A program made the position numbers and the translations under genes. From NCBI RefSeq assembly GCF_003856835.1, contig NZ_CP034145.1:806001-870000 (forward strand): a stretch of DNA of 64,000 nt, given 5' to 3'. The notes beneath the pieces were generated by a model. That model did not search any database. It saw only the letters and a list, made by a program, of their open reading frames with translations, and was not told the origin of the DNA. This DNA comes from Haloplanus aerogenes. Its GTDB lineage: Archaea; Halobacteriota; Halobacteria; Halobacteriales; Haloferacaceae. Below, piece after piece: positions 1 through 64,000 of the stretch; the first letter of the stretch is position 1; the number at the start of each line of letters is the position of its first letter.

Positions 1-72
1 GAGTGACTACGGCATGGTTCTTTCGGGGAGAACGGTGACGGCGTGCCATGGTTCGGATTCGCGTTCGCGCGG

Positions 73-306
73 TCACCGCGTCGGCACGTTGTCCGTGACG
101 ACGAGCAAGATAGCGAGACCCAAGACGGCGAGCAGAACCACCGCGACCCGGATATCGAGCAACAGATTCGCGGCGGCGACGATGCCGGTCTCGTGGGCGA
201 TTTCGACCGTCTCACGCTTGGCGACCTCGTACGGTGGGATGTGGACGGCCGCCAGAATCGCGACGACGACGACGAGCAGATAGTCGAGACCGTCTCTCTG
301 TCGCAT
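73..306 (-). CDS. small two-helix membrane protein, unknown function
   Basis: I do not recognise this 77-residue protein. Two hydrophobic stretches (about residues 8-25 and 43-70) look like membrane helices. The short link between them is mildly charged, and the C-terminus is short and polar. The reading frame has the high third-position GC of its neighbours, which supports it as coding. It starts 59 bp before the end of the LysE-family gene on the same strand, so it may be the last gene of that transcript. It could be a membrane-protein accessory or an orphan haloarchaeal protein. Confidence 0.55.
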   Translation of the reverse strand: MRQRDGLDYLLVVVVAILAAVHIPPYEVAKRETVEIAHETGIVAAANLLLDIRVAVVLLAVLGLAILLVVTDNVPTR

Positions 307-364
307 CTCCCGAGGCTCTGTCGCGGGGTGGCTTAAGCGTCGTGGCCCGATTATCAGGCGTGGT

Positions 365-994
365 TCACGTGGCCGGTCGTTCGTCCAGCAGGAGTCGCAG
401 GCCGAAGCCGATCAGGACGCTCCCGCTCACGTACTGCACCACGCGCTGCGCACGCCCCGAGTCGAGCAAGACGTGTCGCACGCGCCCGGCGAACAGCGCG
501 ACGCCGGCGAGATAGACGAGACTCAGTCCGGCGTAAATCAGCCCGAGGATCGACATCTGAACGGGGGCGTCCGCCGCGGCGGGGACGAACTGCGGGAAAA
601 AGGCGAGGACGAACACCGCGACTTTCGGGTTGGTGACGTTGATGGTGACGGCGCGGCGGTACGAATCGGCGAGCGACTGCGATGTCGTGTCCGCCACGTC
701 GAACGTCTCGTCGCTCCGGAGGAGTCGCACGCCGAGATAGCAGAGGTAGGCGGCGCCGACGTACTTGACGAGGGTGTAGGCAGTCGCGCTCGCGCGCAGG
801 AGCGCGGACAGGCCGGCCACTGCGGCGGCGGTGTGGATCAGGACGCCCGTCGCCGTCCCGGTGGCGGCGACGACGCCCGCGGTACGGCCGTCACCGAGGC
901 TCCGCGTCACGGTGTACATCGTGTCGGGGCCGGGGGCGAGGACGATGAGGGCGGCGGCGGAGACGAAGGCGGCGAGGGTCGCGGGCTCCAGCAT
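365..994 (-). CDS. LysE/RhtB-family amino-acid exporter
   Basis: A 209-residue integral membrane protein with about six hydrophobic segments, close to the usual ~205-210 residues of the LysE/RhtB family. The family signature is visible near the N-terminus as APGPDT (about residues 20-25), and a second conserved patch, VTNPKVAVFVLAFFPQF, follows near residue 120. Members export amino acids or related metabolites across the cytoplasmic membrane. Substrate cannot be told from sequence. The ATG at 994 precedes the first hydrophobic helix directly. It lies downstream of another transporter gene (AEC family) on the same strand with a gap of about 46 bp, so the two may be co-transcribed. Confidence 0.9.
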   Translation of the reverse strand: MLEPATLAAFVSAAALIVLAPGPDTMYTVTRSLGDGRTAGVVAATGTATGVLIHTAAAVAGLSALLRASATAYTLVKYVGAAYLCYLGVRLLRSDETFDVADTTSQSLADSYRRAVTINVTNPKVAVFVLAFFPQFVPAAADAPVQMSILGLIYAGLSLVYLAGVALFAGRVRHVLLDSGRAQRVVQYVSGSVLIGFGLRLLLDERPAT

Positions 995-1040
995 TCGATC
1001 CGAGGTGTCGGCGGGAGTAGGTAAAGGCTGTCGCCAGCGC

Positions 1041-2003
1041 TCAGACCAGAATCCCCGACTCCAGCACGGCGATGAGCACGGTCAGCACGGGCACGCTCAG
1101 GAGCGTCGTCACGAGGACGGTCGTGCTGACGTACTCCGCGACGGAGAGGCCGCTATCGCCGGCGGATTCGCCGCCGAACTCGACGACGAGGAGGAGTGGC
1201 GTGATGGCGGCCGGCGTCGCGCATTCGAGGACGAACGTCCGCCCGACGGTGGGGTTCTCGAAGCCGACGAGGAGGGCGATGCCGGCGCCGACGAGGGGGG
1301 CGACGGCCATCTTCAGGACAGTCGGAATCCCCACTTTCGAGAGCGCCGTCCCGTAGTCGGTGTCGGCAAGCTGGATGCCGAGGATCAGGAGCATCACGGG
1401 GATGGAGGCGTTGCCGACGAGTTCGAGCGTCGTCATCGCGGTGCTGCCGGCGGGGGGGACGAAGCCGAGGTAGCGGGCGAGGAGCGCGGCGACGACGGCG
1501 TAGACCAGCGGGATCTTGAGCGCGCGTTTCATGCCGCCGAAGCCACGGGTTCCGCCACTGCGCTGGGCGACGTAGATGCCGCCAGTGTAGAGCAGGACGG
1601 CCTGCACGGTCAGGTAGACGACGGCCGTGCTCCGCCCCTCGGGGCCGAACGCGAACTCCGAGAGCGGGATGCCGTAGTTGCCGGAGTTGGGGAAGGCGCT
1701 CACGAGGACGAGCGCGCTCAGGATGGGTTCGCTCTGGCCGAGCAAGCGGCCCACTACCTCGGCGACGACGACCATCGTGAGCAGGTAGGCCGCGGTGGCG
1801 ACGCCGATGCGAACGAGCGTCGCGCCGCCGAAGGACGCGGTGGCGATGCTGTGGAAGATGAGCGCCGGGACGAGGACGTAGACGGTGACGGTGTTGAGCG
1901 GGCCGATGTCGACGTCGCGGAAGCGTCCCAGCGTGAACCCGACGCCAGCGAGGGTGATGATGGGGAGGATGGCCGTCGCGAAGATGGAGAGCAGGGAGGT
2001 CAC
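1041..2003 (-). CDS. AEC (auxin efflux carrier) family transporter
   Basis: A 320-residue protein with about ten hydrophobic helices and the AEC-family layout: two five-helix repeats and a glycine- and proline-rich region in the middle (for example SAFPNSGNYGIPL near residue 105). In prokaryotes this family exports small organic acids or amino-acid-derived compounds, and the substrate here is unknown. The length matches the family (about 300-320). The chosen start begins MTSLLSIF and leads straight into the first helix; a longer opening with another frame is a shadow. It is followed by the LysE-type exporter on the same strand. Confidence 0.88.
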   Translation of the reverse strand: MTSLLSIFATAILPIITLAGVGFTLGRFRDVDIGPLNTVTVYVLVPALIFHSIATASFGGATLVRIGVATAAYLLTMVVVAEVVGRLLGQSEPILSALVLVSAFPNSGNYGIPLSEFAFGPEGRSTAVVYLTVQAVLLYTGGIYVAQRSGGTRGFGGMKRALKIPLVYAVVAALLARYLGFVPPAGSTAMTTLELVGNASIPVMLLILGIQLADTDYGTALSKVGIPTVLKMAVAPLVGAGIALLVGFENPTVGRTFVLECATPAAITPLLLVVEFGGESAGDSGLSVAEYVSTTVLVTTLLSVPVLTVLIAVLESGILV

Positions 2004-2066
2004 GCTCCGCCTCCACGCGAGACTCGGCGGGGCCGCTCGCCCGTCGTTGCGGTAGTTCGGAACACG

Positions 2067-2759
2067 TTACGCGAGTCGCCAGTTGTCGGTGCCGGCCGGT
2101 TCGATCACGTCACGACGCTCCATCTCCGTGAGGACTTCGTCGAGGCGGTCGGGCTGGGCGATCTCCATCTCGATACGCTGGATGTCGTGTTCGGCGGCGA
2201 GACGTTTGCGGATCGTCTCGCGGTCGAACGTCTCGGCGTCCGCCCGCTCCATGACGCCCGCGATCAGGTCGATCATGTCCTCGATGAAGTTCCACGGGTA
2301 GACGATCCACGCCCACTCGTCGAGGCGTTCGCCCACGAAATCGGGTTCGAACTCGCTGGTGTGGAGCAGTTGGAGCGTGGCCGTCCGCACTTCGTCGGCG
2401 TCGCGGTCGGTGACGTACTCGTAGGCGTGGTGGAGGGATTCGCCGGTGTCGGCGATGTCGTCGACGATCAGCACGTCCTTCCCCTCGACGCTCCCCTCGG
2501 GCATCGGGTAGCGGACTTCGGGGTCTGCTCCTTTCGCGGCCGTCCCCACGTAGTGTTCCATCTTGAGGCTGGTGAGGTCGTCGAGGCCGAGGAAGTCACA
2601 GCAACAGCGGCCGGCGAACCAGCCGCCGCGGGCGAGGGCGACGATCACGTCGGGGTCGAACTCCGCGGCGTGCACCTCGTCGGCCACGTCCCGGCAGAGC
2701 CCGTAGATGTACTCCCAGTTGGTGATCGTGCAGGTAAAATCGTCCGGGAGGTCGCTCAT
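2067..2759 (-). CDS. phosphoribosyltransferase-domain protein
   Basis: A 230-residue protein. The PRPP-binding loop is clear as VLIVDDIADTGES (about residues 98-110), the hallmark of type I phosphoribosyltransferases of the hypoxanthine/xanthine-guanine group, with an upstream ALARGGWFAGR segment. After the catalytic domain about 70 residues form a mostly helical tail ending in a winged-helix-like stretch (EMERRDVIEPAG), as in haloarchaeal homologues. It probably salvages a purine base, but the hood residues do not let me name the base. I chose the ATG at 2759 (MSDLPDDF) because longer versions run through unrelated arginine-rich sequence. It diverges from the PhzF gene across 91 bp. Confidence 0.85.
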   Translation of the reverse strand: MSDLPDDFTCTITNWEYIYGLCRDVADEVHAAEFDPDVIVALARGGWFAGRCCCDFLGLDDLTSLKMEHYVGTAAKGADPEVRYPMPEGSVEGKDVLIVDDIADTGESLHHAYEYVTDRDADEVRTATLQLLHTSEFEPDFVGERLDEWAWIVYPWNFIEDMIDLIAGVMERADAETFDRETIRKRLAAEHDIQRIEMEIAQPDRLDEVLTEMERRDVIEPAGTDNWRLA

Positions 2760-2850
2760 GACCGCGACTCCGACGGCCGACGGGTAAGGGCTTACGGGTT
2801 CGGGCGGGACGGCCCCCACGTCTATAGGCCCCCTTCCCCTCCAACGGTCT

Positions 2851-3807
2851 ATGGACGACTCCGACACGCGACGCACGCTCCTCGTCGACGCGTTCGCGGA
2901 CGAACCGCTCGCGGGCAACGCCGCGGGCGTCGTCCCCGACGCCGACGGCCTCGACGCCGAGCGGATGGGCAAGATCGCGCGCGAACTCAACGCGAGCGAG
3001 ACGGCCTTCCTCTTTCCGGACGACGAGGTGGACCGCCGCATCCGCTATTTCACGCCGGCACAGGAGGTCGATCTCTGCGGACACGCCACCATCGCCAGCC
3101 TCGTCCACCTCCACGACGAGGGCGAACTCGACGCGGGCGAGGGTCGACTGCGGACGAACGCGGGCGTCATCGACGTCGAGGTGACCGACGAGGGTGTCGC
3201 GTGGATGGGGACCGGCGAGCCGAGCGTCGAGGTGGTCGACCTCGACTACGAGCGCGTGGGGGCGGCGCTGGGAATCGACCCCGCGGCGATGCAGGACGTG
3301 GGTGCGGACGTGCCGGCCGCCGTCGCGACGGTCGGGCTTCCCTTCCTGATCGTCCCGGTCAACTTCCTCGAACGGCTGGGTGAGGCGGAGCCGGATATGG
3401 ACGCCGTCGAGGAACTGGCAGCCGAGTACGGTGCGACCGGCGTCTACGCCTTCACCTTCGACGCGCTGGACGCGGCGTCGACGCTCCACGCGCGGATGTG
3501 GGCGCCGGGTGCGGGCGTGCCGGAAGACCCCGTGACGGGGACCGCGAGCGGCGCCTGTGGCGCGTATCTCCACGCGGTCGACGCCTTCGACGACCCGCCC
3601 CGCGAGATGCAGTTCGAACAGGGGCACTTCGTCGACCGGCCGGGGGTGGTCCGGGTCGCGGTCGAGGGAAGCGAGGAGCCACGCTCCTCGGACAACCGGT
3701 CGGAGACCGGTGATGTCGACGTGCGCATCGGGGGCCGGGCGGTGACGGCGCTCGATGGCTCACTCGCCGTCCCGCCGGCCGACGACGACGACATCCTCGA
3801 AGCCTGA
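2851..3807 (+). CDS. PhzF-family epimerase/isomerase
   Basis: A 318-residue member of the PhzF / diaminopimelate-epimerase-fold family. The catalytic glutamate sits in NASETAFL (Glu50), followed by the conserved RIRYFTPAQEVDLCGHAT segment and the second-lobe motif EDPVTGTASGACGAYL (about residues 226-241). The family includes isomerases such as PhzF, and most archaeal members have no known substrate. An in-frame insert near residues 273-287 (EEPRSS region) is encoded by two tandem hairpins (3672-3711) and interrupts the segment just before the conserved GGRAV strand. The ATG at 2851 fits the family N-terminus. Confidence 0.88.
   Translation: MDDSDTRRTLLVDAFADEPLAGNAAGVVPDADGLDAERMGKIARELNASETAFLFPDDEVDRRIRYFTPAQEVDLCGHATIASLVHLHDEGELDAGEGRLRTNAGVIDVEVTDEGVAWMGTGEPSVEVVDLDYERVGAALGIDPAAMQDVGADVPAAVATVGLPFLIVPVNFLERLGEAEPDMDAVEELAAEYGATGVYAFTFDALDAASTLHARMWAPGAGVPEDPVTGTASGACGAYLHAVDAFDDPPREMQFEQGHFVDRPGVVRVAVEGSEEPRSSDNRSETGDVDVRIGGRAVTALDGSLAVPPADDDDILEA
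3672..3711. repeat. tandem palindromic insert inside the PhzF gene
   Basis: Two adjacent perfect inverted repeats. The first has 8-bp arms at 3672-3679 and 3683-3690 around a 3-base loop. The second has 7-bp arms at 3695-3701 and 3705-3711, also with a 3-base loop. The segment stays in frame and encodes residues beginning EEPRSSDNR. A near-identical first hairpin in the same reading frame occurs in an unrelated gene at 21192-21210, so this looks like a mobile or recurrently copied short element. Confidence 0.7.
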
Positions 3808-3839
3808 TGGGGGCGTACGTTCCACCCGATCCAACCCAC

Positions 3840-5405
3840 TTAGCTCACGCGAGGGAGTTTGCGGCGTTCGTTCGTTCGTTCCGCCGGCTCTCTCACGACC
3901 GCGCAGCTGTTTCTGGACGAGACGACCCGCGATTCGACGTCCGCCGGGATCGATACCTCCTCCTCGTCGATCAGACAGGGGAGTAGCTGATCGACGATGA
4001 ACCGCCACGCGTTTTTCCCGTCCTTCAGCGAGAAGTGGGGCTCACTGTCCCAGTAGAAGCTCAGCAGGCCGACGTCGAAGAAATCGAGGATGTCGGGGCG
4101 GAACATCACGTTCTGGAAGCCGTCGTGCTCGCAGTGACACAGGCCCAGATAGTGGCCAATCTCGTGAGCCAACACGTACTTGAAGATATACTCGGGGTAG
4201 ACGTCACGGTAGATGACGCCCGAACTCCGTCGCCAGTCGATGGTGTTGCAACATCGGTCCGTTCTGTTCGGGGTCGAACAGTCGTCCGGGAAATCCTCGC
4301 ACTCTCGAATGTCACGCCCCGCCACGCGCCCGAAGTTGTCGAGTTTGAAGCCGGCGAGCGCGACCAGCGTGCAGTTCACCCCCGGCGGACGGTCGTACTC
4401 GGGCTGACCGAGGAGCGTCTCGAGTTGTCCCGAGGGGAAGTCGTACTCGATTCCGGCGATTTCTTGGGTCGTCTCCGCCCGAAACCCGTCGAATTCGTCG
4501 CCGTCGTTCCAGTCGAGGATGACACCGATTTCGTCGAGTTTCCGGGACGTAAGCGCCTGTCGTTCGACGGCGACGCGGTGGGACATGGCGTAGACGCGCA
4601 ACCGCTTTGCCTCGCCGTTGCTTTCGAGATATTTGGATATCGTCCAGCGGGTGACCGGCCACCAGTTATCCGTCCCGTCGTCGCCGACGGATTTGACGAC
4701 GGTGTTCGGATGGTCGCTCCCGAGCGCGAACGAATCGAAGCTCAACAGTCCCGCCATCGCGTAGAGGTCGAGTTCCTCGTCCTCGTGCATGCGCCACAGG
4801 TCGACGTCCTCGGAGTCCATCACGCACACGCGGTGTTCGGCCGGCAACTGAAACCCGAAGCGCCCGCCGTCCAGACCGATTTTACTGCGGACCTCGGCGA
4901 GACGGTCCGGATCGTCGCCGAAGCGCTCGGTGACGAGCCGGTCGACGAACCGGATGAGGGCGGAGCGTTTGAACTTTTTGACGATGCCACCGACGATGTA
5001 CCCACCGGTGGCCATGCGGACGAAATCGATGCCGAAATCGAAGATACTGATGAATAGGTCTCCCAATCCCTTCAGTACGCCCGGGAAATCGAGCCGCAGG
5101 AGCGATCCGACGATGCCGAACACGTCCCTGAGGATGTTGAAGTAATCGTTCAGGAGGTCCTGAAATCCCTGTAGAACCCCGTCCAACACGCCGCCGAAGA
5201 AGTTCCCGACCGCGCAGCCGACTACCCCGCCGTGTTTGCACAACCAATCGGTCGCGGACCCGATACCGTCCTGTACCGTATCGACGACGCCGTCGACGAC
5301 GTCCTCGACCCCGTCAATGACGGTGTTCGCCGCCCCTTCCACGGCGTCCCCCACGGCACTCGCTGCCGAGGAGACGGCGTCACCGATGTCGCTGAGCCAT
5401 CCCAT
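3840..5405 (-). CDS. metzincin-like zinc metalloprotease with helical N-terminal region
   Basis: A 521-residue protein of no family I can name. The C-terminal part carries HEIGHYLGLCH (His414, Glu415, His418, His424), which fits the metzincin HExxHxxGxxH zinc site, and a VMF segment near residue 434 that could supply the Met-turn. Cysteines cluster around residues 369-386 and 423-425. The first ~145 residues are glycine/alanine/valine/aspartate rich, with repeated DGV/DAV units (residues 9-50) and several hydrophobic stretches (60-140), resembling membrane-active or virion-type helices rather than a signal peptide. No Sec or Tat signal is visible. It stands alone between a convergent PhzF gene and the broken FAD oxidase. 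Confidence 0.7.
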   Translation of the reverse strand: MGWLSDIGDAVSSAASAVGDAVEGAANTVIDGVEDVVDGVVDTVQDGIGSATDWLCKHGGVVGCAVGNFFGGVLDGVLQGFQDLLNDYFNILRDVFGIVGSLLRLDFPGVLKGLGDLFISIFDFGIDFVRMATGGYIVGGIVKKFKRSALIRFVDRLVTERFGDDPDRLAEVRSKIGLDGGRFGFQLPAEHRVCVMDSEDVDLWRMHEDEELDLYAMAGLLSFDSFALGSDHPNTVVKSVGDDGTDNWWPVTRWTISKYLESNGEAKRLRVYAMSHRVAVERQALTSRKLDEIGVILDWNDGDEFDGFRAETTQEIAGIEYDFPSGQLETLLGQPEYDRPPGVNCTLVALAGFKLDNFGRVAGRDIRECEDFPDDCSTPNRTDRCCNTIDWRRSSGVIYRDVYPEYIFKYVLAHEIGHYLGLCHCEHDGFQNVMFRPDILDFFDVGLLSFYWDSEPHFSLKDGKNAWRFIVDQLLPCLIDEEEVSIPADVESRVVSSRNSCAVVREPAERTNERRKLPRVS

Positions 5406-5524
5406 AGGCTACCCAATGACGCACATGTGAATAAATAATCATGTTCATTCAATAGCGGGTCAATCGCGGGTTTTCTCGGGATGGTCCGTCGAGCGAAAGC
5501 CGGTGGGACGCCAGTCCACGGCGC

Positions 5525-6936
5525 TCAGGTGGTGTCCGTCGGTGACGTCGGCTCCACGTTGTGATTCAGCCGGAACAGATTCTCCGGGTCCCAGGTGTCT
5601 TTGATTTCGACCAACCGGTCGTAGTTCTCGCGGTAGGCCGCCTGCTGATCGCCGACTTCCTCCGGGACGAAGTTGGCGTAGACGCCGCCGGTCGCATGGG
5701 GTGTCATCGCTTCGTGCACCTCGCGGGCCCACGCGATGCACTCCTCGTCCCGTTCGGCGTCTTCCCACTGGGTGTGAAGGACCATCGTGAACTCGGCGTC
5801 GCGGTGGGGATAGGCCGTCGCGTCGACCGGCCGGTCGTTTATCGCTCCGCCGAGTTGGGCGCAGGCGATCTCCGTGTGTTCGGTGGGGATCGTCTCGCCG
5901 TACTCGACGAAGGTGTCGATCATGCCGTCGGTCATCTCGACGAAGTTGTGGGACTTCCAGTAGTTCCGGTTTCCGGCCGGGGCTAGCCCGTCGAACGCGC
6001 CTTGCCAGCCGGCGTACGGATGTGGTCCAACCGCGTCGGCGATTGGTTCTCCGATGTCGCGTAACGGCTGGAGCACTTGCTCGCCCTCGCTCATCTCGCC
6101 GACGTAGAACGCCGCGAGGATGAGGACCTTCCGACCGTGCCACTCCTCGGGAATGAACGGGAGCGGGGGTGCGTGCCGGATGACGAACCACACCGTTGCG
6201 TCGTTCGGTGCCTCCGCGGTGAACTCCCGGTACGCCGAAAGGACCGCCGCGGCGTCCTCGAACGGATGGACGATCGGTCCGGACAGTACCGTCGGGCCGA
6301 CCTCGTGCAGTTCGAACTCGAAGGACGTGACGATCCCGAAGTTGCCGCCGCCGCCTCTGAGCCCCCAGAAGAGGTCCTCGTTTTCCGTCTCGCTCGCGTG
6401 GACGAGTTCGCCCTCGGCGGTGACGACGTCGGCCGAGACGAGGTTGTCGACGGTCAATCCGAACTTTCGCGAGAGCCATCCCCAGCCACCGCCGAGCGTC
6501 AGTCCGGCGATGCCGGTCGTCGAGTTGTACCCCACGGGCGTCGCGAGGCCGAACGCCTGCGTCTCGTGGTCCAGTTCGCTGAGGACGACGCCCGGTTCGA
6601 CGCGGGCCGTCTTCGCGTCGGGATCGACCCGAATCGAGTTCATCGGCGACAGATCGATCATGAGAGCGTCGTCTTCGACGGCCCTGCCTGCGATGTTGTG
6701 GCCGCCGTCTTTCACCGAGATGGGCACGTCCTGTTCTTCGCGAACGCGACTGCGTCGATGACGTCCGCGACGCCCGCGCATCGGACGACGAGCGCGGGAC
6801 GTTTGTCTATCGTCGCGTTCCAGACCGTCCGTGCCTCGTCGTACCCCTCGTCGTCCGGCCGAAGGAGGGTGCCACGAAGTGTTCCTGCGAAGTCTGCGAT
6901 CGCTTCGTCGTCCGTCGATATTATTCCAGATGACAT
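5525..6936 (-). pseudogene. FAD-linked (berberine-bridge type) oxidoreductase, frameshifted
   Basis: The protein would be about 470 residues: an FAD-binding type 4 domain (KDGGHNIAG, then LGGGWGWLSRKFGLTVDN) followed by a C-terminal berberine-bridge domain ending in YRENYDRLVEIKDTWDPENLFRLNHN. The N-terminal ~75 residues (from MSSGIISTDDEA at 6936) are in one frame and the rest in another. The switch is near 6730-6745, where the first frame reads AVAFAKN and the second EEQDVPISVKDGGHN. The span is 1412 bp, one short of a multiple of three, so a single-base deletion explains it. This is either a real null allele or a sequencing error. Family members oxidise sugars or alcohols using covalently bound FAD. 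Confidence 0.82.
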
Positions 6937-7123
6937 TTCGTTAGTATGATTCCCTAACCCTGCGAATACACTTATATTATTGACATTTTCACGGGGCGCA
7001 TATGTGTTGAGTATCCGAGTGACTGGCGTCGATGATTCTACCACCAGGCGTACGCAGTCCCCCGATCTGATGGATGATCCGACCCCACACGCGGATGGCC
7101 GTAGTTGCGCGCTTCGAAACCTT

Positions 7124-7131
7124 CTTTATCG
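7124..7131 (+). promoter_or_regulatory. TATA-like box of ppsA
   Basis: An AT-rich TTTATC core lies about 27 bp before the ATG at 7157. This is the spacing expected for a leaderless haloarchaeal transcript and supports 7157 over the upstream in-frame ATG at 6980. Confidence 0.5.
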
Positions 7132-7156
7132 TACTGGTGGGATTCGTGCGTACGAA

Positions 7157-9433
7157 ATGGCTGTAGCTTGGCTGGAGGACGTACGTTCTGCCGATCTGGG
7201 GACGGTCGGTGGTAAGGCGGCTTCGCTCGGCGAACTCACGGGGGCGGGACTCCCCGTCCCTCCGGGATTCGTCGTGACGGCCGGCACCTACCGGACGTTC
7301 ATCGAGGAGGCGGGTATCGACGAGGAACTGTTCTCGGCTGTCGACGTCGACTCCGAGGACTCCGAGGCGCTCGAAGCGGCCCACGAGCGCGCGCACGAAC
7401 TCATCGTCGAGACGGAGGTCCCCGAGAACGTACGTGAGGAAATCCTCGAGGCGTACCGGTCGATGGGCGACGGCAAGACGTTCGTCGCCGTCCGCTCCTC
7501 CGCGACGGCGGAGGACCTGCCGGACGCGTCCTTCGCCGGCCAGCAGGAAACGTTCCTCAACGTCACCGAGGACGACCTCGTGGACCGCGTGCAGGAGTGC
7601 TGGGCGTCCCTGTTCTCTCAGCGAGCCATCTACTACCGCAATCAGAAGGGCTTCCCGCACGACGAGGTCGACATCGCGGTCGTCGTCCAGACGATGGTCG
7701 ACGCCGAGAAAAGTGGCGTGATGTTCACGAGCCACCCGTCGACGGGCGACCCGCGCATCATCATCGAGGCGGCGTGGGGCCTCGGCGAGGCGGTCGTCTC
7801 CGGCGCCGTCTCCCCCGACAACTACGTCGTCGACCGCACGACGGGCGAGGTCGAACAGGCCACCGTCGCGACGAAGAAAGTGATGCACGTCAAGGACGAC
7901 GAGACGGGCGAAACCGTCGAGCGCGAGGTGCCCGAGGACAAGCGGGACCAGCGCGTGCTCACGCAGGAAGAGATCGACCGCCTGATCGAACTCGGGCGGA
8001 AGGTCGAGGATCACTACGGCGAACCGCAGGACGTGGAGTGGGCCGTCGCGGGCGGCGAGGTGTACATGCTCCAGTCCCGGCCGATCACGACCATCGACGA
8101 CGGGGCGAGCGGGAGCGAGAGTGACAGCGAGAGCGAGGAAGACGACGGCGACAACGAACACCTCCTCTCCGGTCTCGGTGCGAGTCCGGGAATCGCCTCC
8201 GGCGAGGTCCGCATCGTCACCAAACTCGACCACCTCGACCAGGTGAGCGAGGGCGACGTGATCGTCACCGAGATGACGATGCCCGACATGGTGCCCGCGA
8301 TGAAGCGCGCGGCTGCCATCGTCACCGACGAGGGGGGGATGACCTCCCACGCGGCTATCGTCTCGCGCGAACTCGGCGTGCCCGCCGTCGTCGGCTGTGG
8401 CGGCGCGACCCACACGCTGGAGAACGGACAGATCGTCACCGTCGACGGCGAGATGGGGACGGTCCGCGAGGGACGGGTCGCGGTCGACGAACCCGCCGCC
8501 AACCCCAGCGCAGACGACAGCGCGCCGGTCGGCTCGCGGCCCAAGCCGGTCACTGCGACCGAGGTGAAGGTGAACGTCTCCATCCCGGACGCGGCCGAGC
8601 GCGCCGCCAACACCGGCGCCGACGGCGTCGGCCTCCTGCGGATCGAACACCTCGTCCTCTCGCTGAACAAGACGCCCGAACGGTACATCAAGGACGAAGG
8701 CGCCGAGGCCTACATCAAGGAGATCATGAGCGGCGTCCGCAAGGTGGCCGAGGAGTTCTACCCCCGGCCGGTTCGCGTGCGCACGCTCGACGCCCCCACC
8801 GACGAGTTCCGACAACTGGAGGGCGGCGACGAGGAACCCAACGAACACAACCCGATGCTCGGGTATCGCGGCATCCGCCGCAGTCTCGACCGGCCGGAGG
8901 TGTTCAAACACGAACTCGAGGCGTTCAAGCGCCTCTACGAGCAGGGGTACGAGAACCTCGAGATCATGTTCCCGCTCGTGACCGACGGCGACGACGTGGC
9001 CGCGGCGCGTGATCACATGGAATCGGTCGGTATCGACCCCGAGAAGCGCGAGTGGGGTGTCATGATCGAGACGCCGGCCAGCGCGTTCGGCGTCGAGGAC
9101 ATCATCGACGAGGACGTCGACTTCGTCTCCTTCGGGACGAACGACCTCACGCAGTACGTCCTCGCTGTCGACCGCAACAACGAGCACGTCTCGGACCGGT
9201 TCGACGAACTTCACCCCGCCGTCCTCGACATCATGGGCGACACCATCGACGCGTGCCGCGAGGCTGGCGTCGACACGAGTATCTGCGGGCAGGCCGGCTC
9301 GCACCCCAAGATGGTCGATTTCCTCGTTCGCAAGGGAATCACCTCGATCAGCGCCAACATCGACGCCGTGGCGGACGTGTTCGAAGAGGTCGACCGCATC
9401 GAGGAACGACTGATCCTCGATTCGGTGCGCTAG
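7157..9433 (+). CDS. ppsA: phosphoenolpyruvate synthase
   Basis: A 758-residue pyruvate, water dikinase, close to other haloarchaeal PpsA proteins. It makes PEP from pyruvate and ATP for gluconeogenesis. Visible domains are the N-terminal ATP-grasp domain ([10 protein letters not shown] near residue 17; [16 protein letters not shown] near 113), the swivelling phosphohistidine domain (GGMTSHAAI, His398), and the C-terminal PEP/pyruvate-binding barrel ([16 protein letters not shown], then CGQAGSHP with the catalytic Cys). A short acidic Ser/Glu/Asp linker (about residues 320-335) joins the first two domains. MAVAWLED matches the family N-terminus; the in-frame upstream extension has no similarity to it. 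Confidence 0.96.
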
Positions 9434-9476
9434 TCGGAACGCAACGGCTAAACCGACCCGTCGGTTCTGTGGGGAC

Positions 9477-10556
9477 ATGGAGCCGGCGGTCCCCCAGCCG
9501 CAGACGTTCGACCGCGTGCTCTCCAGCATGTGTACCCGGCCCCACCCCGCTGCGCGGGCGGCGGCCGAGCGGTTTCTCGCGACGAATCCCGGCGACCCGG
9601 AGACGTATCGCTCGGTCGCCGGACTGGAGCAGGACGTGGTCGACCGGCTGGGCGAGGTGACGGGGCTCGATTCGCCCCACGGGTACGTCGCCAGCGGAGG
9701 GACCGAGGCCAACATTCAGGCGATGCGGGCGGCGCGCAACCGCACCGAAGCCGCCGATCCGAACGTCGTCGCCCCCGAGAGCGTCCACTTCAGTTTTCAG
9801 AAGGCCGCGGAAGTCTTGGGCGTCGACCTCCGGATCACGCCGGTCGACACCGACCGCCGGGCCGACCCGGACGCGATGGCCGACGTTGTCGACGCGGACA
9901 CCGCGCTGATCGTCGGTATCGCGGGGACGACGGAGTACGGCCGGGTCGACCCGATTCCGGCGCTCGCGGATCTCGCCGCGGACGCCGACGCCCTCCTCCA
10001 CGTCGACGCCGCGTGGGGTGGGTTCGCGCTTCCGTTCACCGATCACGAGTGGAACTTTTCGCACGCCGCCGTCGACACGATGACCATCGACCCGCACAAA
10101 CTCGGGCAGGCGGCCGTGCCAGCTGGCGGCTTCCTCGCCCGCGAGGGGGCGACGATGGACGCGCTGGCGGTGGAGACACCGTATCTGGAATCCACGTCGC
10201 AGGCGACGCTCACGGGCACCCGGAGCGGCGCCGGGGTGGCGAGCGCCGCGGCGGCACTGGACGAACTCTGGCCGGCGGGATACCGGCAGGCGTACGAGCG
10301 CGCGCAGGCGAACGCCGAGTGGGTCGCGGCCGCACTCACTGATCGCGGCTTCGACGTGATCGACCCCGTCCTGCCCCTCGTGGCGGTCGACCTCCCCGAA
10401 CCCCTGTTCGACGCGCTGACCGAACGCGGGTGGCGACTCGCTCGGACCGCACGGGGCGAACTCCGGATCGTCTGTATGCCCCACGTCACCCGCGAGATGC
10501 TGACTGCCTTCGTCCGTGACCTCGACGACTGCCGATCGGCGGTCGACGGAACCTGA
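9477..10556 (+). CDS. mfnA: MfnA-type pyridoxal-dependent L-tyrosine/L-aspartate decarboxylase
   Basis: A 359-residue PLP-dependent group II decarboxylase. Key features are [11 protein letters not shown] (cofactor phosphate region), [13 protein letters not shown] with the Asp that pairs with the PLP nitrogen, and DPHKLGQ, in which Lys208 forms the Schiff base. In archaea this family decarboxylates tyrosine in methanogens or aspartate to beta-alanine for coenzyme A. The aspartate role is more likely here because haloarchaea do not make methanofuran. It starts 43 bp after ppsA on the same strand and could share its transcript. Confidence 0.9.
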
Positions 10557-10590
10557 AAGACTTACGTCGCCCCCGTCAGAGGGAGGTGGT

Positions 10591-11142
10591 GTGGAGACAC
10601 TGGTCCCCCTCCTCGTGCTCGACCTTCCCGGACTCGAGTGGCTGACGCGCCTCGTCGAGACGGCGACGGGATGGTGGGGACTGGTCATCATCTTCGTCTA
10701 CTCCTTCCTCATCGCGTTCGCCCTCCCCGGTGTCAGCGAGGTGGTTCTCCTCGCACCACTGGATCTCGGCCTCTCGACCGAGTTGCGACTGGCGGTGATC
10801 ATCCTCACCTCCGCGGCCGGCAAGGCCGCCGGGAGCGTCTTCGCGTTCCACATCGGGCAGGAGGCCAAGGAGGCGGGACCGATCATCAAGGCGCTCCGGC
10901 GCTCCCGGTTCGACGTGATCGGCTGGTCGGAGCGCCGCACCGTCGAAATCGCGCGTCGGTGGGGGTACGCGGGGCTCGCGCTCGCGCTCTCGGTTCCCTT
11001 TTTCCCCGACACGCTCTCCATCTACGCCTTTGCCGTGCTGGAGGAGGATTACTATCGATTCGCCGCTGCGACGTTCGCCGGGAGCGTCGGGCGGTTGCTG
11101 GTCACGTTGGGGCTGAGTGCGGGCGTGCTGGCGGTGCTGTAG
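10591..11142 (+). CDS. VTT/YqaA-like small multi-pass membrane protein
   Basis: A 183-residue protein with about four hydrophobic segments and a basic cytoplasmic loop (KALRRSRFDVIGWSERR). The FALPGVSEV and SVPFFPDTLSIYAF segments resemble the SNARE-associated (VTT/DedA/YqaA) group, whose members act in membrane lipid handling or are uncharacterised. I place the start at the GTG at 10591, preceded by GGGAGG, because the upstream in-frame ATG would overlap the mfnA end and adds a polar, non-conserved 25 residues. It follows mfnA by 34 bp. Confidence 0.75.
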   Translation: METLVPLLVLDLPGLEWLTRLVETATGWWGLVIIFVYSFLIAFALPGVSEVVLLAPLDLGLSTELRLAVIILTSAAGKAAGSVFAFHIGQEAKEAGPIIKALRRSRFDVIGWSERRTVEIARRWGYAGLALALSVPFFPDTLSIYAFAVLEEDYYRFAAATFAGSVGRLLVTLGLSAGVLAVL

Positions 11143-11169
11143 CCTGCCTCGGTACCGGCCATCTCGCGC

Positions 11170-12609
11170 TCATCCGAATTTGGTGCCACACTTCGGACAG
11201 TACTCTTCCGACGAATGCTGTCGGTGACCACAGACGTCACACTCCTCTTGGATCGCGGTGCCGCACTCCGGACAGTACGGCTCGTCGGTCACGCCGCGCC
11301 CACAGACTGGACACTGTCTGAACAGGGCGGTCCCGCACGCCGCACAGAACTGCTGGTCGCTCTCGACGGCCGCGCCGCAGACGGGGCAGTCGTCGACTTC
11401 GATTTCGATTTCGACTTCGTCTTCCTCTTCGGGTTCGGTCTCCTCCACTTCGGGCTCCGGTTCGGGGACCGACACGGTGTCTCCGGTGAACAGCGCTTCC
11501 TCCGTGGGCACGTCGGGCACGCGTGACTGCTCGACGTACGTCGCGAGCCAGTCCTCGAGCCCGTGACCGACGACGTTTCGGATCGCTGTTTTGAGCTTGC
11601 CGTGAGTCAGCGACCCGTCGACGCGGTTGATCCGTCGGAACACGTCCTCGAACGTCTTCGATCCACCCGTCTCACGACGGATTTTGGCGTCGAGTGCGGC
11701 CGTGACCCGACGGCCTTTGGTGTAGTACGCGTTCGGTGAGGTCCACCGACCCGGATCGACGAGTACCGAGTTGGCGTGCCGGTCGGTTTCGAGATACCTG
11801 TGAAACGCCGAAAACGAGACTCGTCCGTCGAGAAACGTCAGTAACGCGGCGTAGTAGTTCGTCGTTCCCTCGATGAGCCACCGCGTCGACTGGTCCCGGT
11901 CCCACTCTTGACGCGTGTGGACGTACTCGTGTATCCACGTGTTGTTGGCGTGGTCGACGTAACTCGAATCGACCGCCCAGAAACCGTTGACGCCGCTCTG
12001 TAAGCCACCCCAGCCCCAGTTGATGTTCGACGGCGCGACGACGACGATCACCTCGTCGTTCTTGCCGCCCACGTCGAGATTCTCGGCGGCGAAACTCAAC
12101 GACGCGCAGACGTCGGCGAGCGAAGCTCGAAGTGACGCGTTCGTCGGGATCGCTATCCGAAATCGCTGGCCGCCCGCCCGAAACGATTCCTCCCGGTGCG
12201 GCCCGAGATAGACGATACTCCCGTCGGAACTCACGATGCCGTCCTGTCTGATATCGTACTGTCGGTCGAGTTCGACACGTCCGCCGGTGTACTTCCACGA
12301 GGTGTTGATCGGGGGGTATTTGAGTAGCGCCCAGCTTCCCGTGTCGACGAACTCGTATCCGCCGGCGTTCGTCCGGTTCACGTCGTACCGAAACCGAATC
12401 CACGGGTTCTGTGTCGCTCCGTCCCATTCGCACTGGTGTCGCTGTGACTGCGAGAACCCCCGTAACTCCTCCGCACCGAGGTAGTCGGGAAACGAGAGTG
12501 TGATCGACCGCAGATTCGAGTGCAGAGAGAATTCGGCGTAGAGGTGGACGAGGCCTTCGGCTGTAGGATCGAGTTCCGCAGAGAGTTTCTGCGTGAACGT
12601 ACGCGCCAT
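11170..12609 (-). CDS. gluzincin-like metallopeptidase with C-terminal double zinc ribbons
   Basis: A 479-residue protein. The central domain has HEYVH (residues 227-231) followed 15 residues later by WLIEGTTNYY (Glu247), which resembles the M1/M61 gluzincin layout. An acidic linker of EPEPEVEE type (382-406) leads to a C-terminal stretch with about eight CPxCG-type knuckles (Cys408 to Cys474), forming at least two double zinc ribbons. No signal peptide or membrane helix is visible, so it is probably cytoplasmic. The start at 12609 (MARTFTQ) removes a basic upstream extension with no clear role. It is divergent from the membrane protein and the two tubulin-like genes; that placement suggests, but does not prove, a shared pathway. 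Confidence 0.78.
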   Translation of the reverse strand: MARTFTQKLSAELDPTAEGLVHLYAEFSLHSNLRSITLSFPDYLGAEELRGFSQSQRHQCEWDGATQNPWIRFRYDVNRTNAGGYEFVDTGSWALLKYPPINTSWKYTGGRVELDRQYDIRQDGIVSSDGSIVYLGPHREESFRAGGQRFRIAIPTNASLRASLADVCASLSFAAENLDVGGKNDEVIVVVAPSNINWGWGGLQSGVNGFWAVDSSYVDHANNTWIHEYVHTRQEWDRDQSTRWLIEGTTNYYAALLTFLDGRVSFSAFHRYLETDRHANSVLVDPGRWTSPNAYYTKGRRVTAALDAKIRRETGGSKTFEDVFRRINRVDGSLTHGKLKTAIRNVVGHGLEDWLATYVEQSRVPDVPTEEALFTGDTVSVPEPEPEVEETEPEEEDEVEIEIEVDDCPVCGAAVESDQQFCAACGTALFRQCPVCGRGVTDEPYCPECGTAIQEECDVCGHRQHSSEEYCPKCGTKFG

Positions 12610-12813
12610 CGGTATCCTATCACGGCGGGATGTATTTATGTCATGCGATCGGACATACTTGTCTCGGCGTCGACCCGTCATCGTGGTTGCCGATGCGATG
12701 GTTCTCCTACAGACGTATCGAGATTGGAGCGGTCACGTCTTGCGAACTGCGCGTGTTTCTCGGCAGCCTCGTCTGCGGAAAAACACATCAAATAATCTTC
12801 ATACCCTAACGTA

Positions 12814-12822
12814 GATTATAAG
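12814..12822 (+). promoter_or_regulatory. TATA-like box for the bitopic membrane-protein gene
   Basis: An ATTATAAG-type box sits about 30 bp before the ATG at 12851. If transcription starts 25-27 bp downstream, the transcript would begin a few bases before that ATG, which favours 12851 over the upstream GTG at 12824. The surrounding 12760-12825 stretch is clearly more AT-rich than its flanks. Confidence 0.5.
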
Positions 12823-12850
12823 TGTGAAACGTGTGAGCGTTTCAACCACG

Positions 12851-13519
12851 ATGGCCCGATTACCGAACTCACTCAGTCGGACGAGTCAGCTCGCACTGCT
12901 GCTCGTCGTGCTCTTGACCGCAAGTGCCGGCGTCGCCTCGGCAGCGGTTGCCGGTGACTTCACCAGCAGTTACGATGGCTACAACGACGACAGCGATACG
13001 AGCGTCCCCGGGCACGAAATCCAGGTATCGGGCTCACTCGAATTCAGTGGCGAGAACGCAGTCGACGCACGGATCGTCGTCTACTCGTCACAACACACCG
13101 TCCTCGAGGACTCGTCCGTAGAACTGCTCCAGCCCGGAGCATCGTCGGTCGACTTCACCCGGGATTACGTGAACCGAGGCGTTCGGTACTCCGCGGACGA
13201 GGTGCCGTCCGGTACGCGTCTCGAACTCGAATTCGTCGTCTACCCCGTCTCGGGATTGACGCAGTCGGAGCTCACGAGCGCCGAAGTGGTGGTTCGATAC
13301 GACACGCCGGCCGGGGACCAAGAAGAGTCGCGGATGGAAGTTACCACGGCGATGAGCAACACGCCGGCACAGGTGATCAATAGCCAAGGGAACGATCAGC
13401 AAGTCCACATCGCCGTCTGGGTCTTCGCCGGTATCGGGGCGCTCGCCGTGGCGCTCGTCGTTCTCATGGCGCTTTACTCGGTGATCGGTGGTGGCGGCGG
13501 CGGTCCCCCGAAAAGCTGA
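12851..13519 (+). CDS. secreted/bitopic membrane protein upstream of the tubulin-like genes
   Basis: A 222-residue protein I do not recognise. It has a Sec-type signal sequence (hydrophobic core about residues 14-28, ending ASAAVAG), a beta-rich acidic ectodomain of about 150 residues, a single membrane helix (about 188-212) and a very short glycine/proline tail (GGGGGGPPKS). The predicted topology is an outside domain with one anchor. It lies 250 bp before the first tubulin-like gene on the same strand and is divergent from the zinc-ribbon peptidase. It may be a membrane partner or anchor for that system; this is inference from position only. Confidence 0.7.
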   Translation: MARLPNSLSRTSQLALLLVVLLTASAGVASAAVAGDFTSSYDGYNDDSDTSVPGHEIQVSGSLEFSGENAVDARIVVYSSQHTVLEDSSVELLQPGASSVDFTRDYVNRGVRYSADEVPSGTRLELEFVVYPVSGLTQSELTSAEVVVRYDTPAGDQEESRMEVTTAMSNTPAQVINSQGNDQQVHIAVWVFAGIGALAVALVVLMALYSVIGGGGGGPPKS

Positions 13520-13737
13520 GGCGCCGACGGCCCTCGCTCGATCTGTCAGAATTGTGTTCTTCTTCCCGCTCGGACGAGCCAACCGTCGCCGAACCGTAAC
13601 TGTCGCCATGTCGATGTGTCGGGCCATCGGAACCAATTCATTCGGAGCGAGTCCCCGACGAGTCGTCGGCCGGTCTCGAAAAAAGACGTATTAGCTGGTT
13701 GACTCTCTGGTTCTCTCACACCGCTGAACCATCCCGT

Positions 13738-13748
13738 ACAAATAAGTG
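13738..13748 (+). promoter_or_regulatory. TATA-like box for the first tubulin-like gene
   Basis: An ACAAATAAGTG stretch lies about 25-30 bp before the ATG at 13770. It suggests the gene has its own, probably leaderless, promoter in addition to any read-through from the membrane-protein gene. Confidence 0.4.
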
Positions 13749-13769
13749 TATCTCTGGCAAGTAGAAATT

Positions 13770-16547
13770 ATGGGTGCCGAAGACAGCCTGACACATCCGA
13801 CGTACATCATCGGGGTGGGACAAGCGGGGATCAACGTGATGAACACGCTTCACGAAGTGGCCCAGGAGAACGACGACGGGCACAAGTTCCAGTTCGCGGC
13901 GATAGACACCGACGTCGACGCGCTCAGTTCGACGCCGCGGGAAGCGCTCAACTTCCAGCTCGAAATCGAGGACGACTTCATCGACGAGGATCGGGCGAAC
14001 TACCCGTATCTCACGGGCCGGATGAACCTCGAAGACAAGGGGGCACGGCGGCAACGGCCGGTCGGCCGGTACAAACTCGACAACAAGAACGAGTTCGAGA
14101 GCACGTTCGAGCAGATCTGGTCCGAAATCGAGTCACACTACGAGGACCACTCGGCCGATCTGGGGCCGCAACAGGCGTCGTTCGACATCTTTCTGATCCA
14201 CTCGCTCGGCGGCGGGACGGGGAGCGGGACGTTCCCCCTCCTGTTGATGATGTTGGACATGATCGCCGAGGATCTCGACAGTGACTACGTGTACACGGCC
14301 GGGATGGGCGTCGTCCCCGAAATCCCGATGAACGAGGACGGGCAGGGGCCGATTCCGCTTCCCGGCTCGCCGATCTACTACCCGAACGCGCACGCCGCGC
14401 TCCACGACCTCGAGAAGTTCGAACTGCTCGAAATCATCAACAACACGAGCTACGACCGGCACATGCCGAGCGACGTGGTCGAGGAGAACCGCACCCTCGA
14501 ACTCCCGGTGCATTCCTCGCGGCTGCAGGGAGCAGGGCCACGGTCGCACGTCACCCAGTTCTCGCTGGACGGTGGACCGCCGTTCGACGACTACTGGCTG
14601 ATGGGCGTCGACGAGGGGGACATCGACGGTCGGATCGCCGGCCAGACCGGACCGGAGACGTATCGGCAGGAAGTCAATCAGATCATGGCTCGGTCCCTGT
14701 ACGCCATCACGCAGTTCAGCAGTGGCGCGGAAAACTGGACGCAGGGGAAGTCGGTGCTGGGGACCCCCGATCAGGCCGAAGTGTACGTCGCGAACGACGA
14801 GGTGGAGGCGTACGCGGAGCTGAAAGCGGAGAAAGAGGCGAAAGAACGGCGCAAGAACGAGGAGATCCCCGAAGAGATCGAGGAGTTGGAGGCGCAGATC
14901 GAGTCGCTGAAAACGCGGAAGTCGAACCTCAACCTCGACGACATCGACGACGAGGAGCTGATTCGGGAGATTCGGAACTACCTCGGCAAGGAGGGCTTCC
15001 GGAAAGGATCGGCCATCGTCGAGAGCAAGTCACAGTCCGACATCGAGGCGATTCTGGACGAGGTCGCGGACGATTACGACATCGAGGGACAGATCATCGC
15101 GGTCGACGTCCTCGACGAGAAACTGAGTCAGCAGGAAGGGGGCGCACCCGAAGTCGAGGAAGAACACAAGGACATCGTTCAGGACATCTGGTCGACGTAC
15201 AACCTGCAGACGCTTCCGGGTAACAGCGGGATCAAGACGACCACCGGGAAGGCACAGGAAGCGCGAGCGTATCTGGACGACGAGATCAGCGAGTACAAGG
15301 AGATCAAAGAGGAGTGGGACCCGGACCTGCTCGGCCAGATTCAAGATACGCTCCCCCCGCTTATCGGCATCTTCGAGAGCGAGCGGGAGAACGCGGAGGC
15401 GTGGCTCGCTGCCCTCCAGTCCGACTACGACGACCTCGAACGCATCATGGGAACGTGGGGTCGGGTGACGTCGATGCAGCAGGCCATCTCCGACCGGCGG
15501 AGCGACATCCGCAGTCAGATCACGGCCAAGATGAACGAGCTAGAGCAGGAGATCGACTCCCTGCGCGACGAGCAGGACGAATTGGCCGACCAGATTCGAT
15601 CGAAAGAGCGGGAGATGTCGTCGAAAATCGAGACGCTCACGACCGCTCAGACGTCCATGCGGCAGGTCGATCTTCCGCTCGTTCAGTCGGAACTGCGGGA
15701 CATCGACCTCGACCTGGTGCAGAACCACCTCAACAGCCTCGCAGACTACGTCGACGAAGGACTGATCGACGAGACGAAGGTCCGCCGCGCGCTCTCTCAG
15801 CGCATCGACTTCGCCGCTTCGTGGAAGAACAACGTCATCGACGGCGACACCAACAAAACCGAAATTCCGGTGTACGCCGACGACACGGACGAGTTCTGGT
15901 ATCTCTACCACCCGGACAACCGCGAATTGCTCGATCTGATCGACAAAGCGACGGACGCAGACGAGCAGAAGGAACCGGGCGGCGAACTCGAATATCTGGA
16001 CGATCCGTACCGCATCGAGTACGTCACCTTCACCCGTCGGGGGCCGGTGTCGCGGCTCAAACTCTACCAGATGCTCAACAACCTCGCCGACAACGGTCGG
16101 CTCGAACGGCTGGGGGCCCAGTACGAGAACTACCTGCAGGCCTTCGCGTACGTCGAGTGGTACGGCCGAGAGGTGAAAAACGCCTTCGACGCCGACCTGC
16201 GCGTCACCGTTTCCCGTCCACCGGAGATGGACCACACCCGGGTCGACAAGCCGGAGCTCTCGGAAGGCGAACTGAAGAACTTCGTCAAGGTCAGCGGTCT
16301 GGACAGCTACATCTGGCAGGGAATGATGTGGGACGCCTACGAGCCGACGGACCAGCGATTCACGGGGTGGGAGAAGAAACTGCGCCGTGAGGGGATCGGC
16401 TGGAACCAGCTCCAGACGTCGACGCCAGATTCGGATCTGAAGGCGCAGTGGCTCGCCGGACAGGCCGACTGGGAGGATATCGTCGACGCCTACCAGCAGA
16501 ACCTGATCGAGAAGACGGGCATCAAGGTCCAGTTCGAGGACGACTGA
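13770..16547 (+). CDS. tubulin/FtsZ-superfamily protein (Tubulin_2-like), large coiled-coil form
   Basis: A 925-residue protein with an N-terminal tubulin-like GTPase domain. GVGQAG (15-20) fits the first nucleotide loop, DTDVDAL (46-52) the next, and HSLGGGTGSG (144-153) is the tubulin/FtsZ phosphate-binding signature. A long, charged, largely helical middle (about 345-640) has strong coiled-coil character (EELEAQIESL; LEQEIDSLRDEQDEL). The C-terminal part holds DDPYRIEYV and YVEWYGREV motifs, shared with the next gene, plus about 100 extra residues. It is much longer than FtsZ or CetZ (350-400) and fits the divergent FtsZ-like family described by Makarova and Koonin (2010). A role in membrane remodelling is inferred, not shown. 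The ATG at 13770 gives MGAEDSLTHP directly before the first strand. Confidence 0.85.
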   Translation: MGAEDSLTHPTYIIGVGQAGINVMNTLHEVAQENDDGHKFQFAAIDTDVDALSSTPREALNFQLEIEDDFIDEDRANYPYLTGRMNLEDKGARRQRPVGRYKLDNKNEFESTFEQIWSEIESHYEDHSADLGPQQASFDIFLIHSLGGGTGSGTFPLLLMMLDMIAEDLDSDYVYTAGMGVVPEIPMNEDGQGPIPLPGSPIYYPNAHAALHDLEKFELLEIINNTSYDRHMPSDVVEENRTLELPVHSSRLQGAGPRSHVTQFSLDGGPPFDDYWLMGVDEGDIDGRIAGQTGPETYRQEVNQIMARSLYAITQFSSGAENWTQGKSVLGTPDQAEVYVANDEVEAYAELKAEKEAKERRKNEEIPEEIEELEAQIESLKTRKSNLNLDDIDDEELIREIRNYLGKEGFRKGSAIVESKSQSDIEAILDEVADDYDIEGQIIAVDVLDEKLSQQEGGAPEVEEEHKDIVQDIWSTYNLQTLPGNSGIKTTTGKAQEARAYLDDEISEYKEIKEEWDPDLLGQIQDTLPPLIGIFESERENAEAWLAALQSDYDDLERIMGTWGRVTSMQQAISDRRSDIRSQITAKMNELEQEIDSLRDEQDELADQIRSKEREMSSKIETLTTAQTSMRQVDLPLVQSELRDIDLDLVQNHLNSLADYVDEGLIDETKVRRALSQRIDFAASWKNNVIDGDTNKTEIPVYADDTDEFWYLYHPDNRELLDLIDKATDADEQKEPGGELEYLDDPYRIEYVTFTRRGPVSRLKLYQMLNNLADNGRLERLGAQYENYLQAFAYVEWYGREVKNAFDADLRVTVSRPPEMDHTRVDKPELSEGELKNFVKVSGLDSYIWQGMMWDAYEPTDQRFTGWEKKLRREGIGWNQLQTSTPDSDLKAQWLAGQADWEDIVDAYQQNLIEKTGIKVQFEDD

Positions 16548-16589
16548 GCCGTCGGGGGTGTGTCGACCCCCCGTCGTCCGGCGGAAACG

Positions 16590-16597
16590 CTAAATGT
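16590..16597 (+). promoter_or_regulatory. possible TATA-like box for the second tubulin-like gene
   Basis: A CTAAATG stretch in the 71-bp gap between the two tubulin-like genes lies about 25 bp before the ATG at 16619. It would allow separate leaderless expression of the second gene. The match is weak. Confidence 0.3.
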
Positions 16598-16618
16598 CGC
16601 CTCCGAAACAGTGTTCGT

Positions 16619-18931
16619 ATGCCCGGGGTTCCGACCTTCGTCGTCGGCGCCGGTGCGGCGGGGGTCGACGTCGTGTGTCGGCTGGCCGCCCGCGGCGAGC
16701 GACGTGGCGCCACCCATCTCGGCTATCTCGCCGTCGATTCCGATCCCGAGACGCTCGATCGGGCCGCGGACGCGGTGCCGACGCTCCACCTCGCGAGCGA
16801 TTCGGGCGTCGTCGGCGACGGGCGCGACGCCTATCCGTATCTCGCGACCGACGTGACGATCCCCGACGCGGGCGCGAACCGGCTGCGACACGTCGGCCGA
16901 TACAAACTGGACAACGCCGTCTCGCCAGATTTCCTGACCCACTACAACGACATCCGGGACCGGGTGACGGCGTTCTACGACGATCGACAGGCGAGTCTGG
17001 ACGCCCGGCTCGGCCGATACAACCTCGTCGTCGTCAGCTCCCTCGCAGGGGGTACTGGAAGCGGTGTCTTCCCGCTCCTCACGGCGCTGTTGACCCACGT
17101 GGCGACCCACTCGCTGGCAGACGCCGACGTGCGTCTGCTCGGTGTCGGTATCGTCCCGCCGTTACACATCGATCCCACGTACAGCGCCCCCCCCGTCGAA
17201 CCGGTCGCGTATCCGAACACGTACGGCGCGCTCCGGAACCTCGCGACGCTTCTCGACGGGTCGGTTCGCATCCCCACGTACGCCATGTCGGACTCGCTGG
17301 TGGAGACGACCGACGACGACAGCGAACGGCCGATTTCCTTCGAACTGGACGACGCCCCGTTCGATAGCTACTGGCTCGTGGGCACGGACCACGCGGACGA
17401 CAGCCACTCCCCCGAGACGGTCGCCGAGATGGTCGCGGACGCGCTGTACGCGACGACCGCGTACGTCTCCCCGACACACCGCGCCTCGCGTCCGGCACCG
17501 ATCTCGCCGCTTGGCACGATCGGCTACGCCGCCGTCGCGGTCCCCCATCGGTCGCTACGCCGGTTTTGCGAGCGAAAACGCGACCGCGCTCGTGCGAAAT
17601 CGCGCCTCGAGGAGATGGTCGCCCCGAAAATCGAGGAGCGACGAAACACGCGTGACGATCTGTCGTCGATACTGAACGATGTGGCCGACGAGTCGGCGTC
17701 GGCACGTATCGAGCGGCTCGAACGGGTTCGCGACCGCCTCGACGGACGGACCGATCTCGATGCGGGATTCGTGACCGAAAACGAGCCGCGGGAGATCGGT
17801 GAGGTACTCGAAACCATCGCGACCGACGAGGATCTGGAGTCGTGTCTGGCCGCCGCAAGAGCCGTCGAGTGGGCCCTCGCGGACGGTCCCGTTGGAACCG
17901 ACCTCCGGCAGGACCTCGAACGGACGTGGACGGAGATTCACGACAGCTACGAATTTCCGGTCGTCGCCGACGGTGTCGGCGATGCGGCACCGCTCGCTCG
18001 CCGACTCGACGCTCTCCATCGAGGGCTGACCGACCGTCTCGACTACTTCCAGGGGGACTACACGGAGACCGATCCGAGCGTTCGTGACATCTTCCCACCC
18101 ACCCACGACCTCTTCACCAGCGAGCGTGAACGGCTCGCGCAGTTGATCGACCGTCTCGACGCGGACGTGGATCGGGTTTCGACGGCTATCGACCGCCTCG
18201 ACACCCTTCGCGCCGCCGAGTCGCTCGTGGACGAGTACGTACAGGCCGCCCGCGAAGAGATTCACTCTCGTCTCGACGACGTGAAAGCGGAGCTCGCGCT
18301 CTTCCGGCGCGAGCGTGACGATCTCACGGACCGGATTCGGGAACTCGACCGCGAGGTGGCCGATCTGCGTGACTCGCTCACTCAGCCGTCGGACGACGGC
18401 CCGGTCTTTTGGCTCCCGCTCGACTGGGAGGCGCTCGACGGTCTGACGCTCGACGACGTGGATCGGCACCTGACGAGCCTCGACGACTACGCGGACCGTG
18501 ATCTCCTCGCCGTCGACGATCGGGGCATCGAGCGAATCCTCCAGCGTGGCTACGACTACAGTCGGGCGTGGCCCGACGGCATCGCGCGACACGACGTGTC
18601 GGTGTCGTCCGCGGCGTCCCACGACGACGTGGTGGTTCTCTCCCACCGTGCCAACACCGCTCGGACGGCGGCGTTCGTCGAATCGCTGACGGGACCGGAC
18701 ACGCTCTACACTGCCGGCGACGGCTCGTACACGCACACTGACGACCCCTATCGGATCGAATTCGTGTCGCGGTCTCACGGCGGAACGTCCGACTCCCTCG
18801 CTGGTTTCCAGCGGTTAGCCGAGATGGCCCAAGACGGAACGCTCGACGCGATGGCGGGGCCGTATCGGGATTTCCGGCGAGCGCTCGCCTATCCCGAGTG
18901 GTACGACGAGTCCGTTCGCGAGTCGTTCTAG
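16619..18931 (+). CDS. second tubulin/FtsZ-superfamily protein, divergent paralogue
   Basis: A 770-residue paralogue of the preceding protein. GAGAAG (10-15), AVDSDPETL (38-46) and SSLAGGTGSG (140-149) align with the nucleotide loops, with Ala in place of the first Gly of the GGGTGSG box. The PYL...RHVGRYKLDN block (73-99) and the late DDPYRIEF and YPEWYDESV motifs are shared. The middle is again charged and helical (about 320-640). It ends about 100 residues earlier than its partner, right after the EWY motif. It starts 71 bp after the partner. Tandem unequal paralogues suggest a hetero-polymer or a regulator/polymer pair. The ATG at 16619 was chosen because upstream in-frame codons overlap the end of the partner. 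Confidence 0.82.
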   Translation: MPGVPTFVVGAGAAGVDVVCRLAARGERRGATHLGYLAVDSDPETLDRAADAVPTLHLASDSGVVGDGRDAYPYLATDVTIPDAGANRLRHVGRYKLDNAVSPDFLTHYNDIRDRVTAFYDDRQASLDARLGRYNLVVVSSLAGGTGSGVFPLLTALLTHVATHSLADADVRLLGVGIVPPLHIDPTYSAPPVEPVAYPNTYGALRNLATLLDGSVRIPTYAMSDSLVETTDDDSERPISFELDDAPFDSYWLVGTDHADDSHSPETVAEMVADALYATTAYVSPTHRASRPAPISPLGTIGYAAVAVPHRSLRRFCERKRDRARAKSRLEEMVAPKIEERRNTRDDLSSILNDVADESASARIERLERVRDRLDGRTDLDAGFVTENEPREIGEVLETIATDEDLESCLAAARAVEWALADGPVGTDLRQDLERTWTEIHDSYEFPVVADGVGDAAPLARRLDALHRGLTDRLDYFQGDYTETDPSVRDIFPPTHDLFTSERERLAQLIDRLDADVDRVSTAIDRLDTLRAAESLVDEYVQAAREEIHSRLDDVKAELALFRRERDDLTDRIRELDREVADLRDSLTQPSDDGPVFWLPLDWEALDGLTLDDVDRHLTSLDDYADRDLLAVDDRGIERILQRGYDYSRAWPDGIARHDVSVSSAASHDDVVVLSHRANTARTAAFVESLTGPDTLYTAGDGSYTHTDDPYRIEFVSRSHGGTSDSLAGFQRLAEMAQDGTLDAMAGPYRDFRRALAYPEWYDESVRESF

Positions 18932-18966
18932 TGCGTCGGATGCCGTGTCTCGTCGGAGTCGTCGCC

Positions 18967-19938
18967 CTACTGTAGCGCCTCGGGCGGCCCGCCCGGTAAC
19001 CGGTCCCGGTCGTGGCCCTCCGTGAAGTCGATGTCGGGGCCGGTCGGCACCAGTCGTTTGGGGTTCAGGTCGGCGTGGCTCACGTAGTAGTGGCGGACGA
19101 TGTGGTCCATATTCACGGTGCGCTCGATTCCGGGCGTGGTGTAGAGGTCCTTCGTGTACTCCCAGAGGTTGTCGTACTCGTGGATGGCCCGGCGGTTACA
19201 TTTGAAATGGGTGTGGTAGACGTGATCGAACCGCACCAACGTCGCGAACATAGCGAGGTCGGCCTCGGTGAGTCGGTCGCCCGCGAGGTAGCGCTGGTCC
19301 GCGAGCAGGTCGTCGTAGTGATCCAGCGCGTCGAAGAGGTCGTCGACGGCACGGTCGTAGGCCCCCTGTGACTCCGCGAAGCCGGCGCGATAGACGCCGT
19401 TGTTGATTGGCTCGTAGATGTCGTCGATCAGCCGATCAACCTCGTCGCGATAGCCCTCCGGGTAGAGGTCCACGTCGCGGGTGGCGAGTTCGTGGCCTGC
19501 CACGTCCAGCATTCGCATGATCTCCTCGGATTCGTTGTTGACGATACGCTCCGTCTCGCGGTCCCAGAGGACGGGCACGGTCGGCCGCCCGGTCACGTCG
19601 GGGTCGGCGCGGACGTAGAGTTCGCGCAGGTAGTCGGCACCGTACAGGGGGTCGGGATGCGCGTCCGAGAACTCCCAGCCCTCGCCGTAGCGCTCGGGTT
19701 GGACGATCGAGAGCGAGATAGCGTCGTCCAGCCCTTTGAGCGCGCGCGTCATGGCGACGCGGTGGGCCCACGGACACGCCCGCGAGATGTAGATGTGGTA
19801 GCGGCCGGCCTCGACGGGGAAGTCACCGTCCGGGCCGATCCGGTCGCGGAACGCTTGCTCCTGCCGCTGGAACTCGCCCTCGTCGTCCGTCTCCAGATCG
19901 GCATCTGCGACCCACTCGCCCTCGACGAGTCGACTCAC
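18967..19938 (-). CDS. glutathione S-transferase family protein (glutathionyl-hydroquinone reductase-like)
   Basis: About 323 residues. The thioredoxin-like N-terminal domain has RACPWAHR with a CPWA active-site motif, and the C-terminal helical GST domain follows ([32 protein letters not shown]). The CPWA motif and the length match the Xi-class/YqjG (ECM4) group, which reduces glutathionyl-hydroquinones. Haloarchaea generally use gamma-glutamylcysteine, so the physiological thiol may differ. I chose the GTG at 19938 (read as MSRLVEGEW) because the open frame upstream (to a TTG at 20007) is not conserved in the family. It is divergent from thi4. Confidence 0.88.
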
Positions 19939-20007
19939 TGCCCGCTCACCTCGTGCATACCGTTCGGTGGGCACCGACGGCGAAAAGCCTTCGCCGGTGT
20001 GGCGCAA

Positions 20008-20016
20008 GCTATATCA
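20008..20016 (+). promoter_or_regulatory. TATA-like box of thi4
   Basis: A CTATATCA box lies about 30 bp before the thi4 ATG at 20043, placing the likely transcription start inside the inverted repeat that follows. Confidence 0.5.
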
Positions 20017-20019
20017 ACT

Positions 20020-20039
20020 ACTCAGTAGTAACACTGAGT
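20020..20039. promoter_or_regulatory. inverted repeat in the thi4 leader, candidate ThiR operator
   Basis: Perfect 7-bp arms ACTCAGT (20020-20026) and ACTGAGT (20033-20039) with a 6-bp spacer, located between the TATA-like box and the start codon of thi4. A dyad over the transcription start suits a repressor site. A ThiR-like HTH-ThiN protein is encoded about 2.5 kb downstream. No experimental site is known to me for this sequence. Confidence 0.45.
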
Positions 20040-20042
20040 GGT

Positions 20043-20969
20043 ATGTCTTCATTCGGTGAATTCAGCCAGGTCGGCGAAGCGGACGTAACGCGCGCAATCG
20101 GGCAGGAGTGGACCGAGGAGTTCATGGACTTCTCGGACTCGGACGTACTGATCGTCGGCGGCGGCCCTTCGGGGCTGATGGCGGCGAAGGAACTCTCCGA
20201 GCGTGGCGTGAAGACGATGGTCGTCGAGAAGAACAACTACCTCGGCGGCGGCTTCTGGCTCGGCGGCTTCCTGATGAACAAGGTGACGGTCCGGGACCCC
20301 GCCCAGGACGTACTGGAGGATCTGGAGGTGGACTACAAGCCCGCTTCTGACACGGAGGGGCTGTACGTCGCCAACGGGCCGGAGGCGTGTTCCGGCCTCA
20401 TCAAGGCCGCCTGTGACGCGGGCGCGAAGATCCAGAACATGACGGAGTTCACGGACATCGTGATCCGCGAGGACCACCGTGTCGGCGGCATCGTGATGAA
20501 CTGGACGCCGGTCCACGCGCTGCCCCGCGAGATCACCTGCGTCGACCCCATCGCCGTCGAGGCGGACCTCGTCATCGACGCGACGGGCCACGACGCCGTC
20601 GCGGTCACCAAACTCGACGAGCGCGGCGTCCTCGACGCGCCGGGCATCCAGCACGCCAAAGAGCACAACACGGGCATGGACAAGACGGACGACGACTCCT
20701 ACGGCGCGCCCGGTCACGACTCACCCGGTCACGACTCGATGTGGGTCGGCGAGAGCGAGGACGCCGTCGTCGAACACACGGGCCTCGTCCACGACGGCCT
20801 GATCGCGACGGGCATGGCCGTCGCTACCACGTACGGCCTGCCGCGGATGGGGCCGACCTTCGGCGCCATGCTCGTCTCGGGCAAGCGCGCCGCGCAGGTC
20901 GCCATCGACGAACTCGGCGTCGACGCCTCGGACGTGGAACTCACGTCGCGGGCGCCGGCGGACGACTGA
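20043..20969 (+). CDS. thi4: Thi4-type thiamine thiazole synthase
   Basis: A 308-residue THI4 homologue that makes the adenylated thiazole moiety of thiamine from NAD and glycine. The Rossmann motif [17 protein letters not shown] (35-51) is followed by [12 protein letters not shown]. Cys166 in REITCVDPI corresponds to the active-site cysteine of yeast THI4, and the equivalent Cys165 of the Haloferax volcanii enzyme is reported to be essential, so this may be a single-turnover sulfur-donating form. The HDSPGHDS stretch near residues 232-239 is a small tandem duplication. The start at 20043 gives MSSFGEF, and the inverted repeat just upstream suggests repression by thiamine status. Confidence 0.94.
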
Positions 20970-21048
20970 TCGTGATCGTCGTGACGAATCACCGGATCGG
21001 CCGCCCCGTTCCGGGCGGTCGATCCGCCACCGACTCACGACTATCACG

Positions 21049-21855
21049 ATGAGCGACATGGTCGAGACGGTCACCCTCTATCGCGCGCCCACGTCGGTCG
21101 CGGACGCGGACGCCCTCGCCGCGTGGCTCCGCGACCGGATCGACGCCGAGGTGCGGGTGTGTGACCGGCTGCTGGGGGGTCTGACCGACGACGAGGAACG
21201 ACGTTCCTCGGGGAGTCGGACCGGGTCCGACTCCCTCGCCGAGGAACTGGCCGCCGCCCGCGTCACCGACCCGTACGACCCCGACACGGGCAACACGATG
21301 CTCGGCATCGTCCGCTACGAGGAGCGAGCGCTCGAGAATCCGGAACGCGCTGGCGGCGTCGTCTACGACGGGCAGGCCGTCCAGCGAGCGCTGAATGCGC
21401 GCTTGCCCGACACGCAGGGACTCGACCACCTCCACGTCCCCTTGCTCGACCGTGTGATCGGCACTTGGGGCGACCACGACGGCCGCTGGCACAAGCGGGT
21501 GGCTGTCCTCGGCCAACCCACACTGGTCTCCGTGCCGGGATTGTACGAGGCGCCGGCCAAGCCCGAGGCGTACTACGAGGCCAAGAGCAAACACGCGCTG
21601 CTGACGGGCGACGCACCGCCCCGGGAGGTGCTGGAGGCCGAAATCGAGGGCGACTTCCTCGTCGCCGACGACCCGCGGACGACCGACGCCCTGAAGGGGT
21701 ACCTCCTCGCCGCCGTCGACTTTCTGGAGACGGGGACGGCCTTCTGTGACGACGAGGGGTGTCGGCTGTACGACGCACACCGACAGTCCGGGGTGGTGCG
21801 GGCGCAGTTGCGCGACCCCGAATTTTGCGAGGCGCACGCCGAGCGGTACGGGTAG
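21049..21855 (+). CDS. conserved archaeal protein, possible metallopeptidase-type fold
   Basis: A 268-residue protein. The central block LDHLHVPLLDRVIGTWG followed by GRWHKRVAVLGQPTLVSVPGL and YEAPAKPEAYY resembles an uncharacterised euryarchaeal family annotated as putative metallopeptidases (possibly DUF6775), but no HExxH is present. A cysteine pair (CDDEGC) lies near residue 239. An in-frame insert at residues 49-63 (EERRSSGSR) comes from two DNA hairpins at 21192-21235. It begins 79 bp after thi4 on the same strand and ends at 21855, next to the stop of the convergent methyltransferase gene. Function unknown. Confidence 0.7.
   Translation: MSDMVETVTLYRAPTSVADADALAAWLRDRIDAEVRVCDRLLGGLTDDEERRSSGSRTGSDSLAEELAAARVTDPYDPDTGNTMLGIVRYEERALENPERAGGVVYDGQAVQRALNARLPDTQGLDHLHVPLLDRVIGTWGDHDGRWHKRVAVLGQPTLVSVPGLYEAPAKPEAYYEAKSKHALLTGDAPPREVLEAEIEGDFLVADDPRTTDALKGYLLAAVDFLETGTAFCDDEGCRLYDAHRQSGVVRAQLRDPEFCEAHAERYG
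21192..21235. repeat. tandem palindromic insert inside the 21049-21855 gene
   Basis: First hairpin: 8-bp arms at 21192-21199 and 21203-21210 with a 3-base loop. Second hairpin: 11-bp arms at 21211-21221 and 21225-21235 with a 3-base loop. The first hairpin differs from the PhzF insert (3672) at only a few bases and is read in the same frame, giving EERRSS here and EEPRSS there. Two unrelated genes carrying the same in-frame element argue for a copied short repeat. Confidence 0.7.
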
Positions 21856-22536
21856 CTACCGTCGTCCGGCGCTCAGGTAGGCGAACCCCCCGGCACGCGT
21901 CTCGTGGGTCGTCGTCGTACACGCGTCCAGCACCGCTCGGTGTGCCGCGGCGACCCGCCGGTCGAGGACGTGCGTCGGCGATTCGCCGTGATGATCACTC
22001 GTTCCCGGTGGCGCCGACGCACGGACGGCGAGTCGAAAGAGCGGGTTGAGTGGTCGCCCCGGGAGTCGGTGGCTCCGCGCGAGATCGAGCAGCGCGATCC
22101 GATCGGGGTCGAGGCCGTCGAACCACTCCCGAACCGTCGCCGTGGGGTCGGGGAGCATCCCCATCAGGAACGTGGCGACGACGGCGTCGGCGTCGGTCAG
22201 GGGGAGTCGGGTGGCGTCGCCGCGACAGACGATCACGTTCTTCCAGCCCGCGCGGTCGACGCGCCCGTGGGCGCGCGAGACTGCGCCGGGGGCGAAGTCG
22301 ACGCCGACGACCGTCCCGCCCGGGCCGACACGCTCGCGGAGATACGGGAGCGTCGCACCCGTCCCGCATCCCACGTCGACGACGGTGTCGCCCGGCGCGG
22401 GGTCGAGCGTGTCGACGAGGTCGGTCCGGAGGCGGCGAATGCCGGGAGCGTGACGCGCGAGGTAGTCGTAGCCGGGCGCCCACCGCGAGTAGAAATCGCG
22501 CGCGGCGGCCGCGCGGTCGGGGTCGGGTGTCGTCAT
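21856..22536 (-). CDS. class I SAM-dependent methyltransferase
   Basis: A 226-residue methyltransferase. The SAM-binding motif I reads VVDVGCGTGATLPYL (about residues 48-62), motif II is VVGVDFAPGAV, and CRGDATRLPL gives the third conserved segment. UbiE/COQ5-like small-molecule methylation is possible but the substrate cannot be read. The start at 22536 overlaps the end of the thiR gene by 4 bp (22533-22536), so it is translationally coupled as the last gene of the dcd-thiR-methyltransferase operon. Its stop is adjacent to that of the convergent gene at 21855. Confidence 0.85.
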   Translation of the reverse strand: MTTPDPDRAAAARDFYSRWAPGYDYLARHAPGIRRLRTDLVDTLDPAPGDTVVDVGCGTGATLPYLRERVGPGGTVVGVDFAPGAVSRAHGRVDRAGWKNVIVCRGDATRLPLTDADAVVATFLMGMLPDPTATVREWFDGLDPDRIALLDLARSHRLPGRPLNPLFRLAVRASAPPGTSDHHGESPTHVLDRRVAAAHRAVLDACTTTTHETRAGGFAYLSAGRR

Positions 22537-23456
22537 CCGACGAGGTCGCGGACGATCCGGGCGACCGTCGACGCGTCCGATCCGAGGACGTAGGTGATCG
22601 CTTCGATGCCGAAGCCGCCGGTCTGGTAGAGGACGAAGGGTGGGTCGGGGTCGGCGTCGCGAACGGCGTCGACGATGGTCGGCCGGGTGGCGTCGTGGCC
22701 CTCTGCGTCGCGGTCCACGTCGAACTCGACGGTCGGATAGCCCGCGTCGCGCAGACCGTCGACGAGGGCGGGATCGTAGCGGACGTTCACGGCGCCGCGG
22801 ACGGGGACGCCGGCGGCGCGGGCCGACAGGAGGACGGACGCGACGTGTGCGCTGACGCCGAACTCGGGGTCGGAGGGTACCGTCGCCGTCCCGCGCACGT
22901 CGAAGATGCGGCCGGGGATGCCGGCCACGTCCTCCACGTCGGTCGCGTCCGGCAAGCACTCGACGAGGTTGGATCCGACGTTGGGAACGAGATCGGCGAA
23001 GCCCGAGGTGTTGCGGAGGATGCGCAGGCCCCGCCGGACCGACGAACGGACCTGTTCGGTCGTGCGTGCGCCGCTCTCGGGGTCGTGTACGTCGAAGGAG
23101 GCGTCGTACTCGCGGAGTTCGGGCATGAGTTCGCGGTGGCGCTCGGCGAGCAGGTCGCCGTCCTCCAGTTGGCGGATCAGCACCTCGATCTCGATGAGTG
23201 CCTGCACGCGGCTCATATCGCCCGTCGCTAGCCCGTCGCCGATCCGCTCGACGAGCGCCTGGACGCGGTCGTCCTCGCTGATGGCGTCGCTGGTCGCCAC
23301 CTCGCCGTGGGCGTACTTCGAGACGGCGGACTGGGAGATACCGAGTGCGTCGGCCACCTCGCGCTGGGTGAAATCGCGCTCGCGGAGATCCGCCGCAAGC
23401 ATCGACCGGACGGTCGGGAGGAACTCCTCGACTACGATCTCCTCGACGAACTTCAT
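22533..23456 (-). CDS. thiR: HTH-ThiN regulator (ThiR-like), thiamine-phosphate-sensing repressor
   Basis: A 307-residue protein with an N-terminal Xre-type helix-turn-helix ([20 protein letters not shown], about residues 29-48) and a C-terminal ThiN domain ([25 protein letters not shown], about 157-182; ending [14 protein letters not shown]). Archaeal HTH-ThiN proteins of this build are reported to repress thiamine genes (ThiR) in response to thiamine phosphate. It lies between dcd and the methyltransferase, overlapping each by 4 bp. thi4 is about 1.5 kb away and carries a candidate operator in its leader. A catalytic thiamine-phosphate synthase role for the ThiN domain is an alternative. 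Confidence 0.88.
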
Positions 23457-24034
23457 GACTCGAACTCGGGGTCGTCCCCGATTCGGGAGGCCTGCGGACC
23501 GTGCTGGTCTTGGTACTTCGAGCCGCGCTCGGTCCCGTAGGGGCGGTCGGCGGGCGAGGAGAGTTCGGTGAAGACGAGTTGGGAGACGCGCATCCCGGGC
23601 GTGAGCGCGACGGGGGCGGTGCCGAGGTTGGAGAGTTCGAGCGTCACCTGCCCGCGGTAGCCGGGGTCGACGAAGCCGGCGGTGGCGTGGACGACGACGG
23701 CGAGGCGGCCGAGCGAGGAGCGACCCTCGACGTTGGCGACGAGGTCGGCGGGCATCTCGACGCGTTCTTTCGTGGTGCCGAGGACGAAGTCGCCGGGGTG
23801 GAGGATGAACTCCCCGCCTTCCTCGACGACGGTTTCCTCGATGTACTCGCTGACCTCCCGTTCCCGTGTGGGGTGGATGCAGGAGATGTTGGTACGCTGG
23901 AACTCCAGAAATTCGGTGCCGAGCCGGAGATCGACGCTTGCCGGCTGGACTTGTTGATCGACGTCGTCGAGGGGGTCGATCACGAGATCACCCTCACGGA
24001 GGCGCGCGAGGATGTCGGTGTCCGACAGGATCAT
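23453..24034 (-). CDS. dcd: dCTP deaminase
   Basis: A 193-residue trimeric dUTPase-fold enzyme that converts dCTP to dUTP in pyrimidine deoxynucleotide supply. The signature [34 protein letters not shown] (about residues 105-138) includes the catalytic and substrate-contact region, and PASVDLRLG (31-39) is the N-terminal strand typical of the family. It might also be the bifunctional deaminase/dUTPase type, which I cannot separate by eye. It is the first gene of a tightly packed operon with thiR (4-bp overlap) and the methyltransferase. Confidence 0.93.
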
Positions 24035-24160
24035 ACCTAGGCGGGGGGTGTCGAGGGGTAAAATCCCCCCGGTCGTCGTCGTGACGTGGTGAATCCCCCG
24101 TCTCCTGTCGAATCGTCGATTCGTCGTCCGTTGTGACGAGAGGATGAGTAGAACGGCAAC

Positions 24161-24170
24161 GCTTTTTTGA
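24161..24170 (+). promoter_or_regulatory. TATA-like box of citrate synthase
   Basis: A CTTTTTTGA stretch about 27 bp before the ATG at 24193 fits a haloarchaeal leaderless promoter. Confidence 0.4.
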
Positions 24171-24192
24171 GACGGTCCGAAATCGATACGAT

Positions 24193-25329
24193 ATGTCTGA
24201 TGAGGTCAAGCGGGGGCTGGAGGGTGTCGTAGTCTCCGAGTCCCGGCTGAGCTACATCGACGGCGACGCCGGCGAGTTGGGCTACCGCGGGTACGCCATC
24301 GAGGACTTCGCGCGCGAGGCGAGCTTCGAGGAGGTGCTGTCGCTGCTCTGGAACGGTGAGTGGCCGACGCCCGACGAACACGACGAGTTCGCCGCTCGAC
24401 TGGCTGCCGAGCGTGACCTCGACACCGCCGTCTACGACCTCATCGAGGAACTCGCCGCCCAGGACGAGAACCCGATGGCGATGATGCGGACGGTCACCTC
24501 CGCCCTCTCGGCGTACGACGAGGACGTTGACGCCGACCCCGACGACCGCGAGGCGAATCTGGCCAAAGGCTGTCGCATCACGGCGAAACTCCCGACGGCG
24601 CTGGCGGCGTTCGACCGCCTGCGTCGGGGTGACGGCCCCGTCGCGCCGCGCGAGGACCTCGGCCACGCCGAGAACTTCCTCTACATGCTGAACGGGGAGT
24701 TGCCCGACGACGTGGCGGCCGAGGCGTTCGACACCGCCCTCGTCCTCCACGCCGACCACGGCCTGAACGCCTCGACGTTCTCGGCGATGGTGACCACGTC
24801 GACGCTCTCGGATCTCCACAGCGGCGTCACGAGCGCCATCGGCACCCTCGCCGGCGGCCTCCACGGCGGCGCCAACCAGAACGTCATGCGGATGCTGAAA
24901 GAGATAGACGAGAGCGAGCGGGGACCGGACGAGTGGATCGAGGAGGCGGTAGCCGAGGGCCGACGCATCCCCGGCTTCGGCCACCGCGTCTACAACGTCC
25001 GCGACCCCCGCGCGGCCATCCTCGCCTCCTACTCGGAGCAACTCGGCGAGACGTCCGGCGAGCGCAAGTGGTACGACTACTCCGTCGCCATCGAGGAGCA
25101 CATGGCCGAGGAGACGAAGTTCGCGCCCAACGTCGACTTCTACTCCGCCTCGATGTACTACCAGATGGGCATCCCGATGGACATCTACACGCCCATCTTC
25201 TCACTGTCGCGGGTCGGCGGCTGGATCGCCCACATGCTCGAACAGTACGAGGACAACCGACTCATCCGCCCCCGTGCCCGCTACGTCGGGGAACGTGGCC
25301 GCGAATTCGTTCCCCTCGACGAGCGGTAA
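24193..25329 (+). CDS. citZ: citrate synthase
   Basis: A 378-residue citrate synthase, condensing acetyl-CoA and oxaloacetate at the entry to the TCA cycle. Catalytic segments are visible: [12 protein letters not shown] (His of the oxaloacetate site), [30 protein letters not shown] (second His) and [16 protein letters not shown] with the catalytic Asp. Length and motif spacing fit the archaeal/Gram-positive type. 2-methylcitrate synthase is a related possibility. The ATG at 24193 follows a TATA-like box by about 27 bp. It is followed after 30 bp by a gamma-glutamylcyclotransferase-like gene on the same strand. Confidence 0.93.
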
Positions 25330-25359
25330 GATAAACACCACGGCGACCCCACGGGTCCT

Positions 25360-25752
25360 ATGGACGTCTTCGTCTACGGGACGCTCACCGAACCCGAACG
25401 CGTGTCGGCGGTGGTCGACTCCTTCGTCTTCGTCGGTGCCGCGGTACTAGAGGGCTGTCACCCCGTCACCGGCCGGTATCCGACGCTCGCGCCCGGCGGC
25501 GAGACGGCCGGTCGCCTCCTCCGCACGGACGACATCGAGGCCCTCGACGCCTACGAGGGTGTCGATTCAGGCCTCTACGTCCGTGTCTCGGCCCAGCGCA
25601 CCGACGGCGGGACGGCGGCCGTCTACGTCGGTGATCCCGACCGGCTCGACACCGACGAGTCGGTCGAGTGGCCCGGTGACGGTCCCTTCCCCGCCCGTGT
25701 CCGCCGCTACTTCGACGCCGGACCGGCGGTCGTTCGGCCGGAACACTCTTGA
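25360..25752 (+). CDS. gamma-glutamylcyclotransferase-like (AIG2-family) protein
   Basis: A 130-residue protein with the family opening DVFVYGTLTEPERV (YGTL substrate loop at residues 6-9), then the glycine- and proline-rich core HPVTGRYPTLAPGG and the acidic DAYEGVDSGLYVR strand (Glu near residue 66 as likely catalytic base). The family cyclises gamma-glutamyl amines or acts on gamma-glutamyl peptides. In haloarchaea, which contain gamma-glutamylcysteine, such an activity is plausible. It lies 30 bp after citrate synthase and probably shares its transcript. Confidence 0.85.
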   Translation: MDVFVYGTLTEPERVSAVVDSFVFVGAAVLEGCHPVTGRYPTLAPGGETAGRLLRTDDIEALDAYEGVDSGLYVRVSAQRTDGGTAAVYVGDPDRLDTDESVEWPGDGPFPARVRRYFDAGPAVVRPEHS

Positions 25753-25913
25753 TGGCTCGCCGTCACCCCGGTCACCACCTCGACGCTGTCGTCTACTTTC
25801 ACTTTCACCGCGCCTTCATGACGTTTATATCCCTCCACTACAATCGGATAGACGCACGTCACACGCGTGCATTCCCCCTTCCTCACACTCCGGAGCCGTA
25901 GCGCTGCGCCGGA

Positions 25914-25924
25914 CTACATAAACC
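25914..25924 (+). promoter_or_regulatory. TATA-like box of threonine deaminase
   Basis: The ACTACATAAAC stretch lies about 25 bp before the ATG at 25945 and supports a leaderless start there. A second AT-rich box (GTTTATATCC) occurs near 25821-25831, so there may be two promoters in this 192-bp gap. Confidence 0.45.
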
Positions 25925-25944
25925 GTTAACAGCCACCGACGGGT

Positions 25945-27183
25945 ATGGGTGGTATGATCTCGTACGAGGACGTACTCGACGCCCGAGACCGGGTCGCGGG
26001 CGTCGCGCGTCACACACCACTGGAGTATTCGTTCGCCTTCTCGGAGATGACCGGGGCGGAGGTCCACCTCAAACTGGAGAACTTTCAGCGCACGGGCGCG
26101 TTCAAGATCCGCGGCGCGATCAACCGGATCGAGACGCTCTCCGACGAGGCGAAGGCGGCGGGCGTCGTCACCGCGAGCGCCGGCAACCACGCGCAGGGCG
26201 TCGCGCTCGCGGCCACGCGGGCGGGTGTCGATTCGAAGATCGTCATGCCCGAACACGCGCCGGTGTCGAAGGTGAAAGCCACCGAGCGCTACGGGGGCGA
26301 GGTCGTCCTCCACGGAGCGGACTACAGCGAGGCGCAGGCGGAAGCCCACCGGATCGAACGCGAGGAGGGGCGCACGTACGTCCACGCCTTCGACGACGAG
26401 ATGGTGATGGCCGGGCAGGGGACCATCGGCCTCGAAATCGTCGAGGACTGCCCCGAAGTGGACACCGTCATCGTCCCCATCGGCGGCGGCGGCCTGATCT
26501 CGGGTATCGCGACGGCGGTGAAGGCTCACGATCCGGACGTGCGCGTGATCGGCGTACAGGCCGAGGGCGCCTCCAGCGCCGCCGAATCGCTGCGGAAAGG
26601 CGAGATCTACGAGCGCGAGAGCGTCGACACCATCGCGGACGGTATCGCCACCCGGCGCATCGGTGATCGCACGTTCGAGGTGATCAAAGAGCGCGTCGAC
26701 GAGGTGGTGACCATCGACGACGAGTCCATCGCCATCGCGCTGACTTACCTGCTCGAACGCGAGAAGGCGCTCGCGGAGGGTGCAGGGGCGATTTCGCTCG
26801 CCGCTCTCCTGTCTGGCGCCATCGAGTACGAGGAGGGCGAGGTCATCGTCCCCGCGCTCTGTGGCGGGAACATCGACCTCAACGTGCTGACGACGGTGGT
26901 GATGCGCGGGCTGGTGGCAACGGGCCGCTACCTCCGCTTCCGTACCATCCTGAAAGATCAGCCGGGCGCGCTGGTCGAACTCGGCACGATCATCGCGGAC
27001 CTCCGCGCGAACATCACGGCCTTCCACCACGACCGCACGTCGCGGGACGTGGCGATGAACGACGCGCGGGTCGAACTCGAAGTCGAGACGCGGGGGCCGG
27101 AGCACGTCGACGAACTCCTCTCCGCACTCCGGGACGCGGGCTACGAGGTCGAAATCGTCAACGGCTACCAGATGTCGGTCTGA
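25945..27183 (+). CDS. ilvA: threonine ammonia-lyase (biosynthetic or catabolic)
   Basis: A 412-residue PLP-dependent threonine deaminase giving 2-oxobutyrate for isoleucine. The PLP-lysine motif is FQRTGAFKIRGA (Lys near residue 54), with SAGNHAQGVALAA as the substrate loop and IVPIGGGGLISG as the phosphate-binding glycine loop. A C-terminal ACT domain (from about residue 330: LKDQPGALVELGTIIADLRANI) indicates allosteric control by an amino acid. The alternative start is the ATG at 25954. The stop codon (27181-27183) overlaps the palindromic element that follows. Confidence 0.93.
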   Translation: MGGMISYEDVLDARDRVAGVARHTPLEYSFAFSEMTGAEVHLKLENFQRTGAFKIRGAINRIETLSDEAKAAGVVTASAGNHAQGVALAATRAGVDSKIVMPEHAPVSKVKATERYGGEVVLHGADYSEAQAEAHRIEREEGRTYVHAFDDEMVMAGQGTIGLEIVEDCPEVDTVIVPIGGGGLISGIATAVKAHDPDVRVIGVQAEGASSAAESLRKGEIYERESVDTIADGIATRRIGDRTFEVIKERVDEVVTIDDESIAIALTYLLEREKALAEGAGAISLAALLSGAIEYEEGEVIVPALCGGNIDLNVLTTVVMRGLVATGRYLRFRTILKDQPGALVELGTIIADLRANITAFHHDRTSRDVAMNDARVELEVETRGPEHVDELLSALRDAGYEVEIVNGYQMSV

Positions 27184-27264
27184 TACGGATTATTGCAACT
27201 GTTTACCGGTAGTTCGCCGAGACGGTCCGTCGAACTACCGGTACTGACTTACAGTAAACCGTAT
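27183..27264. repeat. palindromic element, copy 1
   Basis: Imperfect 34-bp inverted arms (27183-27216 and 27231-27264; 27 of 34 positions match) around a 14-base loop. The outer ends read ATACGG and CCGTAT and the inner arms ACCGGTAGTTCG. A related copy lies at 56397-56478. In both, the first A is the last base of a TGA stop codon. It could act as a transcription terminator or be a small MITE-like element. Confidence 0.75.
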
Positions 27265-27308
27265 GAGTCGGACACCACGCTTAATCCTCCACCGACTCAC
27301 CTTCGACC

Positions 27309-29015
27309 ATGGCCGCCGGCATCGAAGCCGAACTGCTGGATCTGCTCGGCGTGTTCATTCTCGCGGCAGGTGTCGGCGTCGGCGTCGCCAAAGTCGGGAA
27401 GTTCCCCTACACCATCGCGCTCCTGCTCGCGGGACTCACCGCCTCGGTGCTCGGCGTCGAATTCGGCATCGCACTCTCACACGACATCATCCTCTTCGTT
27501 CTCCTGCCGCCGCTGTTGTTCGAGGGCGCTGCCACGACCGACCTCGAACAGTTCCGGACGAACCTCTCGCCGATCCTCGCGCTCGCCGTCGTCGGGCTGA
27601 TTCTCTCGGTGCTCGTACTGGGCTACGTCGGCCAGTACGCGTTCGGGTTCCCGCTGCTCGTCTCGCTCCTGTTCGCCGCGATGGTGTTGCCGACGGACCC
27701 GGTGTCGGTGCTCGCGCTGTTCGACGAACTGGGCGCGCCGGATCGCCTCGCGACGCTCGTCGAGGGTGAGAGCCTGCTGAACGACGGGGTCGGCGTCGTC
27801 GTCTTCTCGGCGCTTCTGGCGCTCGTTCAGGAGGCAGGCGGCGGCGCCGTCGCGTTCACACCCGGCCTGATCGTCGAGGTGAGCGTCGGTATCGTCGTCG
27901 CCAGCGCCGGAGGGACGGTCGTGGGCCTCGCCGCCGGCTACCTCGTCTACCGGGTGATGATCAACCTCGACGAGCACATGACCGAAATCGTCCTCACGGC
28001 GATTCTCGCGTACGGGAGTTTCCTGGTGGCCGAACACTACCTCGGCGTTTCGGGCGTCATCGCCACCGTCGTCGCGGGGCTGTTCATCGGCAATCGGGGC
28101 GCGGAGTACGCGATGACCCCCCGGACCAAGATTTCGGTCTTCAACACGTGGGAGACGGCGGCCTTCATCGTCAACACGTTCATCTTCGTGGCTATCGGGA
28201 CGACGACGCCGGTCCAGCAACTCCTCGCCCACGGTCGGTTAATCGCGCTCGCCGCCGTCCTCGTCCTCGTGGTCCGTGCGCTGGCGGTCTATCCGATCAC
28301 GGCGCTCGTGAACTGGCTCCGGCCAATCGACGTATCTCTCGACTACCAGCACGTGATGGTCTGGGGCGGCCTCCACGCCTCCATCCCCATCGCGCTCGTC
28401 CTCGGCCTGCCGCGGACGCTGCCGTCCGGCGCGCCCTTCCCCTACCGCGAGGAGTTGCGCGCCATGGTGTTCGGCGTCGCCGCGTTCAGCCTCGTCGTGC
28501 AGGGGCTCTCGATGGGGCGGCTACTCGACCGGCTGGGTATCGTCACGCGCGCCCCGGCGACCGAGGTGTACGAACTGCTGGTCGGGCGGTCGAAAGCCGT
28601 TTCCGGCGCGCTCGACGCCGCCGAGGAACTCTACGGCTTGGGCCAGCTCTCCCGAACGACCTACGAGGACTTCACCGCGGAGTACGAGCGCGAACGGGGG
28701 GACCTCGACGAGGCGATCCAGAAACTCCTGAACGAGTACCCCGAACTCAGGCACGAGGAGTATCTCACGGGCGAGCGTCAGGTGCTTCAGCGGGAGAAAA
28801 GCGCCGTCATGGACGCGGTACGATCGGGGGCCATCGCCGACGACGTGGGGGACCGCCTCATCGACGAAGTCGACCTCAAACTCGATCGGGTGCGGTCGGG
28901 TGAATCCACCGTCGGCGAGGACGAAGAAGCCTACGAGGAGTTCTGGCGGACCCGCGCGGCGGAGTTCGGCCTCGACGTGGCTGAACTCGACGACGAGGAC
29001 GCGGACGAGGCGTAG
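27309..29015 (+). CDS. CPA1-type sodium/proton antiporter
   Basis: A 568-residue membrane protein with about 12 hydrophobic helices followed by a ~160-residue hydrophilic C-terminal domain rich in Glu/Asp/Arg. Antiporter signatures are visible: LPPLLFEGA (66-74), PTDPVSVLALF (128-138, ion-binding Asp) and EGESLLNDGVGVV (152-164, the ND pair of electroneutral CPA1 exchangers). It probably exchanges Na+ or K+ for H+ at the cytoplasmic membrane. The C-terminal tail may regulate it. The start at 27309 (MAAGIEAEL) lies 45 bp after the palindromic element. Confidence 0.9.
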   Translation: MAAGIEAELLDLLGVFILAAGVGVGVAKVGKFPYTIALLLAGLTASVLGVEFGIALSHDIILFVLLPPLLFEGAATTDLEQFRTNLSPILALAVVGLILSVLVLGYVGQYAFGFPLLVSLLFAAMVLPTDPVSVLALFDELGAPDRLATLVEGESLLNDGVGVVVFSALLALVQEAGGGAVAFTPGLIVEVSVGIVVASAGGTVVGLAAGYLVYRVMINLDEHMTEIVLTAILAYGSFLVAEHYLGVSGVIATVVAGLFIGNRGAEYAMTPRTKISVFNTWETAAFIVNTFIFVAIGTTTPVQQLLAHGRLIALAAVLVLVVRALAVYPITALVNWLRPIDVSLDYQHVMVWGGLHASIPIALVLGLPRTLPSGAPFPYREELRAMVFGVAAFSLVVQGLSMGRLLDRLGIVTRAPATEVYELLVGRSKAVSGALDAAEELYGLGQLSRTTYEDFTAEYERERGDLDEAIQKLLNEYPELRHEEYLTGERQVLQREKSAVMDAVRSGAIADDVGDRLIDEVDLKLDRVRSGESTVGEDEEAYEEFWRTRAAEFGLDVAELDDEDADEA

Positions 29016-29124
29016 GCCGTGCGTACCGACCGCCAGACGAACGAATCGACCGACGGCGATGGCGACTACGGCAGGAATTCCGCGGACCTGTGCTTTTAAA
29101 CGCGTCCCCCGCGACCGACTCACC

Positions 29125-29505
29125 GTGAAACGAACCATCAGCACCGACGACGCTCCCGCCGCGGTCGGCGCGTACAGTCAGGCAACCACGAACGGCTCGC
29201 TGCTCTTCACCGCGGGACAGCTCCCGCTGACGACGGACGGCGACCTCCTCGACGACGAGAGCGTCGCCACCCAGACCGAGCAGTCCCTCGACAATGTGAT
29301 GGCGATTCTCGCCGAGGAGGGTGCGGACGCGAGCGACCTCCTGAAGGTGACCATCTTCCTCGACGACATCGAGGACTTCGACGAGATGAACGAGACGTAC
29401 GCGACGTATTTCGACGACGAGCCACCGGCCCGGAGCGCCGTCGAGGTAGGTAACGTCCCGAAGGGCGCGGCGCTCGAAATCGAAGCCATCGCCGACGTGG
29501 AGTGA
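29125..29505 (+). CDS. ridA: RidA-family enamine/imine deaminase
   Basis: A 126-residue Rid-family protein that hydrolyses reactive 2-aminoacrylate and related imines released by PLP enzymes such as the nearby threonine deaminase. AVGAYSQATTNGSLLFTAGQLPL (about residues 13-35) is the family N-terminus. The substrate-binding arginine occurs in PARSAVEV and the terminal glutamate in KGAALEIEAIA. I chose the GTG at 29125 because the family begins with a KRTIST-like segment and the upstream frame is arginine-rich and non-conserved. Confidence 0.92.
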   Translation: MKRTISTDDAPAAVGAYSQATTNGSLLFTAGQLPLTTDGDLLDDESVATQTEQSLDNVMAILAEEGADASDLLKVTIFLDDIEDFDEMNETYATYFDDEPPARSAVEVGNVPKGAALEIEAIADVE

Positions 29506-29605
29506 ACCTGTCGGCGGTCGCTGTTTCGGGATAGTCGTTATCCCAAGACGACTATCGGTATCGACTTACAGCCGGCAGTCCGAACGACCGGCAGGTAAAT
29601 CCCCG

Positions 29606-29806
29606 ATGAACGCGCGACACAAATCCAGCCTCCTGTGGGGGCTCGTTGGTACGCTCGCTTTCCTCGTGCTCGTACAGGGCTACCACCTGCTCGTCGCGCC
29701 ACTGGCCGTCCGTGCCACGATTATCGGTGGTCTCGCGCTCCTCGTCGGCGCGGTGGCGGCCGGGGTCACCCACGTCCTCGAACCGCGACTAAACGGAAGG
29801 AGTTAA
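29606..29806 (+). CDS. small two-helix membrane protein, unknown
   Basis: A 66-residue protein with two hydrophobic helices (about residues 8-28 and 36-55) and short basic ends. I do not recognise a family. It ends 28 bp before tRNA-Ser on the same strand. Its composition matches neighbouring genes, so it is plausible as coding, but the case rests on frame and topology only. Confidence 0.6.
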   Translation: MNARHKSSLLWGLVGTLAFLVLVQGYHLLVAPLAVRATIIGGLALLVGAVAAGVTHVLEPRLNGRS

Positions 29807-29834
29807 AAGGTCGAGCGGTTAGTCGTAACTGCGA

Positions 29835-29915
29835 GCCGGGATGGCCGAGTGGTAAGGCGCACGCCTGGAAAGCGTGTTCCCTCAGGGATCCAGGGTTCAA
29901 ATCCCTGTCCCGGCG
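29835..29915 (+). tRNA. tRNA-Ser (anticodon GGA)
   Basis: An 81-nt cloverleaf. The acceptor strands GCCGGGA and TCCCGGC pair (discriminator G). The anticodon arm is CACGC-CTGGAAA-GCGTG, reading GGA for Ser (UCC/UCU). A long variable arm (TTCCCTCAGGGA region) is typical of serine tRNAs. The T-arm AGGG-TTCAAAT-CCCT follows. No CCA is encoded. Confidence 0.95.
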
Positions 29916-29962
29916 CTTCTCTCGCGAACTGATGCCGGATAGCCGTGGCTCCCGGTGCGACG

Positions 29963-30157
29963 CTAACTCATCGCGTCTCTGGGCATGATCAGGTGACCGC
30001 CGCAGGCCGGACAGCGGTCCAGCGACCCCGTCACGCCCGTCGTCGTCCGGAACTCGTCGTAGTCGCAGTCGGTACAGACCCACTCGGCAACGTGTTTCTC
30101 GATCGGACTCGGGGCTGGTTCCACGGCAGGGTCGGTGCGGCCCTCTTTGAGGGACAT
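29963..30157 (-). CDS. small zinc-ribbon protein
   Basis: A 64-residue protein with one zinc ribbon made of CTDCDYD (about residues 28-34) and CPACGGH (about 49-55). Haloarchaea encode many such small zinc-finger proteins; some affect gene expression or stress responses, but this one is not recognised. The start at 30157 (MSLKEGR) removes a short, non-conserved extension. It is divergent from the next small gene, across a region with overlapping inverted repeats. Confidence 0.75.
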   Translation of the reverse strand: MSLKEGRTDPAVEPAPSPIEKHVAEWVCTDCDYDEFRTTTGVTGSLDRCPACGGHLIMPRDAMS

Positions 30158-30246
30158 GGTAACGCCTCTCACTCCACCTACTTAACACACACGCCAATTA
30201 TAGTCGAAAAGGTGCCTCATCGGATGAAATTGGGGCAAATAGTGAA

Positions 30247-30290
30247 ATACATCGCCGATAAGTGATGTATCGAGTGATTGTTCACTCGAT
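30247..30290. promoter_or_regulatory. overlapping inverted repeats in a divergent intergenic region
   Basis: Two perfect dyads share their middle bases: 7-bp arms ATACATC (30247-30253) and GATGTAT (30264-30270), and 9-bp arms ATCGAGTGA (30269-30277) and TCACTCGAT (30282-30290) with a TTGT loop. The 245-bp region (30158-30402) lies between two divergent small genes, so an operator or hairpin is plausible. Confidence 0.4.
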
Positions 30291-30402
30291 TATCTTCTCG
30301 TCGACGTTCACACCCCGACCCGTTTCCGTCTGCCGATACTGTTCACGCCGCTGAGAATCGGAGAAAGGTTCATGTGTCGGGCGCGCGTGGGTTTGCGTGA
30401 CA

Positions 30403-30561
30403 ATGCCTGACACGAAAAGTGGCCGCGAGCGGAACGGCAAGAACAAGCGCCAACAGCTACGCCAGCGGCTGTACGAGCAGGAAATGGAATCCCTCAACGA
30501 GGACGCGGACCTGCCGGAGTTCGGCGAGGGTGAGGAGGACCTCGCGACCGACGAAGTGTAG
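30403..30561 (+). CDS. very small charged protein (52 aa), unknown
   Basis: The ATG at 30403 opens a 52-residue frame ending in TAG at 30559-30561. The protein is basic at its N-terminus (GRERNGKNKRQQLRQRL) and acidic at its C-terminus (GEGEEDLATDEV), as expected for a helical nucleic-acid- or ribosome-associated protein. I do not know the family. The frame keeps high third-position GC and is not overlapped by a better candidate. Confidence 0.65.
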   Translation: MPDTKSGRERNGKNKRQQLRQRLYEQEMESLNEDADLPEFGEGEEDLATDEV

Positions 30562-30640
30562 TAGTCCTCGACCGCCCGACTGCAGTCCACCCACCGCGCG
30601 GTCGGCGCTCTTATCACGGCCCCGCCCGAATCCGTCGGTC

Positions 30641-31036
30641 GTGCCACTCCGTGCGAACTACGCGACGATGTACGTCGGCGCGCAACTCGCGCCGGAGACG
30701 CGGGAACTCGACCTCGATTGGGCCACCAACGTCGGCGACGAGACCGAACTCCACGAGTTCGACGTGCCGACCGACGACGCCACCGACGGCTACGTCGGGA
30801 TTCAGGCGTTCGACGTGGGTGAGTACGGCCACGAGATCCTAGTCAACGGTGAACCGATGAGCGGGTTCGACATCCCACCGAACGACGGCTGGCAGTACTG
30901 GGTCGACACGTTCGGCGACAGCGTCGGCCTCGTCGAAGGCGCCAACACCCTCCAGATCGTCCGCGACACCGACACCCGCGACGCCTTCGCCGTCGGCACC
31001 GTCACCGTCCACTGGAAGGAACCCGACGGCGCCTGA
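30641..31036 (+). CDS. conserved haloarchaeal protein, unknown
   Basis: A 131-residue acidic protein with a beta-strand-rich pattern (YVGAQLAP, LDLDWATNVGDE, HEILVNGEPMSGF, NTLQIVRDTDTRDAFAVGTVTVHWKEP), which suggests a beta-sandwich. No active-site motif or membrane helix is seen. I use the GTG at 30641; an internal ATG (30668) is an alternative. It is followed by a 190-bp gap and the thermosome promoter. Function unknown. Confidence 0.7.
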   Translation: MPLRANYATMYVGAQLAPETRELDLDWATNVGDETELHEFDVPTDDATDGYVGIQAFDVGEYGHEILVNGEPMSGFDIPPNDGWQYWVDTFGDSVGLVEGANTLQIVRDTDTRDAFAVGTVTVHWKEPDGA

Positions 31037-31189
31037 TCGATTACTTAAACCCGTCCGACGCCCGATTCGTTTTCGTCGTCTCGGTTCGTGATAACAGTTG
31101 ACAATCGACTCGACGAGGCGCTCACGTCTGGGGATTCTTCGGAACTGCGCGCGCTCTGTGCCTGCTCCCTCCGGGCCCGACATCACTTA

Positions 31190-31200
31190 CTTTTATATAG
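31190..31200 (+). promoter_or_regulatory. TATA box of the thermosome gene
   Basis: A strong CTTTTATATAG box about 27-35 bp before the ATG at 31227, the best TATA match in the window, consistent with a highly expressed, probably leaderless or very short-leader transcript. Confidence 0.6.
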
Positions 31201-31226
31201 AAGGACAAACAATCGTTCGGTGAACT

Positions 31227-32897
<1,671 letters not shown>

Positions 32898-32969
32898 GTT
32901 CGGCCACACACGCTCTCTCTCTCCCGAATCGACACAAAGCCCTTATTTTTGCCGGCGGTACGACGTGCC

Positions 32970-33944
32970 ATGCCCTCCAGCAGACGCGCCCTCCTGACCA
33001 GCGTCGGCGCCGCCCTGACCGGACTGGCCGGGTGTCTCGACGGGTCCGACGATGGGCCGACGGATTCGACGGCGACGACGACACCGACACCAACGTCGAC
33101 GGCAACGCCGGACTCGACGCCAACAGACACGCCCGCCGGCGAACGTCTCACGCTCGGCGAGTCCCTGTCGCTCGACGGGGTGACGCTCACCGTCTCCGAC
33201 CTCGTGACTGCTCACTCGGCCCGCTACCTGACCGCACCCGACGCCATGGGAGTGGCCACCACGAGAAGCAACCAGTTCGTCTTCGTCGATGTGTCGGCCC
33301 GCGGCGAGGGTCTGCCACCCGCGCCACACCGGTTCGCGCTCGTCGCCGACGGCGACTACTACGGCTCCGGCATCGCGTTCATTGGCCCCGCCCGCGTCGA
33401 CGCGCCCGTGACCGGCCGCCGGTACACCGACTCGAACCCGGATGGCCACGTCGGCTTCCGCGTCCCCTCTCCTCTCGACGCCGAGTCGGTGGCGGTGATC
33501 CTCGGTGGGGGCCCGGAGGTGACCGATATGCAGCCGGACGACGGCACCGTTCGCGCCCGGTGGCAGATCCCCGAATCGGCGCTCGCCCCCCTCCGTTCCC
33601 CACCCCCCACGTTCGAGACGACGATCACCGTCCCCGACAGCGTCGCCGCCGACGAGACGATCACCGTCCGCCTCGACGTGACGAACACGGGCGACGGCGA
33701 CGGCACCTTCTACGGCGCGCTCAACCACCAGGGGCCGCTCTACGCCGCCGATCCGTTCACGTTCTCGCTCCCGGCCGGCGAGTCGACGACACACGAAATC
33801 CCGGTCGGTTACTACCGCGGCAGCGACTTGCCGCCCGAACGCGTGCAGTTCAGTGTCGTCGGGTACGCCCTCTCGGAGTCCTTCGACGTGCGGATCGAGG
33901 GTGGTGGGACGCCCGACGGGACGACGACGGACGTTCCCGGATAA
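32970..33944 (+). CDS. Tat-exported lipoprotein, unknown function
   Basis: A 324-residue secreted protein. The N-terminus SSRRALLTSVGAALTGLAGC carries a twin arginine and a lipobox ending in Cys, typical of haloarchaeal Tat lipoproteins. A threonine/proline-rich linker (residues 30-60) follows, then two beta-rich segments with conserved-looking strands (for example FETTITVPDSVAADETITVRLDVTNTGDGDG, which resembles a CARDB/Ig-like fold). It probably sits on the outer face of the cell membrane. I chose the ATG at 32970; the frame upstream adds only seven residues. Confidence 0.8.
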   Translation: MPSSRRALLTSVGAALTGLAGCLDGSDDGPTDSTATTTPTPTSTATPDSTPTDTPAGERLTLGESLSLDGVTLTVSDLVTAHSARYLTAPDAMGVATTRSNQFVFVDVSARGEGLPPAPHRFALVADGDYYGSGIAFIGPARVDAPVTGRRYTDSNPDGHVGFRVPSPLDAESVAVILGGGPEVTDMQPDDGTVRARWQIPESALAPLRSPPPTFETTITVPDSVAADETITVRLDVTNTGDGDGTFYGALNHQGPLYAADPFTFSLPAGESTTHEIPVGYYRGSDLPPERVQFSVVGYALSESFDVRIEGGGTPDGTTTDVPG

Positions 33945-33989
33945 GCCTGTTGCATAACTGATACCTTCGTCGAGGGGCTAGTCGCTCGT

Positions 33990-34976
33990 ATGGAGACCCT
34001 GCTCCTCGACGCCGACGTGGTGGCGTCGCACACCCCGATGACGGCCGTCGTCGACGCCGTCGAGACGGCGTTCGCGGCCCACGCCCGCGGCGACGCGGTG
34101 ATGCCGCCGAAGTCGTACGTCGATCTCCCGCAGTACGACGGCGACTTCCGGTCGATGCCGGCGTATCTGCAGGCAGCGGACTGGGACGCGGCGGGCGTGA
34201 AGTGGGTGAACTCCCACCCGAACAATCGGGCACGCTACGCCCTCCCGACGGTCATGGGGACGATGATCTACTCCGACCCCGAGACGGCGTTTCCGCTGGC
34301 CATCATGGACGGGACGACGCTGACGACCCGGCGGACGGGCGCGGCGGCGGCCGTCGCCACCGACCACCTCGCCGTTCGGGATGCCAGCACGCTCGGCTTG
34401 GTCGGCGCGGGCGTCCAGTCGCACGCCCAACTCGACGCCATCCTGACGGTCCGGCCCATCGAGACGGTGGTCGTGGCCGATGCCGACGCCGACCGTGCCC
34501 GGGAGTTCGTCGAGGCGGTCAGTGACCGGGTGACGGCGCGTGTCGGCTCCATTCCCGAGGCGGCCGCCTGCGACATCCTCTCCACCGTCACGCCCGTCGA
34601 GGAGCCGATCGTCGACGCCGACGTGGTCGGCGAGCACACGCACGTCAACGCCATCGGCGCCGACGCTGCGGGCAAACACGAACTCGCCGACGACCTGCTG
34701 GCCGCCGCGAAAATCGTCGTCGACGACCGGGAACAGTGCACTCACTCCGGCGAGATCAACGTCCCCTACCGCGAGGGACGGCTCACCGACGACGACATTC
34801 ACGCCACGCTGGGCGAGGTGGTCGTCGGCGAGGCGACGGGGCGAACCGACGCGGACGGCGTGACCGTCTTCGACAGCACCGGCCTCGCGATTCAGGACGT
34901 GGCGGCCGCCCACGTCGCCTACGAACGCGCCGCCGCGGCCGGGGCGGGCGTGTCGTTCGACCTCCTCGGGCTCTAG
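33990..34976 (+). CDS. ornithine cyclodeaminase / alanine dehydrogenase family enzyme
   Basis: A 328-residue mu-crystallin-type NAD(P)-dependent enzyme. The Rossmann fold LGLVGAGVQSHAQLDAI (about residues 132-148) and the KWVNSHPNN substrate region (71-79) are present. Members deaminate ornithine to proline, reduce ketimines or act as alanine dehydrogenases; the substrate here is not clear. Its stop overlaps that of the convergent esterase gene by 4 bp (34973-34976). Confidence 0.85.
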   Translation: METLLLDADVVASHTPMTAVVDAVETAFAAHARGDAVMPPKSYVDLPQYDGDFRSMPAYLQAADWDAAGVKWVNSHPNNRARYALPTVMGTMIYSDPETAFPLAIMDGTTLTTRRTGAAAAVATDHLAVRDASTLGLVGAGVQSHAQLDAILTVRPIETVVVADADADRAREFVEAVSDRVTARVGSIPEAAACDILSTVTPVEEPIVDADVVGEHTHVNAIGADAAGKHELADDLLAAAKIVVDDREQCTHSGEINVPYREGRLTDDDIHATLGEVVVGEATGRTDADGVTVFDSTGLAIQDVAAAHVAYERAAAAGAGVSFDLLGL

Positions 34977-36067
34977 TCCGCCGCGACCAGGTGCTCTCGC
35001 ATCCAGTCGGCCGCCCGCGGCCGGTAGCGGGTGACGCGGTTCTTGCAGACGTGGTCGCCGTCGGGGTAGTACAGCAGTTCCCCGTTCGGCGCCCGTTCGG
35101 CGATGCGCCGGGTCTGCTCCGGCGGGACGACGGTGTCGTTGCCGCCGGCGATCATCAGCGCCGGCGCGGTCAGGTTCTCGATGTCACCCCGCAGCGTCAT
35201 CTGCTCCGTAATCTCGTCGGCCTCGACGAACGAGTCCGTGTGGCAGGCGTGGAGGAAGCCGTCGCGCATCGACACCGAACTGTACAGCGAGGCGGGGCCG
35301 ACGCTGAACGGGCCGGCGAGGCCGACGCAGGCGTCGAACCGGTCGTCGTTCGCGGCGACGTGCGGGGCGTAGAACCCGCCGATAGAGACGCCGTAGATGC
35401 CCAGACGCGTGGCATCGACCCCGTCCGTGCCCTGCATGTGGTCGACGACGGCCGAGATGGCCTCGTGGTAATCCGGCGTCATCGGCCGATCGTACCACAT
35501 CTCGCCCTGCCCGGGGCCGTCGACGGCGAGGGTGGCGATGCCGCGAGCGTGGAAGTCCGACGCCCGCGTGTGCTGTTCTTCCTTCGTCGAATCCAGCCCG
35601 GACAGCACGAGGACCAGCGGTGACTCGTCGAGGCCGTCCGGGGTCGCGTCGGGCACGCGCAGGTAGCCGGGGATGTCGCTCCCGCCGGGGAACGGCACTT
35701 CGATGCGCTCCGCCGGTGGGTCGAGATGCGGTGCGGCCTTCCCCCACAGTTCGACGGCCCGGCGGTGGGCCTGCTCCCGTCGGCTCTCGTCGGCGAACCA
35801 CGCGAACGAGCCGAAGTGGCAGTACATGGATGCGCGCAGGAAGTGTTCGCCGGCGCTCGTCGAGTTACCCGCTGCCTCGGCCTCGTGACCGAGTTCGGCG
35901 TGGTCCTCCCCTACCGCGGCGAAGGCGTCACACCACTCGTCCCACGTCTCGATCTCTGCCCGCAGGTTCTGCAGATCGTATCGGTCCAGCCCCTTCGCGA
36001 GGAAGCGCGTCCACCAGCGGTCGAATCGATCTTCGACGAACTCGCGGCCGCGGTCGTCGTCGGTCAT
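34973..36067 (-). CDS. alpha/beta-hydrolase (esterase FrsA-like)
   Basis: A 364-residue alpha/beta hydrolase. The nucleophile elbow is GVSIGGFYA (Ser near residue 222), the acid lies in AGGNDTVVPP, and DGDHVCKN holds the catalytic His near the C-terminus. An N-terminal ~100-residue helical cap precedes the hydrolase core, as in FrsA/DUF1100-type esterases. It may hydrolyse short-chain esters or act as a carboxylic-ester hydrolase in peptide or lipid metabolism. It is convergent with the cyclodeaminase-family gene. Confidence 0.8.
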   Translation of the reverse strand: MTDDDRGREFVEDRFDRWWTRFLAKGLDRYDLQNLRAEIETWDEWCDAFAAVGEDHAELGHEAEAAGNSTSAGEHFLRASMYCHFGSFAWFADESRREQAHRRAVELWGKAAPHLDPPAERIEVPFPGGSDIPGYLRVPDATPDGLDESPLVLVLSGLDSTKEEQHTRASDFHARGIATLAVDGPGQGEMWYDRPMTPDYHEAISAVVDHMQGTDGVDATRLGIYGVSIGGFYAPHVAANDDRFDACVGLAGPFSVGPASLYSSVSMRDGFLHACHTDSFVEADEITEQMTLRGDIENLTAPALMIAGGNDTVVPPEQTRRIAERAPNGELLYYPDGDHVCKNRVTRYRPRAADWMREHLVAAD

Positions 36068-36211
36068 CGGTTCCTCCGGTCGCAGTCTCTTGGTCGAATT
36101 CGCGACGCTACCGCCGTCCTCGTCTCCTGTCGGGCGTACACGTTGATCGCACAGTTGGAGACGATTCTGTTAAACGTTTCTCCGGAACGATTATACGATA
36201 CCCGCGGCGGT

Positions 36212-36436
36212 TCAGTCTTCCGTCGGTGCGACGGCGTCGAGCACTTTCGTCACTAGCCAGATCAGGAGCAGAAACGGCATCAGCGGGAGCAGGAGGATCA
36301 TCATGCCCAGAAAGATGCTCCAGCCGATAGCGTCCATCTCGGCGTCGGCGTGCGCCCGAAACGGCTTGCCGAGGGTGCGATAGACCGTCTTCGCAGGATC
36401 GAGTGCCGGTTCGTCGGCCGATTCGGCGTCGCTCAT
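36212..36436 (-). CDS. small single-pass or hairpin membrane protein
   Basis: A 74-residue protein with an acidic N-terminus (DAESADEPALDPAK), a basic segment and a long hydrophobic stretch (about residues 39-65, SIFLGMMILLLPLMPFLLLIWLV) that could form one long or two short helices. No family is recognised. The start at 36436 removes a short upstream extension. It follows the leuS gene on the opposite side of a 45-bp gap and is read in the opposite direction from the kinase farther on. Confidence 0.65.
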   Translation of the reverse strand: MSDAESADEPALDPAKTVYRTLGKPFRAHADAEMDAIGWSIFLGMMILLLPLMPFLLLIWLVTKVLDAVAPTED

Positions 36437-36481
36437 GCGCCGTACGTACGGCCCCGACTGCAATAACTGTTGGCTGGACAA

Positions 36482-39358
36482 CTATTCGATGTGGATCGCC
36501 GGCCGGAAGGGGACGGCGTTGCCGGCGCGGTCGCCGGGATCCGGCGGGTCGGCGTCCTCGGCGTACACCTCGACCGTGGCGTCGAACTCGCGTTCGAGGA
36601 AGGGGACGGCCGCCTCGTAGACGGCGAGTTCGTCCAACTCCTCCAGCGTGTCGACCGTCTCGTCGTCGAGGTCGCGCACGAGTTCGACGAGGTCGCCCAC
36701 GAGGTCGTTGACCGCCTCGCCGCGTTCGCGCAGGTCGGGATCGCTCATCGCCTCGCTCATCGCCGCGCCGACATCCGGCCCGGCCTCGACGACGGCGTCG
36801 AACACCTGCCGTTTCCAGTCGGCGGCGACGTACACCCGGATCGTCTCGGGATCGGTCCCCGTCACGTCGACGATGTCGTTCACGTCCTCGGTGAGGCGTT
36901 CGATCTGTCGCTCCTGCACCTCGACGGCGGGTCGTTCGAGGGCGGGGTCGGCCTCGGGCCACGGGGCGTCCTCCGCTGGTGTCCCCGTCAACGTCTCGTG
37001 GAGTTCGTTCGTCATGAAGGGGACGAAGGGCGCGAGCAGTCGCAGGCGCGTCTCCAGCGCGTGCCGGAGGGTCCACTGTGCGCCCGGTCGACTCCGGTCG
37101 GTCCGGCGGCGGTACCACCGGAGCGCCTCCTCGAAGCCGTAGAAGGCGGTCTGGCTCGCCCCGCGCGTCTCCGAGTTCTCCATCGCCTCGGTCACCTCAC
37201 GAATCGACCCCTGCAGTTTCGAGAGGAGCCACCGGTCGACGTGTTCGAGGTCCTGCGACTCGGGGTCGTCGTCGAACGTCGATCCCGGTTCGTCGGGGAG
37301 CAACTCCTGTGCCCGGTTCCAGAACCGCTCTAGCTGGTTGCGGACGCTCTCGACCTGTCCCGCCCGCCAGTCGTAGTCCTGCCACGGCTCCGCGGAGTTG
37401 AGCAGGAAGAAGCGCACGGTGTCGGCGCCGTAGCGCTCGATGGCCTCGCCCGGCAGGACGACGTGGCCCTTCGAGGACGACATCTTCTCGCCTTCCAGCA
37501 GCCCCATGCCCATGATGACGATGCCCGCTGGCCACTGGGGCTGGTCGAACAGTTCCGCGTGGTGGAACAGGTAGAAGGTGAGGTGGTTGGAGATGAGGTC
37601 GTTCGCGGAGAAGCGGTAGTCGACGGGGTACCAGTAGAGCCACTCCTCGCGCAGGTCGAGGGCGCGCGGATCGGGGTCGTCGACCGCGCCGGGGCCGTAG
37701 AAGAGGGCGTCGAAGAAGTCGCGGTCGAGATCCTCGACCGGAATCTCGCGCAGGCGGGGCGCGATGGTGTAGTACGCCATGTAGATGGTCGAGTCCGAGA
37801 GGGGTTCGATGACGAAGTCGTCGTCCCACGGCAGGCGCGTCCCCAGCCCGTAGTTGCGGATACAGGGCCACTCGTTCAGCCAGTCGATGGTGTGGTCGTA
37901 CTCGTCGCGGGTGTTCTCGGGGATACACTCCATGTTCTCGACGACCCGCTTCGTCGCTTCCTTCCAGTCCTCGTCGTTGTACCGGAGGAACCACGTGTCC
38001 TGTTCGGCCACCTCGACGTCGCCACCACACCGGCAGACGACCTCCTCGGAGAACTCGTACATCGTCCCGAAGTGCCCGGCGTCGACGCCCTGATCGCGGT
38101 AGGCCTCGCGGATGTCCTCGATGACTTCGCCCGCGAACTCGCCGTACGCGTCGTGGAGGCGGCCTGCGTGGAACTCACGGTTGTAGAGTTCCTTCGTCAC
38201 TTCCTCCAGTTCGGGATCGTTCGAGGACGTGACGCCCGCCCGCTCGACGGCGTCTTTCGCCGGCACCTCGCCGTAGTCCTCGATGTCGAGGATCGGCACG
38301 GGTTCGATCCGGTCGACGACCGCGGGGTCGACGCCGTAGCGCTCCATCCGCTCGTCGTCGGCTTTCGCCTCCTGCAAGGCGAGGTAGTCGTCCGGCGAGT
38401 GAGCCGGCACCGACATGACGACGCCGGTGGCGTTGTCGGGGTCGACGAACGTCGCGGGCAGGATGGGCACCTCGTCGCCGGTGACGGGGTTGGTGACCGA
38501 CTCGCCGACGAGATCAGCTCCTACGAACGTCTCCTCGACAGTCACGTCGTGGGCTTGCAGGCGGAGCTTCTCGGTCGCCTGCTCCGAGACGATCCACGTC
38601 TCGCCGTCGACGGTGGCGCGGGCGTACGTGCCCTCGGGATCGACGTAGGCGTTGGTGACGCCGCGCACCGTCTCGGGGCGGAGCGTCGCCATCGGAACCA
38701 CCGCGTCGTCGAGGCCGAATCGGATCAGGGTGTACTCCTGATACTCGGCCTCCTCGCCCTCCAGCAGATCGTGGGTCGTGACCGGCTGTTCTTCGTTCGT
38801 ACAGTATTTGACAGGGTGGAGACCCTTCTCTAGCCGGTCCCGCTCCCGCAGCGTCTCGTACTGCCACGTGATGAACTTCGAGTAGCGGTCGTCGTTGGTA
38901 GTGAACTCGCGGCGCCAGTCGATCGAGAGGCCCAGCGACTTCATCCCCCGCTTGTAGTGTTCCTCGATGAAGTAGCGGGCGTACCCCATCGGCGTCTCCA
39001 GATCCTGAAGGGTCTCCTCTGGCACCTCGTAGGTGTCCCGAAGGACCGAGAGCTGTTCTTCCTCGCCTTTCTTCAGGCGCTCGACGGCGCCGATGATCGG
39101 CGTGCCGGTGACGTGCCAGGCGATGGGAAAGAGGACGTTGTCCCCCCGCTGTCGGCGGTAGCGGGCGTACACGTCCGGTACCGTGTACGTCCGGGCGTGG
39201 CCGATGTGCATCCCGCCGCTCGGGTAGGGGTACGGGACGGTGATGAACGTCACGTCCTCGTCGTCGGACGCTGAGGTGCCGGGATCGGCCTCGTACTGGC
39301 CCGTCTCGGCCCAGCGCTCCCGCCAGCGCTCCTCGATGTCCTGCGGGTCGTAGTCCAT
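36482..39358 (-). CDS. leuS: leucyl-tRNA synthetase
   Basis: A 958-residue class I aminoacyl-tRNA synthetase charging tRNA-Leu. The HIGH motif appears as MHIGHAR (about residue 60) and the KMSKS motif as EKMSSSKG. The CP1 editing insertion (TLRPETVRGVTNAYVDP, then VMSVPAHSPDDY) lies between them, and a C-terminal anticodon-binding region is present. Length and domain order fit the archaeal type. I chose the ATG at 39358 (MDYDPQDI); the upstream frame to 39457 has no family similarity. A TATA-like TTATTTTAGG lies about 27 bp upstream on this strand. Confidence 0.95.
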   Translation of the reverse strand: MDYDPQDIEERWRERWAETGQYEADPGTSASDDEDVTFITVPYPYPSGGMHIGHARTYTVPDVYARYRRQRGDNVLFPIAWHVTGTPIIGAVERLKKGEEEQLSVLRDTYEVPEETLQDLETPMGYARYFIEEHYKRGMKSLGLSIDWRREFTTNDDRYSKFITWQYETLRERDRLEKGLHPVKYCTNEEQPVTTHDLLEGEEAEYQEYTLIRFGLDDAVVPMATLRPETVRGVTNAYVDPEGTYARATVDGETWIVSEQATEKLRLQAHDVTVEETFVGADLVGESVTNPVTGDEVPILPATFVDPDNATGVVMSVPAHSPDDYLALQEAKADDERMERYGVDPAVVDRIEPVPILDIEDYGEVPAKDAVERAGVTSSNDPELEEVTKELYNREFHAGRLHDAYGEFAGEVIEDIREAYRDQGVDAGHFGTMYEFSEEVVCRCGGDVEVAEQDTWFLRYNDEDWKEATKRVVENMECIPENTRDEYDHTIDWLNEWPCIRNYGLGTRLPWDDDFVIEPLSDSTIYMAYYTIAPRLREIPVEDLDRDFFDALFYGPGAVDDPDPRALDLREEWLYWYPVDYRFSANDLISNHLTFYLFHHAELFDQPQWPAGIVIMGMGLLEGEKMSSSKGHVVLPGEAIERYGADTVRFFLLNSAEPWQDYDWRAGQVESVRNQLERFWNRAQELLPDEPGSTFDDDPESQDLEHVDRWLLSKLQGSIREVTEAMENSETRGASQTAFYGFEEALRWYRRRTDRSRPGAQWTLRHALETRLRLLAPFVPFMTNELHETLTGTPAEDAPWPEADPALERPAVEVQERQIERLTEDVNDIVDVTGTDPETIRVYVAADWKRQVFDAVVEAGPDVGAAMSEAMSDPDLRERGEAVNDLVGDLVELVRDLDDETVDTLEELDELAVYEAAVPFLEREFDATVEVYAEDADPPDPGDRAGNAVPFRPAIHIE

Positions 39359-39480
39359 ATCCCGGGACAGGGATTCCCGACCTAAAATAACTCCTATCCC
39401 GCCGGCAGAGCCACGATTATCGCCGCTGATCACCGCCGATAAGGGCTCATTATCCACCGACCGCGCCCCGGTAAGGAACC

Positions 39481-39490
39481 ATTATATATG
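39481..39490 (+). promoter_or_regulatory. TATA-like box of the histidine kinase gene
   Basis: An ATTATATATG box lies 35-44 bp before the GTG at 39525, so the transcript would have a short leader of about ten bases carrying the GGTGAG ribosome-binding-type sequence. Confidence 0.45.
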
Positions 39491-39524
39491 CCTCTCCGGA
39501 TCTACTTGCCCTGGTGAGCATATC

Positions 39525-41012
39525 GTGAGGGTATCGTCGCTCGGTCGCCTGATCGGCACGGCCGTCGTCGGTGGGCTCGGCGTCGCGTTGATGGCGGTCT
39601 GGTACGCCGAGATCAGTGGCCAGCCGTGGTGGTCCCCGGTTACCGTCGCCCCCTTCGGGCTCGCCGTCCTCCTCCTCGCTGCCGCCGTCTGGCTCTTCCG
39701 GAGCGACCTCGACGGCCGGATCGCGCTTCGCGTTCCCCTGACGACCGTCGTCGGCATGCTCGTCTTCGGCTCGTTCGGCGTGTTCGTCGCGTTCGACCTC
39801 CTCTCCACCGTGACCGACGTTCGGTCCACGCTGGTCGTGTTGCACTTCGTCAGCGTCGGCGGCGCTGTCGGCGTACTCGTCGGCCTGTTCGCAGCGAAAC
39901 AGGCGACGACGATCCGGACGCTCCGCACCCGTGAGGTGTCCCTCCGTCGATCCCGCGACGAGTACCAGGACCTCTTCGACGGGATCGGGGATACGGTGCT
40001 CGTCCACGACACGGACGGCGTCATCATCGCCGCCAACGACACGGCACACGACCGGTTGGGATACGACGCCGGCCAGCTCGTCGGCCGCCGGATCGATGTG
40101 GTCGAAAACGGGAGCGTCGACGAGACGGACGCGGACGATGCCGATTCCGGAGACGAGGCCGACGTGGACGACCGCCCGACCGCCGACCGTCTCGTCTACG
40201 AGACGGTCCATACGACTGCCGACGGCGACACGATTCCGGTCGAGGTGAGTGCCACGTTCATCCGTTACGACGGTGCGCCGGCGGTGCTCTCGGTCGCCCG
40301 CGACATCGCCCAGCGTCGCGCGTCCGAACGAGAACTGGAACGCAAGCGCGATCAGCTTCGGGCGCTCAACCGCGTCCTCCGCCACGACATCCGCAACGAC
40401 ATGCAGATCGTCCTCGGTCTGGGGCGCCTCCTCCACGACCACGTCGACGACGAGGGCGAGGAGTATCTCCGGACGATCATCGACACCGGCGAACACGTCG
40501 TCGAACTCACGCGGAGTTCGCGTGACCTCGCGCGGACGGTCGCCGGCGAGACGGAACTCCCGCTGGAGTCGGTTTCACTGGCCGACACGCTGCAGGCAGA
40601 GATCGACCGCCGACAGGAGGCGTTCGGTCACGCCACCATCTCGCTCGAGGGCGACGTTCCGGACGTGAACGTGCAGGCGAACGATCTACTGGCGTCGGTG
40701 TTCCGGAACCTGCTGAACAACGCCATCCAGCACAGCGACCGGGACGAACCGGAGGTGGAGGTCACCGCCGACATCACGCGTGGTGACCACACGGCCATCG
40801 TTCGCGTCGCCGACAACGGTCCGGGAATCGTCGCCGATCGGCAGGAGACGGTGTTCGGCAAGGGGGAGAAAGGCATCGAGAGCGAAGGGACTGGTCTCGG
40901 CCTCTATCTCGTCCAGTCGCTGATCGACCACTACGGGGGCGAGGTGTGGATCGAGGACAACGAGCCACGGGGAACCGTGGTGGTCGTCGAACTACCGATT
41001 GCGGAGGAGTAG
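39525..41012 (+). CDS. membrane-bound PAS sensor histidine kinase
   Basis: A 495-residue kinase with four hydrophobic helices in the first ~120 residues, a PAS domain (about 145-265) containing an acidic insert (ETDADDADSGDEADVDD), the HisKA H-box RHDIRNDMQ (His near residue 286) and a C-terminal ATPase with N-box VFRNLLNNAIQH and G-box FGKGEKGIESEGTGLG. It probably senses a membrane or redox signal. No response regulator is next to it. Start is the GTG at 39525, since the frame continues with the first helix directly. It shares its H-box and G-box style with the kinase at 42470-43882. Confidence 0.88.
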   Translation: MRVSSLGRLIGTAVVGGLGVALMAVWYAEISGQPWWSPVTVAPFGLAVLLLAAAVWLFRSDLDGRIALRVPLTTVVGMLVFGSFGVFVAFDLLSTVTDVRSTLVVLHFVSVGGAVGVLVGLFAAKQATTIRTLRTREVSLRRSRDEYQDLFDGIGDTVLVHDTDGVIIAANDTAHDRLGYDAGQLVGRRIDVVENGSVDETDADDADSGDEADVDDRPTADRLVYETVHTTADGDTIPVEVSATFIRYDGAPAVLSVARDIAQRRASERELERKRDQLRALNRVLRHDIRNDMQIVLGLGRLLHDHVDDEGEEYLRTIIDTGEHVVELTRSSRDLARTVAGETELPLESVSLADTLQAEIDRRQEAFGHATISLEGDVPDVNVQANDLLASVFRNLLNNAIQHSDRDEPEVEVTADITRGDHTAIVRVADNGPGIVADRQETVFGKGEKGIESEGTGLGLYLVQSLIDHYGGEVWIEDNEPRGTVVVVELPIAEE

Positions 41013-41067
41013 CGGAACCGGAACGGGAGGGAAAATACAGCAACGCGACAGATCGTGGCGCAGTCGC

Positions 41068-41499
41068 TTACTCGACGTCGATGTGGCGCACGTCCACGTC
41101 GGCTTCGACGGGGATCGACACCGTCAGCACGCCGTTGCGGTAGATCGCGTTTGCGCCTTCACCGTCGACGTCGGCGGGGAGACGGATCGTGCGGCGCATC
41201 GTGTGGTGGCGGCGCTCGCGGCGGACGTACGCGTCCTCGTCGACGCTCGACTCCACGTCGGACTCGGCGCGGATCGTCAGGAGGTCGCCGTCGACGGAGA
41301 TGTCGAAGTCCTCCTTCTCGAAGCCGGGTACGTCGGCCGTCACGACGATCTCGTCGTCGTGGTGCGCGATGTCGACCGCGAAGTCGGCCTCGCCGGACTC
41401 GTAGCCGGGCCGGTTGTATCGCCCGAGGACACCCCATCGGTCCTGAGTCATGCGGTCGAAGAGGTCGTCGAAGTCACTGAAGTAGTTGTTCGGTTGCAT
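41068..41499 (-). CDS. Hsp20/alpha-crystallin small heat-shock protein
   Basis: A 143-residue small heat-shock protein acting as an ATP-independent holdase. The alpha-crystallin domain shows DIAHHDDEIVVTADVPGFEKEDFDISVDGDLLTIRAE (about residues 43-79) and the conserved strand NGVLTVSIPV near the C-terminus. N-terminal residues FSDFDDLFDRM form the short helix typical of archaeal sHSPs. It is alone between convergent and same-strand neighbours and might be heat induced. Confidence 0.92.
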   Translation of the reverse strand: MQPNNYFSDFDDLFDRMTQDRWGVLGRYNRPGYESGEADFAVDIAHHDDEIVVTADVPGFEKEDFDISVDGDLLTIRAESDVESSVDEDAYVRRERRHHTMRRTIRLPADVDGEGANAIYRNGVLTVSIPVEADVDVRHIDVE

Positions 41500-41603
41500 T
41501 GGTAATCGCCACTTCCATAGAGGCTCGCTGAGGAGATAAATAGCGCTGGATCTGAGTTAGCTATTTGCACGGTAGCGGAACCGAGCAACCAGTATTCGGC
41601 GAT

Positions 41604-42407
41604 TCAGACGACGTGACGTGTGTCGTAGGACCCGAGGCGACGCACCCAGCCGTCGGCGGCAATCGCCTCTACCTCCTCGACGGCCTCGCGGGCGGGGCGC
41701 TCGTAGAGTCCCGCCTCGAAGTCGATGTGGAAGAGATAGTCACCGAGGCGGTCGCCGGTCGGCCGGGATTCCACGCGCGAGAGGTTGATGTCGCGGTCCG
41801 CGAACGCCTCCAGCAGTTCCAAGAGGAGGCCGGGGTAGTTCGCGTTCGGGTTGACGATGATCGTCGACTTCCCGCCGGCGTCGGAGCGTTCATCGGCGGG
41901 CGAGATGGCGAAGAATCGGGTGGCGTTGGAGTCGCGGTCCTGAATGTCCTCCGCGAGCACCCGGAGGTCGTCGCCCGCGTTGTCCGGGTGGGCGATGGCG
42001 GCGACGGACGGGTCTTCGCGGGCGTGTTCGACGCCACGGGCCGTGCTCGCGACGGCTTCCAGCGTCACGTCCGGATATTCGGCTTCGAGGAAGGAGCGAC
42101 ACTGGGCGAGCGCCTGCGAGTGGCTCGCGACCACGTCGAACTCCTCGGACTGGGCGATCAGTGCGTGGCGGATCGGGGTGACGACCTCCTCGACGACGCC
42201 CACGTCGTAGTTCGCGAGGGCGTCGAGCGTCTCCGTCACACTCCCCTCGATGCTGTTCTCGATGGGGACGACACCACGGCGATACTCGCCGTTCGCGACC
42301 GCCTCGACGATAGTGGTCACGGACTCGCTGAAGGTCACCTCGTCGGCAACCGACCGCGCGGCGCGGTGGGAGTACGTCCCTGCCGGGCCGAGCGTGATGG
42401 CTTCCAT
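41604..42407 (-). CDS. pheA: prephenate dehydratase
   Basis: A 267-residue prephenate dehydratase (phenylalanine synthesis). The start ITLGPAGTYSHRAA is the family N-terminus, and GVVPIENSIEGSV (about residues 56-68) is the substrate-binding signature. A C-terminal ACT domain (about 185-255) with the ESRPTGDRLGDYLFHIDFE motif suggests feedback control by phenylalanine. I chose the ATG at 42407; the ATG nine codons upstream is possible but not conserved. Confidence 0.94.
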   Translation of the reverse strand: MEAITLGPAGTYSHRAARSVADEVTFSESVTTIVEAVANGEYRRGVVPIENSIEGSVTETLDALANYDVGVVEEVVTPIRHALIAQSEEFDVVASHSQALAQCRSFLEAEYPDVTLEAVASTARGVEHAREDPSVAAIAHPDNAGDDLRVLAEDIQDRDSNATRFFAISPADERSDAGGKSTIIVNPNANYPGLLLELLEAFADRDINLSRVESRPTGDRLGDYLFHIDFEAGLYERPAREAVEEVEAIAADGWVRRLGSYDTRHVV

Positions 42408-42469
42408 GCCACCCGGTTGCGCGGAGAGGGGCAAAAGCGCGTCGGGTTACCGGCGGACGGTCGCCGGTC

Positions 42470-43882
42470 TCACGCGAGTCGGAGGCGGACGTTGAACACG
42501 CTCCCCCGTGGCTCGTTGTCGTTGATCCAGACGGCCCCGCCGTAGTGGTCGACGAGCGTGTACACCAGATAGAGGCCGAGGCCAGTCCCCTCGCTGTCGA
42601 TGCCTTTCTTCCCCTTGCCGAACACCGTCTCCCGCCGGCCGGGGTCGATGCCCGGCCCGTCGTCGGCCACCTGAACCAGCACCCAGCCGTCCTCGACCTC
42701 GGCGGACACCTCGACGGTGGGTTCGTCCCGGTCGTGGTGCTGGATGGCGTTGTTCAGCAGGTTCCGGAACACCGACCGGAGCATGTCGTTCGCCGTCACC
42801 TCGACCAGCGGGACGTTCCCTCGGGTTCGGATCGTCGCGTCCGGGTAACTGGACGACGCCTCCCGAACCTCGCGGTCGAGGACGAACGACAGGTTCGTCG
42901 GTTCGAGGTCGTCGTCCGCCTCCGAGACCAGCGCGTCCATCAACTCGTCCATCAGATCGGTGAGTTCGACGACGTGTTCGACTCGCGTCTTGATCGTCTC
43001 CAAGTGCGGTTGCTCCGCGTCGTCCGAGAGGTCGTCCAGCAGGTCGGTCATCCCCTGTACGAGCTGCATATCGTTGCGGATGTCGTGTCTCACGATCCGG
43101 TTGAGGAGTTCCAGCCGCTCGTTCTGTTCTTCCAGCACCTGCTGGTACTCCCGCGTCTCGGTCACGTCCTTGATCGCGCCGTCGAGATACGTCTCGCCAT
43201 CGGTCCCCTCGAAGCGACAGACGGTGATCAGCCCCCAGAACGTGTCGCCGGTCAGCGTCCGAAGGCGGATCTTCTCGGTCACCATGTCCCGTTCGGCCAG
43301 CGCGTCGAAAAACGCCCGGAAGTCGTCCGCGTCGTCGTAGATCTCCTCCACGGGCGTCGACAGCAGGTCGACCTTCGCGTCGGCGTCGAACAGGTCGACC
43401 ATGGTCGGGTTGGCCTCGACGAACGTGCCGTCCCGTTTCGCCCGGAAGATACCCGTCGGGACGTGTTCGACCAGTTCCTCGAACCGGCCGAGTTCGTCCC
43501 GGCGGCGCTTGCGCTCGGTCACGTCACGGACGGTCGTCAGCACGCACTCCTCGTCGCCGAGTTCGGCCAGCGACGCGGAGAGTTCCACCCAGAACGGCTC
43601 CCCGTCCCGCCGTCGGAGTCGCCACTCGACGGTCGCGCCGTCGTCGCGGGCGGTCGCAACCAGTTCCCGCATCGCCGCGTCCGGCTGCCACCCGTCGCTC
43701 AGCAGGTTGCCGACGTGCCGTCCGACGAGGGTGCCGTGGTCGAAGCCGCTCATCGACGCGAACCGATCGTTGGCGTCCCGGACGGTGCCCGTTTCCGGAT
43801 CGAACACGAGCAATCCGTCCGAGACGTGTTCGAAGAGGGCACGGTATCCCGGTCCGGCGTCGACCGTGGCCCGGTTGTTCAC
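42470..43882 (-). CDS. soluble multi-PAS sensor histidine kinase
   Basis: A 470-residue kinase without membrane helices. Two PAS domains (about residues 12-120 and 135-250) precede the H-box RHDIRNDMQ (His near residue 266) and a C-terminal ATPase domain with FRNLLNNAIQH (N-box) and FGKGKKGIDSEGTGLG (G-box). It resembles the kinase at 39525 in its catalytic core but lacks membrane helices, so it may sense a cytoplasmic signal. No response regulator is adjacent; haloarchaea have many such orphan kinases. Confidence 0.88.
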   Translation of the reverse strand: MNNRATVDAGPGYRALFEHVSDGLLVFDPETGTVRDANDRFASMSGFDHGTLVGRHVGNLLSDGWQPDAAMRELVATARDDGATVEWRLRRRDGEPFWVELSASLAELGDEECVLTTVRDVTERKRRRDELGRFEELVEHVPTGIFRAKRDGTFVEANPTMVDLFDADAKVDLLSTPVEEIYDDADDFRAFFDALAERDMVTEKIRLRTLTGDTFWGLITVCRFEGTDGETYLDGAIKDVTETREYQQVLEEQNERLELLNRIVRHDIRNDMQLVQGMTDLLDDLSDDAEQPHLETIKTRVEHVVELTDLMDELMDALVSEADDDLEPTNLSFVLDREVREASSSYPDATIRTRGNVPLVEVTANDMLRSVFRNLLNNAIQHHDRDEPTVEVSAEVEDGWVLVQVADDGPGIDPGRRETVFGKGKKGIDSEGTGLGLYLVYTLVDHYGGAVWINDNEPRGSVFNVRLRLA

Positions 43883-43927
43883 GTTGGGCGTGAGATGGAG
43901 GGGAGTATAAACGTACGCCCCCGGTTA

Positions 43928-44635
43928 TCAGTTCGTATAACAGATGTCGACGAAGTTGCGGAGGATCGTCAGTCCCGTCTCGCCGCTCTTCTCGGGGTGG
44001 AACTGCGTGCCGAACACGAGGCCATCCTCACTCGCGATAACGGCGGGGAAAGTGCGGCCGTGGTCGGCCGTGGCGACGACCGCCTCGTCGTCGTCGGGGA
44101 CGGCGTAGTAGGAGTGAACGAAGTAGGCGTACTCGCCGTCGACGGAGCCACCGCTCCCGTCCTCGCGCTCCGGTGCCGCCGCCGGGTCGACGCCCGAGAC
44201 GAGCGGGTGTTCCCGCTCGACGGCCAACTGGTTCCAGCCCATGTGCGGCACTTTCTGCCCCTCGTCGAAGCGGACGTTCCGGCCGGGGACGAAATCGAGG
44301 CCGACGACTTCGCCCTCGCCAGCGTGGTCGGCCTCCTCGCTCGACGTGAGGAGCATCTGCATTCCGAGACAGATGCCGAAAACTGGCTGACCGCGGTCGA
44401 CTGCCTCCGCGAGGGCCTCGCGGTACGGGCCGGCGTTCTCCATCCCTTCGCGGAACGCGCCGACGCCCGGGAGGACGATGCCGTCGGCGGCGGCGAAGTC
44501 GGCCGGGTCGTCCGTGATCGTCACGCTCGCGCCGGCGCGTTCGAGGCCGCGCGTGGCCGATCGGAGGTTACCGAGGCCGTAATCGACGATGACCACGTCC
44601 GCCAGCGCCTCCGATGGCGGTTGGGACAGGCTCAT
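43928..44635 (-). CDS. hisH: imidazole glycerol phosphate synthase subunit HisH
   Basis: A 235-residue glutamine amidotransferase subunit that feeds ammonia to HisF in histidine synthesis. The class I triad is visible: Cys89 in GICLGMQ, and His with Glu in QFHPEKSG near the C-terminus. YGLGNLRS is the family N-terminal loop. A glycine/serine/aspartate insert (DGSGGSVDGE) lies before the conserved YFVHSYYA strand. HisF is not in this window next to it. The stop is 46 bp from that of the PAS kinase on the same strand. Confidence 0.93.
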   Translation of the reverse strand: MSLSQPPSEALADVVIVDYGLGNLRSATRGLERAGASVTITDDPADFAAADGIVLPGVGAFREGMENAGPYREALAEAVDRGQPVFGICLGMQMLLTSSEEADHAGEGEVVGLDFVPGRNVRFDEGQKVPHMGWNQLAVEREHPLVSGVDPAAAPEREDGSGGSVDGEYAYFVHSYYAVPDDDEAVVATADHGRTFPAVIASEDGLVFGTQFHPEKSGETGLTILRNFVDICYTN

Positions 44636-44678
44636 ACGTGTAGTCGGACGGCGGGGTGCAAGTGGTTTTCCGTTGCAG

Positions 44679-45275
44679 TCAATAGTCGCCGAGTCGCGAC
44701 TGTCCGCCGCCGTCCGCCGAGGCGCCTCCCAGATCGGCCGCCTTCGCTATCGCGTCCTCGAACCCATCGCGCTGACTCCGGTCGTACAGCGTCGCCGCCG
44801 GGTGGACACAGATCAGAACGCGCCGCGACTCGCCGCCGAGGCGGGCGTCGACGACCGATCCGGCTTCCTTCGTGACCGCCACCGACCGATCCAGCAGGCG
44901 TTCGCCCGGCACCTTTCCGAGTGTGACGATCAGATCCGGATCGACGTGGGCGATTTCGGCCTCCAGAAACTCGGCACAGTTGTCGAGTTCGTCGGCGTGC
45001 GGGTCGCGGTTCTCCGGCGGCCGACACCGCACGCAGTTGGTGATGCGAACGTCCGCGCGGGCGAGGCCAGCGTCCCGCAAGGCATCGTCCAGCACCGACC
45101 CCGACCGTCCCACGAACGGTTCGCCCTCCTCGTCCTCCTGGGCACCGGGCGCCTCGCCGACGAACAGGAGAGCGGCGTCGTCGGGGCCGACGCCGTTGAC
45201 GATACGACTCCGTGACTCCACGAGCGCCGGGCAGCGCTCGCAGGCACACACGTCCGGCCCGTCGGTTTCGACCAT
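44679..45275 (-). CDS. udg: family 4-type uracil-DNA glycosylase with [4Fe-4S] cluster
   Basis: A 198-residue glycosylase removing uracil from deaminated DNA. Four cysteines (Cys12, Cys15, Cys84, Cys100) have the family 4 spacing for a [4Fe-4S] cluster. The active-site motif GEAPGAQEDEEGEPFVG (about residues 40-56) and the late HPAA motif are present. It may matter here because of the high mutation load from cytosine deamination in a high-GC genome. It lies 24 bp from the DUF99 gene and could be co-transcribed. Confidence 0.9.
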   Translation of the reverse strand: MVETDGPDVCACERCPALVESRSRIVNGVGPDDAALLFVGEAPGAQEDEEGEPFVGRSGSVLDDALRDAGLARADVRITNCVRCRPPENRDPHADELDNCAEFLEAEIAHVDPDLIVTLGKVPGERLLDRSVAVTKEAGSVVDARLGGESRRVLICVHPAATLYDRSQRDGFEDAIAKAADLGGASADGGGQSRLGDY

Positions 45276-45299
45276 GGGGGAAGGGCGGGAGCCGGAGGC

Positions 45300-45878
45300 T
45301 TAAACGTCTCCGTCCGCCCCGCCAGCCCGGAAGCGCCGCGCCGCACGGGCCGCCAGTCGCGCCACCCGGAGCGGTTCGGGTCGGCCACCCTCGGGTGTGT
45401 ACGCTCGGACGATCCGTTCGGCTTGGTCGGCGTCGACGCCGACCGCCCGCACCCACACGTCGTCGCCGTCGACGGCGAGGCGGCGGCGGGGTGGCTGGGC
45501 GCGGTACGTTCGCAGGCGCTCGTCGAGCGCGTCACCCGAAAACTGGTCCCGGAGTGCGGATTCGAGGCCGGGGCTCGATTCGAAGGAGACGGAGAGGACG
45601 GGGCGGTCGACCGCCGCCGTCAGGTCGTGCAGGTCGACGACGTTGAACCACGCGGGAGCGATGCCAGCGAGTAGCAGATACTGCACGTCCTCGCGATCCA
45701 AGTCGAAAAACAGGGTCTCGATGGCGGCGGTGGCGTCGGTGCCGCCCACGGCGCACGACTCGAAGGCGAACCCGTCGGCGGTCCGGTCGGCCCGGAGGAC
45801 CGCCCCACAGAGGACGCTTCGGTCGTCGCCGTCGGCGAACGACTCGGCAACGCCGAGTGCGCGTGTGCCCGGTTTCAT
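45300..45878 (-). CDS. DUF99 family protein (endonuclease V-like fold)
   Basis: A 192-residue protein of the archaeal DUF99 family, which has an endonuclease V-like (RNase H-type) fold of unknown role. Visible conserved parts are LGVAESF (8-14), LLLAGIAPAWFNVVDL (about 88-103) and PVLSVSFESS (about 112-121). Its closeness to the uracil-DNA glycosylase gene fits a nucleic-acid repair role but does not prove it. Confidence 0.85.
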   Translation of the reverse strand: MKPGTRALGVAESFADGDDRSVLCGAVLRADRTADGFAFESCAVGGTDATAAIETLFFDLDREDVQYLLLAGIAPAWFNVVDLHDLTAAVDRPVLSVSFESSPGLESALRDQFSGDALDERLRTYRAQPPRRRLAVDGDDVWVRAVGVDADQAERIVRAYTPEGGRPEPLRVARLAARAARRFRAGGADGDV

Positions 45879-45940
45879 CGCGAGTCACCACCGAGGCGAC
45901 CGCACGCAGGCAGGCGGTCGCACACGGCGAGCAGTCACGA

Positions 45941-46117
45941 CTACTCGTCTTTGATATCCTGGAGCCGATCCAGTAGTTCGTCGTTCGACGCGCCGATTTC
46001 GAACTCGACTGATCCGCGGTGGTCGTTCTGAGACGTTTCGACCCCCTCGTTGTCGTCGAGGTCGGCGTCTAACTCCTGGTTCTCCTGTTCGGATTCGTCG
46101 TAGCTCCCGAAGCCCAT
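45941..46117 (-). CDS. small acidic haloarchaeal protein (DUF5786-type)
   Basis: A 58-residue acidic protein beginning MGFGSYDESEQE, with a central acidic stretch and a C-terminal EFEIGASNDELLDRLQDIK helix. I recognise it as a small conserved haloarchaeal family, probably DUF5786. No function is known to me. The start at 46117 matches the family N-terminus. Confidence 0.78.
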   Translation of the reverse strand: MGFGSYDESEQENQELDADLDDNEGVETSQNDHRGSVEFEIGASNDELLDRLQDIKDE

Positions 46118-46309
46118 ACATGTCGTGATAGCCGACCCACAACCAAAAAACATTTGCCGGACGTGACCGAGAATCGGCGGCCGATTCTGCGGCGTGTTGT
46201 ACCCGGTTCCCGGCCGTCGTCGCTACCCGTGGCCGGCGACGGTCGGAACTGACGGACAACAGCCCGTATCACCACCCCGGTTTTTGTCGTCGGGGAGCGA
46301 CGCCCCACC

Positions 46310-46921
46310 ATGGACGTGATCAACGTCACCGCGGACGCGGAGGAGTTCACGTGTAACGCCTATCTGGTCACGGGTGAGCACCCGACGCTGGTCGACGCCG
46401 GAACCATGCCGGGCGTCGAGGACGTGGTCGCCGATCACGTCGACCGGTTGGATCGGGTGGTGCTCACCCACCAGCATCAGGACCACGTCGGCGAACTCGA
46501 CGCCGTCCTCGATACGTTCGACGCCGACTGCTACGCCTACGTCGACCACCCGCGGCGAACCCACGTCCTGTCGGACGGCGACACCGTGGCCATGGGCGAC
46601 GAGTCGTTCGACGTGGTGTACACGCCGGGCCACGCCGACGACCACGTCTCCCTCGTGAGCGACCGTACCCTCTTCAGCGGTGACGTGGTCGTCTACAACG
46701 ACGGCGCCTTCGACGACGGGAGCTTCGGCCGGACCGACATGCCCGGGCAGTCCCGGGAGCGGCTGATCGAGAGTCTGGAGACACTACTGGCTCGACTGCC
46801 GGACTCGGTGGCAGCGATGTACGCCGGGCACGGTGATCCGTTCCACGCGAACGGCGAGAGCGTCCGAGAAGTGATCGAGCGGGCGCTCTCGCGGGCCGAA
46901 CGGCGTGAGCCGAAATATTAG
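46310..46921 (+). CDS. MBL-fold metallo-hydrolase
   Basis: A 203-residue metallo-beta-lactamase-fold protein. [11 protein letters not shown] (His54, His56, Asp58, His59) supplies most of the dinuclear metal site, [10 protein letters not shown] adds a His near residue 110 and FSGDVV an Asp. The family includes glyoxalase II and persulfide dioxygenase-like enzymes; the substrate is unknown. Its end overlaps the end of the convergent L40e gene by 4 bp (46918-46921). Confidence 0.88.
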
Positions 46922-47067
46922 GCGCTACGGCGCTCTTTCGCCTTGGGGCGGAGCTTCTTGTAGCCGCACTTGCGGCAGCGCTTGGCGCGGGCCGCGTTAC
47001 GCGCGTTACACCGCATACAGATCTGTTTGTCGAGCATCCGCTTTTCCGCTTCCTCGAAGCTAGCCAT
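46918..47067 (-). CDS. rpl40e: 50S ribosomal protein L40e
   Basis: A 49-residue zinc-ribbon ribosomal protein. Cys17, Cys20, Cys31 and Cys34 (CMRC and CRKC) hold the zinc, and the C-terminus [11 protein letters not shown] is the basic rRNA-binding tail. It is the archaeal homologue of the ribosomal domain fused to ubiquitin in eukaryotes. The start at 47067 (MASFEEAE) follows the family. Confidence 0.95.
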
Positions 47068-47167
47068 ACGCCCCGATTTCCGGTCGACAGCCATAACGCT
47101 TGCGAGTGTCGGCGCGGGAGGTCGGTACAACGCAAGCGTTTAGACGGGTCGTGGAGTAGACGAAGAC

Positions 47168-47623
47168 ATGGCGAACTGTCCACTCGCCGACGACTGCCCC
47201 AGTTTCTCGGAACGCATTCAGGGGATGGGGTGTCAGCACTACGGCGATCGCGGGGGTGCCGAGTGGTGTAACCACTACGACATGCCCATCTCCGACCTGA
47301 AACAGCAGCCGGTGAAACCCGGCGAGGAGCTCGTCGTCGAGGTGACCGACATCCACGAGAGCGGGTCGGGCGTCGGCCGCACCGAAGACGGCTTCATCGT
47401 CCTCGTCGACGGGACGCTCCCACCGGCCCGGGCGCGCGTCCGTATCGACCGCGTGAAGGCGAACCACGCCACCGCGGAGGAAGTCGAACGCCTGCCGATG
47501 GAGGACGAGGAGGAGGAAGACGACGAGTCGGCGGCGGACGACGACACGGGCAGTGAGTCGGGCACCCGAGACTCGGGACGGCCCGAACAGCTAGGCAGCC
47601 GAGACAACTTCTGGGGCGGGTAG
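47168..47623 (+). CDS. TRAM-domain protein with Cys-rich N-terminus and acidic tail
   Basis: A 151-residue protein. A Cys/His-rich N-terminal part (CPLADDCPSF, GCQHYG, WCNHYD) may bind a metal. The middle is a TRAM domain (VKPGEELVVEVTDIHESGSGVGRTEDGFIVLVDG, about residues 49-82), which binds RNA. The last ~50 residues are acidic and probably disordered. Archaeal single-TRAM proteins act as RNA chaperones. It is divergent from L40e with 100 bp between starts. Confidence 0.85.
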   Translation: MANCPLADDCPSFSERIQGMGCQHYGDRGGAEWCNHYDMPISDLKQQPVKPGEELVVEVTDIHESGSGVGRTEDGFIVLVDGTLPPARARVRIDRVKANHATAEEVERLPMEDEEEEDDESAADDDTGSESGTRDSGRPEQLGSRDNFWGG

Positions 47624-47744
47624 TCGACGCCGTTCCGGCGGCGTCGACGGTGGACAGTCGGACCTGAACCGTTTTTTCTCGTGCCGGCTCTCGGCGCGGT
47701 GAACGCTACATAGTTTTTAGGTGGCGAAGGCGTATCCCCGGAGT

Positions 47745-48221
47745 ATGGAAGACGATCCGGACGCGGACGCACTGCTCGAACGCGCCGGTTTCGACCCCGA
47801 AAAGAGCGTCCTGACGCGTCGACAGGCCGAAGTGCTCGCCCTCCGCGAGCGGAACGTACGGCAGTCCACCATCGCCGACCTCCTCGGTACGTCGCGGGCG
47901 AACGTCTCGAGTATCGAATCGAGCGCGCGGGACAACGTGGCGAAAGCCCGCGAGACCGTCGCCTTCGCGGAGGCGCTGACGGCGCCAGTCCGGGTCGAAG
48001 TCGACGAGGAGACCGACCTCTACAACGTGCCGAAACTCGTCTACGATGCCTGCGACGCCGCCGGCGTCAAGGTGAACCACACGGCGCCGGACCTGATGAA
48101 ACTCGTCAGTGACGAGGCTGGCGAGGCGGTCCAGGGCCGCGAGATTCAGGCACCGCTGCTGGTCGGCGTCACCACCGACGGCACCGTCCGCGTCAGACAG
48201 TCCGCGTCGAAATCGACGTAG
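47745..48221 (+). CDS. Tfx-family DNA-binding transcription regulator
   Basis: A 158-residue archaeal regulator. The helix-turn-helix is LTRRQAEVLALRERNVRQSTIADLLGTSRANVSSIE (about residues 23-58), which matches the Tfx family first described in methanogens. The C-terminal domain (about 90-155) has a distinct alpha/beta fold of unknown ligand. The preferred start is the ATG at 47745; a GTG at 47721 is in frame. It ends one base before the convergent sugar-nucleotide transferase gene. Confidence 0.85.
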   Translation: MEDDPDADALLERAGFDPEKSVLTRRQAEVLALRERNVRQSTIADLLGTSRANVSSIESSARDNVAKARETVAFAEALTAPVRVEVDEETDLYNVPKLVYDACDAAGVKVNHTAPDLMKLVSDEAGEAVQGREIQAPLLVGVTTDGTVRVRQSASKST

Positions 48222-49247
48222 TCAGAACTCGCCTCGCTCTTTCAGTGTCGCCACCAAGTCGCGCACGCGTTGTGCCTCCTCGGTCGGCACCACGAGCACC
48301 CGGTCGTCGTACGCGACGACGGCTAGCCCCTCGACCCCGACCAGCGACACGTGTACGTCGTCGCTCGCGACCACGTTGTTCTCGGCGTCCACACTCACCA
48401 CCTCGGCGTCGCCCGCGACGACCGTCCCGTCCTCGTCCGCCGGCAGGAGTCGCTGGAGCGCGTCCCACGAGCCCAGGTCGTCCCACGCCACGTCGAGGGG
48501 GACGGTCACCACGTCGGTGGCGCGTTCTAGTACGGCGTAGTCGACGCTCACCGGATCGACCGCGTCGAATCCTCCGTCGGCGTCGCCAGCATCGAGCGCG
48601 TCGAGTAGCGGTCCGAGCGGCGTCCCTTCTGCTGCTTCCCGGAACGCCCGGGGCGTCCACGTGAAGATGCCGGCGTTCCAGTAGTAGCCCCGCGCCACGT
48701 ACGACTCCGCCGTCTCGGCGTCCGGTTTCTCGTGGAACGCGGCTACCTCGGCGTAGTCGCCGTGGTCCGACCCGGGTTCGATGTAGCCGTAGCCCGTCTC
48801 CGGCCGATCCGGTTCGACGCCGAACGTGACGAGTGCGTCCGTTTCGGCGGCGACGCGTGCCCCCCTTCGGGCGGTCGGCTCGAAGTCCCCGTCGACGTAG
48901 TGGTCGCTCGGGAGCGCGAGGACGACGGGGTCGTCGAAGCGCTCCTCGATCCGGTGGGTCGCGTAGGCGAGGGCGGGGCCGGTGTCCTTGCCCGCCGGTT
49001 CGACGAGGACGGACGCCTCGGGCACCGTCTCCCGGACGGCGTCGACGAACGCGGGGCGGGTCACGACGACCACCGCGTCCGCGAAGGCGACGCGGTCCAC
49101 GGTGCGTTCGAGGAGGGTGTCCTCGCCTGCGAGCGAGAGCAACTGTTTCGGGCGATGGCTCCGACTCGCGGGGTAGAGCCGGGAGCCGATTCCGCCCGCT
49201 AGCACCGTCGCAACGAGCGGTCGGTCGGTGTCCGGCACGGCACTCAC
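48222..49247 (-). CDS. mannose-1-phosphate guanylyltransferase-like sugar nucleotidyltransferase
   Basis: A 341-residue nucleotidyltransferase. The N-terminal signature LAGGIGSRLYPASR (about residues 16-29) and the PKQLLSL lysine motif indicate a GT-A-type enzyme making GDP-mannose or a related sugar nucleotide for glycan synthesis. VALPSDHYV holds the metal-binding Asp, and FHEKPD and GYYWNAGIF are further conserved pieces. It overlaps the upstream small gene by 4 bp (GTGA), so the GTG at 49247 is chosen as start. Confidence 0.9.
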   Translation of the reverse strand: MSAVPDTDRPLVATVLAGGIGSRLYPASRSHRPKQLLSLAGEDTLLERTVDRVAFADAVVVVTRPAFVDAVRETVPEASVLVEPAGKDTGPALAYATHRIEERFDDPVVLALPSDHYVDGDFEPTARRGARVAAETDALVTFGVEPDRPETGYGYIEPGSDHGDYAEVAAFHEKPDAETAESYVARGYYWNAGIFTWTPRAFREAAEGTPLGPLLDALDAGDADGGFDAVDPVSVDYAVLERATDVVTVPLDVAWDDLGSWDALQRLLPADEDGTVVAGDAEVVSVDAENNVVASDDVHVSLVGVEGLAVVAYDDRVLVVPTEEAQRVRDLVATLKERGEF

Positions 49248-49516
49248 CACGTCTCCACGATGCCCTCGCGCACGTCTTCCAGACACCCCTCGCAGTCGGG
49301 ATGGCCGGCCTCGTAACACGCCGGTCGATTCTCCGCGTCGAGTTCGACGGCGCGGCGTTCGGCTTCCCGTCGACAGACGATGCGGACGCGCCCCTCGTCG
49401 TCGCGGGGCAGGTCCACGGTGTCCCGCCCCTCGCGGTAGGCCTTCCGCGCCTCGGCGTAGCGGCGGCCGGCCGAGCGGAAGGTGGTCCGTACGAACCGTT
49501 CCAGCCGGTCGTCCAT
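49244..49516 (-). CDS. small conserved haloarchaeal protein with C-terminal cysteines
   Basis: A 90-residue protein starting MDDRLERFVRTTF. It has a basic, helical middle (RSAGRRYAEARKAYREGR) and a cysteine-containing end (CYEAGHPDCEGC), which could bind a metal. I do not recognise a function. Its stop overlaps the start of the guanylyltransferase gene by 4 bp, which suggests translational coupling. The start at 49516 removes an unconserved upstream frame. Confidence 0.75.
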   Translation of the reverse strand: MDDRLERFVRTTFRSAGRRYAEARKAYREGRDTVDLPRDDEGRVRIVCRREAERRAVELDAENRPACYEAGHPDCEGCLEDVREGIVETW

Positions 49517-49685
49517 ATCCTCCCTTGCGCCGGCGGGGGCAAAGGTTCGTCGGCATCCCCGCGTCGAATGCCTCCCACTCACGCCACTCGATTCCACTTT
49601 CACTCCGCTCGCGGAAGTTTTTATACTGTCGCGCACCAACCAGCGTGTGCCTCCCCACGAGAACAACACGGAGGCGAGTGAGACC

Positions 49686-50615
49686 ATGACCGATTTGCAT
49701 ACCCACGCGGAGGATATCGTAGCGCAGTTCTCGGACCATCTGGACCTGACCGTCGACGAGGTCGAGGAGCGACTGGACAACCTCGTCAACGAGTACCGGG
49801 TGCCGGTGGACGAGGCGCGCCGGAGCGTCGTGAACAGCTACCTCGACGAGGCAGATCTGGAGCGCGAGGCGCTCGGTGGCGGCGGCAACGCCTCGGTCGG
49901 CCTCGCCGAAATCGACCAGGACGAACAGTGGCTCGACGTGACCGCCAAGGTCGTCGAACTCTGGGAGCCCCGGAGCGACTCCGTCGCGCAGGTCGGCCTG
50001 CTCGGCGACGAGACGGGGACGACCAAGTTCGTCGCGTTCGAAACCTCGGAGCTCCCCGAACTCGAGGAGGGCGCGGTCTACCGGCTGGAGAACCTCGTCA
50101 CCGACGAGTACCAGGGCAACTTCTCGGTGAAGCTCAACCGGACGACGACCATCACCGAAGTCGACGAGGAGATCGAAGTCGGCGACGACGCCGAGACCGT
50201 CGAGGGCGCGCTGGTGGACATCCAGAGCGGCAGCGGCCTCATCAAGCGCTGTCCCGAGGAGGACTGCACGCGCGTCCTCCAGAACGGCCGGTGTTCCGAA
50301 CACGGCGACGTCGACGGCGAATTCGACCTGCGGATCAAGGGCGTTCTCGACGACGGCGAGGCGGTCCACGAGGTGATCTTCGACCGCGAGTCGACCGAGG
50401 AACTCACCGGGACGACCTTGGAGGAGGCGAAGGACATGGCGATGGACGCGCTCGACACGACCGTCGTCGCCGACGAGATGCGTACGGGGACGCTCGGCCG
50501 GTACTACCGGGTGAGCGGCCCGCAGTTCGGCCGGTACGTGCTGGTCGACGAGTTCGAACGACTGGACGATCCGGTCGATGCCGAAGCGGCCCTCATCGAA
50601 GCGAGGTCGATCTAA
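49686..50615 (+). CDS. rpa3: replication protein A, RPA3-type single-stranded DNA-binding protein
   Basis: A 309-residue RPA subunit. OB-fold strands are visible (DVTAKVVELWEPRSDSVAQVGLLGDETGTTKFVAFE, then YRLENLVTDEYQGNFSVKLNRTT), followed by a zinc-finger region with CPEEDC and CSEH (about residues 185-203) and a second OB-like part. Its size fits the RPA3 type of Haloferax, which works with an associated protein (RPAP3) in ssDNA binding and repair. The next gene starts two bases after the stop codon. The start at 49686 follows GTGAGACC. Confidence 0.92.
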   Translation: MTDLHTHAEDIVAQFSDHLDLTVDEVEERLDNLVNEYRVPVDEARRSVVNSYLDEADLEREALGGGGNASVGLAEIDQDEQWLDVTAKVVELWEPRSDSVAQVGLLGDETGTTKFVAFETSELPELEEGAVYRLENLVTDEYQGNFSVKLNRTTTITEVDEEIEVGDDAETVEGALVDIQSGSGLIKRCPEEDCTRVLQNGRCSEHGDVDGEFDLRIKGVLDDGEAVHEVIFDRESTEELTGTTLEEAKDMAMDALDTTVVADEMRTGTLGRYYRVSGPQFGRYVLVDEFERLDDPVDAEAALIEARSI

Positions 50616-50616
50616 C

Positions 50617-51237
50617 ATGAGCCAGGCACCCACCCGCGAAGTCGCGCGCCGCGTCTTCGCCCGCGAGTTCAACGACGCGAGTCACACGTTCAAGGAGTCG
50701 GACGACGAACGCGCCCCGGTTTACCTCCTCCTCCCGACGGGCGAACGCGCCAACCGCGTGTTCCTCGTCGGCACCCTGACCGAGAAGGAGGACGTGGGCG
50801 AGGACGACGAGTACTGGCGGGGTCGCATCGTCGACCCGACGGGGACCTTCTTCGTCTACGCCGGGCAGTACCAGCCCGACGCGGCCTCGACGCTCCGGGA
50901 ACTCGAACCTCCGGCGTACGTCGCCGTCGTTGGGAAGCCCCGGACCTACGAGACCGACGACGGGAGTGTCAACGTCTCCGTCCGCCCCGAATCCATCACC
51001 GCCGTCGACTCCACGACCCGGGATCGCTGGGTGGTCGAGGCGGCCCAGCGGACGCTCGAACGCGTCGCCACGTTCGAGGACGAGAGCAACGAGTACGCGC
51101 GGATGGCCCGCGAGGAGTACGACCTCGCCGTCGACGACTACCGGGCGATGGCGCTCGCGGCGCTCGAAGGGTTAGACGAGACGGACGAACTGGAGTCCGA
51201 CGCCGAGACTGACCTCGACGCGCCGGCCGAGCACTAG
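50617..51237 (+). CDS. rpap3: RPA-associated protein RPAP3
   Basis: A 206-residue partner of RPA3. One OB-fold (VFLVGTLTEKEDVGEDDEYWRGRIVDPTGTFFVYAG, about residues 47-82) is followed by a helical part and an acidic C-terminus. In Haloferax volcanii RPA and RPAP proteins are reported to be encoded together and to work together. Overlap is absent but spacing to rpa3 is a single base between TAA and ATG, indicating one operon. The start at 50617 excludes an earlier in-frame codon inside rpa3. Confidence 0.9.
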   Translation: MSQAPTREVARRVFAREFNDASHTFKESDDERAPVYLLLPTGERANRVFLVGTLTEKEDVGEDDEYWRGRIVDPTGTFFVYAGQYQPDAASTLRELEPPAYVAVVGKPRTYETDDGSVNVSVRPESITAVDSTTRDRWVVEAAQRTLERVATFEDESNEYARMAREEYDLAVDDYRAMALAALEGLDETDELESDAETDLDAPAEH

Positions 51238-51294
51238 CTCCCCCTCCCGTCTGACGAACTGTTAAGTGAACCGGGGCCCGATGTCGAGGAGACC

Positions 51295-51696
51295 ATGGGC
51301 AACAAGAACAAAACCGTCTCGTTCCGCGTCAACGAGGACGCGTTCGAGACCCTGCGCGAAATCGCCGAGGAGCGCGACCTGTCGCTCTCCGCGGTGTTTC
51401 GCGACTACGTCGACATGCTCGTTGCCCACGACGGCCAGGTCGAAGTCGTCCCCGAGCACGAACTCGCCAGTCGCTCGGACGACGAACCCAGTTTCCCGCC
51501 GACGGTCGAAGTGCCCAAGAGCTTCGTCCGCGAGCACGAACGCCTCGAACTCGAGGCCGAACACCTGCGCGAGCAACTCGACGAGCACAAACGCTACGTC
51601 AACCACCTGCGGGAACAGCTAGAGGAAGAGGAAGACGTCATCCACCTCGAAGACCTGGACGGCGACGAGCGCGACGAACCCTACCAGCTGGGCTGA
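51295..51696 (+). CDS. ribbon-helix-helix (CopG/Arc-type) protein with coiled-coil tail
   Basis: A 133-residue protein. The N-terminal ribbon-helix-helix is KTVSFRVNEDAFETLREIAEERDLSLSAVFRDYVDML (about residues 6-42), as in CopG-type repressors. The C-terminal half is a charged coiled coil (ERLELEAEHLREQLDEHKRYVNHLREQLEEEED, about 82-114). Expected role: DNA-binding dimer. It lies 57 bp after rpap3 on the same strand; regulation of the rpa operon is possible but unproven. Confidence 0.8.
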   Translation: MGNKNKTVSFRVNEDAFETLREIAEERDLSLSAVFRDYVDMLVAHDGQVEVVPEHELASRSDDEPSFPPTVEVPKSFVREHERLELEAEHLREQLDEHKRYVNHLREQLEEEEDVIHLEDLDGDERDEPYQLG

Positions 51697-51727
51697 TACG
51701 GGGCGGCGGAACGCCGTGGCAACCCGT

Positions 51728-52186
51728 CTAGCCCTTCGACAGCGCCCGCCGTGTCTCGGCGGCCCGACGCTCCATCTCCTGATCGCCTTCGACGGCGGCG
51801 AGCGATTCGACCGCTTCCAGTCGCCGCACCGCTTGATCGAGGAAAGAGAGCACGTCGCCGGGGTAGGCGTACAGCATGTAGTCGTCGGTCATCACGTCGA
51901 CGATGGCGTCCGGTCCGAGTCCCTGTGCCCGGAGTTCGAGGAGGTAGCGGATGAACTGGCGTTCGGGGTAGCCGGTGTAGAGGTCGTCGGGATCCTCGCA
52001 GTCGAGGAAGTCGGTGGCGAAATCGAGCAGTCGATCACGGGTGGCGTCGTCGAGTTTGGTGAGGCCGTCGCCGCTGTAGAGCACCTCCATCGTCGCGCCC
52101 TTGAACGCCCCTTTGGGGATGGACGTATCTAGCTGGGAGACGATCTGGCGGTGGTTCTTCAGATAGATTTTGTCGGTGATGGCCAC
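51728..52186 (-). CDS. conserved archaeal protein, unknown
   Basis: A 152-residue protein beginning with ITDKIYLKNHRQIVSQL. A central block (KLDDATRDRLLDFATDFLDCEDPDDLYTGYPERQFIRYLLELRAQGL) looks mostly helical. No catalytic motif is visible. I chose the GTG at 52186, the first start within the conserved part; the longer open frame to 52282 runs into a low-similarity segment. It is convergent with the RHH gene. Confidence 0.65.
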   Translation of the reverse strand: MAITDKIYLKNHRQIVSQLDTSIPKGAFKGATMEVLYSGDGLTKLDDATRDRLLDFATDFLDCEDPDDLYTGYPERQFIRYLLELRAQGLGPDAIVDVMTDDYMLYAYPGDVLSFLDQAVRRLEAVESLAAVEGDQEMERRAAETRRALSKG

Positions 52187-52302
52187 TGGAGCGAAGTACG
52201 TGACGGCGAGACTAAAGGCTCCCGACTTTCGCCGTGTGCCGGGGACGCACGCCGACTGCGAGTCGTAACCTACTTCACTCACAGCACAGTATCCAGACTC
52301 GT

Positions 52303-52375
52303 GTCCGGGTTGGGGTAGTGGTTATCCTTCAGCCTTGTGGAGGCTGAGACGCGGGTTCGATTCTCGCACCCGGAC
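52303..52375 (+). tRNA. tRNA-His (anticodon GTG)
   Basis: A 73-nt cloverleaf. The extra 5' guanosine (G-1 at 52303) pairs with a C at 52375, the hallmark of histidine tRNA. Acceptor arms are TCCGGGT and ACCCGGA. The anticodon arm CAGCC-TTGTGGA-GGCTG reads GTG. The T-arm is GCGGG-TTCGATT-CTCGC. Two downstream repeat units each recreate the last 22 bases of this gene. Confidence 0.95.
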
Positions 52376-52488
52376 TTTCTGTCTGCGAACGCAGGTGAGC
52401 AGACGAACGTCTCCCGAGAATCGAATCGGGGAGGTCGCGCGCAGCGAAGCGAGCACGTCCGACCGTGGTTCGATTCTCGCACCCGGAC
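52376..52488 (+). repeat. 113-bp tandem repeat unit 1 after tRNA-His
   Basis: The unit starts directly after the tRNA 3' end and finishes with a 22-base copy of that end (52467-52488). It carries an inverted copy of the T-arm (CGAGAATCGAA at 52415-52425 against 52356-52366 of the tRNA) and a GTCTGC/GCAGAC dyad at 52381-52404. Confidence 0.85.
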
Positions 52489-52601
52489 TTTCTGTCTGCG
52501 AACGCAGGTGAGCAGACGAACGTCTCCCGAGAATCGAATCGGGGAGGTCGCGCGCAGCGAAGCGAGCACGTCCGACCGTGGTTCGATTCTCGCACCCGGA
52601 C
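52489..52601 (+). repeat. 113-bp tandem repeat unit 2 after tRNA-His
   Basis: Identical base for base to unit 1 by eye, and again ending with the 22-base copy of the tRNA-His 3' end (52580-52601). From 52602 on the sequence is different and a T-rich stretch (GTTTTC) follows, resembling a tRNA-terminator region. Nothing else is seen between 52602 and the stop of the next gene at 52667. Confidence 0.85.
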
Positions 52602-52666
52602 GTTTTCGACGACGACGGACGCGTCGCACGGACGGCGAGGACCGCCCGCCGGTCCCGACGGCGCCG

Positions 52667-54952
52667 TCACTTCGCCTCGCCCTCGTCGTCCTGTTTCTCA
52701 CACGCGTCGGGGATGCCGTTGTTGTTACTGTCGGAACAGTCCGTCCCCGACGAGGTCCACACGGCGTTGACGTTGTTCGGCTCGCCGAACCGTTCACAAC
52801 AGTCCTTGCTGACGGTCAGCACGCAGTCGGGGGTCACTCCGTTCTGTTTGATGGCGAGACAGCACGCTCCACAGTCGTCCGGGAAGAACGACTTCGTCAC
52901 GATCACCGACGACGGGTTGGGACAGCCAGCACCCCGCGGTTCGTCGGCGGACTGGTCCTGCGGGACCAGTTTGATCCGGATGTCTTGGCACTTCTCGACG
53001 CAGGGATCGCCCTGCTCCGTGATATCGGAGAGACTGAAATCAGTCTGGTCGTCGGCGCCGGTCGCGTCGTACGAGGCGATATCCCTCCCAAGCCCCCCGC
53101 AGGGTCGTGCCTCGATGGCGACCTGATAGATCGGCACCGGGGAGTCCACGTCGAAATCGACCGTGGCACAGCAGTCGGTGCAGTCACCGACCTCACTCGG
53201 GTCGAAGTTCTCCACGGAGGGTGCGGTGCCTCCGGGATGGCACGGCTGGTCTTCGTGGAACTCGCAGTCTCCCTCGCCTGCACCGTCGATCCCCGCACAG
53301 ATTTGCTTGCACTTGGCGATCGCCTCGGATCTGGCGTCGCCTTTGTTTCCGTTTTGGTCAGTTCCTTCGACTATCCGACACGTATACCGACGGAACGCCG
53401 ACACGTTGTCGCCGGAGAGACAACACGCTCCCTCGACCTTCGCCGGACCGAGGGCGATGGACTGGAAGTCGTCGGCGGTGCCGCCGTCGCCGTCGGTCGG
53501 ATCGAACTCCGGTGTGAAGGCGACACAGAGGTCGCCGCCGGCGGGCGATGCCTCGCCGTAGCAGACCCGGCCGGCGAACGAGAAGGGGTCCGACAGGCGG
53601 TCACGCGGCACCCGGACCACGAAGATACCGTCGACGACGCCGGTTTCGATGTCCGCTGGCACCGGCTGTTGGGGGCCCCACTGGCCCGCCTCGTCGTCCC
53701 ACTCCTGGTAGTAGAAGTCGTCGAAGACGACACGGAAGTCGACGGTGCCGTCGTCGTCGGCGTCGAAGCGGAGTTCCCACCGGTCCCCTGCGTCCTTGTC
53801 GAGGGACTGAGGCACGTCCAGCGTGAACTCGATCGGATCGGCCGAGACGTCCACCTCGGTCACCATGAGTTCCGGGAACCCCACCTCGTCGAGCAGGCCG
53901 AATCGCTCGCCACTTTCGGTGTCGACACCCTCGCCGATTTCGAACGCCCGTCTCGCCGGAAGGGCCCGGTTGTGCCGGCACTGCTCGGTGTAGAGACCGA
54001 GGTCGAACGTCACGGCGTCGGTCTGAATCTCGTTGGCGTGGTCGACCGGGAGCCACCACGCGAACACCACGTTGTGGGCGGTGGCCGCGGAGAAGCAGTT
54101 TCCACCCTGGCCGCCGCCCTCCTCGGCCGGAATGTCGCCCGGAAGCAACAGTCCATCCTGGGCTGCTTCGACGTTGCCGAACTCGGCGGCGGGCGTGAGT
54201 ACGTCGAGCACCTCGCGGAGCGTCCCGCTGAGAACGATTCGCTCCGTCGCCGCGCCGTCGGCGTCCTGCCAGTTGTCGCCGTCGTCGACCCAGAGTGCGG
54301 CCCTGACCGCGTCCAGCAGTTCGACGCCCGCGCCCTCGTCAGGGTCGTCGGCCTCCGGTTCGGTGAGTCCATTCTCCTCGGCGTCGACGAGGCGGCCGTT
54401 CGCCCACACGAATCCGGGGTTGTCACAAGGGGCGAACGTGATCGTCACCTCGCCGAAGTCACCGGGTTTCACGTCCGATAGCTGGATTACGGGACGGTCC
54501 CCCGAGGCCGCCAGCAGGCCGTCGCCGTCGTCGTCGCAGGCGATTTCGGTCCCGGTGTCGATCGATTCGAAACCGGTCGGGAACGACTCGGTCCGCGTGT
54601 TGTCGAGGAACTGATCGGCGTCGGCACCGTCCGCGACGGCGATCAGCGGCGACCCCTCGACCGACTCCTGTGTAGGCAGGCCGACTGCGGCGTCGTTGAG
54701 CGTCCCGCCGTCGAGGCCGTCCATCGACACGTCGCCAGCGAGGCCGTCGTTCTCGTCGGCGCTCCAGTCGGAGTAGTGTGTCTCGTACCCCACTCTGAGG
54801 TCCAGTTCGCCCGCGACCAGTCGGTTGTTCTCGAACGTCTCTTGGTCGCTGAAGAAGGCGCTCGTCCCCAGCCCTGCCCCAGCCGAGGCAGCGCCGATCG
54901 ATCCCACTGCCGCGAGTATCTTTCGGCGTGAAAGCTCGAGTTCGTCGGGCAT
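52667..54952 (-). CDS. SipW-type (TasA-like) secreted protein with cysteine-rich C-terminus
   Basis: A 761-residue predicted surface protein. The N-terminus LSRRKILAAVGSIGAASAGAGLGTSAFFSDQETFENN carries a twin arginine and the SipW-dependent signature (FFSDQE and N-rich region) seen in haloarchaeal and Bacillus TasA/camelysin-type proteins. The N-terminal half is acidic and beta-rich. From residue 508 onward cysteines become frequent: GACCLSG (508-514), CTDCC (591-595), GACCLA (695-700), CCERF and SNNNGIPDAC (742-751). These motifs resemble short repeats common in planctomycete secreted proteins, which suggests domain gain by transfer. The start at 54952 is preceded by a hairpin that contains its SD. 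Confidence 0.85.
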   Translation of the reverse strand: MPDELELSRRKILAAVGSIGAASAGAGLGTSAFFSDQETFENNRLVAGELDLRVGYETHYSDWSADENDGLAGDVSMDGLDGGTLNDAAVGLPTQESVEGSPLIAVADGADADQFLDNTRTESFPTGFESIDTGTEIACDDDGDGLLAASGDRPVIQLSDVKPGDFGEVTITFAPCDNPGFVWANGRLVDAEENGLTEPEADDPDEGAGVELLDAVRAALWVDDGDNWQDADGAATERIVLSGTLREVLDVLTPAAEFGNVEAAQDGLLLPGDIPAEEGGGQGGNCFSAATAHNVVFAWWLPVDHANEIQTDAVTFDLGLYTEQCRHNRALPARRAFEIGEGVDTESGERFGLLDEVGFPELMVTEVDVSADPIEFTLDVPQSLDKDAGDRWELRFDADDDGTVDFRVVFDDFYYQEWDDEAGQWGPQQPVPADIETGVVDGIFVVRVPRDRLSDPFSFAGRVCYGEASPAGGDLCVAFTPEFDPTDGDGGTADDFQSIALGPAKVEGACCLSGDNVSAFRRYTCRIVEGTDQNGNKGDARSEAIAKCKQICAGIDGAGEGDCEFHEDQPCHPGGTAPSVENFDPSEVGDCTDCCATVDFDVDSPVPIYQVAIEARPCGGLGRDIASYDATGADDQTDFSLSDITEQGDPCVEKCQDIRIKLVPQDQSADEPRGAGCPNPSSVIVTKSFFPDDCGACCLAIKQNGVTPDCVLTVSKDCCERFGEPNNVNAVWTSSGTDCSDSNNNGIPDACEKQDDEGEAK

Positions 54953-55003
54953 AGTCCCCCTTCCTCCTGTTGGAGGAAGCCCCACCAGTGGAGTCGAACC
55001 ACT
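54953..55003 (-). promoter_or_regulatory. two leader stem-loops upstream of the SipW-type gene
   Basis: Read on the minus strand, the leader has a 5-bp stem with a 7-base loop (AGTGG-TTCGACT-CCACT, 55003-54987) and then an 8-bp stem (CTTCCTCC paired with GGAGGAAG, 54979-54972 and 54967-54960). The GGAGG of the second stem is the natural Shine-Dalgarno, ten bases before the ATG, so folding would hide it. Confidence 0.45.
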
Positions 55004-55287
55004 TCCCCTGCGCGCCCCCCCGTCGCGCATCCGTGAGACTAACCATGGTTCGGCCGCCGCCGCCATAATTAATCGCAAATTAGTCCGACAAAAATACATA
55101 TAATTATAGATAATTTAATTTCCGAATCGGCGGAAGGCGCGGCGATGTCTCCGTTCGAACGGCGACCGAACCCGTTCGTGACCGGTCGTGCACTCGCGCG
55201 TCCGGACGAGACAGTCGGCGTCGCCGTCCCGGGGCTCCTGTCGCTACGGCAAGGACTTTCACAGAGCCACGTCCACACCCGACTGCA
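55004..55287. other. intergenic region between the SipW-type and AI-2E genes
   Basis: Most of this stretch holds no gene. An unusually AT-rich block (about 55066-55126) is the likely promoter zone for the minus-strand SipW-type gene. The plus-strand AI-2E gene has no strong TATA box visible in the last 60 bp. Confidence 0.5.
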
Positions 55288-56397
55288 ATGGACGAACGAC
55301 GCGCAGTGGTCGCCCTGTTCGGCCTCGTCGTGGCCCTGGTCACCGCCTTCATCGCGTACCGTTTCATCGCCGCCCTCACCGTCGCCATCTTCCTCTACTA
55401 CTCGACGCGCCGCTTCTACAAGGCGCTCGGACGGCTTCGGGTCCCGAAACGGGTGCGCGCGATGACAGTACTTCTCCTCCTCGCCGTCCCCTTACTCCTC
55501 CTGCTCAGCTACACGCTCGTGTTGCTCGTCACCGAGACGCGGAACTTCCTGGCGACGTATCCCGTCCTCGAAACCGCGGCCACGAACGTCCCGTGGCTCG
55601 AAGGGATCGACGACCTCCCCCAGCTCTCCTTCGAGGGGGTGATCGAGGCGTATCGCGCGGGCCAGTTCGACGCGATCATCGACTTCCTCGTCGAGAACGC
55701 CGCCGTCCTGACGAGCGCCATCACCGGCTTTTTCCTCAATCTCTTCATCGTCGTCGTCGTCACCTACTACCTCCTGATCGACGGCCACCGGTTCCACGAC
55801 TGGCTCCTCCAGTTCGACGACGACGCCATCGTCCGCGAGTATCTGGTGGCAGCCGACCGGGAACTCGAGGCCATCCTCTTTGGCAACCTCCTGAACGTCA
55901 TCGCCATCGCGCTCATCGCCGTCGGCTCGTTCAAGGGGTACAACGCCCTCGCGCCCGCCGCGGTCGAAGTGCCGTATCCAACGCTCGCGGGCGTCCTCAC
56001 CGGCGTCGCGAGCCTCATCCCGGTCGTCGGGATGAAAATCGTCTACGTTCCCCTCGCCGGCACGATGGCGACGCCGATGGTCGTCAACTCCGAGTACTCG
56101 CTGATCGGCTACCTCGTCGCCTTCCTGTTCGTGGTCGTGATCGTCGTCGACACGATCCCCGACATCATCCTCCGCCCGTACCTCAGCGGCGAGCGGACCC
56201 ACGTCGGCCTGTTGATGCTCGCGTACATCTTCGGCCCGGTCGTCTTCGGGTTCTACGGCCTGTTCTTTGCCCCTATCGTCCTCGCGCTCGGTATCACGTT
56301 CGCGCACACGGCGCTCCCGCGCCTCCTCGGGGGGGACGAGGAGCCCGATATCACGCCGCGTCTCCCGCCGGAGCAGCGGCGTCTCGACGAGTTCTGA
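55288..56397 (+). CDS. AI-2E-family (YdiK/TqsA-type) membrane permease
   Basis: A 369-residue membrane protein with about eight hydrophobic helices. The motifs LTGVASLIPVVG and the PYLSGERTHVGLLMLAYIFGPVVFGFYGLFFAPIVLAL region near the C-terminus match the AI-2E (DUF20) family. The family is annotated as autoinducer-2 exporters, but many members are of unknown function, including sodium/proton antiporters. It is convergent with the hybrid kinase, with a palindromic element exactly between them. Confidence 0.88.
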   Translation: MDERRAVVALFGLVVALVTAFIAYRFIAALTVAIFLYYSTRRFYKALGRLRVPKRVRAMTVLLLLAVPLLLLLSYTLVLLVTETRNFLATYPVLETAATNVPWLEGIDDLPQLSFEGVIEAYRAGQFDAIIDFLVENAAVLTSAITGFFLNLFIVVVVTYYLLIDGHRFHDWLLQFDDDAIVREYLVAADRELEAILFGNLLNVIAIALIAVGSFKGYNALAPAAVEVPYPTLAGVLTGVASLIPVVGMKIVYVPLAGTMATPMVVNSEYSLIGYLVAFLFVVVIVVDTIPDIILRPYLSGERTHVGLLMLAYIFGPVVFGFYGLFFAPIVLALGITFAHTALPRLLGGDEEPDITPRLPPEQRRLDEF

Positions 56398-56478
56398 TAC
56401 GGACCGTTGTAAGTCATCACCGGTGGTTCGCCAGGACAGGTCGGCGAACCACCGGCAAACAGTTACAACGATCCGTAT
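56397..56478. repeat. palindromic element, copy 2, between convergent genes
   Basis: Inverted arms of 36 bp (56397-56432 and 56443-56478; 30 of 36 positions match) around a 10-base loop, with the same ATACGG/CCGTAT ends and ACCGGTGGTTCG inner arms as copy 1 at 27183. The left end supplies the last base of the AI-2E stop codon and the right end lies 3 bp before the stop of the kinase gene. A bidirectional terminator role is plausible. Confidence 0.75.
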
Positions 56479-56481
56479 GAG

Positions 56482-59292
56482 CTACGCCACCTCGACGCCG
56501 GTGATCTCGAAGCGGGCACCCCCCGTCTCGCCGGCGGAACACTCGATGTCCCAGCCGTGAGCCTCGACGATGTCTTTGACGATGCGGAGGCCGAATCCCG
56601 TCCCGCTGTCCCCCGTCGAGTACCCCGCCTCGAACACCCGCTCGCGCTCCGCGGGCGCGATGCCAGTACCGTCGTCCTCGACGTAGAACCCACGCGGTTC
56701 GCCGTCCGGTCCGCTGAGCGTCCCGACCGTGACGGTGAGGGTGTCGGTGTCGGTGTCGGCTCTGGGGCCGTGCTCGACCGAATCGCCGGACTGCGTCCGG
56801 CTGTCGTCGGCCGGAGGCCGACTGCCCGAGGGACCGTGTCCCTCGCTGTCCGTGGAGCCATGCTCCACGCTATCCCCGCGAGTGTTCGAGCGGGGGGCGG
56901 TCGAGCCGTGCTCGACCGAATTCCGAAACAGGTTCTCGAACACCTGCGCGAGGCGGCTCTCGTCGGCCATGATCGTCAGGTCGTCGACGAGGCGATAGTC
57001 GGCACCGGCCGTCTCGACGTTGGCCCAGCATCGCTCGACGACTCTCGATAGCGCGACCGGTTCGGTCTCGTCGACGGCTTGCCCCTCACGGGCGAGGGCG
57101 AGGACATCGTCGATGAGCGTCTCCATCCGCCCGAGCGCCTGCGCGGCGCTGTCGATGTGGGGACTGTCACACGTCTCGTGTGCGAGTTCGAGGTGGCCGC
57201 TCGCGACGTTGAGCGGATTCCGGAGGTCGTGGCTGACGAGACTGGCGAATTCGTCGAGCCGTTCGTTCTCGCGTTCGAGTTCGGCTTCACGCTGGCGCAA
57301 CATCGTCTCGTGAGCGACGCGTTCGATGGCGGCGGTGACGTTCTCACAGAGCAACTGGACGAGGCGGTAGTCGTTCTCGTCGAACGCTTCCGGTTCGGTC
57401 GAGGCGACGAGGATGACGCCGTGTTCTCCGAGCGGGACGATACACTCACTCCGAATCGATGTCGACTCGTTGTGGAGTCCGTCGACGGCGTGGAGGTCGT
57501 CGTACCGCCGGCCGTCGTCGTTCTGGAACGTTTCCCAGGCGAGGCTCCCGGGACCCAGTGCGGGTGGTTCGCCGATCACGTCCTCGATCTCACTGGTCCA
57601 CGCGACCGGGACGAGTGTCTCCTCCCGTGGGTCGTACCGGTGAACGGCTGCGTGGGTGAGCGTCAGAATATCGGCGAGGGCCTCGACGGTCAGCGTCGCG
57701 ATCTCCCCGACCGAGTCGGCCCGCATCAGTTCCCGCGTCGTTCGGTGGAGTTCGTTCAGCGCCCGCTCGCGGTCCTTCCGGTCGGAGACGTCACGCCCGA
57801 TGCCGACGATTCGGTACGGCTCGCCGTTCGCGTCGGTCAGCGCCCAGCTACAGAACTCGTACGTTCGGCGCGTTCCGTCCTCGGTGCGGAGGCGGAGTTC
57901 GCGCTCGTCGGACCCGGTGTCGAGCGTCTGCCGAATCCCTTCCTCGACCGCCTCGTGATCGGCCGGATCGAACAGTTCGTGGGGTTTCTTCCATTTGATC
58001 TCCTCCTCCTCCGAGAACCCCGTCACTGTCGGCTCGTTCACGTAGACGACGGTCCCGTCGGGGTTGAGGACGTAGAACACATCCCCGAGGGCGTCGAGGG
58101 CGTCCTCGAGGACGGGGTCGTCGATGGGGTGGTCCGACTCCTCCGCGCTCGCCGCGCGATCACGGATGATCCCCGCGAAGCCGTGGTGGTCGTCGACGGC
58201 CGTGAGGGTCGTGTGGGCGCGAACTCGACTCCCGTCTTTGCGGACATACGTCCCGTCGTCCTCGATCTCGCCCGCTTCTCTGGCTTCTCGAAGCAGGGTC
58301 GCCGGTCGCCCATCCTCGCGGTCGGTCTCGGTGTAAAATGTCGACACGTGATCCCCGAGAATCTCGCCTTCCGCGTAGCCGAACAACGCCTCGGCGCCGT
58401 CGTTCCACCCCGTGACACAGCCACTGTCGTCGAGCGTAACGGCGGCGTACTCCTCGACCGTGTCGACGAGGAGGGCCAGTCGCTGTCGGTCCCGGCGGAG
58501 CGCCTGGATCTCGCGTTGATCGTTGGAGAGGTCCTGCACCAGACAGATGATCGTGCCGTCGTCGGTGTACGCGAGCGCGTGGTTCGTCAGGATGCGCTCG
58601 CCGTCCGCCCGTTCGTACACCGTCTGCCCGCTCCATCGACCCTCCTCGGGCACGGTCGGCAGGATCTCGTCGTACACCCGGTCGACGTGAGCGTCGGGGT
58701 AGAGCAGTTCCCAGTGGCTGCCGACGAGCGTGGTCCGGTCGTATCCCGTGATGTCGGCGTAGGCCTGATTCACGTAGTGGAAGTAGCCGTCTTCGTCGAG
58801 GAGGGCGATGCCCTCGCGAGCGGTGTCCATCGCGCCGTACGCCCGACTGACCATGCGCTCGGCGTCGTGTTTCGTCACCGCGTTCTCGATACGGTTGGCG
58901 AGGATGGCGTACCGGTCCGTCCCCACTCCCTTCTGGAGATAGTCGGTGACCCCGGCGGAGATGGCCTCGCTCGCGATCTCCTCGCTCCCCTTGCCGGTGA
59001 AGAGGATGAACGGAAGTCCCGGCCACTCGTCCCGGACGGCGCGGAGGAGGTCGAGTCCGTCCATCTCCGGCATCTCGTAGTCGCTGACGACGCAGTCGAT
59101 GTCGTCCGTTTCGATCCGAGTGAGCGCGGCGTCTGCGCTCGTCTCCGTCAGCACACGCAGCACCTCGCTGTGTCGTTCGAGGAAGGTAGCGGCGAGGTCG
59201 GCCAGATCGGCGTCGTCGTCGACGTGGAGGACGGTTATCGATTCCCGGCCGCACACGACGTGGGGGAGTTCTGCCGGATCGTCGATACTCAT
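56482..59292 (-). CDS. hybrid sensor kinase: receiver + PAS + GAF + histidine kinase
   Basis: A 936-residue protein. The N-terminal receiver domain has VLHVDDD (21-27), phospho-acceptor Asp71 in VVSDYEMPEMDG and Lys101. Several PAS domains follow (AYGAMDTAREGIALLDEDGYFHYVN; LLVDTVEEYAAVTLDD; DALGDVFYVLNPDGTVVYVNEP), then a GAF domain, an H-box SHDLRNPLN (His near residue 687) and an ATPase with N-box FENLFRNSVEHG and G-box DSGTGFGLRIV. An insert of about 55 residues after the N-box contains two more SVEHG copies and is encoded by DNA hairpins. It is a soluble protein, probably redox- or light-related, with unknown target. Confidence 0.88.
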   Translation of the reverse strand: MSIDDPAELPHVVCGRESITVLHVDDDADLADLAATFLERHSEVLRVLTETSADAALTRIETDDIDCVVSDYEMPEMDGLDLLRAVRDEWPGLPFILFTGKGSEEIASEAISAGVTDYLQKGVGTDRYAILANRIENAVTKHDAERMVSRAYGAMDTAREGIALLDEDGYFHYVNQAYADITGYDRTTLVGSHWELLYPDAHVDRVYDEILPTVPEEGRWSGQTVYERADGERILTNHALAYTDDGTIICLVQDLSNDQREIQALRRDRQRLALLVDTVEEYAAVTLDDSGCVTGWNDGAEALFGYAEGEILGDHVSTFYTETDREDGRPATLLREAREAGEIEDDGTYVRKDGSRVRAHTTLTAVDDHHGFAGIIRDRAASAEESDHPIDDPVLEDALDALGDVFYVLNPDGTVVYVNEPTVTGFSEEEEIKWKKPHELFDPADHEAVEEGIRQTLDTGSDERELRLRTEDGTRRTYEFCSWALTDANGEPYRIVGIGRDVSDRKDRERALNELHRTTRELMRADSVGEIATLTVEALADILTLTHAAVHRYDPREETLVPVAWTSEIEDVIGEPPALGPGSLAWETFQNDDGRRYDDLHAVDGLHNESTSIRSECIVPLGEHGVILVASTEPEAFDENDYRLVQLLCENVTAAIERVAHETMLRQREAELERENERLDEFASLVSHDLRNPLNVASGHLELAHETCDSPHIDSAAQALGRMETLIDDVLALAREGQAVDETEPVALSRVVERCWANVETAGADYRLVDDLTIMADESRLAQVFENLFRNSVEHGSTAPRSNTRGDSVEHGSTDSEGHGPSGSRPPADDSRTQSGDSVEHGPRADTDTDTLTVTVGTLSGPDGEPRGFYVEDDGTGIAPAERERVFEAGYSTGDSGTGFGLRIVKDIVEAHGWDIECSAGETGGARFEITGVEVA
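56785..56918. repeat. cluster of hairpin-forming inserts in the kinase ATPase domain
   Basis: Perfect inverted repeats with 3-base loops: arms at 56785-56791/56795-56801, 56806-56812/56816-56822, 56827-56834/56838-56845, 56851-56858/56862-56869 and 56898-56906/56910-56918. The translation repeats the SVEHG box of the ATPase domain. The kinase at 61292, which has the same N-box without the insert, shows where it entered. Confidence 0.75.
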
Positions 59293-59395
59293 GGTCTCAC
59301 CCGCCGTCGATCGACTGACGCGTCCTCGGACCGGCGTGCCAGCGACGGAGGACTGGGCTCACGCCTCGTGGTCGTCGACACGCTACCGCGGTCGA

Positions 59396-60583
59396 TCACC
59401 GTCTGGCGAACTCCGGATCGGTCGAGAGGCGGTTCAGTCCCGATCCCGCTTCGGCTCCCGAGCCGCGGGTTCGGATGATGTTGAACGCGGTGACGAGGTC
59501 GGAGCGGGAGATGAGGCCGACGAATTCGCCCGTCTCGTCGACGACGGGGAGGCGGCCGACGCCCTCCTGTTGCATCAGCGAGATGGCGTCCATCGCGTCC
59601 GCGTCTGGCGCGATGGTCACCAGCTCGCTCGCCATCACGTCCTCGACGCGGTAGGCGTCCCGTTCGACTTCGCGGACCTCGCGAGTGTCGTCGAGCGTCA
59701 CCATCCCGACGAGGTTCCCCTGCCGCAGGACGGGGTAGCCCGTGTGTCGTTCGCGGAACATGCGGTCGGTGAGCGCCGATATCGAGGTGTCGGCCGTGAC
59801 GGTCTTCAGTTCCTCGGCGGGCGTCATGATGTCGCTGACGGTCACGTCCTGGAACGCCGCCTTCATCACTGTCTGCTGGGCTTCGCTGGAGGCACCGATG
59901 TAGATGAAGAAGGCGAGGGCGACCAGAAACAGGTTGGCGAAGAGGCCGACGATGGCGAGGACGACGGCGAACAGTTTGCCCACTTCCGCGGCGATCTGGG
60001 TCGCGCGGGCGTGGGGCCGAGTCCGCGCCAGCAACGCCCGAAGCACGCGCCCGCCGTCCATCGGGAATCCGGGGAGCATGTTGAACACGGCGAGCGCGAC
60101 GTTCGTCAGGGCGAGGTAGGCGAGGACGAACTGCACGGTCGGGAGCGCGCCAGGTACGAGCCGGAAGGCGACGTAGGAGAGCACGCCGAGGGCGACGCTG
60201 ACGATGGGGCCGGCGACGGCGATAGTGAACTCCTGTTTCCAGTCTTCCGGCATCTCGGTGAAGCGAGCGACGCCGCCGAACAGCCAGAGCGTGATCGATT
60301 CGATTTTGTATCCGTACCGCATGGCGACCAGCGAGTGACCGAACTCGTGGAGGAGGACACAGAAAAAGAGGCCCGTCGCGGCCACGCCGCCGAGGGCCCA
60401 CCGTGTCGATCCCGCGGTGAGCGCGTCGACGGGCATCGTCGACCCGAACGCGTCGTTGAGGACGGTGACGAGGTTCGCCACGTCCGATCCGATCAACCAC
60501 GCGAACAGCGGGAGGATCAAGAGAAAGGTGAGATCGAGCTTGATCGGAATGCCGAACGCGCTTCCGATGCGAATGCCGCGCAT
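59396..60583 (-). CDS. site-2 protease family membrane metalloprotease with two CBS domains
   Basis: A 395-residue integral membrane protein. The zinc site LLHEFGH (His79, Glu80, His83) and the second motif NMLPGFPMDGGRVLRALL place it in the S2P (SpoIVFB-like) family, which cuts proteins within the membrane. Two CBS domains (about residues 250-370: VSDIMTPAEEL..., VEDVMASELVT...) probably bind adenine nucleotides and regulate it. It lies 103 bp upstream of the hybrid kinase on the same strand; the substrate is unknown. Confidence 0.9.
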   Translation of the reverse strand: MRGIRIGSAFGIPIKLDLTFLLILPLFAWLIGSDVANLVTVLNDAFGSTMPVDALTAGSTRWALGGVAATGLFFCVLLHEFGHSLVAMRYGYKIESITLWLFGGVARFTEMPEDWKQEFTIAVAGPIVSVALGVLSYVAFRLVPGALPTVQFVLAYLALTNVALAVFNMLPGFPMDGGRVLRALLARTRPHARATQIAAEVGKLFAVVLAIVGLFANLFLVALAFFIYIGASSEAQQTVMKAAFQDVTVSDIMTPAEELKTVTADTSISALTDRMFRERHTGYPVLRQGNLVGMVTLDDTREVREVERDAYRVEDVMASELVTIAPDADAMDAISLMQQEGVGRLPVVDETGEFVGLISRSDLVTAFNIIRTRGSGAEAGSGLNRLSTDPEFARR

Positions 60584-60671
60584 ACCGAACCTAGCCGCGG
60601 GACCGACTTAACTCTTGCAAGCGGGTCCCCCGTCCCGAACACTTAGGCTCCGACCCGTACTACTGCCGTCC

Positions 60672-61049
60672 ATGAGCGAGCAGTCACCCACTCCGGTCAT
60701 CAAGCAGGGCGACGACATCGAGTACGAATCCGTCGGCGCCGCCGCCGGTCTGTCGAAGGGCGTCTTGCTGGACGAATCGGACGGCACGCCCACCTTCGCG
60801 ATGCGCCGATTCACGCTCGACGCCGGCGCCGAGGTGCCGAAACACACCAACGAGGTCGAACACGAACAGTACGTGCTGGAAGGGGAGTACGTCGTCGGCA
60901 TCGACGGCGAGGAACGAACCGTCTCCGCGGGCGACTCCATCTTCATCCCCGCGGGCGTCGTCCACTGGTACCGCAACGAGAGCGACCAGCCGGGGGCGTT
61001 CATCTGCGCCGTACCGAACGGCGACGACAGTATCGAACTCTGTGAATAG
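60672..61049 (+). CDS. cupin-domain protein
   Basis: A 125-residue single-cupin protein. The metal-binding motifs are HTNEVEHEQYVLEGE (about residues 57-71, two His and Glu) and AGDSIFIPAGVVHWYRN (about 92-108). Substrate unknown; small cupins act as dioxygenases, isomerases or ligand sensors. I chose the ATG at 60672 (MSEQSPTP); upstream codons are not conserved. Confidence 0.88.
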   Translation: MSEQSPTPVIKQGDDIEYESVGAAAGLSKGVLLDESDGTPTFAMRRFTLDAGAEVPKHTNEVEHEQYVLEGEYVVGIDGEERTVSAGDSIFIPAGVVHWYRNESDQPGAFICAVPNGDDSIELCE

Positions 61050-61262
61050 GACGGATCACTCCGTTAAACTTCCCATTTTCCGACAGGAGTAGCGTGCGAG
61101 ATACAGAGTCTGAACGCAGTCGCCGGTCAGTACCCGTCTCACCTCGACGATAGGGGAACAGCTGTGCGAATCGATTCGTGAGGCCCCGGAACACTCGATG
61201 GGACGATCCACAAGAGTGTAACTCTGTTAATCAAAAAGATAGAAGTGTGTAATTTTGAGGCG

Positions 61263-61273
61263 TTTTTATAGTA
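61263..61273 (+). promoter_or_regulatory. TATA-like box of the short PAS kinase
   Basis: A TTTTTATAGTA box lies about 25 bp before the ATG at 61292. The gap 61050-61291 (242 bp) becomes AT-rich near this box; apart from it I see nothing gene-like there. Confidence 0.55.
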
Positions 61274-61291
61274 GTATGGATTACATATGGT

Positions 61292-62305
61292 ATGAGCAAC
61301 ACCGTAGAGAGAAACGCATATCAGCAACTACTCGAGGGGATAGCCGATCACGCACTGTTCATGCTCGACACCGAGGGGTGTATCTCCATGTGGCCCAAGA
61401 CGGCCCAGCAATTCTACGGTTACGACTCCAGGGGTGCAGTTGGTCACCGACTGGACATGCTCTTTGCCGAGGAACAGGGGGAGCCACCTCCTCTCGAAGA
61501 CCTCCTTGCCGAGGCGAAGGGTGGACCGGTCGAAATCGACAACTGGCACGATCGAGCCGACGGGTCGGTGTTCTGGGGAACCTGCACACTCTCGCCGCTG
61601 TCGAACGGGGAATTCGACGGCTACGCGGTCATTGTTCAGGACACGACCACGCGCAAACAGTATGAACGGATGCTTGAACGTCAGAATGACCGGCTGAAAG
61701 AGTTCACCGACATCCTCAGCCATGACCTCCGAAACCCGCTCAACATCCTCCGCGGCCACCTGAATCAGTACAAGCGGACCGGCGATGAGAAACACCTTGC
61801 GGTCATCGACTCGACGACTGATCGGATGGAGCGGCTCGTCGAGGATTTGCTCCGTGTCGCCCGACAGGGACAGGTGGTCGAGCATCCTGAACCAACCACC
61901 ATCGGTAGCGTTCTCGACATCGCCAGCGAGGGTACGCTTCCCGTGACTGCGACGCTCCGATACGACTCGGTGCCGACGGTGATGGCCGACTCCGACCGAC
62001 TAGTGCAAGTGTTCGAGAACCTCTTGCGGAACAGCGTCGAACACAGCGGTGACAACGTCATCGTCCGGGTAGGGCCGCTCCGCGACGGCTTCTACGTCGA
62101 AGACGATGGCCCCGGTATCCCCGACGGTGACCGTGAGCGGGTGTTCGACCACGGGTACACGACCCGCGAAGACGGCAATGGCTACGGTCTCTCGGTCGTT
62201 CGTTCCATCGTTGGCGCTCACGGCTGGGACGTTTCAGTAGTTGCCGCGGACCACGGCGGTGCCCGGTTCGAGATCACGGGCATCGAGTTCGTCGACGGCG
62301 AGTAG
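61292..62305 (+). CDS. PAS sensor histidine kinase
   Basis: A 337-residue soluble kinase. One PAS domain (about residues 10-125) precedes the H-box ILSHDLRNPLN (His144), a HisKA dimerisation helix and an ATPase with N-box FENLLRNSVEH and G-box TREDGNGYGLSVV. Its core is close to that of the hybrid kinase at 56482 but without the repeated-SVEHG insert. No regulator gene is adjacent. The start at 61292 gives MSNTVERNAYQQ just after the TATA-like box. Confidence 0.88.
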   Translation: MSNTVERNAYQQLLEGIADHALFMLDTEGCISMWPKTAQQFYGYDSRGAVGHRLDMLFAEEQGEPPPLEDLLAEAKGGPVEIDNWHDRADGSVFWGTCTLSPLSNGEFDGYAVIVQDTTTRKQYERMLERQNDRLKEFTDILSHDLRNPLNILRGHLNQYKRTGDEKHLAVIDSTTDRMERLVEDLLRVARQGQVVEHPEPTTIGSVLDIASEGTLPVTATLRYDSVPTVMADSDRLVQVFENLLRNSVEHSGDNVIVRVGPLRDGFYVEDDGPGIPDGDRERVFDHGYTTREDGNGYGLSVVRSIVGAHGWDVSVVAADHGGARFEITGIEFVDGE

Positions 62306-62480
62306 AACGGACTTCGGCCGTTATCTGCGGAGTCTGTAATGATCGGTCTTGCTCAGAAATTCTCTTTTACTGAATATGCGCCCTGTATGCAGCACGACTC
62401 CGGAAACCTATCGCCGGTTGAGGGTTTCAACAAGCCCTCATCTGTAGAAGTCAGGCTGGCGGCGTATCGGAGGTCTCCAG

Positions 62481-62949
62481 TCAGGATTCGACGGGTTCGG
62501 GCTCTTGGGCGGCGTACTCGACCTCGATGAGTTCCTTCATCGTCATCAGAGAGTTCCGGTACTGGCGGTTCATGTAGCGAGTGACAACGGGTCGAAGCGC
62601 TCGCTCGAACAGCGAGGTGCCGATTTCGATGTCGCCGTGCAGGCGGACGTGCGTCCCGGCCTCGGTTTCGGTGTGGTCGAAGAACAGTTCGCCGCTAAAG
62701 TCCTCGTCGTCGTACACTGAAGTAGTGCGGTAGTTCTCTTCGTCGGCCGTGTACAGTTCGTCGCTGGTAGTGGTACGCCCGAGTATCTTGAGCGTGTTCC
62801 GGTAGTGAGTCCCCTCGTCGGTCTCATCGATGACTTCGACGTTGATGAGGGCAGGGGGCGAACGCATCCAGTTCTCGGGGGTGGTCCCCCATTCGAAAAC
62901 ATACCTCGATAGGCGCTTCGATCCCGATTTCGTGGTCGAGGGACGTCAT
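62481..62949 (-). pseudogene. SRPBCC-family (polyketide cyclase-like) protein, frameshifted
   Basis: The N-terminal part, MTSLDHEIGIEAPIEV (from 62949), and the rest, FEWGTTPENW and onward, are in different frames. The switch is at a run of four T residues (minus strand, about 62898-62901), where one extra T is enough to explain it. The span of 469 bp is one more than a multiple of three. The C-terminal reading continues to 62481 with an SRPBCC-like beta pattern and ends YAAQEPEPVES. Members bind lipids or small hydrophobic molecules. A sequencing error is possible. Confidence 0.8.
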
Positions 62950-62986
62950 GTGTGTGTATCTCCATCGCTACATTCTCGTCGGTCGT

Positions 62987-63424
62987 TCAGGCACCCATGT
63001 TCGCAATCATCTCGGCGAACTCGGTGTGGAGATCGGCGTGGTGGTGGACGACTTTCCACTCGCCGTTCTCCTTCCGGTAGACGTTGGTCGCCCGGCCCTC
63101 CAGGGAGAGCTGCTCACCCGCAAGGGTCATCGACGCCGACTCGGTGCAGAGTTCGTATGCAAGGTCGCCGGTGACGCGGACGAGCTGGTCCGTGCGGGTG
63201 ACCTCCCCACCCTCACTCATCGATGCGACTCCCTCCCAGGACCCTTTGACGGCGTCCCAGCCCTCCTCCCGTCCACCGATCGGGTGCATGGTCGTCACGT
63301 CGTCCTCGTGTGACCAGACGTCCGCCATGGAACTGGCATCGCCCTTCGCCATCTCGTCCAGTGCACTGTAGAACTGGTCGGATGCGTCTCGGACAGCGTC
63401 TGCTTCGGGATGTGATTGGCTCAT
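62987..63424 (-). CDS. SnoaL-like (NTF2-superfamily) protein
   Basis: A 145-residue NTF2-fold protein resembling stress-inducible or SnoaL-type families: helical N-terminus (DASDQFYSALDEMAKGDASSMADVWSHEDDVTTMHPIGG, about residues 13-51) followed by beta strands (EWKVVHHHADLH near the C-terminus). It may act in detoxification or as a small-molecule-binding protein. The stop is 38 bp from the frameshifted SRPBCC gene and the start overlaps the preceding ABM gene by 4 bp. Confidence 0.85.
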   Translation of the reverse strand: MSQSHPEADAVRDASDQFYSALDEMAKGDASSMADVWSHEDDVTTMHPIGGREEGWDAVKGSWEGVASMSEGGEVTRTDQLVRVTGDLAYELCTESASMTLAGEQLSLEGRATNVYRKENGEWKVVHHHADLHTEFAEMIANMGA

Positions 63425-63723
63425 GTGCTGGTCGCTCCAGAGGTCTCCGCCTCGGTCTCCTCGAGGATGTACACTTCCGGTTCGCTGATGACACCGAGTT
63501 CGCCCATCTTCTCCTTGACGTCAGATTCTTCCATGAACCGCTGGAATGCCTCCGCACTCTCCCACTCACCTACCATCACGATCTCGTTCGGGCTTCCAGT
63601 CTCGTGGAACAGGCGGTAGTCCTCGTGGGAGCCGTACTCTTCACGGGTGTTCGCGTGGTCGTCGAATCCTGCTTTCCACGAGTCGTAGTCCTCGACGGTG
63701 TGCTTGAGGAAGATTGTCGTCAT
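63421..63723 (-). CDS. ABM-type (dimeric alpha-beta barrel) small protein
   Basis: A 100-residue protein with the pattern of the dimeric ferredoxin-like (antibiotic biosynthesis monooxygenase) fold: TIFLKHTVEDYDSWKAGFDDH (1-22), a central helix and NEIVMVGEWESAEAFQRFMEESDV (about 46-69). Substrate unknown. It is the first gene of a three-gene unit with SnoaL (4-bp overlap) and SRPBCC, all on the minus strand, and probably has a TATA-like box (TAATTATAG) near 63735-63745. Confidence 0.85.
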   Translation of the reverse strand: MTTIFLKHTVEDYDSWKAGFDDHANTREEYGSHEDYRLFHETGSPNEIVMVGEWESAEAFQRFMEESDVKEKMGELGVISEPEVYILEETEAETSGATST

Positions 63724-64000
63724 TCATACTACTCACTATAATTATGGTTCTGAATCTACATATACTAGCAGTGACAGATGTTAACACTGTGATTATTTGA
63801 CGATGCTCACACAGTAGCCGATACGCGCCCTGGATTCCAGCAGTGCCTTCGGCAACTACTCGATATCTGTCAATAGCGACGTGGCCGATACAGAGCGCGA
63901 GCCTTGTTTAGACGCGGTGCGGATCACTCTTCCCGATCGTTGTCTGAACAACGAAATTGGAAAGAGAGGCATTCACAGGCTAATTCTGTTCACCCGACAT
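63724..64000. other. AT-rich non-coding end of window
   Basis: Promoter region of the ABM gene near 63730-63750, then a mixed-composition stretch with no complete open frame. A frame open to the window edge (about 63823-64000, plus strand) has no start codon I can support and may be a remnant or part of an unseen gene. Confidence 0.35.

Follow-up and report, generated by a model that had tools for sequence, protein, structure and literature searches.

A four-gene insert in Haloplanus aerogenes that encodes two Tubulin_2 (FtsZl1) proteins, a predicted bitopic membrane protein and a zinc-ribbon metallopeptidase

What would bring two long, divergent tubulin-like proteins together with a membrane protein and a peptidase in a haloarchaeal chromosome? 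The question arises from a locus in the 64,000-nucleotide stretch of Haloplanus aerogenes DNA analyzed here (the window), where the initial annotation had read four adjacent genes as one system and knew of no function for them. We confirmed the four open reading frames between positions 11170 and 18931; their products are a metallopeptidase with zinc ribbons, a bitopic membrane protein and, from tandem genes, two proteins of the Tubulin_2 family (PF13809, "FtsZl1"), which we call TubA and TubB. The four genes were inserted as one unit. The inserted segment of approximately 7.8 kb (11143..18966, no strand assigned) holds exactly these genes and lies between convergent neighbors, a VTT-domain gene that ends at 11142 and a GST-like gene that ends at 18967, which stand end to end without the insert in six of seven congeneric genomes; GC3 is lower in the insert than in its flanks. 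The two ends of the insert share a direct repeat of 7 bp, but 362 of 498 random pairs match over at least that length, so the repeat is no more than chance would give and we do not read it as a target-site duplication. Insertion as a unit, together with the linkage in six other genomes described below, upholds the reading of the genes as a single system. Our literature searches found no experimental function for this gene set and no experiments on the FtsZl1/Tubulin_2 family.

TubA (13770..16547, plus strand, 925 aa) and TubB (16619..18931, plus strand, 770 aa) have the lengths originally given for them, and both belong to Tubulin_2: they score 62.2 and 78.9 bits, respectively, against PF13809, for which the curated Pfam cut-off is 27 bits, and TubA also exceeds the cut-off of PF00091 with 40 bits. 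They are 27% identical to one another over 815 aligned columns (BLASTP, E 4e-77), TubB lacking the final ~115 residues of TubA, and the 71-bp gap between their genes suggests that the two lie in one operon. In the predicted model of TubA (pLDDT 81), a tubulin-like N-terminal part (about residues 1-340) is followed by long helices (342-385 and 532-624), where long coiled-coil regions had been described, and by an alpha-helical C-terminal part; this is the three-part FtsZl1 layout of tubulin-like domain, coiled coil and alpha-helical C terminus, and TubB shares it by alignment. Foldseek matched the TubA model to CetZ2/FtsZ/tubulin (E 6e-8, probability 1.00), with CetZ2 of Haloferax volcanii as the best match; a sequence search against solved structures returned no tubulin, so that among structures fold comparison alone gave this family. 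The assignment to a divergent branch of the tubulin superfamily, the FtsZ-like family of Makarova and Koonin, is thus sustained by profile search for both proteins and by fold comparison for TubA. The coiled coil of the tubulins also drew Pfam matches (KIF21A, OmpH and similar entries) and NCBIfam matches (SMC/Rad50), which we disregarded on account of their location.

The phosphate (T4) loop, first noticed as TGSG near residue 146, reads GGGTGSG in TubA (GGTGSG at residues 148-153) and AGGTGSG in TubB (GGTGSG at 144-149), the first glycine of GGGTG(S/T)G being replaced in the latter. The T1 motif is GVGQAG in TubA and GAGAAG in TubB, and the T1, T2, T4 and T6 motifs are conserved in the tubulins of the module. 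Judging from these motifs, TubA and TubB probably bind GTP through the T1-T6 loops, and they may well assemble. No T7 synergy/catalytic motif was recognizable in the sequence after H7, and H8 is absent from the TubA model, so hydrolysis and classical polymerization are uncertain. Because five other FtsZ/CetZ-type genes are present elsewhere in the genome, the pair is additional to the cell's own set.

The bitopic membrane protein (12851..13519, plus strand, 222 aa) most likely starts at the ATG at 12851, a longer alternative being the GTG at 12824. With this refined start it agrees with the plus-strand surface protein first described: sequence and hydropathy give an N-terminal hydrophobic signal-like segment, a beta-rich-looking ectodomain, a C-terminal transmembrane helix and a short tail, from which we infer its membrane topology. 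By hhalign (97.3%, E 2.7e-11) the protein is a homologue of bitopic proteins whose genes neighbor other Tubulin_2 genes. Its family adjoins each intact shorter-class haloarchaeal Tubulin_2 gene that we surveyed (17 of 17 genomes, against 0 of 30 others), a count that leaves aside L056, a Tubulin_2-like ORF whose loop is degenerate (GGGIGGG) and which has no bitopic partner; at four loci the tubulin and bitopic genes overlap by 4 bp. Such a protein may recruit the tubulins.

The fourth gene (11170..12609, minus strand) encodes an M61/M1-like metallopeptidase. Its orthologues open with M[AS]RTFTQKLSAELD, which makes the Met at 12609 (479 aa) the most likely start, in place of 12681 (503 aa). The protein had been described as a gluzincin-like peptidase with zinc ribbons. 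The fold, the catalytic motif and the ribbons stand; the start has been shifted, and the protein fails the Pfam M61 threshold (15.7 bits against PF05299, cut-off 22). HExxH (227-231) and Glu247 are invariant in 14 aligned proteins, six CxxC motifs make up three C-terminal zinc ribbons (DZR above the Pfam cut-off), and the model (pLDDT 80) matches M61/M1 in Foldseek at E 1e-13. The likeness to M61 (glycyl aminopeptidase)/M1 enzymes thus extends to fold, HExxH and downstream Glu, with activity predicted, whereas the sub-threshold M61 score, the three zinc ribbons and the missing signal peptide set the protein apart. That signal peptide is present in haloarchaeal paralogues, and the parent family consists of surface proteins; the module form has neither signal nor surface anchor, and we predict that it is a cytosolic, zinc-ribbon-bearing branch of this family, whose secreted members are common in haloarchaea. 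It may serve the module, or it might act outside the module's system.

Homologous modules occur in two species of Haloarcula, in Halolamina, in Haloferax (one version is in Haloferax marinum) and in two species of Natronomonas. Several Haloarcula and Halolamina module genes were taken from ORF lists, codon-based gene calling having missed them. As with tubulin-fold similarity, the other point on which the initial annotation had staked its proposal, conserved linkage in related genomes was found: peptidase, bitopic protein and TubA are kept together in six other genomes, with the gene order shuffled, and among 394 genomes sampled the six that have a close peptidase orthologue are also the six that have a TubA-clade tubulin, with no exception. 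In at least one case the module occupies a different site, with dnaK on one side and dnaJ on the other. Natural versions carry one, two or three tubulins, and since the Natronomonas module has a single one, two are not essential. A tree places TubB in TubA's clade on a long branch, indicates that a second tubulin was gained independently at least twice, and rejects orthology of TubB with the second tubulin in Haloarcula. Most likely the module was transferred horizontally. Scanning viral contigs with TubA gave no match; phages yielded one weak match (a 9.8-kb fecal record), and plasmids only partial relatives, ~25-30% identical.

The tubulin family is not new, since its founder, Huta_2051, is itself haloarchaeal; FtsZl1 was described in 2010 and predicted to act in membrane remodeling (PMC2875224). 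Our module resembles those systems in its tubulin family, in the GTPase-like N terminus followed by coiled coil and alpha-helical C terminus, and in having membrane-associated partners. It differs in lacking the vWA, kinase, GTPase and OmpA partners (a profile search found none of the typical vWA, kinase or GTPase genes among the four) and in having a bitopic protein, a zinc-ribbon peptidase and two tubulins. The relative locus L043, where a peptidase, kinases and a vWA protein accompany a tubulin and a bitopic protein, bridges the two arrangements. Kaur et al. (2020; PMC7159879) described predicted conflict systems, in which tubulin, peptidase and membrane components occur, and assigned to them tubulins with linked genes for vWA, GTPase and HSP70 proteins; protection against invaders by tubulin/HSP70/double-GTPase systems is in that work a prediction only. 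Shared with our module are the coiled-coil tubulin, sometimes in two copies, membrane proteins that have domains on the outside, zinc ribbons, and peptidases in related systems; the module differs in being haloarchaeal, in its M61/M1-like peptidase and in having no double-GTPase or GAP1 gene, the DO-GTPase and GAP1 pair being absent from the four genes by profile search. PADLOC defense-system profiles gave only coiled-coil matches to the module, which we judged meaningless, and no defense genes adjoin it in the window. The N-terminal part of TubA has, in the model, the fold of haloarchaeal CetZ/FtsZ, from which the module tubulins differ in identity (~15%), in length (two to three times longer), in the unrecognizable T7 and in their mobile operon.

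We suggest, with a probability of roughly 0.45, that this is a transferred accessory module forming a membrane-tethered, GTP-dependent assembly with a peptidase as switch or effector. The bitopic protein would sit in the cytoplasmic membrane, ectodomain outside and short tail inside, and would recruit cytosolic Tubulin_2 subunits; TubA and TubB, binding GTP through their conserved T1-T6 loops, could then form, alone or together, a scaffold by tubulin-like contacts and long coiled coils. Formation of the assembly may be the cue on which the cytosolic zinc-ribbon metallopeptidase acts, either as a switch or as an effector, by cutting one of the module's own proteins or a target that belongs to the host or to an invader. 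A more pointed version is unlikely, in our estimate: a transferable archaeal membrane machine in which paired, non-identical tubulins, the second recruited more than once, dock on a dedicated bitopic protein and fire the peptidase, for instance in an antivirus or envelope-stress response. The nearest competitor, tentative but possible, is an FtsZl1-type machine for membrane remodeling or vesicle formation, without a part in conflict, whose bitopic-anchored filaments bend or bud the membrane or organize the cell surface while the peptidase matures envelope proteins. It has on its side the family's published prediction (PMC2875224), the constant membrane partner and the derivation of the peptidase from a surface-protein family; rarity (6 of 394 genomes) and transfer are unlike a housekeeping function, however, and the peptidase has lost its signal and surface anchor. 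Between housekeeping membrane remodeling and an inducible response to stress or invaders at the membrane, we lean slightly toward the latter, given the patchy distribution, the transfer of the genes as one block and the predicted conflict systems with which such tubulins have been associated in print.

It is improbable that TubA and TubB are nucleotide-binding scaffolds that form no filaments and whose coiled coils act as adaptors to the membrane protein and the peptidase. The unrecognizable T7 and missing H8 would fit such a role, which Makarova and Koonin also left open (PMC2875224), but the conserved T1-T6 loops, retention of the entire tubulin-like part and repeated recruitment of second tubulins speak against it. 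Some plasmids are segregated by tubulin-family GTPases, and the module is on mobile DNA; even so, a TubZ/RepX-like segregation system of an integrated or plasmid element was already disfavored and seems very improbable, because the module lies on the chromosome, the tubulins are partnered with a membrane protein, and the insert contains no DNA-binding adaptor, integrase, replication gene or centromere-like repeat. We give equally little credence to a chance gathering of four unrelated genes with the tubulin pair as an independent unit: tubulin number and gene order do differ among modules, and the peptidase comes from a large family, but in seven genomes rearrangement has not separated peptidase, bitopic protein and TubA, and the exceptionless co-occurrence across 394 genomes points the same way.

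A membrane role has been predicted for FtsZl1/Tubulin_2 proteins for 16 years, and in the module the system comes down to four genes, among them that of the bitopic protein, the constant partner and likely membrane link. Since Haloferax marinum, which carries one version, is related to Haloferax volcanii, a species amenable to genetics, the prediction is directly testable. If confirmed, a transferable tubulin-based machine would be added to archaeal biology.

The module comprises a gene for a predicted peptidase (11170-12609, minus strand), a gene for a bitopic membrane protein (12851-13519, plus strand), and two plus-strand genes encoding TubA (13770-16547, 925 aa) and TubB (16619-18931, 770 aa). 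A sequence check of positions bears out the placing of all four in the initial annotation; judged from orthologues, the starts of the peptidase and the bitopic protein should be 12609 and 12851. The two long proteins were also rightly taken for members of the tubulin superfamily, since both score above the threshold that Pfam sets for Tubulin_2 (PF13809); this profile places them, as had been proposed, in the FtsZ-like family of Makarova and Koonin, specifically FtsZl1, whose founder protein is described as haloarchaeal in the 2010 paper (PMC2875224). TubA and TubB are tandem paralogues (27% identity over 815 aligned columns), additional to the five FtsZ/CetZ-type genes found elsewhere in the Haloplanus aerogenes genome.

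A structural model of TubA (pLDDT 81), built from window and locus sequences only, matches CetZ2, FtsZ, and tubulin structures in fold comparison (best E 6e-8, probability 1.00), and a plain sequence search with TubA found none of these structures. The model-based fold is that of TubA; statements about TubB come from alignment to TubA and from Pfam. Loops T1, T2, and T4 and the T6 asparagine are kept across relatives, and it is likely that these tubulins bind GTP. No T7 motif is recognisable among TubA and its relatives, and helix H8 is absent from the TubA model, in agreement with the remark in the 2010 paper (PMC2875224) that counterparts of T6-H7 likewise escaped confident identification.

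The suggestion that the four genes form one system gains from two observations, their joint insertion and the linkage of the peptidase, bitopic, and TubA-type genes in six other genomes. At the expected site, a VTT-domain gene directly abuts a convergent GST-like gene in six of the seven congeneric genomes inspected; the seventh has approximately 2.2 kb of other sequence there (L110:7500-9675), and the junction may be a recurrent insertion site. In the window the junction holds 7.8 kb, consisting of the four module genes and nothing else, with a GC3 of 0.75-0.85 versus 0.87-0.91 in the flanks. Neither an integrase nor a significant terminal repeat was found at this insert, and all 11 other congeneric genomes lack a TubA match. 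When the peptidase alignment was used to scan named genomes, six loci emerged (Haloarcula sebkhae, Haloarcula japonica, Halolamina pelagica, Haloferax marinum, Natronomonas sp. CBA1123, and Natronomonas gomsonensis), each with a homologue of the bitopic protein and a tubulin of TubA type next to the peptidase. Across 394 sampled genomes from the order, those with a close orthologue of the peptidase (at least 47% identity) and those with a strong TubA match (E < 1e-65) are the same six. Gene order varies between modules, and the genes of N. gomsonensis sit between dnaK and dnaJ. The Halolamina module is possibly decaying: a TnpA/TnpB insertion element lies between its bitopic gene and TubB (L044:8011-10595), and the bitopic gene has a single in-frame stop (TGA). 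The Haloferax module (L062:245-14806) adjoins a family GH31 glycosidase gene.

The number of tubulins per module is two in Haloarcula and Halolamina, three in Haloferax, and one in Natronomonas, so a second tubulin is not essential. All module tubulins fall in one clade (100/100), window TubB on a long branch, except TubB of Haloarcula, Halolamina, and Haloferax, which form their own clade (100/100) outside it. From these two separate placements we infer that a second subunit was acquired at least twice, as one would expect were there some benefit in a second tubulin that differs from the first.

By hhalign (probability 97.3, E 2.7e-11), the bitopic protein is homologous to membrane proteins whose genes adjoin Tubulin_2 genes elsewhere in haloarchaea. 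Run on 47 genomes, a joint profile of both types gave strong matches (E < 1e-50) in 17, each adjacent to a Tubulin_2 gene of the shorter class or at most 2.5 kb from one, and nothing better than 1e-6 in the other 30, including those with the long class only. Eleven of the 12 profile rows were drawn from positive loci, a bias toward positives that does not account for the absence from the 30; six positive genomes gave no row, three of them being near-copies of rows. Four tubulin and bitopic gene pairs overlap by 4 bp. Linkage, absence, and overlaps together mark tubulin and bitopic protein as the constant pair in haloarchaea, with further genes varying: vWA, HSP70 and GrpE, or kinases with FHA domains. 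Loci L042 and L046, for example, have vWA, HSP70-like, and GrpE genes near a shorter-class gene, the HSP70-like protein of L042 bearing a zinc-finger-like tail. Long-class proteins (1040-1190 aa) instead have multi-TM proteins as neighbours, of which one gives a weak match to DO-GTPase2; at L045, L047, L051, and L058, where the tubulins measure about 1070-1170 aa, the multi-TM protein follows the tubulin. In one Tubulin_2-like ORF (L056:7646-10006) the phosphate loop is degenerate, GGGIGGG, and this ORF is without a bitopic partner.

The peptidase model (pLDDT 80) matches M61 and M1 peptidases, and His227, Glu228, His231, and Glu247 are invariant; the protein scores below the cut-off of Pfam M61. 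Relatives are present in 300 of the 394 genomes; the inspected ones show a hydrophobic, signal-like stretch at the N-terminus and, at the C-terminus, a PGF-TM-Arg ending, which we take to be PGF-CTERM, a known type of surface anchor. Since the module peptidase lacks both features and carries three zinc ribbons, its sequence suggests that it is now probably cytosolic. In one stretch (L043:1464-13178), a peptidase relative without a signal is encoded together with two FHA kinases, vWA, Tubulin_2, and a bitopic protein; this stretch bridges the window module and published FtsZl1 systems. A further signal-less relative, with C-terminal CxxC motifs (L115:8571-10436), is encoded immediately downstream of two paired ABC transporter genes, with no adjoining tubulin.

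Earlier papers already describe the tubulin family, tie it to membranes, and assign it to predicted conflict systems (PMC2875224, PMC7159879). The strict bitopic pairing, a zinc-ribbon peptidase that is probably cytosolic, the clean insertion, and recruitment of a second tubulin more than once were not found in the accessible parts of these two and of PMC9871819 and PMC9856176, one supplementary table aside. We favour a membrane-tethered assembly under nucleotide control, for which the predicted peptidase would be switch or effector. Given its patchiness, its transfer as a unit, and its likeness to the systems with tubulins that Kaur et al. describe (PMC7159879), we lean slightly toward a role for the module in conflict or stress over one in membrane remodelling.
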